Shown: positions 1-48,693 of the stretch, in pieces
Layout: every line of letters starts with the position of its first letter
How positions within the stretch are numbered: the first letter of the stretch is position 1
NCBI GenBank assembly: GCA_945787715.1
Contig: CALZJE010000002.1
Span: 76,417-125,109, forward strand
Direction of reading: 5' to 3'
Source of the DNA: an uncultured Ectothiorhodospiraceae bacterium
GTDB taxonomy: Bacteria; Pseudomonadota; Gammaproteobacteria; S012-40
Length of the DNA: 48,693 nucleotides
Program-made: the position numbers and the translations under genes
The notes under the pieces: generated by a model
Databases searched by the model: none
What the model was told of the DNA's origin: nothing
Seen by the model: only the letters and a program-made list of their open reading frames with translations

Positions 1-138
1 CTATGATTACAGCTTTGTTATTCTAGAACGTAATTAGAATTAGCTTTTGTTAAACTAGTATGTATGCTTGTGATTAATGGTTGATCATAGTGGCATAATT
101 CTTGGTGTTATGAACATGACTGTAAATAGACATGTTTT

Positions 139-933
139 ATGCCCAAATCTCACTTACTTTTTTTACTTAAAGCTAAGAACGCTCTGAGCTACTTATGGTT
201 GGGTGTGTCTATATTATTCCATTCAATTTGTTCAGGAAATGAAGCTTCAATTGTCTCGGGCTATAATCCAATACCCAACGTTGAAAAAGATGTTGAGATT
301 GTAAAGTCAAAAATCGATATGCAATTTTCAGAGTTGCTTAAAGTCCGTGCTGGTTATTATATTTTCATTGACAATAAAAATACCTATCATGGTTATTCCG
401 GTTCTACACGTATTGGTTCACCAAATCGACTATATTTGGACTTTGCCTACAAATACTCTCAATCCAATAGTTATTTTCCACATCAACACGCTGCTTTAAC
501 TTTAATGACGCGGCTGCCAGGAACAGCGGTAGGTGGTTTTTATAAATATAGTGAAAAGCGTTACACATTTACCATTCATCGTCATGTGGCAATTAATGTT
601 GGGCACTATAAGAATCATGAATGGTTAATAGGTGGGTTTGCTGTAGATCATTTTGAAAATAAAATACCTCAAATACATGTCATCATAGAACTGGAAAACG
701 AAGCGCAGTTAAGAAAAAATAGCATCAACGCCAAGCTTAAAATAGGCAAACATCATCGAATAAAAAATAATGCGCTGATGGAACCAAGTTTTGGTGCTAC
801 TGTCGCTATAGATGGTGATATAGGTTTAGTTCCTGCCTACAAGCAACTCAAATTTATTTATCAATATAGCGGATCACTACTCAGAAGCTCTTATCGAACT
901 GGTTTATCAGTCGGAATTAGATACTTTTTTTGA
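139..933 (+). CDS. Putative outer-membrane beta-barrel protein
   Basis: The product is 264 residues and I do not recognise the family. A hydrophobic segment at about residues 14-33 resembles a signal peptide. The rest is rich in alternating polar and aromatic residues, as in beta-strands, and the chain ends in GIRYFF with a terminal Phe, the usual signature of proteins folded by the BAM machinery. These features suggest an outer-membrane barrel. There is no clear Shine-Dalgarno sequence before the ATG, so the start is uncertain. It stands alone, about 60 bases before the haemoglobin gene. Function unknown. Confidence 0.55.
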   Translation: MPKSHLLFLLKAKNALSYLWLGVSILFHSICSGNEASIVSGYNPIPNVEKDVEIVKSKIDMQFSELLKVRAGYYIFIDNKNTYHGYSGSTRIGSPNRLYLDFAYKYSQSNSYFPHQHAALTLMTRLPGTAVGGFYKYSEKRYTFTIHRHVAINVGHYKNHEWLIGGFAVDHFENKIPQIHVIIELENEAQLRKNSINAKLKIGKHHRIKNNALMEPSFGATVAIDGDIGLVPAYKQLKFIYQYSGSLLRSSYRTGLSVGIRYFF

Positions 934-996
934 AGAAGATTTATAGGGTCTGTAAATATGTCATAATATGATGGTTGAATTAGATGGAGCAGGACA

Positions 997-1401
997 TTGA
1001 AAATAAACAGCACAGCCTATGGACAAGGAGACTCTACCTATCAAGCAGTTGGAGGCGATGACGGTGTTAAAAAATTGGTTAATGCTTTTTATGACATCAT
1101 GGAAACTATGCCACGCGCAAAAGAGATACGCGCAATGCATGCAGCAGATCTCACGGAAACTCACGACAAGCTTTATCGATTCCTTAGTGGCTGGATGGGT
1201 GGTCCTCGTTTGTATAAAGAAAAATATGGCTCAATCAACATCCCTGAAGCTCATCAACATTTGAGCATTGGTGTAGAGGAGCGTGATGCATGGATGTGTT
1301 GCATGAGAAATGCGTTAAAGAAACAACCTTATCCTGAAGATTTAAAAGAATATTTGCTTGATCAATTGAGTTTGCCTGCAGAAGCGTGCCGGACAAAATA
1401 G
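997..1401 (+). CDS. Group II truncated haemoglobin
   Basis: This 134-residue protein has the short 2-on-2 globin layout. It shows an N-terminal YQAVGG, the FLSGWMGGP segment typical of group II, a HQHLSIG stretch carrying the likely proximal His, and a conserved Trp in the G helix (RDAWM). Family members bind haem and O2 or NO and are linked to oxygen or nitrosative chemistry in the cytoplasm. The start is TTG at 997, preceded by GGAGCAGGA at good spacing; no in-frame ATG lies nearby. A nine-codon ORF starting at ATG 971 ends in a TGA overlapping this TTG, which may be chance. Confidence 0.9.
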   Translation: MKINSTAYGQGDSTYQAVGGDDGVKKLVNAFYDIMETMPRAKEIRAMHAADLTETHDKLYRFLSGWMGGPRLYKEKYGSINIPEAHQHLSIGVEERDAWMCCMRNALKKQPYPEDLKEYLLDQLSLPAEACRTK

Positions 1402-1533
1402 CATCAATATTATATCGAATATTGTGTATTCCCACATAATGACGCATTATTCACTGATGATTATAGTGAAGTTCGGATAATACGTGAGCTACCTCCTGAT
1501 TTGATTAACATAAGTGTAATAGTAGGTTTTTAA

Positions 1534-3165
<1,632 letters not shown>

Positions 3166-3194
3166 TCAATCGTTATTTTATTATTGAGTGTTAG

Positions 3195-3228
3195 AAGGGG
3201 TAACAGTCAGATGCTGTTATCCCTTTTT
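3195..3228 (+). terminator. Intrinsic terminator after pgm
   Basis: Arms AAGGGGTAACAG and CTGTTATCCCTT pair over 12 bp with one G-U pair and a 7-base loop. The arm runs directly into a T-tract. It lies about 30 bases after the pgm stop codon. Confidence 0.85.
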
Positions 3229-3333
3229 CACTTCTGGAGTATCCAGATATTCTAATAAAAACTTGTAATTTATTGTTGTGGCTGTTATGAATTGCGCTGA
3301 CTTAATTCTGTAACACTAATATGGATGGGATAG

Positions 3334-4035
3334 ATGTTTTTAACCGATTACTTTTCAGAAAATGAAAATGGTATAAAGTTTAGCCGTAGGCAATCAAGTG
3401 ACTTTGCCAAGAATATTGCCAACGACTTTAATCCTATTCATAACGAGGATGCAAAACGATTTTGTGTTCCGGGAGATTTGTTATTCTCAATACTGCTTTA
3501 TAAAAAAGGATTGAGTCAAAATATGCGTTTTGAGTTTTCAGGGATGGTAAGTGAAGGTGTAGCGTTGAAAATTCCTGAGTCTAACGAAACTAAAATTACT
3601 ATATGCGGAGACAATGGCAAAGAATATCTATCTGTCTCGCGAGAAGGTGAAGTAACAACTAATCCTGATGTTATTGAATGTTTGGTTCGACAATATGTTG
3701 CTTTTTCAGGACAAACTTTCCCCCATATTTTGGTTCCATTGATGGAAAAGCACAACGTTATGATTAATCCCTCTCGACCATTTGTTGTATATGAAAGTAT
3801 GGAGATTAAGTTTGAAAGAATGGACTTTTCGACCTTAAGCTTGGAAATGAGTAATGTAGAACTTGATGTTGTTGGAAAAAGAGGAAATGCCAGTTTCAAG
3901 TTCAATCTTATGGAAAACGGAACTACCGTTGGTTCTGGCGTTAAAAGTATGGTCTTAAGTGGTTTACGCCCCTATGAACAAAATAAGATTGACGAGTTGG
4001 TTAATATCTATAATAGTGCAAGAAAAAGCTCCTAA
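3334..4035 (+). CDS. DUF3581 family protein, hotdog-like motif
   Basis: This 233-residue protein starts MFLTDYFS and fits the gammaproteobacterial DUF3581 family as I recall it; no function is known for that family. Residues 27-43 (ANDFNPIHNEDAKRF) resemble the hydratase-2 motif of MaoC-like hotdog enzymes, where the D and H residues act on enoyl-CoA thioesters. Later segments are strand-rich, as a second hotdog half would be. A link to acyl chains is only inference. No signal peptide is visible, so it should be cytoplasmic. It is a single gene between pgm and the duplicated region. Confidence 0.7.
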   Translation: MFLTDYFSENENGIKFSRRQSSDFAKNIANDFNPIHNEDAKRFCVPGDLLFSILLYKKGLSQNMRFEFSGMVSEGVALKIPESNETKITICGDNGKEYLSVSREGEVTTNPDVIECLVRQYVAFSGQTFPHILVPLMEKHNVMINPSRPFVVYESMEIKFERMDFSTLSLEMSNVELDVVGKRGNASFKFNLMENGTTVGSGVKSMVLSGLRPYEQNKIDELVNIYNSARKSS

Positions 4036-4077
4036 GTGATGATGACTGAATCAAAATTAATGCTTTTCTGAGTTTGC

Positions 4078-4100
4078 GAAAGACTAGTTCAGTCTCTTTC
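4078..4100 (+). terminator. Weak hairpin after the DUF3581 gene
   Basis: GAAAGACT and AGTCTCTTTC can pair around a short loop with a two-base bulge. The downstream CCTTTAG is a poor T-tract. The remaining sequence up to 4250 has no gene; its last 65 bases are duplicated ahead of the next unit. Confidence 0.35.
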
Positions 4101-4258
4101 CTTTAGTCTCAATTCCCTCATCTAAATCAATTTTTAAAACCATTCTCAAATCCATTCTAGATCTTTAAGTGAAACAAAATAATTCATTAATGGGCAGATA
4201 ATCCCTAGGTCTCATAATCCTCAACCTTTCTTCTGGTTAATGTTCAGGATGTTTGGGT

Positions 4259-4435
4259 ATGCCTTTAATCATCAAATTTTCAGCGATCATAATATTAGTG
4301 AACTATTTAGTTGGGTGTGGTGCTAGCAGTAATGCAGAGGCTTGTCAGAATCCTCATCCATCGCAAAAAAATATTTGTGAAGCTTCAGAGCCTGTATGGA
4401 ACAAAATGGATTGGGATAAAAGCACCTGGGGGTAA
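4259..4435 (+). CDS. Small lipoprotein
   Basis: Encodes about 58 residues: a hydrophobic signal segment ending in the lipobox LVGC, then a 39-residue mature peptide with SQKNICEASEPVWNKMDW and a second Cys at mature position 10. This predicts a lipid-anchored peptide of the envelope. The start may be ATG 4259 or TTG 4253, with AGGA at 4246-4249. It sits five bases ahead of the long secreted protein, implying co-translation. Family unknown. A homologous but frameshifted copy precedes the second long gene, so the pair was duplicated together. Confidence 0.7.
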   Translation: MPLIIKFSAIIILVNYLVGCGASSNAEACQNPHPSQKNICEASEPVWNKMDWDKSTWG

Positions 4436-4440
4436 TTATT

Positions 4441-5871
4441 ATGGGGTTCAATATGCGATTTTTTATATTTTTAATTTTATTAGTCTTTACGACAAGTCTT
4501 ATTGCTGATGAAATTATAGTTCCTCATGTATTTAAAGCGGATAAACGTGCTATCGCATCAGAAGTAAATGAAAATTTTTCTGTTTTGGCAGAAGCGATCA
4601 ATAGTAATGAAGCTGAAATTGAAATACTCAATATCGAAGTGGTTGAAAATCGAGATAATATCCACGTTCTTGTGGAGCAGCTGAAAAGTAGTGTACAAAG
4701 TGCAGATGGACAAAGTTCTCAAATCATCTCCGTTGCACAAACTGTCCAGAATCATGGTGACAATATTAAGGTCATTGAAGATGAATTTGTTTCTAAAAAA
4801 ATAGAAATTAATTCAAATAAATCCAATATTGACGCTAATAGCACAATAATCGAGTCTAATCATATTAAAGTTTCTCAACAGCAAGCAACAATAGCACTAA
4901 AACAAAATAGAATGGTGGGGGGCTGTGAAGAGGGTTCTTCTATTCGAATTATTAGTACTGATGGAACTGTTGTTTGTGAATTTGATAGTGAAAGCGATGC
5001 AAATGGCGGAGATGTAACTGCTATTACAGTGGGAAACGGATTGCTCGGTGGCGCTACAAGTGGTGATATTAATCTCGCTGTTGATACCAGCATTATTCAA
5101 AAAAAATTGAAAAACGCCACCTGTAGTACTAGAGAGTTGATAACAACTATTATGGAGGATGGCGCTGTTATTTGTTCACCCACCAATGGCGTTAGTGAAA
5201 TTATTGGTGGTACTGGTATTTCTGTTTCAGCTGACGTAAAGAATGTGGTGACTGTTGATATAAAGCCGAGAAGTATTAACAATTCTGCACTAACCACTAA
5301 TTCGGTCGATAGTTCTAAAATTCAAAATAATGCAATTAATAGCAGTAGTCATATTGTCGATGAGCCAGGAATTACAACAATAGCTAACGACTTTGCATGT
5401 GCTCATATCAAAAACTCTAGTGAATATTGCAATGGGATTTCATTAGCTTTAGAACCTGTATTGATAGCGAGTGTAACCGTTGATGCACCAAATGCAGGAC
5501 TTGTTTTGCTCAACTTCTCGGGCAACTATTACGTAAGACAATCAGAAGATCCACCTGATGGTTTTTTATTGGAATTTGAGATTAGCGAGTCAGACACGAT
5601 TCGCGTTTGTGAAACGGTTAGAAAGGATATATTCCCGTATAATCCAATGACCAAATGTAATACTAGTTATAGAGAAATAATTGTAGATGAAAATGATTTT
5701 TCGCTTCGAGAAGCAAGAAACAGTGCTCACTCTCAACTACATGTTATGGTTCCTTCCAAGGGAACTTATACATACTATATTTATGGAAAATTCTATAGTT
5801 ATCCAGAAATTCCGATCGTAGGAGTCAGAGAGCATTCTTTTACTGCTATGTATTTCCCCACATCATATTAA
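4441..5871 (+). CDS. Secreted coiled-coil, tail-fibre-like protein, copy 1
   Basis: The 476-residue product has a Sec signal peptide (to about residue 22, ...TSLIADE) and then VPHVFKADKRAIASEVNENF. That matches a motif I recall at the head of secreted trimeric coiled-coil proteins (A-x-EVN-x-NF). Residues 45-150 have long runs of Asn, Ser and Ile spaced as a coiled coil. A Cys pair brackets CEEGSSIRIISTDGTVVC, followed by the tail-fibre-like signature VGNGLLGGATSGDINLAVD and a C-terminal beta-rich domain (VLIASVTVDAPNAGLVLLNF). Probably a surface or periplasmic trimer, perhaps adhesive; this is inference. About 60% identical by eye to copy 2. Confidence 0.75.
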   Translation: MGFNMRFFIFLILLVFTTSLIADEIIVPHVFKADKRAIASEVNENFSVLAEAINSNEAEIEILNIEVVENRDNIHVLVEQLKSSVQSADGQSSQIISVAQTVQNHGDNIKVIEDEFVSKKIEINSNKSNIDANSTIIESNHIKVSQQQATIALKQNRMVGGCEEGSSIRIISTDGTVVCEFDSESDANGGDVTAITVGNGLLGGATSGDINLAVDTSIIQKKLKNATCSTRELITTIMEDGAVICSPTNGVSEIIGGTGISVSADVKNVVTVDIKPRSINNSALTTNSVDSSKIQNNAINSSSHIVDEPGITTIANDFACAHIKNSSEYCNGISLALEPVLIASVTVDAPNAGLVLLNFSGNYYVRQSEDPPDGFLLEFEISESDTIRVCETVRKDIFPYNPMTKCNTSYREIIVDENDFSLREARNSAHSQLHVMVPSKGTYTYYIYGKFYSYPEIPIVGVREHSFTAMYFPTSY

Positions 5872-6015
5872 ATGACTGTATTGGGCTCAAATACTCGATG
5901 TATATAGACTTAATCAAATCAATTAAGCAAATTCAAATATTGTGTTAATGGGTTGCTAATTAAAAATGTTCATAATCCTCTGCTTACTAGTTAATGAGAT
6001 CTTTGAATCTTTTAT

Positions 6016-6188
6016 TTGCTGACAACGCTGCTAAGACTGTTATTTACACTTGGTTGTCTAGCGGTATGTGGAGGCAGTATTGATTTGGATGAATGTAAAG
6101 CTTCTTTCTTTCTCAAAAACAAGTTTCTAATGCCTTAAAGTTCGTCTGGAACAATCTGGGTTGGAATATTTGTATTCATCAGGGGTAG
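6016..6188 (+). pseudogene. Frameshifted copy of the small lipoprotein
   Basis: From TTG 6016 one frame reads a signal segment and lipobox (LAVC) followed by GGSIDLDEC, aligning with CGASSNAEAC of the intact gene. That frame stops at the TAA of 6136-6138. The frame one base away reads FLSQKQVSNALKFVWNNLGW, aligning with PSQKNICEASEPVWNKMDW, and ends at TAG 6186-6188. By position exactly one base is missing, inside a TTCTTTCTTTC tract around 6100-6113. A sequencing error in this tract is the main alternative. Confidence 0.75.
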
Positions 6189-6193
6189 TTAAT

Positions 6194-7624
6194 ATGGAGT
6201 TGAATATGCGTGTTTTTATGTTTTCCTTGCTACTTATTTTTGCGACAAATATTGTTGCGGATGAAGTAATAGTACCTCACGTGTTTAAAGCAGATAAACG
6301 TGCTGTTGCAGCAGAAGTTAATGAAAATTTCAATATATTGGCTGGAGGAGCGAATAATAACCGAACTACATTAGAAATGTTAAATATCGACGTGAATAAA
6401 AATCGTGATAATCTTAGTGATCTTGCAGAGCAGCTGAATAATGACTTACAAGCAACCAGTGCTCAAAGTGCTCAGATCACAACAGTCACAGAAAGTACAC
6501 AGAATCATAGTGAAAGTATTAAAGGCATTGAGAATGCACTAGATTTAAGAAAAATAGAGATTGATTCTAACAAAACAAAAATTGATACAAATAGTATTAA
6601 AATAGAATCCAATAGAATTAGTATTTCGGAACAACAAACTGCAACAGTGCTAAAGCAAAATAGAGTAGTAGGTGTTTGCGAAGAAGGTTCCTCTATTAGG
6701 GTTATCAATGTAGATGGAACTGTCGTTTGCGAGAATGATGACAAAGGCATTGAGGCTAAAGGAGATATTACTAGTGTCACTGCGGGAAATGGATTGATAG
6801 GTGGCGGTACAAATGGCGACGTTAATTTAGCTGTGGATACCAACATCATTCAAGAAAAATTGAAAAATGCGACTTGCCAAGAAAATGAATTCATATCAAA
6901 TATTGCGGGAGATGGCGCAGTAACATGCGCTTCCACTCACAGAGTGAGCGAAGTAATTGGTGGAGATGGCATTTCAATTTCATCAGGAGCAAATAGCTCT
7001 GTGACGATTGATATAAAACCGGGAAGTATTAATAATGCGGCATTAGCTAATAATTCTGTTGAAGCTTTTAATATCCGATATGAGGCAATAAACAGTACTG
7101 ATCATATTGTCGATGAGCCAGGTGTTGCAACAAAAGTTAATGACTTTGTATGTGAACATTCATCATATAGTCAATGTGAAGGAATTGAATTGTCAGAGCA
7201 AGCAGTGCTAATAGCGAGTGTAACTGTAAGTGCACCAAATGCCGGTTTTGTTTTTCTTAGTTTCTCTGGTAATTATTATATTCAGATACCATTTGATATT
7301 GAATTTGTTGATCCATTTGATTTGATATTTGAAATTACTGAGCCAGAACTGAATGGTATTTGTGAAACGTATGATCCTGATTCAGGACTGACAAAATGTA
7401 ATAATAGTTATAGAGAGATATCCATTGGTGATGAAGTTAATATTAACAGATATGTAAAGGGGAATGTCCAATCTCAGCTTCAGCTGATAGTACCTTCAAG
7501 CGGAAACTTCACCTATAAGGTGTATGGGAAAGTTTCTTCTCATTCTGAGGGTAGCCCAGTTTATCCTTATATGGAAATCAGGGAACACTCACTGACTGCC
7601 ATTTATTTCCCTACCGAATATTAA
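6194..7624 (+). CDS. Secreted coiled-coil, tail-fibre-like protein, copy 2
   Basis: Same architecture and same length (476 residues) as the preceding copy: signal peptide, VPHVFKADKRAVAAEVNENF, Asn/Ser-rich coiled coil, Cys-bracketed CEEGSSIRVINVDGTVVC, AGNGLIGGGTNGDVNLAVD and a beta-rich C-terminus ending in IYFPTEY. ATG 6194 is chosen because it aligns with the start of copy 1 and has AGGGGT seven bases upstream; the frame is open back to TTG 6161. The C-terminal domain differs most between the copies, in loops near residues 380-410, as expected if ligand-facing. Confidence 0.75.
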   Translation: MELNMRVFMFSLLLIFATNIVADEVIVPHVFKADKRAVAAEVNENFNILAGGANNNRTTLEMLNIDVNKNRDNLSDLAEQLNNDLQATSAQSAQITTVTESTQNHSESIKGIENALDLRKIEIDSNKTKIDTNSIKIESNRISISEQQTATVLKQNRVVGVCEEGSSIRVINVDGTVVCENDDKGIEAKGDITSVTAGNGLIGGGTNGDVNLAVDTNIIQEKLKNATCQENEFISNIAGDGAVTCASTHRVSEVIGGDGISISSGANSSVTIDIKPGSINNAALANNSVEAFNIRYEAINSTDHIVDEPGVATKVNDFVCEHSSYSQCEGIELSEQAVLIASVTVSAPNAGFVFLSFSGNYYIQIPFDIEFVDPFDLIFEITEPELNGICETYDPDSGLTKCNNSYREISIGDEVNINRYVKGNVQSQLQLIVPSSGNFTYKVYGKVSSHSEGSPVYPYMEIREHSLTAIYFPTEY

Positions 7625-7641
7625 GTTAACAATAGTTCAAT

Positions 7642-7667
7642 AGCCGCGATGACCTCGCGGCTTTTTT
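7642..7667 (+). terminator. Intrinsic terminator after the duplicated unit
   Basis: AGCCGCGA and TCGCGGCT form a perfect 8-bp GC-rich stem with a 5-base loop, followed by a T6 tract. Confidence 0.92.
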
Positions 7668-7790
7668 GTGTCAAAGAAAATTTCCTTATATTCATAAATT
7701 AATCAATTTGATTTTTCATCTAAGCTGGATTAGTCTGCTACAACTTAATTTATGGTTTATATTCACCACAAATAAAAAGGGATTATTACG

Positions 7791-8204
7791 ATGAAAAAAC
7801 TTGGGTTGTTTGGTGTTTTGTTTTGCGTTTGTAGTTTTGTGTTTGCAGGAGATCGCACATCTTCTGTGGATGGTGTGTCTGTTTACATAATTTCTCCCGC
7901 TAATGGAGAAGTTGTTGCTCGAACTTTCAAGGTAAGGTTCGGCTTGAGCGGAATGGGAGTCGCTCCTGCGGGGATTGATAAGAAAAACACCGGCCATCAT
8001 CATCTATTAATTGATGGTAAAAGGCTTCCAGAAATGAATTCACCTATGGGTAAAGGTGTAAAACATTTCGGTGGTGGGCAAACTGAAACTATTTTAACCT
8101 TAGAACCCGGCGAGCACACTTTGCAGCTAATATTGGGTGACAAAAATCATGTGCCCCATAACCCGCCCATTATTTCCCAGCAGATAACGATAATGGTTAG
8201 GTAA
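7791..8204 (+). CDS. DUF4399 periplasmic protein
   Basis: This 137-residue protein has a clear Sec signal peptide (KKLGLFGVLFCVCSFVFAGD). The rest reads as one immunoglobulin-like beta domain with VYIISPANGEVV, GMGVAPAGIDKKNTGHHHLL and a LEPGEHTLQLILGD strand pair, which is the DUF4399 pattern. The conserved HHH after NTG could bind metal; that is inference. AGGGA lies upstream of the ATG. It is a single gene with a terminator before it and a 600-base gap after it. No biochemical role is known to me. Confidence 0.85.
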   Translation: MKKLGLFGVLFCVCSFVFAGDRTSSVDGVSVYIISPANGEVVARTFKVRFGLSGMGVAPAGIDKKNTGHHHLLIDGKRLPEMNSPMGKGVKHFGGGQTETILTLEPGEHTLQLILGDKNHVPHNPPIISQQITIMVR

Positions 8205-8806
8205 ATAGCTGATTAACTAACCGTTAAGAAAGCAAAATGATGTGAGGACAGTCGCAAAATTAGGAGCTTCTCCGAGAATGGAAATATCACACAGATGAAT
8301 GTGAATAAATTTGTGTGATATTGCGGAAAGCGAGGTGATTTGTGTGGAAAACGGGAAAAATAATCTCATCATCATTTCCTCTCTTCTTCTTGTCTGCTAC
8401 ATAGATGATCAAACCTAAAGCTGTATTTGAAGAAACTGAGAACGATACCGAGCGCTAGAGAGGTGTTCTTTAAGCCGCTTTAAAGATCCATAAATTACCA
8501 ATTCTGGTAGCAGTTTTTCCGTTGAATTATTATTCAATTTATACTCTTCGACATTTATTTTCTTATAAGAACTCAATTGATTTCTGTTTTATAGAATAAT
8601 GAAAATCTCAGTTTGTTAACGAGTATCCCATAAAATTAAAATTGTCATACAACAACAGTGCAAATATTAAACATTTAATCCTATAATGGTTAAAAATTAA
8701 TCTTATTTGTGGAAAGAATTTATCTCATACAATGTTAGCAATTATATAAAGTGATAGATTTGTGTAAAATTAGCCGAATGAATCTGATTTTTAGAAAGGA
8801 AGGCAG
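8205..8806. other. Non-coding gap upstream of hslV
   Basis: About 600 bases with no convincing gene. It holds the inverted repeat at 8283-8322 and becomes very AT-rich toward hslV. I looked for a sigma-32 promoter (CTTGAAA and CCCCAT boxes) and found none. The hslVU promoter should lie here but I could not place it. Confidence 0.5.
8283..8322. repeat. Perfect 11-bp inverted repeat
   Basis: AATATCACACA (8283-8293) and TGTGTGATATT (8312-8322) are perfectly complementary, separated by 18 bases. No T-tract follows, so a terminator is unlikely. It could be an operator or an RNA hairpin between the DUF4399 gene and hslV. Confidence 0.6.
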
Positions 8807-9355
8807 TTGGAACAATATAGAGGAACAACAATTCTCTCAGTAAGGAGAGGGGATAAAGTCGTAATTGGTGGTGATGGCCAAGTTTCCTTGGGTAATACCA
8901 TCATGAAAGGTAATGCGCGAAAAGTCAGGCGTTTATATCACGGAAATGTTATTGCGGGTTTCGCAGGCGGTACAGCTGATGCTTTCACCTTGTTCGAACG
9001 ATTTGAAGGCAAATTAGAAAAGCATTCTGGAAACTTGTTGCGTTCCGCTGTTGAGCTGGCTAAAGATTGGCGAACAGATCGTGCACTACGCAGGTTAGAA
9101 GCGCTACTTGCTGTCGCGGATAAAAATGATTCGCTCATAATTACTGGAAATGGTGATGTTATCGAACCTGAGAACGATGGCTTAATTGCGATCGGTTCCG
9201 GTGGCGCATTTGCGCAATCAGCTGCACGTGCTTTATTGGATAGCACAGAATTGGATGCGAGAACAATTGTTGAGCGATCATTGGGTATAGCAGGTGACAT
9301 CTGTATCTATACCAACCATTCATTAACCATTGAAGAACTTGATACCGAGCAGTAA
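8807..9355 (+). CDS. hslV: HslV (ClpQ) protease subunit
   Basis: HslV forms the double-hexamer proteolytic core of the HslUV ATP-dependent protease in the cytoplasm, with an N-terminal threonine nucleophile. The sequence shows [47 protein letters not shown] and the [15 protein letters not shown] segment. The only reasonable start is TTG 8807, preceded by AAAGGAAGG, giving a short propeptide MEQYRG before the catalytic Thr7, as in many alpha- and betaproteobacterial HslVs. At 182 residues it is slightly longer than E. coli HslV. hslU follows immediately. Confidence 0.96.
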
Positions 9356-9414
9356 GAGATATAATTACCTTATCACCAACGTTGAAACGTATCAGAGGAT
9401 TAAAGCGAAATATT

Positions 9415-10743
9415 ATGTCGGAAATGACTCCACGAGAAATTGTTCAAGAACTGGATAATCATATTATTGGCCAACAAGAAGCAAAGCGAGCAGTAGCCAT
9501 CGCGCTACGTAATCGTTGGCGTCGTAATCAGCTCCCCGAAGAGCTACGAAATGAAATTACGCCAAAAAATATACTCATGATTGGTCCAACCGGTGTGGGA
9601 AAAACAGAAATTGCTCGTCGCTTGGCGCGTTTGGCTAATGCGCCTTTTATTAAAGTTGAAGCAACAAAATTTACCGAAGTTGGTTATGTCGGCCGTGATG
9701 TTGAATCAATAGTCAGAGATCTTATTGACGTCGCTATTAAGTTGACACGAGAAGAAGCGAAAAAACAAGTCCAATCTAGAGCAGAAGAAGCTGCGGAAGA
9801 ACGTGTATTGGATGCCTTGATAAGGCCTGCACGTGATAGTGGTTTTACTTCCCCCGGCTCGGAAGAGTCAACTTCTACACGCCAACGGTTTCGTAAAATG
9901 TTACGAGAGGGGAAGCTCAACGATAAAGAGATTGAAATTGAAGTTCGTGAACACGTGGGTGTTGAAATTGTCACACCTCCTGGTATGGAAGATATGAGTA
10001 GCCAAATCCAAAGCCTATTTCAGAATATGAATGCAGGAAAAACCAAAACACGAAAAGTTAAAGTGGGTGATGCACTGAAACTCATGCTCGATGATGAAGC
10101 TGCAAAATTGGTGAACGAAGACGAGTTAAAGCTTAAAGCACTGAATGCGGTTGAGCAGAACGGCATTGTTTTTCTTGATGAGATGGACAAGATCTGCAAA
10201 CGTCAGGAGAGTAGTGGCGGGGATGTCTCACGGGAAGGTGTGCAACGCGATCTCTTACCATTGGTTGAAGGATGTACTGTATCAACTAAATACGGCATGG
10301 TAAAAACTGATCACATTTTGTTTATCGCTTCTGGTGCATTCCATCTGACTAAACCTTCTGATCTTATACCTGAATTACAAGGTCGTCTGCCTATTCGTGT
10401 TGAATTAAGCGCGTTGGGTGCAAAAGAGTTTGTTCGTATATTAACAGAACCAAATGCATCGTTAACTGAACAATATATCGCATTAATGAGTACTGAAGAG
10501 TTAGGGCTTGAGTTTACCGAGGATGGCATTCAGCGCATTGCGGAAGTCGCCTGGGAAGTTAATGAACGTACTGAAAATATTGGTGCACGAAGACTTCACA
10601 CTGTGATGGAACGTCTGCTCGAATCAGTTTCTTATGAAGCGTCAGATCAAAGTGGACAACACATTGTGATCACAAAAGAATACGTGGACGAACACCTTGC
10701 TGCACTTGTGGTGAATGAAGATTTAAGCCGCTACATACTCTAA
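9415..10743 (+). CDS. hslU: HslU (ClpY) ATPase subunit
   Basis: HslU is the AAA+ unfoldase that feeds substrates to HslV. The 442-residue protein shows Walker [16 protein letters not shown], Walker [11 protein letters not shown], the GYVGRDVE pore motif and a sensor-2 region [16 protein letters not shown]. The C-terminus ends in DLSRYIL, as required for docking into HslV. Start ATG 9415 ([10 protein letters not shown]) matches the family start; an upstream in-frame TTG at 9382 would add 11 unlikely residues. It lies 59 bases after hslV, one operon. Confidence 0.97.
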
Positions 10744-10756
10744 AGGTAAAAGTAAT

Positions 10757-11128
10757 ATGAATGGTCCAATGCCAACTGAGATTAAGTTGCATCAAAAATC
10801 TCGAATACTTGAAGTGACTTTTGATGATGGCTCTCATTTCAATTTTACTTGTGAATTTCTACGTGTACATTCTCCTTCAGCTGAGGTTCGAGGTCACGGC
10901 CCCGGTCAAGAGACTTTGCAGCTTGGCAAAGAGGATGTAGAAATTAATAAAATCGAACCTATCGGAAGGTATGCTATCAAGCCATATTTTTCGGATGGAC
11001 ACGACTCTGGAATATTCTCCTGGGTTGAGCTGCATAAGCTGGGGATACATCAAACAGAGTTGTGGAACGATTATCTTGCACAGCTCAAAGCGGCTGGACA
11101 TGAGCGGAAAGTTACCATTCCAAACTAA
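10757..11128 (+). CDS. DUF971 protein (GBBH-like N-terminal domain)
   Basis: This 123-residue protein is a stand-alone copy of the domain found at the N-terminus of gamma-butyrobetaine hydroxylases. It has [16 protein letters not shown], the [18 protein letters not shown] segment and the [13 protein letters not shown] motif. In many proteobacteria it follows hslVU, as here (13 bases after hslU). The family may bind metal or iron-sulphur clusters, but I see no Cys motif (only one Cys), and its role is unknown. Confidence 0.88.
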
Positions 11129-11175
11129 TCCGGATAATAATTCATGAAATATCCGAACAATACAAAAGAATCAAC

Positions 11176-11940
11176 ATGACGACAGAAGAAAAAAATAACC
11201 AAGACAGCACTCACTTCGGATACAAACAAGTTAAAACTGAAGAGAAAGCAGGAAAGGTTGCAGAAGTATTCCATTCGGTTGCAGATAAATATGATGTGAT
11301 GAATGACCTGATGTCATTTGGAGTTCACCGTTTATGGAAACGTATTACCATGGAGTATGTTCGTCCTCGACCAGGACAGAAAATGCTCGATCTTGCAGGA
11401 GGCACAGGTGATCTTGCCTCCAAGATAGCCGCCAAAGTCGGTGAAGATGGACTGGTTATACTCTCTGACATTAATGATTCAATGTTGAAGGTAGGGCGAG
11501 ATCGCTTAATTGATAAAGGTCTGGTCAGTAATGTGAGATATGTGCAGGCAAATGCTCAGAGTCTACCGTTCCCTGATAACTATTTTGACTGCATTACCAT
11601 TGCCTTTGGTTTGCGCAACGTCACGTTTAAAGAGCAGGCGCTAGCGTCTATGTATCGAGTGCTCAAGCCCGGTGGAAAGGTACTCGTATTAGAATTCTCA
11701 AAGCCTGTTTTGCCGGGGCTAGATAAAATTTACGATTTTTATTCCTTCAAAATTTTACCTCAAATGGGTAAAGTGGTCGCGAGCGACGCAGACAGTTATC
11801 AATATCTTGCTGAATCAATTAGGATGCATCCAGACCAGGAAACTCTGAAAGGGATGATGAGCGAAGCAGGTTTCGAACGCTGCGACTACACCAATATGTC
11901 TGGTGGTATTGTTGCCTTGCATCGCGGATACAAATTTTGA
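11176..11940 (+). CDS. ubiE: Ubiquinone/menaquinone C-methyltransferase UbiE
   Basis: UbiE is the SAM-dependent enzyme adding the C-methyl group in ubiquinone and menaquinone synthesis. The 254-residue protein has the SAM-binding [13 protein letters not shown] near residue 75, [13 protein letters not shown] near residue 133, [15 protein letters not shown] and an N-terminal [16 protein letters not shown] typical of UbiE. The C-terminal [12 protein letters not shown] matches family ends. The stop codon overlaps the TTG start of the following RDD gene, the first link in a chain of overlapping ubi genes. Confidence 0.97.
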
Positions 11941-12446
11941 GCGAAACCCAAATTGATTTAGAAGAATACGCAGGATTTGGTCGCCGATTAGCAGCTGCCA
12001 TAATTGATACTGTTATTCTTGGTATTTTAGCGGCTATCTTGCATTATCTAATCTTTGGTAACAGTGGATTGGAAATTGTGATTGGTCCTGAAGGATTTAA
12101 CATCCAATCTAATAGTGGTTGGATCGAGCAGTTATTATTTCTTGTAATCACGGTTTTTATGTGGATTAAATTTCTAGGCACTCCTGGGAAGCTTTTACTT
12201 GGCTGTCATGTTGTTGATGCGGAATCGAAACAAGCATTGCAATTAGGACAGGCGATTCTCCGTTACGTCGGTTATTTTGTTTCACTTCTCCCTCTCGGTT
12301 TAGGGTTTTTCTGGATTATCTGGGATAAACGCAAACAAGGTTTTCACGATAAAATTGCCGGCACTGTCGTTATCGTAGAATCACATCATAGAGAAAATGA
12401 CGAATCTCAAAAAACTCTGGAACAGTTAGTGGAAGAATTACGATGA
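11937..12446 (+). CDS. RDD family membrane protein
   Basis: This 169-residue protein has [15 protein letters not shown], the RDD-type start with Arg-Arg and a membrane Asp. It has three or so transmembrane helices (residues about 20-42, 65-85, 110-135) and a [16 protein letters not shown] motif seen in the family. RDD proteins are of unclear function; some affect ion tolerance. The start is TTG 11937 overlapping the ubiE stop, and its own stop overlaps the ubiJ ATG (ATGA). This position inside the ubi run is unusual and implies coupled translation with UbiE and UbiJ. Confidence 0.9.
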
Positions 12447-13051
12447 ACTTGCCACCAGGTTTTGCCCCTTTGATAGAACTGCCTCTAAATCGTGCCTTAC
12501 AACTTGATGATCATACATTACAGAGCGTTATTGCACTTAATGGGAAAGTGATTGGCATTGATTTACAAGTGTTGAATATTCAATTCTATCTTGCACCGAC
12601 ACTCGATGGTATTCAGGTGCTATCTAGCATTGATGGCGAACCAGATACAATCATTCGCGGGACTCCAATGTCACTTCTACAAATTGCCATAACAAAAGAG
12701 CGTGATGCTCTTATAAAAGGTGAAGTGACTATTGATGGCGATATGCAATTGGGACAAAAATTCCAGCGCATTCTCAACGGTCTCGATATTGATTGGGAGG
12801 AGCCTTTCTCCAAAATTGTGGGAGATGTGGCTGCTCACCAGGTTGGTGAAGCCATAAGAAGCTTTGCTGAGTTTGGCAAGATGGCGTTAAGTTCATTAAC
12901 AAACTCAACGTCGGAATATTATCAAGAAGAGACACAAGATATTATCAATAGCACTGAGTTGGATCGCTTTAGTAATACGGTTGATAAGGCACGTGCAGAT
13001 GTTGATCGCTTGGAAGCACGTATAAAGAAATTAAGTAACCTCTCTGCATAG
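12443..13051 (+). CDS. ubiJ: UbiJ, SCP2-domain ubiquinone accessory factor
   Basis: UbiJ is a lipid-binding SCP2-like protein of the soluble Ubi complex, thought to hold ubiquinone intermediates. The 202-residue protein shows an SCP2 fold pattern in residues 20-110 (GKVIGIDLQVLNIQFYL, TIRGTPMSLL, DGDMQLGQKFQRIL, DWEEPFSKIVGDVAAHQVG) and a C-terminal helical tail ending in a short coiled coil, as in other UbiJ proteins. Starts by ATGA overlap with the RDD gene and is followed by ubiB. Confidence 0.93.
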   Translation: MNLPPGFAPLIELPLNRALQLDDHTLQSVIALNGKVIGIDLQVLNIQFYLAPTLDGIQVLSSIDGEPDTIIRGTPMSLLQIAITKERDALIKGEVTIDGDMQLGQKFQRILNGLDIDWEEPFSKIVGDVAAHQVGEAIRSFAEFGKMALSSLTNSTSEYYQEETQDIINSTELDRFSNTVDKARADVDRLEARIKKLSNLSA

Positions 13052-13126
13052 ATAAATGACACAATTATCAATCCAGGTTTTCTGGCTTGTTGTGAAATTG
13101 AATGAGAAATTTTAAGGACAGCTTTT

Positions 13127-14791
13127 GTGATACCCGTTCGCCAGATGATGCGCTTATTGCATATTAATCGCGTATTAGTTAAACATGGACTAGATGATTT
13201 AGTATTTGCGATTCACCTTTTTCGCCCAGTGCGTTTTGTTCAAAAAGCGATGCCCTGGCGGTGGTTTAAAAAGGAAGATGCACATCCAATGGGGGAGCGT
13301 ATACGCTGTGCCTTGGAAGACCTCGGGCCAATTTTTGTCAAGTTTGGGCAAATGCTCTCTACAAGGCCGGATTTGTTACCGCCTGATATAGCGAAGGAGT
13401 TGTCTAAGCTGCAAGATAAAGTCCCTCCTTTTCCCAGTGAAGTAGCTAAGCAAGTTATAGAAAAATCTTACGGTAAAAACATTGAAGAGATATTTGCCGC
13501 GTTTGAACCAAAACCACTCGCATCAGCGTCAATTGCACAAGTCCATGTTGCTCAATTACACGATGGCAAAGAGGTTATTGTCAAAGTCGTTCGCCCTGAC
13601 ATTATTAAAACCATCACGCGTGATATTGCATTGCTGTATGTGATAGCAGAACTTGCTCAAAAATACTGGGCTGATGGTCGACGCTTGCGACCTGTTGAGG
13701 TGGTCAGTGAATATGAAAAAACAATAATTGATGAATTGGACATGCAGCGCGAAGCAGCTTCAGCCACCCAAATACGCAGAAATTTTGCTGAGTCAAATTT
13801 ACTCTACATTCCAGAAGTTTATTGGCCTTATACACGAAAATCCGTCATGGTTATGGAGCGTGTTTATGGTACACCGATTGGCAATGTTGATGTGTTAAGA
13901 GAGCAAAATATTGACTTGGTAAAACTTTCGGAACAGGGAGTGCAAATATTTTTTACACAGGTTTTTAAACATAACTTCTTCCATGCAGATATGCACCCCG
14001 GTAATATTTTTGTTTCTTCTGAAGGCCAATATATTGCTATCGACTTCGGTATTGTCGGTACTTTAAATCCTGAAGATCAGCGCTATCTGGCTGAAAACTT
14101 TCTTGCGTTTTTTAATCGTGACTATCGACGAGTTGCTGAATTACACGTTGAATCGGGATGGGTACCTTCAACGACAAGGGCGGATGAGTTTGAATCGGCT
14201 ATTCGATCTGTGTGCGAGCCAATTTTTGAAAAACCATTAAAAGAAATTTCATTTGGCCAATTGTTATTGCGACTATTTCAAACAGCAAGACGTTTCGATA
14301 TGGAAGTGCAGCCACAACTTGTGTTACTGCAAAAAACTTTACTGAATATTGAAGGCCTGGGTCGCGAATTAAATCCTGACCTTGATCTTTGGAAGACTGC
14401 CAAACCTTTTCTCGAAGGTTGGATGGCTGAGCGCATTGGTGTGCGTTCTATGTTCAAAAAACTTGGTATTAATGCGCCTTTGTGGGTTGAAAAATTACCG
14501 GAAATGCCAGCGCTTGTTTATGACACTATGACGCAAATGAAACGGTATCACCAGCAGCAACTTGAGCAAGATAAAAAGAGTGAAGCGCTTCATAAACAGA
14601 TGATCTCCATCACCCAAAAGGCATACATAGTTGTGTTTGGCGCGGCGTTAATTATCGCAGCTACACTTTTTACCGTATATTCTCAGCAGTCAACAATCGA
14701 ATTGGAAGATGTGCCATTCTTTGGCTGGGTATTACTCAGTTTTGGCTTTGGCATTCTCTACTACGCATGGCCCTCCCAAAAACGAACTTAG
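13127..14791 (+). CDS. ubiB: UbiB, atypical kinase-like ATPase of ubiquinone synthesis
   Basis: UbiB is a membrane-tethered ADCK/ABC1-family ATPase needed for ubiquinone production. The 554-residue protein has the family KxGQ motif ([16 protein letters not shown]), the Ala-rich loop [11 protein letters not shown], kinase-like [11 protein letters not shown] with AIDFGIVG, and two C-terminal transmembrane helices (residues about 499-518 and 525-545). The start used is GTG 13127; ATG 13145 is possible. It overlaps the next gene by 25 bases. Confidence 0.96.
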
Positions 14792-15924
14792 TACACTCTC
14801 TCGGGGCTTATACTTTTCCCTGGAGGGATTATAACCAGGTTAGATTGTATATTAACGGTGAATCATTTTTTCCAGCCATGCTCACTGCTATATCAAATGC
14901 AAAACATTATGTAATGTTAGAAATGTATCTCGTAGAATCCGGTTTGATTGCTACTCGCTTTATACAAATGCTGAACGAGGTAGCGGAGAGAGGCGTAAAA
15001 GTCTTCTTATTGTTTGATGCCTTCGGTAGCAGTGGTTTTAAAACAGCTGACAGGGATAAACTGGCTCACGAAAATATCTCTTTAATATTTTACAACCCAC
15101 TTAATTACGGTACACTCCGGCGAAATCTGTTTCGGGATCATCGAAAAATTCTAGTAGTTGATAAAACAAGCGCGTTTATTGGTGGTGCAGGAATTGCGGA
15201 TGCGTTTATTTCTACAAAGGCTGATGCTGGTTGGCGGGAAACCCTGTTAGAAGTTAATGGTGATTGTGTTTGCGATTGGGTGAAAGCATTTTCTAGAAGC
15301 TGGAGTAGTTATGCGTCCTTACCGTTGCCCGAATGTGAGGATGACAATGAAATAATACAGTCTGTTGTTCCATGCCGTATTAGCTGCTCTGTTGGATCGA
15401 GCCGACTTGGAATTAAAAGATCCTTGATAAAGCGGATTCGAAGTGCTGAACGAACTATCTGGATATCAACCGCTTACTTTGTTCCTTCAATGAAAGTCAG
15501 GCGAGCATTAGTACGAGCCGCTAAACGTGGTGTTGATGTGAAACTACTTTTACCTGGGGAGAAATCAGATCATCCTGCTATTAGACATGCTGGGAGACGA
15601 TTTTATTATCGATTACTAAGAGCAGGTATCGGTATTTATGAATATCAACCACGTTTCCTCCACCAAAAGGTACTGCTCTGTGATAGTTGGGTGTCTATCG
15701 GCTCTAGTAATATTGATCGCTGGAATTTTCGCTGGAATTTAGAAGCGAATCAGGAAGTGGAAAATCAGGTATTTGTTGATGAAGTTACCGAAATGTTTAA
15801 AAACGATTTTGTAGAAAGTGAAAAAATTGAATTGGATCGGTGGCAAAAACGTCCTTGGTATTATCGATTGCAAGAGTGGTTTTGGGGGAAGGTGGATCAG
15901 ATCATTGACAGAATTTTACGATAA
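14767..15924 (+). CDS. Cardiolipin synthase-like phospholipase D protein (ClsB type)
   Basis: The 385-residue protein has two phospholipase-D HKD motifs: [21 protein letters not shown] and [19 protein letters not shown]. The opening [20 protein letters not shown] resembles ClsB, which lacks N-terminal membrane helices. ClsB-type enzymes form cardiolipin from phospholipids at the inner membrane. ATG 14767 lies inside the end of ubiB, so translation may be coupled. The gene ends with a TAA that is also the left target-site repeat of the inverted-repeat element following it. Confidence 0.85.
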
Positions 15925-16115
15925 TCCTAGAAAAAGCAGTTGATCCATGAAATATACCCCAAGGGTACTTCCTGATGGGCGTAACGCAGCCTCTTGTTTC
16001 GCCTAGCTATATGAAAAAAGCTTGCTTTACCAACCAGATGAAGACAACTTTTTTCATTACGCTATTCAAAACAATATTCTACGTTCTATTTTACGTCCAA
16101 CTGCTTTTTCTAGGA
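15925..16115. mobile_element. MITE-like element with perfect terminal inverted repeats
   Basis: A 191-base non-coding stretch is bounded by 18-bp perfect inverted repeats: TCCTAGAAAAAGCAGTTG (15925-15942) and CAACTGCTTTTTCTAGGA (16098-16115). Direct TAA trinucleotides flank it at 15922-15924 and 16116-16118, consistent with a 3-bp target duplication. There is no transposase. The left TAA is the stop codon of the upstream gene. It contains a 35-codon hydrophobic ORF from ATG 16011 ending in the right-flank TAA. A long-range RNA hairpin is the alternative. Confidence 0.65.
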
Positions 16116-16128
16116 TAATGGAGTTTAG

Positions 16129-16575
16129 ATGAGTAGGCTATTGAGTATAGCAGTGAGAGAGCGAAAACGAGGGCCAATGGAATTACTTGACTCAGCATCT
16201 GTTACATTGAATAAGGGTGTTGAGAACGATTTTCGTGGTAAACCAGGAAATCGTCAAGTTACCGTGTTGTCAAAAAAAGCATGGCGGGCTGCCTGTGATG
16301 AATTGAATCTAACTTTAGATTGGTCGATACGCCGTTCTAATTTACTAGTCGATGAATTAGAGCTCTATATATCATCAGGTAAGATTATAAAAATCGGTGA
16401 AGTAGAATTACAAATAACTCGCGAAACAGATCCATGCGAACGTATGGAGGAAACTGTGCCGGGGTTATTTAACGCTTTGACGAAAGAGTGGCGTGGCGGG
16501 GTGTGTTGCCGAGTTGTGCGTGAAGGCGAAATTAAAGTTGGGGATGAAGTAGAGATATATGAACATAACAAATGA
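16129..16575 (+). CDS. MOSC-domain protein
   Basis: This 148-residue single-domain MOSC protein belongs to the family related to the molybdenum-cofactor sulfurase C-terminus. It has the N-terminal GVENDFRGKPGNRQVTVLS, the RRSNLLVDELEL strand and the conserved Cys motif TDPCERM, with a C-terminal GDEVEIYE strand. Such proteins are thought to bind molybdopterin or handle sulphur. It overlaps the next gene by 17 bases. The presence of moaA, C, D, E and moeB further along the window fits a molybdenum-cofactor context but is not linkage. Confidence 0.88.
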   Translation: MSRLLSIAVRERKRGPMELLDSASVTLNKGVENDFRGKPGNRQVTVLSKKAWRAACDELNLTLDWSIRRSNLLVDELELYISSGKIIKIGEVELQITRETDPCERMEETVPGLFNALTKEWRGGVCCRVVREGEIKVGDEVEIYEHNK

Positions 16576-17134
16576 AAACGCTATTGAGCAAAAAGTCATC
16601 TTTGAAACCAAGCAGTGGATTGAGAAAATCATCATTGCACATAACTTTTGTCCATTTGCCAAAAAGCCGTTCAATCAAGACACAATCCATTACAAAGTAT
16701 CCAAAGCAACGAGTAGTGAAGCAGTTGTGGATGACTTGGTTGACGAACTATTGTGTTTACACGAGGCATCACCTACTGAAGTAGAAACTTCGTTATTAAT
16801 TGTCCCCGACTCATTAGCGGATTTTGAGGACTATAATCAATTTCTCGATGTGGTCGACTCTGCTTTGGAAGAACTTGATCTCACCGATATTATTCAGGTT
16901 GCTTCATTCCATCCCAAGTATTGTTTTGCTGATTTAGATCCAGACGATGTGAGAAATTATACTAATCGCTCGATCTATCCTATGCTTCATTTAATTCGGG
17001 AAGATAGTGTTGAACATGCGCGTGCTACCCATCCCGATGTGGAAGCTATTCCAGAAAAGAATATGGATTTGTTGCTTGAGATGGGATTGGATGTCATTCG
17101 GCATCAGCGAAAGTCTTGTTTGAAGAATCAATAG
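16559..17134 (+). CDS. DUF1415 family protein
   Basis: This 191-residue protein carries the family hallmarks: FETKQWIEKIIIAHNFCPFAKKP near the N-terminus, IIQVASFHPKYCFAD in the middle, and YTNRSIYPMLHLIREDSVEHA. Cys31 in NFCPFA and the HPKY segment suggest a cytoplasmic thiol or metal-using protein, but function is unknown. It starts inside the MOSC gene (17-base overlap), so the two are probably co-translated. Confidence 0.88.
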   Translation: MNITNENAIEQKVIFETKQWIEKIIIAHNFCPFAKKPFNQDTIHYKVSKATSSEAVVDDLVDELLCLHEASPTEVETSLLIVPDSLADFEDYNQFLDVVDSALEELDLTDIIQVASFHPKYCFADLDPDDVRNYTNRSIYPMLHLIREDSVEHARATHPDVEAIPEKNMDLLLEMGLDVIRHQRKSCLKNQ

Positions 17135-17617
17135 GAATAAGGGGAGTGGATATGAATGAAAATACGCAGTTTATATTTTAAGCAGTTATATTTATTTATG
17201 ATGTTTTAATCCATAGCGTGCACAGAGATTAATTTATCTTAAAATTGACAGATTGAATATCGCACATCGATTTTTCAATTCGAAATAATAAGTAAACGGA
17301 TTCGTTGCCGATATGAATGAGTAGTGGGACTTTATATAAATTAGCAAGATCAGTTAACTGGAGATATTTTTAGTCAACTGTTATACCATTATAGATTCTT
17401 AAGTCGTTAAAAAACAAAGGCTAAAGAGGAGTTCAGAATTATTTGTTTGACTTGCCCTATTGAGTGTTATACATTGTTAAACACATTAAAGGTTGAATTG
17501 CCTGCTGTGTGCTTGATTTAACTAAAAGGGGCTGTATTTATATGCCTATAAATAACACTGAATTTTGCTATGTGATACATAACTTAAAAAGTTAGTACCA
17601 ATATAGCGATAGCGGAG
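17135..17617. other. Intergenic gap before the envelope cluster
   Basis: About 480 AT-rich bases without a credible gene. It contains a possible promoter (17447-17475) and an 8-bp AT-only inverted repeat (TATTTATA / TATAAATA, 17535-17554) lying between that promoter and the regulator gene. The repeat could be an operator for the ribbon-helix-helix protein encoded downstream; that is inference. Confidence 0.4.
17447..17475 (+). promoter_or_regulatory. Possible sigma-70 promoter
   Basis: TTGACT, a 17-base spacer and TACATT lie about 150 bases before the RHH regulator. The -35 is good and the -10 weak. Confidence 0.35.
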
Positions 17618-17626
17618 ATGAGAATA

Positions 17627-18082
17627 ATGAACGACACAAAAAGAAGAGATAAAACATATAATCCTGGTATGGAAATGAGAGAAAAAGCAATGTCAATTGC
17701 TATGAAACGCAAGGAAGAATACCTAGGAGCACGTGTACCTAAAGCGTTGAAAGAGCGAGTGATTATTAAAGCTGATGAAATGGGCATTCCGGTATCTTTA
17801 CTAATTCGTCGTGTTTTAGAAGAAGCATTTTCAGAGGGTGCGGATAAAAGTTCTATTGTATCTACTGCCGCTACATCGATGCCTATTGTTGATACCCAAA
17901 AACAGGAGAAGTTTAGCGATATTATTGGCTGGAAGAATATGGAAGTAAATCAGGATCGCAGCTGTGAGCGTTGCCGGGAACCATTACCCAAAGGAACTGT
18001 TGCCGAGCTAGGATTCAACTCTTCGGATACAGGATATGTGATTGTCTGTCATCAATGCAAAACACAATTAACCAATACCTAA
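17627..18082 (+). CDS. Ribbon-helix-helix protein with C-terminal zinc ribbon
   Basis: About 151 residues. Residues around 28-65 (EYLGARVPKALKERVIIKADEMGIPVSLLIRRVLEEAF; split here as a strand followed by two helices) fit the Arc/MetJ ribbon-helix-helix DNA-binding fold. A linker follows, and the C-terminus has CERC and CHQC about 30 residues apart, a likely zinc ribbon. I infer a metal- or redox-sensitive regulator. ATG 17627 suits GGAG upstream; ATG 17618 is also in frame. Its end overlaps the start of the barrel gene by 28 bases, suggesting control of the downstream envelope cluster. Confidence 0.75.
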   Translation: MNDTKRRDKTYNPGMEMREKAMSIAMKRKEEYLGARVPKALKERVIIKADEMGIPVSLLIRRVLEEAFSEGADKSSIVSTAATSMPIVDTQKQEKFSDIIGWKNMEVNQDRSCERCREPLPKGTVAELGFNSSDTGYVIVCHQCKTQLTNT

Positions 18083-19545
18083 TACTACCAATATTTCTAG
18101 TTTTTATGTTGCTCGCAGCAAATTTAGTGGCTGCTGAGATAACAGATGACATTGATATAGCATTACCTGATGATCTCGACATATTGCTTGATGAGAAAGA
18201 ACCGTCGAAGCATGTGTGGGGAGGGTATTTAAAAAATGAAACAGCTTATCGCTTCGATGAGCCACGTAGTTTTACAAAAATTCGTAATGTTGCATCTTTC
18301 AACTGGCAATATCTGCTCTCTTCACGAATAAGGTTTTATACTTCTGGTTGGGCTTATTACGACCATGTATATGATCTATTTAACTACGATACGATCGCGG
18401 CACGCAGTGTGCGTGATGAAGATGAACCGCTGGTTTTCCTTGAACAATTAAAAAAAGAAAAGGACGACAAAAGAGCTGAAATCAAAGAGCTATATGTTGA
18501 TATGTTCTTTGATAATCTAGATATTCGATTAGGCAAACAATATGTTGTTTGGGGTGTTCTTGAAGGAATGCGTATTGTCGATGAAATTAATCCCATGGAT
18601 TTTCATGAACTCATCACGCCGGAATTACTGGATTATCGAATTGCTCTGTGGACTTTTAGAGCCGATTATTATGCAGGTAATACCACTTATGAGCTGATCT
18701 GGATTCCTGATCTCGTGTTTCACCGTTCGGCGCCTCGGGGATCTGAATGGGAATTGTTTCAGGTGTTGGATGGTACAACAAAACCGAAAAGTTTTGAGCC
18801 TGAGTATTCTGAGATTGGCTTTAAAGTGACGCGAGATATGCTCGATGCCGAAATAGCATTCAGCTATTTTTATACTTGGGATGATTATCCAACGACATTT
18901 CGAGTGATATCACAAGAGGATGTAACCAGTGCAACTCCTTCTGAAGAATTACCCATATTCCCAACTTATACCAGGATGCAAATTTTTGGAATGACTTTTA
19001 CCAAAGAAATTTCGGGGGATATTTTAAAAGCGGAATTTGCTTTTGTAAAAGATAAATATTTTGCCATTGTCGATAAGTATGATGATGATGGTTTTTTAGT
19101 CTCTGATGGTGATGTTCAGCGTGATCATGTTCGTTGGGGGCTGGGTTATGACTTCAGTATATTGGGAGCAGATATCAGTCCAGCAATTGGTCAAGCCATC
19201 ATATTAGATTATCGAACTTACCTGTTGACCACTGAATTTGATACCACATTCAATGTATTTCTTCGAAAACCGCTACCTAAATATTCTGCCGTTTTTTCGC
19301 TTTTATATATACATCTATTGAAATTTAAAGAGACTTATATAAAACCACGGGTGCATTTTGATTTAACAGATCACTTTAGGATTACGCTGGGCGGTGATTT
19401 TTTTGTCGGTCAAAGAACAAAATTCGGTCGAAGCGCAGATGCATCAGCGGAAGGTGGATTGGTAACGCCCCAGCAAAGAGCAAGGTTTTTGGGTAATTTT
19501 AATGAAAACAAGCGTTTTATTTTAGAGTTTAAGTATACATTTTGA
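18055..19545 (+). CDS. Outer-membrane beta-barrel protein, DUF1302-like
   Basis: 496 residues from ATG 18055, chosen because it begins a good signal peptide (about residues 1-23, LVFMLLAANLVAAE). The sequence has the DUF1302-like core GKQYVVWGVLEGMRIVDEIN followed by PMDFHELITPELLDYRI, alternating strands throughout and a terminal YTF. Barrels of this kind often sit beside RND/MMPL transporters, as here. Substrate unknown. The start lies inside the RHH regulator gene. It is probably the outer-membrane partner of the RND protein that follows 140 bases later. Confidence 0.7.
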   Translation: MQNTINQYLILPIFLVFMLLAANLVAAEITDDIDIALPDDLDILLDEKEPSKHVWGGYLKNETAYRFDEPRSFTKIRNVASFNWQYLLSSRIRFYTSGWAYYDHVYDLFNYDTIAARSVRDEDEPLVFLEQLKKEKDDKRAEIKELYVDMFFDNLDIRLGKQYVVWGVLEGMRIVDEINPMDFHELITPELLDYRIALWTFRADYYAGNTTYELIWIPDLVFHRSAPRGSEWELFQVLDGTTKPKSFEPEYSEIGFKVTRDMLDAEIAFSYFYTWDDYPTTFRVISQEDVTSATPSEELPIFPTYTRMQIFGMTFTKEISGDILKAEFAFVKDKYFAIVDKYDDDGFLVSDGDVQRDHVRWGLGYDFSILGADISPAIGQAIILDYRTYLLTTEFDTTFNVFLRKPLPKYSAVFSLLYIHLLKFKETYIKPRVHFDLTDHFRITLGGDFFVGQRTKFGRSADASAEGGLVTPQQRARFLGNFNENKRFILEFKYTF

Positions 19546-19685
19546 GTTTTTATGCGAAATATATTTTGCGCAGAGTAGTTGTGTATGTGGGGAATATGCT
19601 GACGTTTGGTTTAATGATGTAGATAAATCAAATTTGAAATTGAAATCCGGTTACATATGTGGGTAAAAAAACGAGAAGGGCAAAA

Positions 19686-22442
19686 ATGTTAAGTAAAATT
19701 TATTCGTTGGGTTACACCTATCCCAAAGCGATCATAGCGACGGTTATTGTATTAACTGTTTTCTTTGCAATGCAATTGGATGGTTTGCGATGGGAAACAG
19801 ATGCCAGAGTTTATCTTCCTAAAGGTCATGAAGCCATACTTTATGATGAAAAAGTTGATGATATTTTTGGGGTAAAAGACACTTTAATCGTTAGTATTGT
19901 TAATGAAGAAGAAAGTATCTACAACATAGAAACATTAGCACGAATTGCTCGAATTACGAATAAGATCACCGCTCTTCCCGGAATTGAAGCAACACGAGAT
20001 GTGGATATTGCATCTATTGCGACCTCAACCGTGTTTGAAGCAGACGATACCAATATGGGCTCCCGACTCATTATGGATAAAGTTCCTCAAACGCCTGAGG
20101 AAATTGATGCGATTAAAAAGACGATTGAACATCACAAAGATATACTCGTTGGTAATATTGTTTCCGCTGATGGTAGCGCGGCGATGATTCGTGTGAAAAT
20201 TAAAGAAGGTCAGGATAATCGCTATATGACTTATTTCCAAGTCAAAGCCATTATCGATGCAGAAAAAGGTGAAAAAGTCAGTTGGGGGCCATGGGGTGGT
20301 GGCGAAAAAACTGATGCCGATGCAGATGCTGAAGGCGAATGGGAAGGTAACGCATGGTCCGATGGTTCCAAGTGGAAAGATGGAAAACGTATTGATGAGC
20401 AGTCTTCTAATGCTGTGCAACCCGAAACTGAAAAAGAATCGGAAAAGGGTGCTCTTAAGGATAATTCAATTGTTGCTGATGCCTCTACAAATATTCCATC
20501 AGATAATTTCATGGCGGATACATTTGAAACTGCAACATCTGATGCGCCAACAGATGCAAATTTTCAAGAGACTTTTGGTGATTGGGATGTTGCGGGATTT
20601 GATGCGGGTGTTGAAGAGTCTTCTACCATCGTTGGAACTGCTAAAATTAGGGAAACTGGAATACCCGAAGCTGATCCCGACAAACCGGTAAAAGATGTTT
20701 TTTATCTGTCGGGTAGACCAGTGATTGAAGTTTCAGCAGGTCTCTATTCGATGGAAGATATGAAAATCATGATGCCATTGCTTATTGCAGTAATGGGTAT
20801 TGTCTTGTTAGTGATCTTTCGAACCTGGCGTGGAACTTTGTTACCTTTGATGGTAATGACAACTTCGATTATCTGGACTTTTGGTTTAATGGTTCTGTTA
20901 GGTTATCCACTTTATACCATTTCAACCATGCTACCGATTATTCTCGTTGCTGTGGGAATTGGTGATGGCGTGCATTTGATGAGTGCTTATTATGATAAAG
21001 TGCTGAATAACCCTCATGAATCAGCTAAAAATATAGTGAAAGATGCAACTCATAAATTAGGGCCGCCATTGATAATGACATCGGTGACTACTGCAATCGG
21101 TTTTCTGGCTTTAACTTTTGCAGAGATGCCTCCCTTCAGAGTTTTTGGAGTTTTCGCTTTGATTGGTATTCTTTTGTCTTGGGTTATAACAATTACTTTG
21201 TTGCCTGCTGTATTGTCAATGCTTCAACCTAAGGTGGGTAATTATCTGGCAAAACGTCGTGCTATGCGTGTTTATGATGAAAAAAACAAGCTTGCGCTAT
21301 TTTTAACAACAACAGGGCGTTGGATTGAGGATCACAAGAAGCAAGCTGTGGCTGTGCTTGGTATTCTGCTTGTGATTGCTCTGGCAGGCACTTCAAGGCT
21401 CTATATTGACTCGAGTTGGATGAGTGATTTTAAAGAAGACACTGATGTTGCAATCGCCAATTCAAAAGTCAATGAGAAATTTGCCGGTTCGATTTTTCTT
21501 AATATCGTCATTGAAGCCAATGAGAAGAATGCATTTAAAAACCCGGTACTGCTAAATAAAATGGAAGATCTACAAGAGTATGTTGAGACCCTACCATATG
21601 TCGGGGATACGCTGAGCTTAGTGGATTATATTAAAAGTATGAATAAAGCGCTAAATAATGGCGATGAGAGTTTCAATCAAATTCCGGAACTGCAAAAGCA
21701 GATCGCTGAATATCTATTTTTATTCTCAGTTTCCGGCCGCCCACAACAGTTGGATGAAGTTATTGACTATGATTATAAAACAGGACTTATTACAACATTT
21801 ATAAAAACCGATCATACTAAGGAACTTAAAGTGGTGATTGATGGAGTGAATAATTATGTAGCAGAGCATTTCCAGGGCTTGGATGTTGATGTGAACCTCG
21901 CTGGGTCTGGTAATAATTCCTATGTTTGGGCTGATTTACTTATCGGAAGTCAAACGGATGCTTTAGTGCTGTCTAAAGTCGCCATATTAATTGTTGCAGG
22001 TTTGGTTTTTGCCTCGTTGATAGCAGGTATTTATGTCGTCATTCCTGTGACACTATCTACCTTACTTGTTGCTGGTTTTGCAGGTATTTTTTCTATTCCA
22101 CTTGATGTTTCTACAGCACTCGCTGCAGGTATCGCCATTGGTGTAGGTGTGGATTATGCTGTGCATTTTCTTTTCCGTTACAATTCTGAGTTGAAAGAAA
22201 GTGGAAGTCATGAGCAGGCTACTGCGAACACCTTGCGTACAACAGGGCATACGATTGTGATCAATGCAATTGTTGTGTCTATTGGGTTTGCTGTGTTGCT
22301 GTTCTCCTCTTTTCCACCTCATGTTAAACTGGGGGCTTTTGTCACAGCCTATATGATAGTGAGTTGCTTGGTAGCTATTTGGGTGTTGCCATCGTTGCTT
22401 TCCTATTTCCGACCTACATTTGGTAATACCAATAAAACATGA
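19686..22442 (+). CDS. RND superfamily (MMPL-type) transporter with large insert
   Basis: The 918-residue protein has the duplicated layout of RND/MMPL exporters: one N-terminal helix, a big periplasmic loop, a bundle of five or so helices (from about residue 357), then a second helix, loop and bundle (from about residue 550). The motif GIGDGVHLMSAYYD and its twin GVGVDYAVHFLFRY are the family's conserved GD/DY pair. ATG 19686 has AGAAGGG upstream; an in-frame GTG at 19659 is weaker. Residues about 195-325 form an acidic, low-complexity insert with several Trp (WGPWGGGEK, EGEWEGNAWSDGSKWK). Its stop overlaps the next ATG. Confidence 0.88.
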   Translation: MLSKIYSLGYTYPKAIIATVIVLTVFFAMQLDGLRWETDARVYLPKGHEAILYDEKVDDIFGVKDTLIVSIVNEEESIYNIETLARIARITNKITALPGIEATRDVDIASIATSTVFEADDTNMGSRLIMDKVPQTPEEIDAIKKTIEHHKDILVGNIVSADGSAAMIRVKIKEGQDNRYMTYFQVKAIIDAEKGEKVSWGPWGGGEKTDADADAEGEWEGNAWSDGSKWKDGKRIDEQSSNAVQPETEKESEKGALKDNSIVADASTNIPSDNFMADTFETATSDAPTDANFQETFGDWDVAGFDAGVEESSTIVGTAKIRETGIPEADPDKPVKDVFYLSGRPVIEVSAGLYSMEDMKIMMPLLIAVMGIVLLVIFRTWRGTLLPLMVMTTSIIWTFGLMVLLGYPLYTISTMLPIILVAVGIGDGVHLMSAYYDKVLNNPHESAKNIVKDATHKLGPPLIMTSVTTAIGFLALTFAEMPPFRVFGVFALIGILLSWVITITLLPAVLSMLQPKVGNYLAKRRAMRVYDEKNKLALFLTTTGRWIEDHKKQAVAVLGILLVIALAGTSRLYIDSSWMSDFKEDTDVAIANSKVNEKFAGSIFLNIVIEANEKNAFKNPVLLNKMEDLQEYVETLPYVGDTLSLVDYIKSMNKALNNGDESFNQIPELQKQIAEYLFLFSVSGRPQQLDEVIDYDYKTGLITTFIKTDHTKELKVVIDGVNNYVAEHFQGLDVDVNLAGSGNNSYVWADLLIGSQTDALVLSKVAILIVAGLVFASLIAGIYVVIPVTLSTLLVAGFAGIFSIPLDVSTALAAGIAIGVGVDYAVHFLFRYNSELKESGSHEQATANTLRTTGHTIVINAIVVSIGFAVLLFSSFPPHVKLGAFVTAYMIVSCLVAIWVLPSLLSYFRPTFGNTNKT

Positions 22443-23356
22443 AATATGTAGGAATAACACTTTTCCTCTTTTCCCTATTATTTGCTGGCTTGGTTCATGG
22501 CAAAACGAAGGAAACTGGGTGGGTGTTTTCCCCAATTGTTGGTGTTAATAAACTCGATTTAAAAGTGTTTTACGAGACGATGTATAACGCGCCTTTTGTT
22601 GGAACAGTACGCATTAATACGGATTTGCCCGAAGATGTTGAAGGCGATTCTGCATATCCAACTGAAAAATTCTATTTCGAAAATAAATTGTCCGAACGAT
22701 CTGTAGACATGGAAGGTGGGTTAGAAGCACGACGTTATTTTGGAAAGCAAACCGATTTTTTTATCGGCATAGGTGCTTGGGAGACCAGCTCTGAAGCTAA
22801 AGATGTAGTCGTTACATTTCCTTTGCAAGGACAACATAACAATCGGGCAAAATATTCTCGAAGAGGAAAGCTTTCTTATACTCAATATTATTTAGGTATT
22901 CAGCACTATTTGAATAGTCGGAAAAAAAACTTTACGACTTACTTTAATTTCAGTATACGAGAGTTGTTTGATATTGACTATGAAGAGACTAACGTTTTCG
23001 ATTTTATCAGTGGTGAGCCAAAAGGCTTTAAACGAATCTTTATTTTTAAGTCTCAAGCAACTGGATTGTTGATGTTACAGCTAGGTGTAGGTGCTGAATA
23101 TCGATTTGCAGACCGGCTTTCTTTCTCATTAGAAGGTGCATATGCATTTCATATAAAAGATGGGGCATTGAAAGGTGTTTCAGTAAACAATGATTTCAAT
23201 GATGGTGATGGAATAACAACAGAGCCATTGGTGATTCGCCCTATTAATCCCTTACTTGAGGCAGGAGCGTTAAGTGAAGATGGTGTGAATTATCAGAAAG
23301 TGAAGCTTCGATTCGATGGCTGGCATATTGTTACCAAATTTAGTATTGAATTTTAA
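22439..23356 (+). CDS. Outer-membrane barrel protein coupled to the RND gene
   Basis: This 305-residue protein has a signal peptide (MKYVGITLFLFSLLFAGLVHG), many amphipathic strands and a terminal EF with C-terminal Phe (TKFSIEF). An OmpW/OmpA-like small barrel is likely, but I do not recognise the family. Its ATG overlaps the RND stop (ATGA), so it should be made at a fixed ratio with the transporter. It is about 70 bases ahead of the TPR-barrel gene. Confidence 0.6.
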   Translation: MKYVGITLFLFSLLFAGLVHGKTKETGWVFSPIVGVNKLDLKVFYETMYNAPFVGTVRINTDLPEDVEGDSAYPTEKFYFENKLSERSVDMEGGLEARRYFGKQTDFFIGIGAWETSSEAKDVVVTFPLQGQHNNRAKYSRRGKLSYTQYYLGIQHYLNSRKKNFTTYFNFSIRELFDIDYEETNVFDFISGEPKGFKRIFIFKSQATGLLMLQLGVGAEYRFADRLSFSLEGAYAFHIKDGALKGVSVNNDFNDGDGITTEPLVIRPINPLLEAGALSEDGVNYQKVKLRFDGWHIVTKFSIEF

Positions 23357-23423
23357 AAGAGGAATAAGTCGAATAAATATGATGAGTTTTGGGATAGCGA
23401 TTTAAAATATAGTTTACCGATAG

Positions 23424-26315
23424 ATGAAAATTATATCGAGATTCGATAGAAAAATATGTGTGTGTAACGGGCTAAAGGAATCCCGATATATCTATTCGCC
23501 TTTAAATTTTGTCCTTAAAATCCTCCTAGGTAAAGCTTTTCTTATTGCCTTTCTTTTTGTACTGTGTCAACCGATATTCGCAGCTGAAGATACTCCGACT
23601 ATAAAACGTTTGCTTAGTAGTAGCTTAGATCTGCTGGTAAAACAGCAATCACACGCTGCAAACATATTATTGAATCAAATATTATTGCTGGACCCAGAGC
23701 ATGGGGAAGCCTACTTTCGTTTAGGGCAATCCCATATGCAGCAGCGAAAGGTTAAAGAAGCAGTTGAATATATCAAAAAAAGCACACAGATTGACCCAGA
23801 CAATGTTATTTATGGGCTTTATCTAGCAAAAATTTACGATAGACAAGGTGATCTTGTAAAAGCGCAAGCAGAGTATCAGCGGCTCATTGATTCGGGCTCA
23901 ACTTCAGATAGGATGAGTGAAGTTGAAATGCTTTATTCGCTTACAACGGGCCGTATCTTAGCGCAGAAAAACGAGATGAATGCTGCTTTGCTTGTGTTTA
24001 ATGGATTATTACTTGATCACCCTGATAATCCTCAGGTGCTGTTTAATATCAGTAATGCTTATATGGTGCTTAATCGTTTTGAAGAGGCAGAAGCAATTTA
24101 CACAAAGCTTTATGAGCTGAATAGCCGGAATGAAACAGTTAACTTTAATCTAGCAAAAATATATTCAAAATCTAATCGACCTGTACTTGCTATGCAGCAT
24201 CTAAAAAACATCATGGATCTTAATAAAGGCGATGATCGACAAAAGTTGGCAACCGTTGAATATAATATTATTAGAGGAAGGGAGCTTCTTAAAATCAATG
24301 ATTGGGATGGAGCCTTGGCAGCATACAAAATTGCGGTAGAGCTTGATCCGACTCGAACTGAGGCCTTCTTTAATATTTCTATGGCTCATTTGCAAATGGG
24401 GAATACGCAGTTAGCAGAGCGGGGCTTTTTAAACGTTCTTCGCATTAATCCAGATGATTTTTTAGCGCGTTTGAATTTATCGCAAATGTATTTCAACCTG
24501 GATAGAATTGATGAGTCAAAAGAGCAGCTCCTTTACACGATTGAAAATGATAAAACAGGGCAGTTTTCCCATCAAGCAAAAATTCGATTGAACGCTATTC
24601 ATACACTATTAGCAGACAAAGCATTAGAAAGCGGGAATATTGAAAAAAGTCTGAAGGAATATTCTAAAGCGTTAGACTTTTTTTCTGCAAATGTAAAAGC
24701 TAGTTTTAACCGAGGAATGATCTACATTCAAAAAGGCGATTTTCCTGCTGCGCAATTGGAATTTGAATCTGTTATTAGGCATGAGCCTGAAAATGTACAA
24801 GCAAGGATTAACTTAGCCAATATATATGAGCAGTTGAATATGTATGCTAAAGCCACTGAGCAATATGAGGCTGTGCTTGAAACTGATAAAGATAGTCAGG
24901 AAGGAAAATATGCGGCAACACGATGGCAAAATACTAAAGCGAGAGGTTTGTGGGAGAAAGGCCAGCTTGATGAGTCAGAGACAATGTTTGAAAAGATTGT
25001 TGCTGAAGAACCTGGGAATTATGAAGCTTATACCTATCTCGGTATTATTCAATCGAGTAAGGGGAATTTGAAAGATGCGGCTAAATCCTATCAAAGTGTA
25101 CTGGATTTAAAGCCAACAAATTACGCAATAAAAATATTATTGGGAAAAGTTTACGAACAACTAGGGCTAGATTCTCTCGCTGCGAATGAGTATCGAAGTA
25201 TTATATTTGCTGGTGGCAGTGTGCGACAAATTCCTGAAGCTGAGCTACGGCTTGCTGAAGTTGAAGCACGTTTAAGTGGCTTTTCAAATACGTTAAATTA
25301 TCAATTCGCTTATGATAGCAATCTTAATCTCAATGATAATTTTCCTGTGGAAGAAGTGAGATCTGATCTCGCGCTAAGTTTTATTTATCGAATAAAAACA
25401 ACAGACAGATTAAGTTTTCGTTTTAACTGGAGTCCCACTTACTCAGCATATCATTTAAATCAAACAGATTATTTACGATCAAATTTACAAACTAACATTT
25501 CTTACGGTACTCCAGATGACAGCTGGTCAGCAACTGTGATTAGTCAGCAACAGGATAACCTTGTAAATGACGAGAAACTGAGTCAAGTCTCAAGTCTCAA
25601 TCTAGGTCGTAGCAAAAAAATGTTTTTGAGTCCATTTTATCAATTCTACACAGATGAAGTAGAGGGAGAAAAAGTGGCAACTTCAGGGTCTGCAGTATTC
25701 GGCTTGCGTCATATCTCATCGTTTAGCGCCACACCCATTGAATCAATAACAGGCTCTCTTACGCTCTCAATGTTTCAGAATCTTAAATGGGGTGTAGGAA
25801 CTAGTCTTAGCTATAAATTATCAGTCTATCGAAGTATGAAAGAGTCAATTGCTGTAGAAAAGGCAAATGTTAAAGTTGAACGTAATACTGTCACCGGATT
25901 GGAAACTGAAATTGCAGATGAAATTACAACATATAATTCTAATGATTATGAATTTAATAGCCACACCCTTGCTATGAGTTTAAGAAAAGTGTTGGCTCCT
26001 GGAGTAGTAGGATCTATTGCACTCAACGCGGCTTTGACAACTTATATTAATGCAGATACGGGGGCTTTTACTCGGGATGGTAAACGCACCAGGCGTGTAA
26101 ACTTTACAGCCGGTAGTGGCGTGAACCTCAGCTATTTTTTCTTTAAAGATTTGAGTATTTTCATGTCTGCAAACTACCAGCGAAATTTTTCCAGTTTACC
26201 GGTAGGCTTAAGTAGTGGGCTGAGTGGAGATGATGCGATCGCTTCTTTCCAAAGCACATCTCTAGGGAACTATAGTCGATATAGTGTGGAGTCGGGATTT
26301 ACGATGAACTTCTGA
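23424..26315 (+). CDS. TPR protein with C-terminal outer-membrane barrel
   Basis: 963 residues. A long N-terminal region ends in a hydrophobic signal segment (about residues 36-54, LIAFLFVLCQPIFAAED). Residues about 60-600 hold many tetratricopeptide repeats (for example HGEAYFRLGQSHMQQRKVKEA). From about residue 620 the chain is a strand-rich barrel ending in SGFTMNF. TPR-plus-barrel proteins include PgaA-type polysaccharide ports and Slam lipoprotein exporters; which, if either, applies is unclear. The start may lie downstream of 23424. It is the last gene of the cluster, followed by a terminator. Confidence 0.78.
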   Translation: MKIISRFDRKICVCNGLKESRYIYSPLNFVLKILLGKAFLIAFLFVLCQPIFAAEDTPTIKRLLSSSLDLLVKQQSHAANILLNQILLLDPEHGEAYFRLGQSHMQQRKVKEAVEYIKKSTQIDPDNVIYGLYLAKIYDRQGDLVKAQAEYQRLIDSGSTSDRMSEVEMLYSLTTGRILAQKNEMNAALLVFNGLLLDHPDNPQVLFNISNAYMVLNRFEEAEAIYTKLYELNSRNETVNFNLAKIYSKSNRPVLAMQHLKNIMDLNKGDDRQKLATVEYNIIRGRELLKINDWDGALAAYKIAVELDPTRTEAFFNISMAHLQMGNTQLAERGFLNVLRINPDDFLARLNLSQMYFNLDRIDESKEQLLYTIENDKTGQFSHQAKIRLNAIHTLLADKALESGNIEKSLKEYSKALDFFSANVKASFNRGMIYIQKGDFPAAQLEFESVIRHEPENVQARINLANIYEQLNMYAKATEQYEAVLETDKDSQEGKYAATRWQNTKARGLWEKGQLDESETMFEKIVAEEPGNYEAYTYLGIIQSSKGNLKDAAKSYQSVLDLKPTNYAIKILLGKVYEQLGLDSLAANEYRSIIFAGGSVRQIPEAELRLAEVEARLSGFSNTLNYQFAYDSNLNLNDNFPVEEVRSDLALSFIYRIKTTDRLSFRFNWSPTYSAYHLNQTDYLRSNLQTNISYGTPDDSWSATVISQQQDNLVNDEKLSQVSSLNLGRSKKMFLSPFYQFYTDEVEGEKVATSGSAVFGLRHISSFSATPIESITGSLTLSMFQNLKWGVGTSLSYKLSVYRSMKESIAVEKANVKVERNTVTGLETEIADEITTYNSNDYEFNSHTLAMSLRKVLAPGVVGSIALNAALTTYINADTGAFTRDGKRTRRVNFTAGSGVNLSYFFFKDLSIFMSANYQRNFSSLPVGLSSGLSGDDAIASFQSTSLGNYSRYSVESGFTMNF

Positions 26316-26449
26316 AGAGCATTTAATACAGTACTCTTTTTCGAGCTAATAATACCATTTTGGCTGTTTGTTATCAGTACAAATGCATCACATCGAGCTA
26401 ATGCCACACTTCACACTTTAACTTATGAAGCCTCTTTAAAACGAACACT

Positions 26450-26477
26450 ACCACTGCTTCGATGAAACAGTGGTTTT
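26450..26477 (+). terminator. Terminator hairpin after the TPR-barrel gene
   Basis: ACCACTG and CAGTGGT pair around an 11-base loop, with TTTT overlapping the right arm's end. It lies between convergent genes. Confidence 0.6.
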
Positions 26478-26485
26478 ATCTTCGA

Positions 26486-27247
26486 TTAGTCTTGTATAGA
26501 TTTAAACGCTGAAATAGCCCAGTATAATGTGCCAACTGCAAACAATAGCGTTACCCCGAAGCCAATTGAAAATGCATGGAAATCTGGAGTTGTAGAGAGA
26601 GCTGCACGAACTGCACTTGTTGCATATTCTATCGGGTTAAAACTCCCAATCGCGTGAATCCAATTAGGCATAAATTGCTCTGGAACCATTGCAGATGAGA
26701 AAAACATGAGCGGCAATGTCATTAAGTTACCCATGATTACCAGTGGCTCTTCACGCTGTAGTTTAATGGCCAGGCCATTAGAAAGTGCGGCAAATGCGAT
26801 GCCTAGCAGCAAGATTACGAACATAGCCATAAAGATATAAACTGGATTGAAATTGGTATTTGCTCCCATTAACCAAGCAGCGACAAGTACGATAAACGCT
26901 TGTATCACTGCTTGAACAGCAGAATGCAGCACTCGACTTAAGACGATTGCAGTTCTTGAAGCAGGCGAGACCAGCATCTTATCAACTGTGCCCGCACTGA
27001 TTTCACGCAATAGACTCACTCCCGCCCAGGAGGAACCAAAGAGCACTGTCATTATTAAAACACCAGGTACGAAATAGTCTATGTAGGTGTCAGCTGGAAA
27101 TCCCGGAAGAGTGGCAAAATTATTAAATAGTGCTCCAAAAATAAACAACCACAGAAGGGGTTGGATCAACGAGAAAAGCGACCATAGCGGCATGCGCATG
27201 GAGATTTTGACATACTTATTAAAAAGGTACCACGTATCAGCTAGCAT
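26486..27247 (-). CDS. ABC-2 type exporter permease
   Basis: This 253-residue membrane protein has about six transmembrane helices and the ABC-2 (DrrB/NodJ-like) pattern: FVPGVLIMTVLFGSSWAGVSL, REISAGTVDKMLVSPASR, and a final segment LMTLPLMFFSSAMVPEQFMP with IHAIGSFNPIEYA. It works with the ATPase encoded 78 bases upstream on the same strand. Substrate unknown; relatives export drugs, polysaccharides or lipids. CAGGG precedes the ATG. Confidence 0.92.
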   Translation of the reverse strand: MLADTWYLFNKYVKISMRMPLWSLFSLIQPLLWLFIFGALFNNFATLPGFPADTYIDYFVPGVLIMTVLFGSSWAGVSLLREISAGTVDKMLVSPASRTAIVLSRVLHSAVQAVIQAFIVLVAAWLMGANTNFNPVYIFMAMFVILLLGIAFAALSNGLAIKLQREEPLVIMGNLMTLPLMFFSSAMVPEQFMPNWIHAIGSFNPIEYATSAVRAALSTTPDFHAFSIGFGVTLLFAVGTLYWAISAFKSIQD

Positions 27248-27325
27248 TTTTAATCCCTGTATTTATTTATCTGTTTAGAAGCGTATTTCTTCTATCATTC
27301 ATTTCTGAGCTGAGAAACAATCGGG

Positions 27326-28753
27326 TTAATTATTTTTTGGCCAGGATGTTTCACTGTCCTGCTTTTTTTTCTTAGCAGATTGTGAATCATCTTTGTCTGA
27401 ATGCCATGCGGCAGATTCCTCGGCAGACCACTGTTTGTTTTGGTTCCACTGTGCTGCTTCTTCCTGGCTCCATTCTTTATTTTTGTGCCAATCTTCAGAT
27501 GCTTCTTTTGTTAGTTCTTTATCATCACTGGGGTTATCAATTCCGCTAGCTTCTTTGGTATCTGTTTTAGCTTCATTCTTTTGCTCAGCATGCCATGCAG
27601 CAGATTCCTCTGCAGTCCACTGCTTGTTGTCATTCCATTCAGCAGCCTCTTCTTTGCTCCAGTTTTTGTTCTTATGCCACTCTTCGGCTTCTTCAGTGGT
27701 CCAGACTTTTGCGTCATCTTCTGATTCAGCATTAGCTTGTTGCCATTTTTTGGCCCACATACCGCCGCCGCCTTTACCAGCCCATTTTTCCCACCATTTT
27801 TCTTCACCTTCTTCTGTGGCATCGATGCTACTGCCTGTGTATTTTATAAATACATCATCGAGAGTGGGCCGTTGATAAGATACGTTGATTACGTCTGCTT
27901 TGATTTCGTTACAGTTTTCAATTAAACGAGGGATGGAAGTTGCTCCATTAGAGACGTATAAATGGAGCTTGTCTTTTTCCCACATAGTATCCATGACAAA
28001 ATCATTAGAACGCATGGCATTTACAATATCATTTTTGTTTTGCGGATCTTGAAATTGTAAGGAAACAACATCACCACTGATGTCATCTTTCAGTGCATCA
28101 GGCTTGTCAATGACCTTAATATGCCCTTTGTCTATAATGGCAACGCGGTTTGAGAGTTTGTCTGCTTCTTCTAAATAATGGGTTGTAAGTAGTATTGTTA
28201 AACCGAGCTCATCATTTAGTTTACGAATGTATTTCCATAAACTCTGACGACTTTGCGTATCTAGTCCGAGTGTTGGTTCGTCGAGAAAAAGAATTTTAGG
28301 GCGGTGAATGAGAGCGGTTGCGATATCAAGTTTACGGCGCATACCACCCGAGTAACTTGATACTAAATTATCGAGTACATCTGCTATTTCAAAGTACTGA
28401 CCGAGTTCTTCAATACGTGATTTGATTTCCGGTTTTTTCATTCTGTAGAGATGGCCTTGTAATTCAAGGTTTTCTCTACCGGTAAGAAAATAATCTACAC
28501 CTGTCTCTTGCGCGACATAACCAATAGATTGTCGGACTTTTTCTGGCTCTCGGTCAATATCATATCCGGCGACGGTTACTTCGCCATCATCGAATCCACT
28601 GAGTGTTGTTAGTATTTTAATTGTTGAGCTCTTGCCAGCACCATTGGGTCCGAGGAGTGCAAGTATTTCACGTTCATTTATTTGAAGTGATAACTGGTCT
28701 ACCGCTTTGGTACCATTTGTATAAATTTTGTTTAATCCATTAATGGTTATCAT
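27326..28753 (-). CDS. ABC exporter ATPase with tryptophan-repeat tail
   Basis: 475 residues. Residues 1-230 are a full ABC ATPase: Walker A GPNGAGKSSTIK, signature SYSGGMRRKLDIA, Walker B ILFLDEPTLGLD and an H-loop (LLTTHYLEE). Residues about 230-308 resemble the C-terminal domain of DrrA-type ATPases (QRPTLDDVFIKYTG). The remaining 165 residues are unlike the family: acidic/basic, rich in Trp, with 14-residue units of the form W(N/H)xNKxW(S/T)xEEAAx in two blocks. It pairs with the permease encoded downstream. The tail should face the cytoplasm. Confidence 0.9.
   Translation of the reverse strand: MITINGLNKIYTNGTKAVDQLSLQINEREILALLGPNGAGKSSTIKILTTLSGFDDGEVTVAGYDIDREPEKVRQSIGYVAQETGVDYFLTGRENLELQGHLYRMKKPEIKSRIEELGQYFEIADVLDNLVSSYSGGMRRKLDIATALIHRPKILFLDEPTLGLDTQSRQSLWKYIRKLNDELGLTILLTTHYLEEADKLSNRVAIIDKGHIKVIDKPDALKDDISGDVVSLQFQDPQNKNDIVNAMRSNDFVMDTMWEKDKLHLYVSNGATSIPRLIENCNEIKADVINVSYQRPTLDDVFIKYTGSSIDATEEGEEKWWEKWAGKGGGGMWAKKWQQANAESEDDAKVWTTEEAEEWHKNKNWSKEEAAEWNDNKQWTAEESAAWHAEQKNEAKTDTKEASGIDNPSDDKELTKEASEDWHKNKEWSQEEAAQWNQNKQWSAEESAAWHSDKDDSQSAKKKKQDSETSWPKNN
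27399..27707 (-). repeat. Duplicated Trp-rich coding repeat
   Basis: Two blocks of about 105-120 bases (27399-27505 and 27588-27707) are clearly similar at the DNA level and encode WHKNKxWSxEEAAxWN followed by xNKQWxAEESAAWH. Each block contains two 14-residue units with Trp at intervals of 6 and 8. Many differences are synonymous, which argues for selection on the peptide. Confidence 0.85.
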
Positions 28754-28974
28754 AGTTTCAGTTGCCTATTGAATTTAAATACCGCGAATATTGCGAAGGT
28801 ATATCGGCACAAATAAGGCTATTGTATACCTTTATTTTTTTAAGGCCGTAATACTACACGTTTGAACTGATTATTTAAAAGTGTATTTCCAATTCAACGC
28901 GAAATTAGTTTGTTTGAAATGTGAACGAAAATGCCGTTCTAAAATAGAGAGAATAGGGAAATGACAGGATTTAT

Positions 28975-29003
28975 TTGACAGTCACTGCCCCGTCTCGTAA
29001 ATT
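28975..29003 (+). promoter_or_regulatory. Sigma-70-like promoter of the cytochrome gene
   Basis: Consensus TTGACA (28975-28980), a 17-base spacer and TAAATT (28998-29003). Transcription would start near 29010, leaving a leader of about 105 bases before the ATG at 29115. The rest of the 360-base gap (28754-29114) shows no gene. Confidence 0.6.
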
Positions 29004-29114
29004 AGTCTGCTTAAGCAAAAATACTTGAATTTGTCGGCACATAGCCAATTTGATCCAAAGCGTTGCTTGATGAAAATAGCTTTGACTTCATTAGGGAAAA
29101 ATAGGAAATAAACA

Positions 29115-30350
29115 ATGCTTGTTTCGCGGGGATGGAAAAGATCGTCATGGGGTGCAGTTAGATTTGCTACCTTGTGCGCTATTTTGCTAGCTGTTCCACT
29201 TTCTCTTTTCAGTTATCGCATTGGTTTTGCCGATGGTTGGCTACCAGATACCTCTGTGGTTGATCCGACTACAGGCCAAACCTTGGATTCGACAAAAGCG
29301 CCAAACGTTATTGAAAATAACAAGGCATCCCAAGATGGTTTGAGAATTGGCGGTATCGCAAATACTCGTCACAATCTTACTATGTCGTATTTGACCAATG
29401 AGCGTTCGGCGATCATGGATCGTTTTCGAAATAATTACTATGAAGTGTGTGTGTACTGCCATACACCCCATGGAGCGAATTCTACAGCAGCCGCTCCACT
29501 GTGGAATCGTACCGTAGCGAAACGAAATTATGTTCTTTATAACCAAGATCAATCAACAAGCTCTACGACCTATTACCAAGGGACTGGTAGCGGTTTAAAA
29601 TATACTCAGCCAGGTCCAAACTCTTTAACATGCTTATCCTGTCATGATGGCGCAACTGCTATAGACTCAATTATCAATATGCCTACGCAACTGACTGCAA
29701 CCAATATGCGAGCAGGTTATAGTGCAGCACAGGAGTCAACGGTAAATAATGATTTTTTGGATGCGTGGAGTGGTAATTTACTAGGAATGCCTTCGCCTGG
29801 TGACCCAAACTCGACAGGTGATGTCACTAGTCATGCTGGATTCAATACGCAAGAATCCGGAAGTTTATGCATTACTTGTCATAATCCAAACTCTCTTCCA
29901 CCATTTGATGCACCGGATTTTGAAGTGCTGTCAATTGGCGATCAATTCAACGCCGGGGTAACTAATAACGCAAGAGCAAATTATCTTGCCGATGATCATC
30001 CTATCGGTGTTACATATCCAACATCTTTTGGGTCAGATGTGGATTATAGAGAACCTGATGTTTCCGCCGCTAAAATCGCATTTTTTGATGATAATAGTAA
30101 TGGCCGTATCGATCCAAATGAAGTTCGCTTATATGATACGGGTGATGGTTACGAAGTAGAATGCGGATCGTGTCATGACCCACACGGAATTAAGGTGGCT
30201 GGAGATGATAATAATGAATTAATACCAAGCTTTTTGCGTGTTGGCGATTTTGATAATCGTGTATCTCGTGCTGCAGGCTTAGGTTCTGATCGCTCACAAG
30301 TTAGCGCCAACCAAGGTAGCAAGCTTTGCCTAACATGCCATGTTAAATGA
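29115..30350 (+). CDS. Five-haem c-type cytochrome, secreted
   Basis: 411 residues with an N-terminal signal or anchor helix (about residues 17-36). Five CxxCH haem sites are visible: CVYCH (about 112), CLSCH (173), CITCH (252), CGSCH (350) and CLTCH (405, four residues from the end). Two are followed by motifs common in doubled-CxxCH cytochromes (CHTPHGA, CHDPHGI). A calcium-type loop DDNSNGRIDPNE lies near residue 320. It should carry electrons in the periplasm or at the cell surface. It stands alone with its own promoter; partners unknown. Confidence 0.88.
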   Translation: MLVSRGWKRSSWGAVRFATLCAILLAVPLSLFSYRIGFADGWLPDTSVVDPTTGQTLDSTKAPNVIENNKASQDGLRIGGIANTRHNLTMSYLTNERSAIMDRFRNNYYEVCVYCHTPHGANSTAAAPLWNRTVAKRNYVLYNQDQSTSSTTYYQGTGSGLKYTQPGPNSLTCLSCHDGATAIDSIINMPTQLTATNMRAGYSAAQESTVNNDFLDAWSGNLLGMPSPGDPNSTGDVTSHAGFNTQESGSLCITCHNPNSLPPFDAPDFEVLSIGDQFNAGVTNNARANYLADDHPIGVTYPTSFGSDVDYREPDVSAAKIAFFDDNSNGRIDPNEVRLYDTGDGYEVECGSCHDPHGIKVAGDDNNELIPSFLRVGDFDNRVSRAAGLGSDRSQVSANQGSKLCLTCHVK

Positions 30351-30383
30351 TGTTGTAATTATTAATACATAGCGTATTCATCG

Positions 30384-30415
30384 TTTACTTCATAACTGCG
30401 TTGTTTTGAAGTAAA
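30384..30415. terminator. Hairpin between convergent genes
   Basis: TTTACTTCA and TGAAGTAAA form a perfect 9-bp stem with a 14-base loop between the cytochrome gene and the MoeB-type gene. It is AT-rich, with no real T-tract. Confidence 0.35.
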
Positions 30416-30467
30416 ACCTAAGCAAGCTAATTGGTTAAAATGATTTTTGAATTCTTAACCTTTTCTT

Positions 30468-31214
30468 TTAGCTGCATACACTACAGTTGGGATCTTTTTT
30501 AAGCTTTAGTTCTTTCCACGATGTTGTTAAAGCGTTAAACAACAGTAATCGCCCCGATAAATCTTCACCTATACCACATATCACCTTAAGTGCTTCTGCA
30601 GCTTGTAGCGAGCCAATTACGCCTGTGGCTGGAGCAAATACACCTGATTGAGTGCATGTTTCACCGATGCTATCGGTATTCGTATCACTAAAAAGGCAGT
30701 GATAACATGCACTGGTAGCTTGATCTAATCTAAATGTGCTGAGTTGTCCTTCAAATCGAATTGCAGACCCTGATATTAGTGGTGTTTTTTCCTCTACACA
30801 AACACGATTGGTGAGAAAGCGTGATTTAAAATTATCAGATGCTTCTATCGTGACATCGCAAGACATCACATGCTCTCTAAGCTCATCTGCTTCAAGCGCT
30901 TTATTTATAGTTGCTATTTTAATTTCGGGATTAATTGCACTAAGTCTATCTTTTGCTGATGCAACTTTTTCCCTTCCAATATCGTTGGTTGAATGGAGAA
31001 TTTGTCGTTGAAGATTACTCAGTTCGACACGATCAAAATCAACAATTGTGATTTGTCCAACTCCGCTACTCGCAAGATAGAGGGCCGCAGGTGATCCAAG
31101 ACCACCTGCACCTATAATTAATACACTTGATTGAGTGATTTTCAGCTGCCCTTCGTAATCGAGTTGGGGCAGCATGAGATGTTTGGAGTAACGTAGCAGC
31201 TCTTGGTTATTCAT
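30468..31214 (-). CDS. moeB: MoeB/ThiF-type adenylyltransferase
   Basis: MoeB adenylates the C-terminal Gly-Gly of MoaD in molybdopterin synthesis; ThiF does the same to ThiS. The 248-residue protein has the Rossmann ATP loop IIGAGGLGSPAALYLASSG, VDFDRVELSNLQRQ, the conserved Cys loop ETCTQSGVFAPATG and two zinc-binding pairs (CYHC and the near-terminal CSVC). ATG 31214 is preferred over TTG 31235. MoeB rather than ThiF is inferred from moaACDE 2 kb away and the absence of thi genes. It overlaps the kelch gene by eight bases. Confidence 0.88.
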   Translation of the reverse strand: MNNQELLRYSKHLMLPQLDYEGQLKITQSSVLIIGAGGLGSPAALYLASSGVGQITIVDFDRVELSNLQRQILHSTNDIGREKVASAKDRLSAINPEIKIATINKALEADELREHVMSCDVTIEASDNFKSRFLTNRVCVEEKTPLISGSAIRFEGQLSTFRLDQATSACYHCLFSDTNTDSIGETCTQSGVFAPATGVIGSLQAAEALKVICGIGEDLSGRLLLFNALTTSWKELKLKKDPNCSVCS

Positions 31215-32139
31215 CCCAAGTGTAAGCAACAACACTATTCATTGGTGTGCGACCGTCATCCGCCCAGCCACCAACTAAGTATATAGTGTTGTTGTGTGTA
31301 GCTACTCCCATTGCTGCTCTTGGTACTGGCATATCAGGCAGCCTTTCCCAATTAGTTTCGTTTACGTTGCAGACTGCAGCCCTACTATGAATGTTATCGG
31401 TGCTATATCCTCCAAAAAAGAAAAAATCACCATTAACATTACACATGCCTTGTCCAGCGGCAGGCCAGGGAAGCGAGAGGTTTTTATCTTTTTCCCAAGT
31501 TTCGTTTTCTAAGGAATAATTTTCAAAAAAATCAAAATTATTAAATCCCTCAGCTGTGAATGCGACACCACCACAGGTATATATTTTCCCATTTTGGGTA
31601 AGGGCTGAAGCTGCAAATCGTGGTGTAGGGAGAGGGGATAGCTCTTTCCAGTTTTTTTCATCAGGAGACCAGTGTTCGCAAAAATTGAATCCGGGGTCGG
31701 TTTTTGGTCCCCCTAAGCATGCATCTGGATGATGACCACCTAATATAAATATCCTGTCTTCAACCTGCGTAGCAGCGGGGTAGTCATGTGGTTGTAGCAT
31801 ATCTGGACCGCTGCACCAGCTGTCAGATTGAGGATCATAGATCTCTACTGTTTTTAGAAACTGAAAATTACCGTCGGGTTTTTTAAAGCCACCACCTACA
31901 ACATAAATCTTGTCGTTGATTAAGAAAGCAGCGCTACCAGATCTTTTGGTGGGCATATCCTGGAGTTTGCTCCAGTTCTTAGTGTTTGGATCGTAACAAA
32001 CGCAGCTGTTGAGGCTAGAAAAATCTGGTCCACCGCCGCCGAATACGTAAATTTTATTCTCGTAAGTTATCACTGGAGCGTGCGAGCGAGCTATTTCCAT
32101 GGGCACTATCAATTCCCAATTTCCCTTAGTTTTCCCCAT
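31207..32139 (-). CDS. Kelch-repeat protein
   Basis: 310 residues made of about six kelch blades with the GG...Y...W pattern: KIYVFGGGGPDF, KIYVVGGGFKKP, RIFILGGHHPD, KIYTCGGVAF, DFFFFGGYSTD and TIYLVGGWAD. These should form a single beta-propeller. No signal peptide is visible, so it is probably cytoplasmic. The last codons overlap the moeB start, so they are likely made from one message. No catalytic residues could be assigned; role unknown. Confidence 0.88.
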   Translation of the reverse strand: MGKTKGNWELIVPMEIARSHAPVITYENKIYVFGGGGPDFSSLNSCVCYDPNTKNWSKLQDMPTKRSGSAAFLINDKIYVVGGGFKKPDGNFQFLKTVEIYDPQSDSWCSGPDMLQPHDYPAATQVEDRIFILGGHHPDACLGGPKTDPGFNFCEHWSPDEKNWKELSPLPTPRFAASALTQNGKIYTCGGVAFTAEGFNNFDFFENYSLENETWEKDKNLSLPWPAAGQGMCNVNGDFFFFGGYSTDNIHSRAAVCNVNETNWERLPDMPVPRAAMGVATHNNTIYLVGGWADDGRTPMNSVVAYTWDE

Positions 32140-32500
32140 ATTTGTTGTTCCTAGTTGAGTTGGATGAGTAAAATTTCTGATTAATCGTTATATTATCAGT
32201 ACGACTAAAATTAGCATTTATTGAATAAAATATAATCATAAGTGAATAGAAGCGTGTGTTTTCTATTGTGACAATCCAATACTTCGGCAATGATACTAAC
32301 TAACTATAAAAGAATTTCATACCCTTCAATGAATTATTTGCTATGTGATAATTATAAAAAGGTGTGTAGAATTGATCGGTGGTGTGTTTATATCCGAGTT
32401 GATTGCTAGGGTATTAATTGGTAGTATTAATTGCTAATAATAATTATTCATTTGGTATGTGTGTGGAGTGGAGATACACAAACCTAAAAAAATCTACATT

Positions 32501-32575
32501 CCGTACGATAATATCCATTGACATATGAGAATACGAATAATTGTTCTCAGGGTAACATGTCAAATTCTTGTACGG
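32501..32575 (+). ncRNA. Candidate structured RNA, three nested helices
   Basis: CCGTAC (32501-32506) pairs with GTACGG (32570-32575); TTGACAT (32518-32524) with ATGTCAA (32557-32563); TGAGAA (32526-32531) with TTCTCA (32544-32549). The three helices are collinear and enclose a 12-base loop. It lies about 290 bases ahead of moaA. I could not match it to the Moco riboswitch or any other known family. Confidence 0.4.
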
Positions 32576-32660
32576 CGCATTGCTAAGTGACGAATTTTAT
32601 TAGTATTTGGCGTAGAAAAAGTAAATTGCCCGTGTGGTTTTTTGGGTGATAAAAAGATCT

Positions 32661-32701
32661 TTGGTCTATAAGAACGGTTAATAAATTAATAGATAGACCA
32701 A
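32661..32701. repeat. 9-bp inverted repeat
   Basis: TTGGTCTAT and ATAGACCAA are perfect arms separated by 23 AT-rich bases, upstream of moaA. Operator or RNA hairpin. Confidence 0.45.
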
Positions 32702-32867
32702 TGACTTAGAAGTTTAATTTTCTCGCACTAATAATTGGGTGAAATTGAATAAAGTCAGTCGTTTTTTGCCGTATAAAGTATATGTTGCTTAAAAATGAGC
32801 TGCTTTATGAATCAGTTTCTAAAGTATTAGTTATAGAATCAAAACGAATAGGTTCGGGGGTGAGTAA

Positions 32868-33974
32868 GTGCTAATGAATGAGAATGTCGGGGTCGACAAA
32901 AAATACGCTACCGCGCTTGCTGAAGAGCAGGGAAAGTCATCTTTGTCATCTGTAACGCAATATGAGCCGTTGCAAGATACATTCGGAAGAACTTTTGATT
33001 ATGTCAGGATTGCAATAACAGAAAAATGTAATCTCCGATGTACATATTGTATGCCTGAAGAGGGAGTGGACTTCAAAAATGGTGAACAAATATTAACATC
33101 TGAGGAGATTTTAAGAGTTGTTGATGTTTTAGCTCGCATGGGAATTAAGAAAGTTCGCTTTACGGGTGGAGAGCCACTAGTAAGAAAAGATATTATACAG
33201 TTGGTCGAGGGAGCAGCAAATACCCCAGGGATAAAAGCAGTTCACATGACGACTAATGGAATTATTTTTCCTAAGTACGCTAAGCAGCTACGTGATGCTG
33301 GTTTAACGGGTGTCAATATTAGTATGGACACTTTTGATGAGGCTAAGTTTTTCGAGATTACTCGCCGTGCTGGTGTTGAAAAAGTTATGGAGAGTATCAG
33401 ATTAGCTCAAGAATTGGATTTTCCACGCGTTAAGATAAATGCAGTTGCAATGCGCGGTTTTAACGACGGTGAATTGGAGTCATTTTATGAAATGACAAAA
33501 GACAACCGCGTTACTGTACGTTTTATTGAGTTTATGCCTTTTGATGCTCATCAAATTTGGGAAACAGGCGAACATTTTTTGAGTGCTGAGACAATGATTC
33601 GCCAATTGAAAGAAAAATATCCCGATATTGAACTTGCATCAGGTACTAGAACTGAGCATCATATTTTTCAAGTGCCTGGTTATAAAGGAAAAATAGCAAT
33701 AATTCCCGCTTTCACCCGAAGCTTGTGCGGAAACTGTTCACGGATCCGTTTAACTGCGGATGGTGGTATTCGAAATTGTCTCTATTCCGATCAGGAATAT
33801 ACATTGATGGATATGCTTCGCAGCGGTTGCACTGATGAGGATATTGTTCTCAAGTTTCGTAAAGCTTTTAATGATAAAGCTAAAGATGGCTTTGAGTCTC
33901 GCAAGAAAACTGCGATGAAAGAATCAACAATCGAATTTAAGGGCCGAAGTAGTATGACTCAAATCGGCGGTTAA
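32868..33974 (+). CDS. moaA: GTP 3',8-cyclase MoaA
   Basis: MoaA is the radical-SAM enzyme that starts molybdopterin synthesis from GTP. It has the N-terminal cluster motif CNLRCTYCMPEEGVDF, TGGEPLVRKD, the GVNISMDTFD segment, the C-terminal cluster CGNCSRIRLTADGGIRNCLY and the essential terminal Gly-Gly (MTQIGG). The 368-residue length fits, with an N-terminal extension of about 30 residues before TFGRTFDYVRIA. GTG 32868 and ATG 32874 are both plausible starts behind GGGGGTGAG. Confidence 0.97.
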   Translation: MLMNENVGVDKKYATALAEEQGKSSLSSVTQYEPLQDTFGRTFDYVRIAITEKCNLRCTYCMPEEGVDFKNGEQILTSEEILRVVDVLARMGIKKVRFTGGEPLVRKDIIQLVEGAANTPGIKAVHMTTNGIIFPKYAKQLRDAGLTGVNISMDTFDEAKFFEITRRAGVEKVMESIRLAQELDFPRVKINAVAMRGFNDGELESFYEMTKDNRVTVRFIEFMPFDAHQIWETGEHFLSAETMIRQLKEKYPDIELASGTRTEHHIFQVPGYKGKIAIIPAFTRSLCGNCSRIRLTADGGIRNCLYSDQEYTLMDMLRSGCTDEDIVLKFRKAFNDKAKDGFESRKKTAMKESTIEFKGRSSMTQIGG

Positions 33975-33991
33975 TTATCGAGTGGTTTGTG

Positions 33992-34024
33992 AAGGTGAAT
34001 TGCTTGTGTGATTCGCCTTTTTTT
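33992..34024 (+). terminator. Intrinsic terminator between moaA and moaC
   Basis: AAGGTGAAT and ATTCGCCTT pair with one G-U around a 10-base loop, merging into a seven-base T-tract. It may limit read-through from moaA into moaCDE. Confidence 0.75.
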
Positions 34025-34098
34025 CTAACAGCATTTGAGCGCTTTGTGCATAATTTTCATAATGCTGCAAGTCAATTGAAAACTTAAGAGAAGTGTAT

Positions 34099-34584
34099 AT
34101 GGATAATAAACTTACCCACTTTAATGCGTCTGGTGAGGCGCATATGGTTGATGTCGGCACGAAAGATATTACTGTTAGAGAAGCTGTGACGGAAGGTCGC
34201 ATCTATATGGAAGCGGATACCCTTAAGCTAATTCTAGATGGCACTCATAAGAAAGGTGACGTACTAGGCATTGCTCGAGTTGCTGGAATTATGGGGGCTA
34301 AGAAGACACCTGAATTGGTGCCGTTATGCCACCCTCTATTAATTACAAATGTAGAGCTAGACTTAATGCCTGAGCCAGAGACCAATTCTGTGTATTGTAC
34401 ATGTGCGGTTCGTTGCAATGGTCAAACTGGTGTTGAAATGGAAGCACTCTGTGCCGTCCAGGTAGCACTTCTAACAATCTACGATATGTGTAAAGCTGTT
34501 GATCGTGGAATGGTTATTACTGATGTTGGCTTGACCAAGAAATCGGGTGGTAAGTCTGGTACTTGGGTGCGTGATGCAGAATAA
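34099..34584 (+). CDS. moaC: Cyclic pyranopterin monophosphate synthase MoaC
   Basis: MoaC converts the MoaA product to cyclic pyranopterin monophosphate. The sequence has [19 protein letters not shown], the [20 protein letters not shown] loop, [40 protein letters not shown] and a closing KSGGKSG. ATG 34099 gives 161 residues, the same length as E. coli MoaC; GTG 34093 is in frame but unlikely. First of three closely spaced moa genes. Confidence 0.97.
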
Positions 34585-34603
34585 GCTCTCATAGCGAGGA
34601 AGA

Positions 34604-34837
34604 ATGATGAAAATAGCGATAAAATATTTTGCAAGTATGAGAGATACAATGGGGAAAGCTAATGAGTCAGTGGACATTAGTGAAAAATCCAGTGTAGCTG
34701 ACTTGTGGGGAGCTGTTACTCAAAATCCAATGCCTGAAAATACGCTAATCGCCGTTAATATGGAATATACCAGTTCTGAGCATGTGTTGAATGAAGGCGA
34801 TGAAGTAGCATTTTTTCCTCCAGTCACAGGTGGTTAA
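34604..34837 (+). CDS. moaD: Molybdopterin synthase small subunit MoaD
   Basis: This 77-residue ubiquitin-fold protein ends in the Gly-Gly tail (FFPPVTGG) that is adenylated by MoeB and thiocarboxylated before donating sulphur. It has IAIKYFASMRDTMGKANESV at the start and LNEGDEVAFFPPV at the end. GAGGAAG precedes tandem ATGs (34604 and 34607). Two bases separate its stop from the moaE start. Confidence 0.95.
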   Translation: MMKIAIKYFASMRDTMGKANESVDISEKSSVADLWGAVTQNPMPENTLIAVNMEYTSSEHVLNEGDEVAFFPPVTGG

Positions 34838-34839
34838 GT

Positions 34840-35319
34840 ATGAAAGTAATTATACAAGACGGTGAGTTTGATCCCTGGAAAGCAGTTCAAGAGTATCAAT
34901 CTGAAAATATCGCTGATGGTAAACACGGCGCATCGGTTACATTTATTGGTTCTATGCGCGACTTTAATGACGGAGTAGATGATCTATCTAAGATGTATTT
35001 AGACCACTATCCTGGAATGACTGAAAAGCACATAGAAAGAGTATGTGAGGATGCATTAAATAAATGGGATGTGTTGGACGCATTTGTTGTTCACCGAGTC
35101 GGTAATATTGCACCTAATGATGCGATTGTTTTGGTCGCTGTGTGGTCTGAACATAGAGCGATGGCTTTTGATGCTTGTCGTTTTATTATCAATGATTTAA
35201 AACATCGCGCGCCTTTTTGGAAACGTGAAGCTAATGAAGATGGTGAGCGATGGGTTGAAGGGAATACTGTTGATGAAGTTGCTGATCAGCACTCTGATAT
35301 GGCAAAAAGAGCGAGTTAA
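34840..35319 (+). CDS. moaE: Molybdopterin synthase large subunit MoaE
   Basis: MoaE is the catalytic subunit that, with MoaD thiocarboxylate, adds two sulphurs to form molybdopterin. The 159-residue protein shows GASVTFIGSMRDFNDG, LDHYPGMTEKHIERV, VVHRVGNIAPND, SEHRAMAFDACRFIINDLKHRAPFWKRE with the catalytic Lys (WKRE), and an ERWVEGN segment. It is immediately downstream of moaD and followed by a strong terminator. Confidence 0.97.
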   Translation: MKVIIQDGEFDPWKAVQEYQSENIADGKHGASVTFIGSMRDFNDGVDDLSKMYLDHYPGMTEKHIERVCEDALNKWDVLDAFVVHRVGNIAPNDAIVLVAVWSEHRAMAFDACRFIINDLKHRAPFWKREANEDGERWVEGNTVDEVADQHSDMAKRAS

Positions 35320-35339
35320 GATTTAAGCACTTCTTATCT

Positions 35340-35380
35340 GCGCAAAAAAAACGAGGCTGATAGCCTCGTTTTTTTTGCGC
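35340..35380. terminator. Strong bidirectional terminator, moaE / hemB
   Basis: A perfect 19-bp stem (GCGCAAAAAAAACGAGGCT with its complement) has a three-base GAT loop. With A8 on one side and T8 on the other it works for both convergent genes. Confidence 0.95.
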
Positions 35381-35415
35381 ATCTAACAATGATTATTGAA
35401 GGTGATCGAATAATT

Positions 35416-36495
<1,080 letters not shown>

Positions 36496-36532
36496 TCAAG
36501 TTATATCTAAACGACAGAAGGTAATTATGCCG

Positions 36533-37180
36533 CTAGAATTTGTCAATAGTTGAGCATACATCGTTGAATATAGTTGCCATCTCACCCATGCCGTTTAATT
36601 TAAAAAGCTTATCTTGAGAGCTGTAGAACTCAATCAAGGGGGCGGTTTGTTCGGCATATACTTCCAATCGTTTTCTAATTGTATCTCCATTGTCATCAGC
36701 TCTATGACCTAGTAAGCCACCACATTTATCACATACATTTTCTTTGGCAGATGGAGAACTAAATATATTAAACATTTGTCCGCAATCGTTGCAGGTACGG
36801 CGGCCAGTAATACGTTCGACAATTTGATCGTTATCTACTTCTAGTAAAATAGCGCCATCCAAAGACCAGCCAAATTCAGCGAGTAGCTTATCTAATTCAT
36901 CAGCTTGAGGCTTATTACGTGGGAAGCCATCTAAAATAAAACCATTTTGTGCATCTTTTTCATTCAAACGCTCTTTAATCATCCCAAGAACAATGTCGTC
37001 AGATACTAAATGTCCCGCATCCATAATAGCCTTAGCTTTTTTACCTAGTTCAGTTCCTGCGGAAACAGCAGCCCTCAATAAGTCTCCAGTTGAGATTTGA
37101 GGAGCCTTATATTTTTCCATTAACATTTTGGCTTGTGTACCTTTTCCCGAACCAGGAGCGCCAAGTAAGATGATTCTCAT
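36533..37180 (-). CDS. adk: Adenylate kinase with zinc-type lid
   Basis: Adk balances ATP, ADP and AMP. The 215-residue protein has the P-loop GAPGSGKGTQAK, the AMP-binding TGDLLRAAV and DGFPRNKPQA, and RITGRR before the lid. The lid carries four cysteines (CNDC and CDKC), as in the zinc-stabilised adenylate kinases of Gram-positives; E. coli Adk lacks them. It is encoded upstream of hemB on the same strand, about 100 bases away, and divergent from ppa. Confidence 0.97.
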   Translation of the reverse strand: MRIILLGAPGSGKGTQAKMLMEKYKAPQISTGDLLRAAVSAGTELGKKAKAIMDAGHLVSDDIVLGMIKERLNEKDAQNGFILDGFPRNKPQADELDKLLAEFGWSLDGAILLEVDNDQIVERITGRRTCNDCGQMFNIFSSPSAKENVCDKCGGLLGHRADDNGDTIRKRLEVYAEQTAPLIEFYSSQDKLFKLNGMGEMATIFNDVCSTIDKF

Positions 37181-37334
37181 GTGTTAATCCAACCCTCATT
37201 TTAGATAATTGATTAGTTATATTGCAGTCTATTTTACCTACATTATACCCCAAAGTAACAGAGAGATTATTTATCAGGAGAGTGAATGCTGGTGATTATT
37301 TAATAATGTGGTTGAAAAACTGCGGAACTTTTAT

Positions 37335-37363
37335 TTTAACCCGATGACGATTCCGACTATAAT
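37335..37363 (+). promoter_or_regulatory. Probable ppa promoter
   Basis: Consensus TATAAT (37358-37363), a 17-base spacer and a weaker -35 TTTAAC (37335-37340). It lies about 75 bases before the ppa start codon in the adk-ppa divergent gap. Confidence 0.55.
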
Positions 37364-37436
37364 GCCGCGTTCAGAATTCTAGTGGCGTATATTTGACTAA
37401 ATAGTGCGCAAAAATTAAGTAAACCAGGAGCTATAA

Positions 37437-37961
37437 ATGAGCTTAAAAGAGATTTCAGCAGGTAAAGATGTACCAAACGATGTAAATGTGATCATTGAAA
37501 TTCCGGCTTTGAGTGAGCCTGTTAAATATGAAGTCGATAAAGATTCAGGCGCATTGTTTGTGGATCGTTTCATTGGTACTGCAATGCATTATCCTTGTAA
37601 TTATGGTTATATCCCCAACACATTAGGTGATGACGGAGATCCAGTTGATGTATTGGTTGTTACTCCTATTCCCCTACGAGCTGGTTCAGTTATTCGAAGC
37701 CGAGTTGTTGGTTTGTTGGATATGACTGATGAATCAGGACGCGATGAAAAATTAATTGCTGTTCCTGTTAGCAAAATGACGCCACTATATGACGATGTAA
37801 AAGAAGCGACAGATTTACCAAAAATATTGCTTGATCAAATTAAGCACTTTTTTGAGCACTATAAAGATTTAGAAGCTGGCAAATGGGTTAAAGTTGAAGG
37901 TTGGGGCGATGCCGCCAAAGCGCGCGAAACTATCCTTAAAGGGATAGACGCAGCTAAATAA
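37437..37961 (+). CDS. ppa: Inorganic pyrophosphatase
   Basis: This family I soluble enzyme splits pyrophosphate and so drives biosynthesis. The 174 residues include [41 protein letters not shown] and the metal-binding DGDPVDVLV, followed by [11 protein letters not shown] and a C-terminal [15 protein letters not shown]. Length and motifs match E. coli Ppa. CAGGAGC precedes the ATG. A hairpin follows about ten bases after the stop. Confidence 0.97.
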
Positions 37962-37971
37962 TCGAAGATAT

Positions 37972-37996
37972 GGAGCCGCTGGTTATTAGCGGTTCC
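37972..37996 (+). terminator. Hairpin after ppa
   Basis: GGAGCCGCT and AGCGGTTCC form a 9-bp stem (one G-U) with a seven-base loop. There is no clear T-tract (AATTCTTCC follows), so termination is likely but unproven. Confidence 0.5.
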
Positions 37997-38137
37997 AATT
38001 CTTCCTGAAGTCAACAATCCCTTTTTTCTCAGTAGCTCGATCTATCACAATATTCCGTTCATTTTGACTTTAGTTTTGTTAGTGATTAACGCTATTCATT
38101 CGATATACGCGTAGATTTTGTTAGGAGCTAAATTATT

Positions 38138-39055
38138 TTGTCCGGACATCACCATCACCATCACCATCACAATCATCATGCTCCGTCCTCTGCAAAGGTT
38201 TTATATATTGCTTTAGCGTTGACTTTTGGATTTGCTATCGTTGAGTTTATCGGTGGGTGGATTGCTAATTCGCTAGCATTGATGGGAGACTCCGGGCACA
38301 TGGTAACTGATGCTGGAGCATTATTGATTGCTGCTATTGCTAGTTGGTTAAGTAAAAAACCGCCGACTTTAACCCATTCGTATGGATTATTACGCATAGA
38401 AGTTGTCGCTGCATTAGTGAATGGTTTGTTTATGCTGGTTATCGTCTTTGCTTTGGTCTCACTATCTATTGAGCGATTTCAAAATCCCGAAAGTGTGGAT
38501 GGAGATAGTGTGATGATAATTGCAGCAATAGGATTACTTATAAATATTGTTGTTGCTTTTGTATTGAGTCGCGGTGAAGAGAATATCAACACAAAAGCAG
38601 CGTTATTACATGTGATGGCTGATTTATTGGGATCCATTGCGGCACTGGCAACAGGAATAATAATCTATTTTACTAATTGGGTTATTGTCGATCCGATTTT
38701 AACTTTGTGTATTTGCTTACTTATATTGTTTTCAACTTTTCACCTATTGAAAGAAGTTTTGCAAATCATTATGGAGGCAGTTCCATCTCATATTAGTTTA
38801 AATGAGGTTGGAATAAAAATAGCGAGCATAAAAAATATAGTTTCTGTTCATGATCTTCATATTTGGACATTGTCATCTGGTAAAGTTGCTCTGTCTGCAC
38901 ATGTTGTTGTAAAAGATTTAGGCCATTGGCAGAATGCGTTTGACGAGTGTAGTTTAATGTTGGATGAATCATTCCAAATTGAACATGTAACATTACAGCC
39001 AGAATTAATAGAAGCCAAGATTCTGCGCCGCCAGAATGAAAAGAGTGGCACGTAG
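38138..39055 (+). CDS. Cation diffusion facilitator, His-rich N-terminus
   Basis: 305 residues with six transmembrane helices. Both metal-site motifs of zinc-exporting CDF proteins are present: GDSGHMVTDAGAL in helix 2 and HVMADLLGSIAAL in helix 5. A cytoplasmic C-terminal domain (residues about 215-295) contains VHDLHIWTLSSGK. The N-terminus has eight consecutive His then NHH directly after MSG. It probably exports zinc or cobalt from the cytoplasm. The start is TTG 38138 with TAGGAG upstream. Confidence 0.92.
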   Translation: MSGHHHHHHHHNHHAPSSAKVLYIALALTFGFAIVEFIGGWIANSLALMGDSGHMVTDAGALLIAAIASWLSKKPPTLTHSYGLLRIEVVAALVNGLFMLVIVFALVSLSIERFQNPESVDGDSVMIIAAIGLLINIVVAFVLSRGEENINTKAALLHVMADLLGSIAALATGIIIYFTNWVIVDPILTLCICLLILFSTFHLLKEVLQIIMEAVPSHISLNEVGIKIASIKNIVSVHDLHIWTLSSGKVALSAHVVVKDLGHWQNAFDECSLMLDESFQIEHVTLQPELIEAKILRRQNEKSGT

Positions 39056-39207
39056 GGGCGCTATGGCAAATGCCTCGAAAATTGTTTTTGTCGCTAAACT
39101 CCAAACTAATTGATAATTTTGTAAACTTGTTAGCTAAGGTTTTGTTTGCCATATGATGTACTTGCTAAATATTGATGGGTCGATATTTTTAGATTAGGAT
39201 TTGTGAA

Positions 39208-39657
39208 ATGGTTGAAGAAACGGTTCCTTTTTGGAAAACTAAAAAATTAGAAGAAATGAATGACGAAGAGTGGGAATCTCTTTGTGATGGCTGTGCGCGA
39301 TGTTGTCAAATTAAATTAGAAGATGTTGATGATGGTGAAATTTATTATACCCAATTGGTTTGTCGCTTACTTGATTTGGATAACTGTCAGTGTACAGAGT
39401 ATGAAACACGAAGTAAGCTAGTTCCAACTTGTGTAAGCATGAAAGCAAAAGATGTGCGTAGTATAAAATGGATGCCCGATACTTGTGCGTATCGTTTGCT
39501 GGCAGAAGGAAAAGATTTGCCTGAATGGCATCCGTTAATTAGTAAAGATAAATATTCGGTAATAGATGCGAATATTTCTGTGCGGGGCAATGTAATACCC
39601 GAATATAAAGTTCCAGAAGATGAGTGGGAATATTATGTCACGGACAAACACGAATAA
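39208..39657 (+). CDS. YcgN-family cysteine-cluster protein (UPF0260)
   Basis: This 149-residue protein starts with PFWKTKKLEEMNDEEWESLC and has the cysteine pattern CDGCARCC, then CRLLDLDNCQC, then PTCVSM and CAYR, with the closing WHPLISKDKYSVIDANISV, all typical of the YcgN family. The clustered Cys could hold a metal or an iron-sulphur cluster; function is unknown. It is a single gene between the cation exporter and a hairpin. Confidence 0.92.
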   Translation: MVEETVPFWKTKKLEEMNDEEWESLCDGCARCCQIKLEDVDDGEIYYTQLVCRLLDLDNCQCTEYETRSKLVPTCVSMKAKDVRSIKWMPDTCAYRLLAEGKDLPEWHPLISKDKYSVIDANISVRGNVIPEYKVPEDEWEYYVTDKHE

Positions 39658-39799
39658 GACGCATGTACAGTGTGGCATGCGTAAGTTGGTATGGGGCGTG
39701 GGTATTCATACATCCATCAGTCGAGGCGTTACGATTTCAAAATTTGGTGATGAGTATTGGACGATGCGATATTGGAGATCTGTGCGAATAAGCTCTTAA
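39635..39799 (+). CDS. Possible 54-residue small protein
   Basis: ATG 39635 opens a frame that overlaps the end of the YcgN-family gene by 23 bases and ends at the left arm of the following hairpin. The peptide is basic and aromatic (SKFGDEYWTMRYWRSVRISS). Upstream GAGTGGGA is a weak ribosome site. No homology is recognised; it may be spurious. Confidence 0.25.
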   Translation: MSRTNTNKTHVQCGMRKLVWGVGIHTSISRGVTISKFGDEYWTMRYWRSVRISS

Positions 39800-39830
39800 C
39801 CGGACTGATTTTCTATCTCTCAGTCCGGTT
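39798..39830. terminator. Perfect 11-bp hairpin between convergent genes
   Basis: AACCGGACTGA and TCAGTCCGGTT pair perfectly around an 11-base loop, seven bases from the hemN stop codon. T-tracts are poor on both sides. Confidence 0.6.
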
Positions 39831-39836
39831 ATGGAA

Positions 39837-41237
39837 TTAAATAACTTTTGAGAAACGCTGTTCTTTGCTCTGTCTTAAATAGTAGTCAAACACCATGCAG
39901 ATATTTCGAATGAGCAGACGGCCTTTCGGAACGACATTGATTGATGTGCTAGTCAATTCAATTAAACCATCGGTTTGCATTTGATGAAGTGTATCCAACT
40001 CTTCTGCGAAATATTCAGTAAATTGAATGTTGAAAAGTGATTCGATTGCGCTAAAGTTCAATTCGAAATGACAAATTAATTGTGTAATTACTTCACGACG
40101 CAATATATCGTCCAGGCTTAATTCAACACCACGGTATATCGGTAATTTACCCGCGTCAATTGCATTATAATAGCCTTCCATCGTCTTTTCATTTTGAGTA
40201 TAGCTGTTTGCAACTTGGCCAATGGATGTAACACCAATAGCCACTAAATCACAATCTGCATGTGTTGAATAGCCTTGAAAGTTTCTATATAACGTGCGTT
40301 CACGTTGTGCGATTGCCAATTCGTCATCTGGCTTAGCGAAGTGATCCATACCAATATATACATAGCCAGCTTCCGCAAGTTTTTCAAAACTGACCTTTAA
40401 AATATCCAATTTTTCTGACGGGCTTGGTAGCTCTTCGACATTAATACGGCGCTGCGGTTTAAACATTTCTGGAAGATGCGCATAATTAAATACAGAAAGT
40501 CTATCTGGTGAGGCATCGATGACTTTGTCGAGTGTTTTAGCAAAGCTTTCTGTTGTTTGTAGCGGTAAGCCGTAGATCAGATCAAGGCTAATGGATTTAA
40601 AGTTGTTGTCTCTTGCTGCCTGAAGGACATTTAAAGTCTCTTCTTCAGACTGAATTCGATTTACAGCTTTTTGAACTTGCGGATCAAAATCCTGCAAGCC
40701 CATACTTATACGATTGAAGCCTAGTTCACGTAACAACTCAATGCTCGACCGATCTACTTCTCGCGGATCAAGCTCAATGGAGTATTCACCGCTGTCATCA
40801 TCATGCAAGGTAAAGTGTTTTCTGGTTTGCTGCATTAATCCACGCATTTCATCGTGGCTGATGAAGGTTGGGGTACCGCCACCCCAGTGTAGCTGATCAA
40901 TAACGCGATTATCATCAAACAAGGCTGATTGCATTTCTATTTCTTTGTAAACACGTTCCAGATAAGGAGCGGCTTTACTTCTATCTTTAGTGACGACTTT
41001 ATTACATCCGCAGTAAAAACAAACAGTGTCGCAAAAGGGGATGTGGAAGTAGAGAGATAAGGGTTTGGCTTGAGGAAGTTGTCGACTCTCTTCGTTGGAT
41101 TTCTCACAGAATGCCTTGTAACTATCAAGATTAATGCCTTCGTGAAACTGAACAGCTGTGGGATAGGATGTATATCTTGGCCCTGCTTTGTCATAGCGCT
41201 TGATGAGTTCTTCATCGAATATCTGTGATTGATCCAT
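39837..41237 (-). CDS. hemN: Oxygen-independent coproporphyrinogen III dehydrogenase HemN
   Basis: HemN is the radical-SAM enzyme that makes protoporphyrinogen IX without oxygen. It has GPRYTSYPTAVQF near the N-terminus, the cluster motif CDTVCFYCGCN (CxxxCxxCxC), LHWGGGTPTF, the GLQDFDPQVQKAVNR loop and a C-terminal HemN domain ending in NICMVFDYYLR. ATG 41237 gives 466 residues; an in-frame TTG at 41249 is less likely. The gene suggests growth at low oxygen at least at times. Divergent from dapF. Confidence 0.96.
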   Translation of the reverse strand: MDQSQIFDEELIKRYDKAGPRYTSYPTAVQFHEGINLDSYKAFCEKSNEESRQLPQAKPLSLYFHIPFCDTVCFYCGCNKVVTKDRSKAAPYLERVYKEIEMQSALFDDNRVIDQLHWGGGTPTFISHDEMRGLMQQTRKHFTLHDDDSGEYSIELDPREVDRSSIELLRELGFNRISMGLQDFDPQVQKAVNRIQSEEETLNVLQAARDNNFKSISLDLIYGLPLQTTESFAKTLDKVIDASPDRLSVFNYAHLPEMFKPQRRINVEELPSPSEKLDILKVSFEKLAEAGYVYIGMDHFAKPDDELAIAQRERTLYRNFQGYSTHADCDLVAIGVTSIGQVANSYTQNEKTMEGYYNAIDAGKLPIYRGVELSLDDILRREVITQLICHFELNFSAIESLFNIQFTEYFAEELDTLHQMQTDGLIELTSTSINVVPKGRLLIRNICMVFDYYLRQSKEQRFSKVI

Positions 41238-41362
41238 GCTAATATCCAAGTAATGTTGTCAGATTAAACGTAATTTACCGCTAATTATACTGAAATCGAG
41301 TTTTTTTAGCCACAAACAGAGATAAGCTTGCAAGAAATGAGTTTCCGGTTATGCTGTGCACT

Positions 41363-42193
41363 ATGAAGCTGAAATTTACAAAAATGCATGGGCTGGGCAA
41401 TGATTTTGTTGTGCTTGATGCGATAAATCAAGCAGTTAATTTGACAAATGAACAGATGCGTTTTATCGCTGATCGTCATTTTGGTGTTGGTTGTGATCAA
41501 ATTTTATTGGTCGAAAAAACTGCTAGAGATGGTGTTGATTTTCGATATCGCATATTTAATGCAGATGGCGGTGAAGTAGAACAGTGTGGCAACGGCGCTC
41601 GCTGTTTTGCACGGTTTGTGCTTGATAATAAATTAACCAATAAAAAGTGTATTACTGTTGAGACGAATAGTGGAATTATTATTCTGGAAGCTGTGAATGG
41701 AAAGTGGGTGAGAGTAAATATGGGGATTCCCATCTTTCATCCGAAAGAAATACCTATTGCTACTGAGGAAAAATCAGACCGCTATTTGTTGAATGTTGAT
41801 AATCAGGATGTTGAGTTTGGCGCCGTTTCAATAGGAAATCCTCACGCAGTCACTTTGGTGACTGATGTACAAACTGCGCCAGTAAATCAGTTGGGCAGTC
41901 TGCTGGAGTCTCATCCATTTTTTCCTCAAAAAGCAAATATCGGTTTTCTACAAATCGAAAGCCGAACTAAAGCTAAACTGCGAGTTTTTGAGCGCGGGGT
42001 TGGTGAAACCTTAGCGTGTGGTACGGGGGCATGTGCTGCAATGGTGATAGGGAGTTTGTGGGGCGAATTTGATGATTCGATAATACTGACTTTACCCGGA
42101 GGCGATTTGCAAATTGAATGGAAAGGTGAGGGCGAACCTGTTTATTTATCCGGGCCTGCTGATTTTGTTTTTACCGGTGAGATAGATATTTAA
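41363..42193 (+). CDS. dapF: Diaminopimelate epimerase
   Basis: DapF converts LL- to meso-diaminopimelate for lysine and peptidoglycan. The sequence shows FTKMHGLGNDFVVLDA, the first catalytic Cys in EQCGNGARCFARF, IGNPHAVTLV, ERGVGETLACGTGACAA with the second catalytic Cys, and a closing LPGGDLQIEWKG. ATG 41363 (MKLKFTKMHG) matches the family start better than ATG 41351; neither has a strong ribosome site. First gene of the dapF-DUF484-xerC run. Confidence 0.96.
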   Translation: MKLKFTKMHGLGNDFVVLDAINQAVNLTNEQMRFIADRHFGVGCDQILLVEKTARDGVDFRYRIFNADGGEVEQCGNGARCFARFVLDNKLTNKKCITVETNSGIIILEAVNGKWVRVNMGIPIFHPKEIPIATEEKSDRYLLNVDNQDVEFGAVSIGNPHAVTLVTDVQTAPVNQLGSLLESHPFFPQKANIGFLQIESRTKAKLRVFERGVGETLACGTGACAAMVIGSLWGEFDDSIILTLPGGDLQIEWKGEGEPVYLSGPADFVFTGEIDI

Positions 42194-42261
42194 TTCTTCG
42201 GAAATTAAAAAAATCCATTATACTCAACTTTCAAACTGTAACGATTCTACGAAGGAACACC

Positions 42262-42969
42262 ATGACATCAAAAACTCAAAAAGATGGACATAACAAATCA
42301 AAAGCATGTAGTGCTAATGATGTTGATTCATTTTTAAGGAGTCATCCAGATTTCTTTTCGGAACGCTCAGAGCTATTACTGGAAATAGAAGTGCCTCACC
42401 CTGCTGGTGGTGCGGTTTCTCTTATTGAAAGGCAAGTCGCACTTTTACGACATGATAACAAAGAGCTTAAAAATCGTATTAAAGAGCTGGTGGATGTCGC
42501 AAGGGATAACGAGCAACTTATTAGTAAGCTTCACCATGTCAGTGTTGCATTGATTGAAACAGAAACTGTTGATGACTTTGTCGAAGTGTTGAGTGAACGT
42601 GTTCAAAATGATTTTTCAGCCAATTTGGTCAGTGTAAAAGTATTTAATGAAGACCTGGTTGCGGCAATTCAACGACGCGAAGTTGTTTCAAAAAATGACG
42701 ATGAGCTTGCCAGCTTCGATAAATTTCTAGCGAATAAAAAACCGATTTGTGGTCGGTTTAACGCAAGTCAATTAAACTATCTCTTTTCTGATCATGCTGA
42801 AAAAGTGAAATCCATGGCATTAGTTCCTTTGGTAAATATGAATACCGTAGGAATGATTGCTATCGGCAGTGATGATCCTAACCATTTTAAAGCGGGAATG
42901 AGTACAGCTTTTCTCTCTTCCTTAAGTGATATTGCATCAGCTGTATTAAAGCGTCATTTGATTCATTAA
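42262..42969 (+). CDS. DUF484 family protein
   Basis: 235 residues with an N-terminal VDSFLRSHPDFFSERSELL, a coiled-coil stretch (residues about 50-85) and a GAF-like C-terminal domain (LVPLVNMNTVGMIAIGSDDP). This matches DUF484, which sits between dapF and xerC in many gammaproteobacteria, as here. The role is unknown; the GAF-like fold suggests a ligand-sensing or dimerising function. AAGGA precedes the ATG. Confidence 0.92.
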   Translation: MTSKTQKDGHNKSKACSANDVDSFLRSHPDFFSERSELLLEIEVPHPAGGAVSLIERQVALLRHDNKELKNRIKELVDVARDNEQLISKLHHVSVALIETETVDDFVEVLSERVQNDFSANLVSVKVFNEDLVAAIQRREVVSKNDDELASFDKFLANKKPICGRFNASQLNYLFSDHAEKVKSMALVPLVNMNTVGMIAIGSDDPNHFKAGMSTAFLSSLSDIASAVLKRHLIH

Positions 42970-42970
42970 A

Positions 42971-43873
42971 ATGTCTATTGAGTTATCCTGGTTTGAGCAA
43001 TTTTATGCATACCTGGAAAATGAAAAAAGATTTTCAAAACATACAACACTTGCCTACCAACGAGATCTGCGAGACTTTCAACAGTTTTATCATAAGTTCG
43101 AACTTCAATCTTTAAGAGACGTTACAGTCCATACAGTGAGACAATATATCGCCGATGCCAATCGGCGACAGCTGGGTGCCAGAAGCATTCAGCGCAGATT
43201 GTCTGCGCTCCGCTCATTCTATCGTTACCTTGAAAGAGAAAAGTACGTTGATGTTAATCCGGTGAACGGGGTAAAAGCGCCAAAAATACCTCAACGCTTA
43301 CCAAAAATAATGGATGTTGATCAAGTACAAGCACTGCTAACAATCACTGATGACGATGCTTTAGCTGTTAGGGACGTCGCGATACTAGAGCTTTTTTATT
43401 CCAGTGGATTACGATTAACTGAGCTTGTTTCATTAAATATAAACGATTTAGACATTGCAGGAAAAACATTACGTGTCTTGGGTAAGGGAAATAAAGTACG
43501 ACAAATACCGGTAGGTAAAATGGCGTTAGAAGCGCTCAAGAAATGGTTCGAAATTAGGGAATGTTGGATTAGTGACAATGAATGTGCGATTTTTATCACC
43601 CGAAAGGGTAGTCGAATATCCCAACGCAATGTGCAAGCACGGTTGAAACAGTGGGGGCAAAAGCAGTCCTTAAATACCGGACTCCACCCTCATCGATTAC
43701 GTCACTCTTTTGCGAGTCATCTATTGGAATCGAGTAGTGACATTCGGGCAGTGCAAGAATTGCTAGGCCACGAAAATTTGAGTAGCACACAAATATACAC
43801 CCATCTTGATTTTCAACATTTGGCTAATGTTTATGATAAAGCTCACCCTAGAGCAAAGAAAAAAACTCGCTAA
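42971..43873 (+). CDS. xerC: Tyrosine recombinase XerC
   Basis: XerC, with XerD, resolves chromosome dimers at dif. The 300-residue protein has the SAM-like N-terminal domain (FEQFYAYLENEKRFSKHTTL), the catalytic Arg in SSGLRLTELVSLN, the Lys hairpin VLGKGNKVRQIPV, HPHRLRHSFASHLLE with the His-x-x-Arg motif, LLGHENLSSTQIYTH and the nucleophilic Tyr in QIYTHLDF. It starts one base after DUF484 and ends the run. Its position in a dapF context supports XerC over XerD or a phage integrase. Confidence 0.94.
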   Translation: MSIELSWFEQFYAYLENEKRFSKHTTLAYQRDLRDFQQFYHKFELQSLRDVTVHTVRQYIADANRRQLGARSIQRRLSALRSFYRYLEREKYVDVNPVNGVKAPKIPQRLPKIMDVDQVQALLTITDDDALAVRDVAILELFYSSGLRLTELVSLNINDLDIAGKTLRVLGKGNKVRQIPVGKMALEALKKWFEIRECWISDNECAIFITRKGSRISQRNVQARLKQWGQKQSLNTGLHPHRLRHSFASHLLESSSDIRAVQELLGHENLSSTQIYTHLDFQHLANVYDKAHPRAKKKTR

Positions 43874-44355
43874 GATATAGTGCCCATCTCTTCTATTTAT
43901 ACAGACTACCTTATCCCACGATCACCGAAAATAATGATTTGTGCTTCCCTACAATTACCGATGCAATCTCGTTCGAGATAGAAATTAAAAAAATGTGCGT
44001 CATATTATTTAAACTTATTCAGTAAATATCGCCTTGTTTTTCATTTATTCACTTAAAGTTATTACTTAATATATTGATACAATCTATTGATATTAAATAA
44101 CTATATAGGTGATTAATATAGAAAGTATGACAAAATATAAATAACTCTTAAAAAGCGCTTGATATTCTGTATGAAAAATATAAAAATCATCATACCTATT
44201 ATCTTTAAAAAAAAGTTGGACGTTGCAAAAGAACGTCCAATTAGATTTTCTAGGATTATCGAGAGCTGAATTCTAAAAACAAATTAAAGCGACGCCCCAA
44301 TTTGTCGAATAAATCGGAGGACCGTAATAATTTATACCGCAATAAGAGAAGAGAT
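43874..44355. other. AT-rich gap before the LbtU-type porin
   Basis: About 480 bases, very AT-rich, with no gene found. It holds the hairpin at 44207-44240 and AT-rich partial repeats (TATTGATA twice near 44080-44095). I saw no convincing Fur box. Confidence 0.45.
44207..44240 (-). terminator. Hairpin with U-tract on the minus strand
   Basis: TTGGACGTT (44216-44224) and AACGTCCAA (44232-44240) form a perfect 9-bp stem with a 7-base loop. On the minus strand it runs into CTTTTTTTTT, a good terminator; on the plus strand only TTAGATTTTC follows. No minus-strand gene lies immediately to its right. Confidence 0.6.
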
Positions 44356-45357
44356 ATGATTATTAACAGAAGAAAAAAACTTAGTTCGGTAAAGGCTGTA
44401 CTGAGCACTGCTTTATTAATAAATTGTGCATCAGTCTATTCGGCAGAAATGGAGATCAGCGGCGTTGCTGAAGTCGAAATGTTTTTGCTTAACACAAAAG
44501 ACAATACAACGAGTGATGTCGGTTTAGCAACAGTGGAAATAGGTCTTGACGGTACTATTGCTGAGGGTGTTGATGTGCATATTTTAATGCTACATGAAGA
44601 AGATGATACACCGCTTGAAATTGATGAAGGGACTATTGCATTGTCAAATATTGCGGGAATTCCATTAAGTTTAACAGCCGGTCAAATGTACCTTCCATTT
44701 GGTAAGTTTGAATCAAATATGATTTCAGATCCCTTAACACTTGAAATAGGTGAAATCAGAGAAAGTACGGTTGCTATTGGTTATGAGTTAGATGGGATAT
44801 ATGGTTCTTATTATATGTTCAATGGAAATTCTGAAAACTCAGCGGATGATAACGCTTCGGATTTTGGCTTAAACGCGGGTTATACAACAAATACATTGGA
44901 TATTGGGTTTAGCTATCTTAGTAGCTTCGCAGAAACTGACACCATGCAAGACAGTGTGAGCAGTGCAGGGGATAATGTTCCTGGAGGAATGGGTCTGCAT
45001 GCCATCGTTAACATGGGACCCGTTCAACTAATTGCTGAATATATTACTGCAATAGAAAAATTTGATGCCGCAGACTTTGCATTTGAGAGTAATGCCAGCA
45101 AACCAAGTGCTTACAGCGCAGAAATTGCCTATACCTTGAATTTCATGGGTAAAGAAACAACAATGGCAGCCAGTGTGCAAGGAACAAAAGAGGCGGCAAG
45201 TGCAGGTCTGGCAGAGTCACGCATTATGTTAGGATTAAGCACAGTATTGAACGATAACACATCCTTATCATTGGAATTCATGAATGAATCTGATGTTGAA
45301 GGTGGGACGGGAGATGGAACAAATGTTATGACAGCGCAAATTGCCGTTGCGTTTTAA
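44356..45357 (+). CDS. LbtU-type siderophore porin
   Basis: 333 residues from ATG 44356, where a signal peptide begins (ending about SVYSAEM). The body has the LbtU-like order: LATVEIGLDGTI, VHILMLHEEDDTPLEIDEGTIAL, TAGQMYLPFGKFESNMISDPL and LEIGEIRESTVAIGYE, then alternating strands to a terminal AVAF. LbtU of Legionella is an outer-membrane receptor for the siderophore legiobactin; this homologue may take up a siderophore or another ligand. TTG 44302 is an alternative start giving 351 residues, but it buries the signal peptide. Confidence 0.82.
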   Translation: MIINRRKKLSSVKAVLSTALLINCASVYSAEMEISGVAEVEMFLLNTKDNTTSDVGLATVEIGLDGTIAEGVDVHILMLHEEDDTPLEIDEGTIALSNIAGIPLSLTAGQMYLPFGKFESNMISDPLTLEIGEIRESTVAIGYELDGIYGSYYMFNGNSENSADDNASDFGLNAGYTTNTLDIGFSYLSSFAETDTMQDSVSSAGDNVPGGMGLHAIVNMGPVQLIAEYITAIEKFDAADFAFESNASKPSAYSAEIAYTLNFMGKETTMAASVQGTKEAASAGLAESRIMLGLSTVLNDNTSLSLEFMNESDVEGGTGDGTNVMTAQIAVAF

Positions 45358-45384
45358 ATTATATTGCGTGGAATATGAATTTAA

Positions 45385-45416
45385 AAACCGGTTGATTTTC
45401 TTGCATCAACCGGTTT
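45385..45416 (+). terminator. Terminator-like hairpin after the porin gene
   Basis: AAACCGGTTGAT and ATCAACCGGTTT form a perfect 12-bp stem with an eight-base loop, 28 bases after the porin stop. The T-tract is short (TTT then AAG). Confidence 0.7.
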
Positions 45417-45510
45417 AAGAAAAGGATGCTTTTTAATCTTTCATTTTGATCGATTTAATGGGCAGCAAGCAGAGTTAAGTAACACCTGAGCTGATTTTTT
45501 AAAATCCGGG

Positions 45511-46062
45511 TTAGAATAGTTCGACCTGATCTTTCTCAATCTGTTTATCTTGTATTTCAGTCGCAAGTTTAATCGCATTTTGAATAGAATCCCCTTTCAT
45601 TAAAGCTTGGAAAAGAGCGCGATCTTCCTCCATGTTATAACTTTCCCCAATCTTTTCTTTGAGTTGCTGCCAACTGTTATGATCCAATAAGGAATCGGGC
45701 CGTTCAGCCATTAACATCAGTCGATTTATATTGCCGGAAGTATGTTGTAAACGCTGGGTCATTTTATCGTAGAACTGAAATCCTACGGTACCGGCTTCAA
45801 CTTTGTTGAGATAGTTTTCGCACATATCAGAAATTTCAGCTTTTAATGACATATTTTTCTTGTCATTGACATCCAGCTTTTCAGCGGCGATTTTGATGCT
45901 ATGAACATCGTTTACCATCTCCATAAATGTAGCGGTTAGTTTTCGAACTACAGAATTTGCTTCTTTCATGGAAATTTTTAGTTCACCAGATGCCAAGCTG
46001 AGGAAAAGATTTAACTCTTGGCTTAGATCTTCCGTAAAGTTATGATTTTCTTGAGTTGTCAT
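45511..46062 (-). CDS. Helical protein with CheZ/MCP-like motif
   Basis: 183 residues, almost entirely predicted helix, with no signal peptide. Residues about 95-110 (VGFQFYDKMTQRLQH) resemble the conserved LQFxDxxxQxLxH seen in CheZ-type phosphatases and near the C-termini of chemoreceptors. The C-terminus is acidic and ends DQVELF. The chain could be a CheZ-like helical hairpin acting on a response regulator, but no cheY is present in the window. QVELF also fits the QxxLF clamp-binding pentapeptide. Function unassigned. Confidence 0.6.
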   Translation of the reverse strand: MTTQENHNFTEDLSQELNLFLSLASGELKISMKEANSVVRKLTATFMEMVNDVHSIKIAAEKLDVNDKKNMSLKAEISDMCENYLNKVEAGTVGFQFYDKMTQRLQHTSGNINRLMLMAERPDSLLDHNSWQQLKEKIGESYNMEEDRALFQALMKGDSIQNAIKLATEIQDKQIEKDQVELF

Positions 46063-46220
46063 AAAAGCCCTTTTCTTGAAGTTAAGAATGATTATAGGTT
46101 TTATCGTTATTAACTTTGGAAAAGTTAAGTAAAAAAGAGTTTTTTTTATTTGCTTGTTTTATAGGCATCCCCCACGGGTCGGTAAATGTTCGTTGCTAAA
46201 ATGGAAGGGTAAAAAACAAC

Positions 46221-48068
46221 CTATTTTTCCTCTACCTTGGGTAAGTTTTCATATACACTTTCTACCACTTTTTTCATCTCCTGGTCAGATACTGGTAGAT
46301 ACAGAAACTCTTCCCCGGCGTTTTGCATTTCTTCCAGATTTAATACGGTACCACTTGGCAAATCATCGCCGTTACTTAGCTTTCCTTGTACAGCATATAG
46401 CACCCAACGTGGTCCTTCGAGAGACAGTACAAGATAGGAGGCATCAGAGACTGCAAGTATGCTGTGTGCGGCAAGGTGAGACATCGTGCCGTAGCTTAAA
46501 ACAATTCCGCCACCAAGCTCATAACCGGTCGGTACAACAACGGCTTTTGATAATTCATAGACACCAACAGTAGCGCCGCTAGCGACAGATGCTGTGGTTC
46601 CTGCAACAACGGTGGATCCAGCCAATAAATTTCCGAACAAATGGCTGCCAAGTGAGGCGGTTTGTCCGACAATAACAATACCGGAACCAGCCACAGTGCC
46701 AACGCCACCAGCAACAACCCCGACAGTGCCACTCGCTACGGTAACGCCTGCTGCCGTGAGAGGGACTCCCACATACTGCACACTTTTACCGCTAATATAA
46801 CCGATGCCTTTTAACGATGTGCCAACCGTTTGTCCCGCGATTATTGTACCTGCACCAACGGCGGTGCCGCCGACAGCGGTTGTTGCAGCGACGAGATTTC
46901 CGCCAGTCAACTGAAATAAACTATAGACTGACGCAACAGCGGATACTGCAGAGGGTGCAACGATATCATAAGCCGCACCAGCGGTATTCCAGGTAACTTC
47001 AATAGCAAGATTTGTGACGGCTACGCCTTGGTGAATCACTACCATGGTGGGGAACATAACAAAATTTACCGCAATATAACCGATCGAGGCACTACCGATT
47101 TTTGTCATAGGTTCGACAATGCCATCCCACAAAACACCTTGTAATACCCAACGCGCAGATTGAAGAATAGCTAAACCAAAGCCGGTTGAATTGATGTCAT
47201 TTAGACTTTCGCGAGCATTTCGAAAAGATTTGTTGACGTTTCTACCCGTATCTCTAGAAACATCACCAAGGATATTGGTAAATACCCGGTTATATTTCTT
47301 ACGTTCTTTATTAGATTGATTAATACCTCGGGTAAAAATTTTACTATCTGCTGCTTTTGAGATATCACTTGCGCGATTTGATAGCTTACTCGGAACCGCA
47401 GCATAACCTTTAACAAATTGATCGCTAGCGAATAACAAACTTGACCGTGCCGCTTGGCTTGTTGATTCGGAAAGAGATGCTGCACCTTTCCAAGAGCGAT
47501 TGATTAGCTGCTTGCCGCTGCTTGTGGTGTTGTCGGCAATGAATGTTCCATCAGCAACTAATCCCTCTTCTAATTGAGTGCTAAATGCCTGCATTGCTTC
47601 TGCCGTTGATTTCCCAAACTGCCATGACTCCACCACCATCTCTTTGCCGAAAGCTGATGAACGGTCAATCAGCAACCTGCCTTGTGGTGTAGTAATATCG
47701 GTAACTGACTTGCCAAGCTCTTCGCTACTGGATTTTATCTTGGAAGCGATTTCTATGCTAAATTCGGTTCCCTCAGAAACAATATAAACGGAATCAGCAG
47801 CGTTTTTTAATGATGTCATAAACGCTTGTCGAGCGCGAAGTCCCATCATTTCGCTGGCTAGTTCCAGTGGCCTTGGCCCTGCTGGTATCAATTTTATTTC
47901 GGTATTTGGGACTTCAAACGCACCATGTTTATAGAGGGAACTATGGCCTTCAGTAATCAATTTGCGAGAATGCTTAAGTGGATCTTCATTCTCATTAACA
48001 GTGCTGGCACATGAAGAGAGGAGTAGCCCCATCAGAATGAGTAGGGAGAGTTTAGTCACGTAGATCAT
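46221..48068 (-). CDS. Large lipoprotein with Gly/Ala/Val-rich hydrophobic region
   Basis: 615 residues from ATG 48068, chosen because it starts a lipoprotein signal (KLSLLILMGLLLSSC, lipobox LSSC, Cys at residue 20). Residues about 25-290 are soluble with repeated Ser/Lys-rich helices. Residues about 300-560 are long hydrophobic stretches of Gly, Ala, Val and Thr (for example GVVAGGVGTVAGSGIVIVGQ). A compact C-terminal domain (GPRWVLYAVQGKLSNGDDLP) ends it. Family unknown. It overlaps the preceding gene by 17 bases and shares its C-terminal domain, so they are paralogues in one operon. Confidence 0.7.
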   Translation of the reverse strand: MIYVTKLSLLILMGLLLSSCASTVNENEDPLKHSRKLITEGHSSLYKHGAFEVPNTEIKLIPAGPRPLELASEMMGLRARQAFMTSLKNAADSVYIVSEGTEFSIEIASKIKSSSEELGKSVTDITTPQGRLLIDRSSAFGKEMVVESWQFGKSTAEAMQAFSTQLEEGLVADGTFIADNTTSSGKQLINRSWKGAASLSESTSQAARSSLLFASDQFVKGYAAVPSKLSNRASDISKAADSKIFTRGINQSNKERKKYNRVFTNILGDVSRDTGRNVNKSFRNARESLNDINSTGFGLAILQSARWVLQGVLWDGIVEPMTKIGSASIGYIAVNFVMFPTMVVIHQGVAVTNLAIEVTWNTAGAAYDIVAPSAVSAVASVYSLFQLTGGNLVAATTAVGGTAVGAGTIIAGQTVGTSLKGIGYISGKSVQYVGVPLTAAGVTVASGTVGVVAGGVGTVAGSGIVIVGQTASLGSHLFGNLLAGSTVVAGTTASVASGATVGVYELSKAVVVPTGYELGGGIVLSYGTMSHLAAHSILAVSDASYLVLSLEGPRWVLYAVQGKLSNGDDLPSGTVLNLEEMQNAGEEFLYLPVSDQEMKKVVESVYENLPKVEEK

Positions 48069-48693
48069 TGGGTAGCTGTTCCATAATCTGGTTAATAACT
48101 TTTGGATCGTTAGAAATGACTTCCACCGAAATACCATGCTCTTTTAGCATGTTAAGGTCAACGACACTACCAACGGGTAAGCTGTCAACTCGTGTCTCAT
48201 CGTTGTTTGAAATTAGTTCACCCTTGGCGGTGGCTATGACCAGTCGAGGTCCATCCCAAGCGAGAAATACAGCGCTATCTATTACACCCATAAATAAATG
48301 GCTTGGTATAGCGGTGAGTGCATTATATCCCAACACAATCGCAGAAGAGCTTTGGTTGATTAAAACCTTAGAGCTGCCTTTTATCGCATCATAACTCACA
48401 AATGTAACGTGTTTCCCGGTATCAACAGCGGTGTTTGCGGCAGCGCTTACACCACCAATCACAGGGGAAGCGGCTAAAAATGCAATTTGATTAACAGCGC
48501 CAATGGTTGAGCCAGTAATTTTAGCAATGGGAGTAGAGCTGAGTGAAAGAATGGCCATACCACTTAAAAATCCCGCCTCAATGGTGGGAGAAATAATTTC
48601 AATGCCAAGCTTCCCTGTGTAATAAATAGTATTCCCAATGGATTGGACGGTACGTCCGGCAACGCTTATTGCGGTACTAGTGGGCAGGAAGAT
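48052..48693 (-). CDS. Partial paralogue of the large lipoprotein
   Basis: The frame is open to the right edge of the window, so the N-terminus is missing; at least 213 residues remain. The visible part begins with Ile/Gly/Ala-rich hydrophobic stretches (GNTIYYTGKLGIEIISPTIE), then a soluble segment, and ends with a domain (WDGPRLVIATAKGELISNND, DSLPVGSVVDLNML) matching the C-terminus of the following lipoprotein. A Met at 48558 is probably internal. Likely membrane-associated and co-translated with the downstream gene. Confidence 0.7.
   Translation of the reverse strand: MFLPTSTAISVAGRTVQSIGNTIYYTGKLGIEIISPTIEAGFLSGMAILSLSSTPIAKITGSTIGAVNQIAFLAASPVIGGVSAAANTAVDTGKHVTFVSYDAIKGSSKVLINQSSSAIVLGYNALTAIPSHLFMGVIDSAVFLAWDGPRLVIATAKGELISNNDETRVDSLPVGSVVDLNMLKEHGISVEVISNDPKVINQIMEQLPNDLRD

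Follow-up and report, generated by a model that had tools for sequence, protein, structure and literature searches.

In Mycobacterium tuberculosis, the export of PDIM requires both DrrABC and MmpL7, and deletion of the C-terminal domain of DrrA abolishes this export, for which the authors proposed substrate binding by that domain (PMC11539658). In the Wzm-Wzt O-antigen exporters, likewise, the cargo is bound by an extension at the C-terminus of the ATPase (PMC11539658). An open question about the MmpL/RND lipid exporters is how a hydrophobic cargo is handed over from the cytoplasm to the periplasm and then beyond it to the outer membrane. The stretch of DNA analyzed here (48,693 nucleotides from an uncultured Ectothiorhodospiraceae bacterium, hereafter the window) encodes exporter parts that are, by sequence, of known kinds; the Trp-sticker tail of its ABC ATPase, the insert of its RND pump, their pairing, and the grammar they share were not found in the literature and protein libraries searched.

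The ATPase gene is a single unbroken open reading frame for 475 residues on the minus strand (27326-28753), identified as a DrrA-type ABC ATPase by TIGR01188 (DrrA; 331.8 bits, above the 312.45 cutoff), by ABC_tran (E 1.1e-30), and by its invariant motifs. The TIGR01188 match spans residues 13-307, and the ATPase is complete. The DrrA1-3_C model gave 26.5 bits, slightly under its cutoff of 27.4. Walker A (GPNGAGK), YSGG, LDEP, and His192 are invariant across 26 orthologues, LDDVF stands where DrrA-type ATPases have an LDEVFL-like motif, and the nearest PDB structures are those of ABCA phospholipid exporters. DrrA-type proteins usually, though not necessarily, end where the model ends; this one continues in the same frame for about 165 residues that belong to no family. 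An earlier note on this DNA had described exactly such a complete ATPase with an in-frame tail, and the frameshift near 27841 that would have separated the two is absent. It is followed on that strand by a gene (26486-27247) for a DrrB-type ABC-2 permease of 253 residues (ABC2_membrane PF01061, E 2.6e-30), which scored 122 bits against the drrB model TIGR01247 and thus fell below the cutoff of 223 for that family; it adjoins the ATPase gene in the clusters read.

The tail (residues 309-475 plus the stop codon; 27326-27829, minus strand) stands out by its composition and its low predicted-structure confidence, and is present in all orthologues read. Tryptophan accounts for 17 of its 167 residues as compared with 1.0% in the other proteins of the window (binomial p 2e-12). 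It contains 14-residue units, W(H/N)xNKxW(S/T)xEE(A/S)A, whose Trp residues recur at distances of 6 and 8, and these lie in two blocks that form a 110-nt direct repeat with 77% DNA identity: block 1 in the WHKNKNWSKEEAAEWNDNKQWTAEESAAW region (27585-27694, minus strand) and block 2 in the WHKNKEWSQEEAAQWNQNKQWSAEESAAW region (27396-27505, minus strand). The duplicated arrangement and the unit were thus as previously noted. Block 1 is present also in G001, a genome of the same genus, in which block 2 was not seen, so that block 2 arose by duplication in the window's genome or was lost in G001. Over 34 codons the two blocks differ with a pS of 0.85 and a pN of 0.115 (pN/pS 0.14), in keeping with the earlier reading of their synonymous differences as a sign of a selected peptide. 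Between the window and G001, pN/pS is 0.39 for the tail and 0.20 for the ATPase part, and every one of the protein's 17 aligned Trp columns is kept, although the aligned parts of the tail agree at only half of their positions. By these substitution patterns, the tail is under selection. The corresponding W6-W8-W6 pattern in DNA occurs twice on the contig, once in each block, and nearly all other matches in the genome are simple repeats of the TGGTTC type. The tail alone had no match in Pfam, NCBIfam, or PDB sequences, and the impression that no ABC subfamily with such a tail is known held for the libraries searched, which describe none.

AlphaFold2 (26 sequences) gave the tail a pLDDT of 24-48 and the ATPase C-terminal domain 80-95, from an alignment that was shallow and left parts of the nucleotide-binding domain at low confidence too. 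The tail is probably disordered according to this model, and a Trp-zippered helical array, which the earlier note had suggested, is unsupported by it. Single Trp motifs may become local helices or hairpins upon binding.

ATPase orthologues were present in 12 of 55 relatives, every one with a tail. We read 43 distinct gammaproteobacterial tails and those of two Nitrospirota genomes (L053 being in the set of 44 distinct tails) and found no orthologue without a tail among them. Directly behind the ATPase, all tails read carry WWxxWAG, which in the Gammaproteobacteria is WWxxWAGK followed by WxxxW. In the window this anchor is WWEKWAGKGGGGMWAKKW (residues 320-337; 27743-27796, minus strand), defined by its invariant residues and by anchor model A1; Trp320, Trp321, Trp324, Ala325, Gly326, Lys327, Trp333, and Trp337 are invariant across 26 sequences, and the consensus WWxxWAGKGGGxWxKxW is high in Trp and Lys. 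Past the anchor there follow 60-300 hydrophilic, fast-evolving residues that drift in sequence and length (whole tails range from 77 to 319 residues) at constant composition: about 10% Trp, a median of 2% for F, Y, L, I, V, M, and C together, and otherwise mostly Q, N, D, E, K, S, T, A, G, and P, so that Trp is practically the sole hydrophobic residue. The 14-residue unit is specific to the window's genus (two blocks in the window, one in G001), and other repeats are found elsewhere, such as AQAWTKEEMEGWW in family f22 and WQGNEWVDxxGxPK in L039 and L074. The L117/L136 tail (G092:C41) comprises 319 residues with 33 Trp in alternating WTxEETxxW and WSPEEMxxW units. In the sequences read, what is conserved is the anchor together with Trp composition and spacing, rather than the 14-residue unit.

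The gene cluster of the ATPase also encodes an RND pump with a matching Trp-rich segment, which lies outside the coordinates of the earlier note and had been missed there. The pump (19659-22442, plus strand, 927 residues) is an MMPL/RND exporter (MMPL PF03176, E 1.3e-38) whose nearest PDB folds are MmpL4/5/3, NPC1, Patched, and HpnN. The segment (20286-20681, plus strand), placed by AlphaFold2 and by comparison of orthologues, is inserted in the first periplasmic domain just before TM2. The AlphaFold2 model gave it (residues 200-331) a pLDDT of 22-36 with a core of about 85, and the insert is accordingly predicted to be disordered. A hypervariable, hydrophilic, Trp-rich insert occupies the same site in all RND orthologues read and is absent from the RND paralogues of the same genomes. 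The largest expansion seen was in L199 (G003:C131, 4604-7885), an RND protein of 1094 residues with about eleven WxGNxWVxxDGxxK-like insert repeats.

The ABC and RND proteins are unrelated, and the tail is cytoplasmic and the insert periplasmic; they nevertheless have Trp motifs in common, including WxGNxW, W[ST]xE[EQ]xxxW, and DWxKW. The pattern W.GN.W was counted 20 times in ABC tails and 17 times in RND inserts (0.17 and 0.14 in shuffled sequences), W[ST].E[EQ]...W 35 and 3 times (0.09 and 0.04), and [DE]W.[KRQ]W 20 and 13 times (0.65 and 0.14), counts that are descriptive, as the patterns were written after the sequences had been seen and tandem copies and relatedness inflate them. Both kinds of segment avoid W-x-W (0 in ABC tails against 29 expected; 1 in RND inserts against 15 expected), favor Trp at +5 and +6, tend to have Trp preceded by D and followed by Q or P, and carry a net negative charge (about -0.09 per residue for tails and -0.11 for inserts). 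Evenness of Trp placement was not significant for the ABC tails (matched by 64 of 300 shuffles) and weak for the RND inserts (18 of 300). The two Nitrospirota genomes show the motifs exchanged: their RND inserts read EEWSAEEMEQWWKDKGGKPW, near the gammaproteobacterial ABC tail VWSPEEMEAWWKKQGGQPQW of L038; in their ABC tails the reading is WxGNxWVNxDG, as in the gammaproteobacterial RND inserts of L027 and G003. The ABC and RND proteins of one genome showed no tendency toward the same motif (all p > 0.17), nor was tail length correlated with insert length. The unpaired motifs argue against recent copying between tail and insert within a genome, and we rejected such copying as their source. A search of the same genomes for a third protein of this kind showed repeated clusters of the motifs in the ABC and RND genes only, with other hits at about the control level.

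The two segments also co-occur almost perfectly. Of 369 Gammaproteobacteria, 24 have the ABC tail; the RND pump was found in 23 genomes, each of them one of these 24 (hypergeometric p 1e-35), and the weakest model matches were far from the thresholds (3e-21 or better for ABC, 4e-270 or better for RND). The DrrA/B-type ABC pair and the MmpL-type RND gene are clustered in most genomes. In seven genomes they lie on separate contigs, some of them short; for G213 and G313, the roughly 10 kb read to the left and to the right of the ABC gene is free of any such RND gene, which indicates an association that is more than linkage. In the window's own family the tail was present in 11 of 13 genomes and the RND pump in 12 of 13. 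G003 was considered as a case of the RND pump without the ABC protein and set aside, for its contig stops just past the permease, at the expected place of the ATPase gene. A phylum-wide sample of 398 genomes, the class make-up of which is not stated, showed the trait in no genome but that of the window, and its distribution is thus limited to certain lineages. The two Nitrospirota genomes (L052 and L053, from a DNA scan) carry both proteins, which suggests an old system or lateral transfer.

The conserved order of the cluster is a CopG-like gene, DUF1302, MMPL/RND, barrel, and TPR genes, and then the ABC pair on the opposite strand. In the window, the first of these (17618-18082, plus strand) encodes a small protein with zinc-ribbon-like cysteines and a weak CopG_antitoxin match below the cutoff. 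It is followed by a DUF1302 protein, probably of the outer membrane (17971-19545, plus strand; PF06980, E 1.7e-12), and, beyond the RND gene, by a putative outer-membrane beta-barrel of 305 residues (22439-23356, plus strand; a weak OMP_b-brl match, E 0.0057, below the cutoff). The TPR protein (23424-26315, plus strand, 963 residues, many TPR matches) is weakly similar to PrsT, BcsC, and PgaA, all under the cutoffs, and has a putative outer-membrane barrel at its C-terminus, proposed from the C-terminal sequence. A CxxCH c-type cytochrome gene (29115-30350, plus strand; Paired_CXXCH_1, E 1.3e-10) neighbors the ATPase gene. The cytochrome adjoins the ABC pair in the window's family and is absent beside it in L028, L029, and L033, where the pair lies next to a tsaD-like gene instead; it is probably outside the core system. 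No biosynthetic gene was recognized in the cluster. Elsewhere in the window, 38138-39055 encodes a probable cation-efflux protein whose His-rich N-terminus (HHHHHHHHNHH) derives from a CATCAC tandem repeat at 38147-38179, and 4441-7624 holds a tandem pair of genes for related secreted proteins (476 and 487 residues) with similar N-termini, an apparent duplication.

Two disordered segments, by prediction, are thus conserved in kind, co-occur almost without exception, and share Trp motifs and spacing. As the best explanation, held tentatively and at a little under even confidence, we propose that the paired, matching Trp-sticker segments catch a common cargo at either face of the inner membrane in a DrrAB plus MmpL-like exporter. 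The ATPase and the DrrB-type permease would move an amphiphilic or lipid-like cargo over the inner membrane, and the MmpL-like RND pump, with the outer-membrane barrel and TPR-barrel proteins, would take it onward, the two pumps working, by analogy, in series. The conserved WWxxWAGK anchor would keep the cytoplasmic tail close to the ATPase, tail and insert would offer many weak Trp contacts on flexible hydrophilic chains, and each segment would capture or enrich the common cargo where it enters the respective pump. As the motif vocabulary is the same at the two faces of the membrane, the simplest reading is that a single ligand is met twice and that this ligand is the cargo. MmpL, NPC1, Patched, HpnN, and ABCA-type proteins handle lipids, sterols, or other amphiphiles; because the ATPase is nearest to ABCA exporters and the RND pump to MmpL, NPC1, and HpnN, we infer a lipid or amphiphile as the cargo. 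That the Trp motifs amount to a shared code, by which disordered segments of two unrelated pumps recognize one cargo successively in a substrate relay, is a more specific proposal that we regard as doubtful, although the exchange of ABC and RND motifs between Gammaproteobacteria and Nitrospirota points toward it. That the tail binds something at the cytoplasmic face, as had been supposed, is plausible. Against the cargo-catching explanation stand the lack of motif sharing and of correlated lengths within single genomes and the lack of a recognized biosynthetic gene in the cluster; a protein partner or the membrane surface would be an equally possible target of the Trp stickers.

Of the other explanations, docking survives best and is unlikely rather than remote. 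Here the Trp motifs would be peptides in the style of GW/Argonaute hooks that fit pockets of partner proteins and recruit or cluster the pump, the cytoplasmic and periplasmic partners being different proteins or paralogues. Multivalent, disordered chains of conserved composition are typical of such hooks, and the motifs found here exceed the expectation from composition and have defined spacing; however, the same vocabulary in two compartments needs two partners that share one pocket, and no partner family was identified. We consider it rather improbable that the segments are membrane-surface anchors, with Trp and Lys at the headgroups, that hold the ATPase and shape the RND entrance and have no cargo specificity. 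Trp favors the membrane interface, the WWxxWAGKGGGxWxKxW stretch is rich in both residues, and the RND insert adjoins TM2, but the net negative charge of tails and inserts disfavors anionic bacterial membranes and the 33 Trp of the L117 tail are more than an anchor requires. A sticker-and-spacer composition, low hydrophobicity apart from Trp, and lengths from 77 to 319 residues would suit a long tail part that mainly associates with itself, its Trp stickers clustering the pumps or making condensates that raise the local pump density; we give this little credence, as Trp in the ABC tails is no more even than in shuffled sequences and generic stickiness has no need of specific motifs. Neutral repeat expansion or an annotation artefact is already largely excluded and very improbable: lengths and repeats do vary by genus, and slippage or duplication can expand repeats, but pN/pS is 0.14-0.39, every aligned Trp is kept, the anchor is invariant in 26 orthologues, and the tail is in every orthologue and co-occurs with the RND pump and its insert. 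The observations that would have told against the earlier note (tail-less orthologues, neutral evolution, or a frameshift near 27841) were looked for and none was found.

The proposal of cargo capture by paired segments bears on the hand-over of cargo between pumps, since the system has a sequence feature that is common and specific to both of them and a grammar that can be mutated Trp by Trp. The WWxxWAGK anchor plus the RND insert is a marker for finding the system in Gammaproteobacteria and Nitrospirota, and it lets comparative genomics tie the system to a cargo. Disordered chains of Trp stickers would be a new means by which transporters collect amphiphiles, should the segments prove to bind cargo. 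Trp motifs common to both sides of the membrane suggest, as a matter of sequence, an undescribed mode of cargo handling; a disordered substrate relay, if true, is a mechanism that the sources searched describe for neither ABC nor RND exporters. Nor did the literature searched, whose coverage left out most subscription journals, describe a tail or insert of this kind.

Several known systems resemble parts of this one. GW/WG Argonaute hooks of the GW182 type are disordered, have repeated Trp motifs, and keep their composition while their sequence drifts. The window-type motifs are W-Q, W-P, WxGNxW, and WSxEExxxW in place of GW/WG, their hosts are bacterial exporters, and, unlike GW182-type hooks, they have no known Argonaute or Trp-pocket partner. 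The tryptophan zipper hairpin trpzip1 is SWTWEGNKWTWK (PMC2427033), and the G001 RND insert contains WEGNKW twice, which is the exact trpzip1 turn with its flanking Trp pair. The resemblance is local only: a folded hairpin has two cross-strand Trp pairs, whereas the segments have one pair per motif, avoid the W-x-W that is present in trpzip strands, and are unfolded in AlphaFold2. The L074 tail had a weak phmmer match (E 5e-4) to the choline-binding repeats of PDB 4cnl, which are likewise Trp-rich and bind ligands through aromatic residues. As the match is confined to a single lineage and to low-complexity sequence, it may reflect chance or convergence, and we kept choline binding as no more than a lead: an invented consensus peptide matched 4cnl at 1.5e-5 as against 5e-4 for the real tail, and the Pfam choline-binding repeats matched none of L074, L039, L036, L051, and L052. 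The extension of Wzt is a folded carbohydrate-binding domain, whereas the tail in the window is predicted to be a disordered, Trp-studded chain with no detectable similarity to it. DrrABC plus MmpL7 is alike in its DrrA-type ATPase with a C-terminal domain, its DrrB-type permease, and its MmpL/RND pump. Mycobacterial DrrA ends at residue 331, and neither a Trp-rich tail nor an RND insert is described for that system; the window system, for its part, has a single permease gene and adds the DUF1302, barrel, and TPR proteins.
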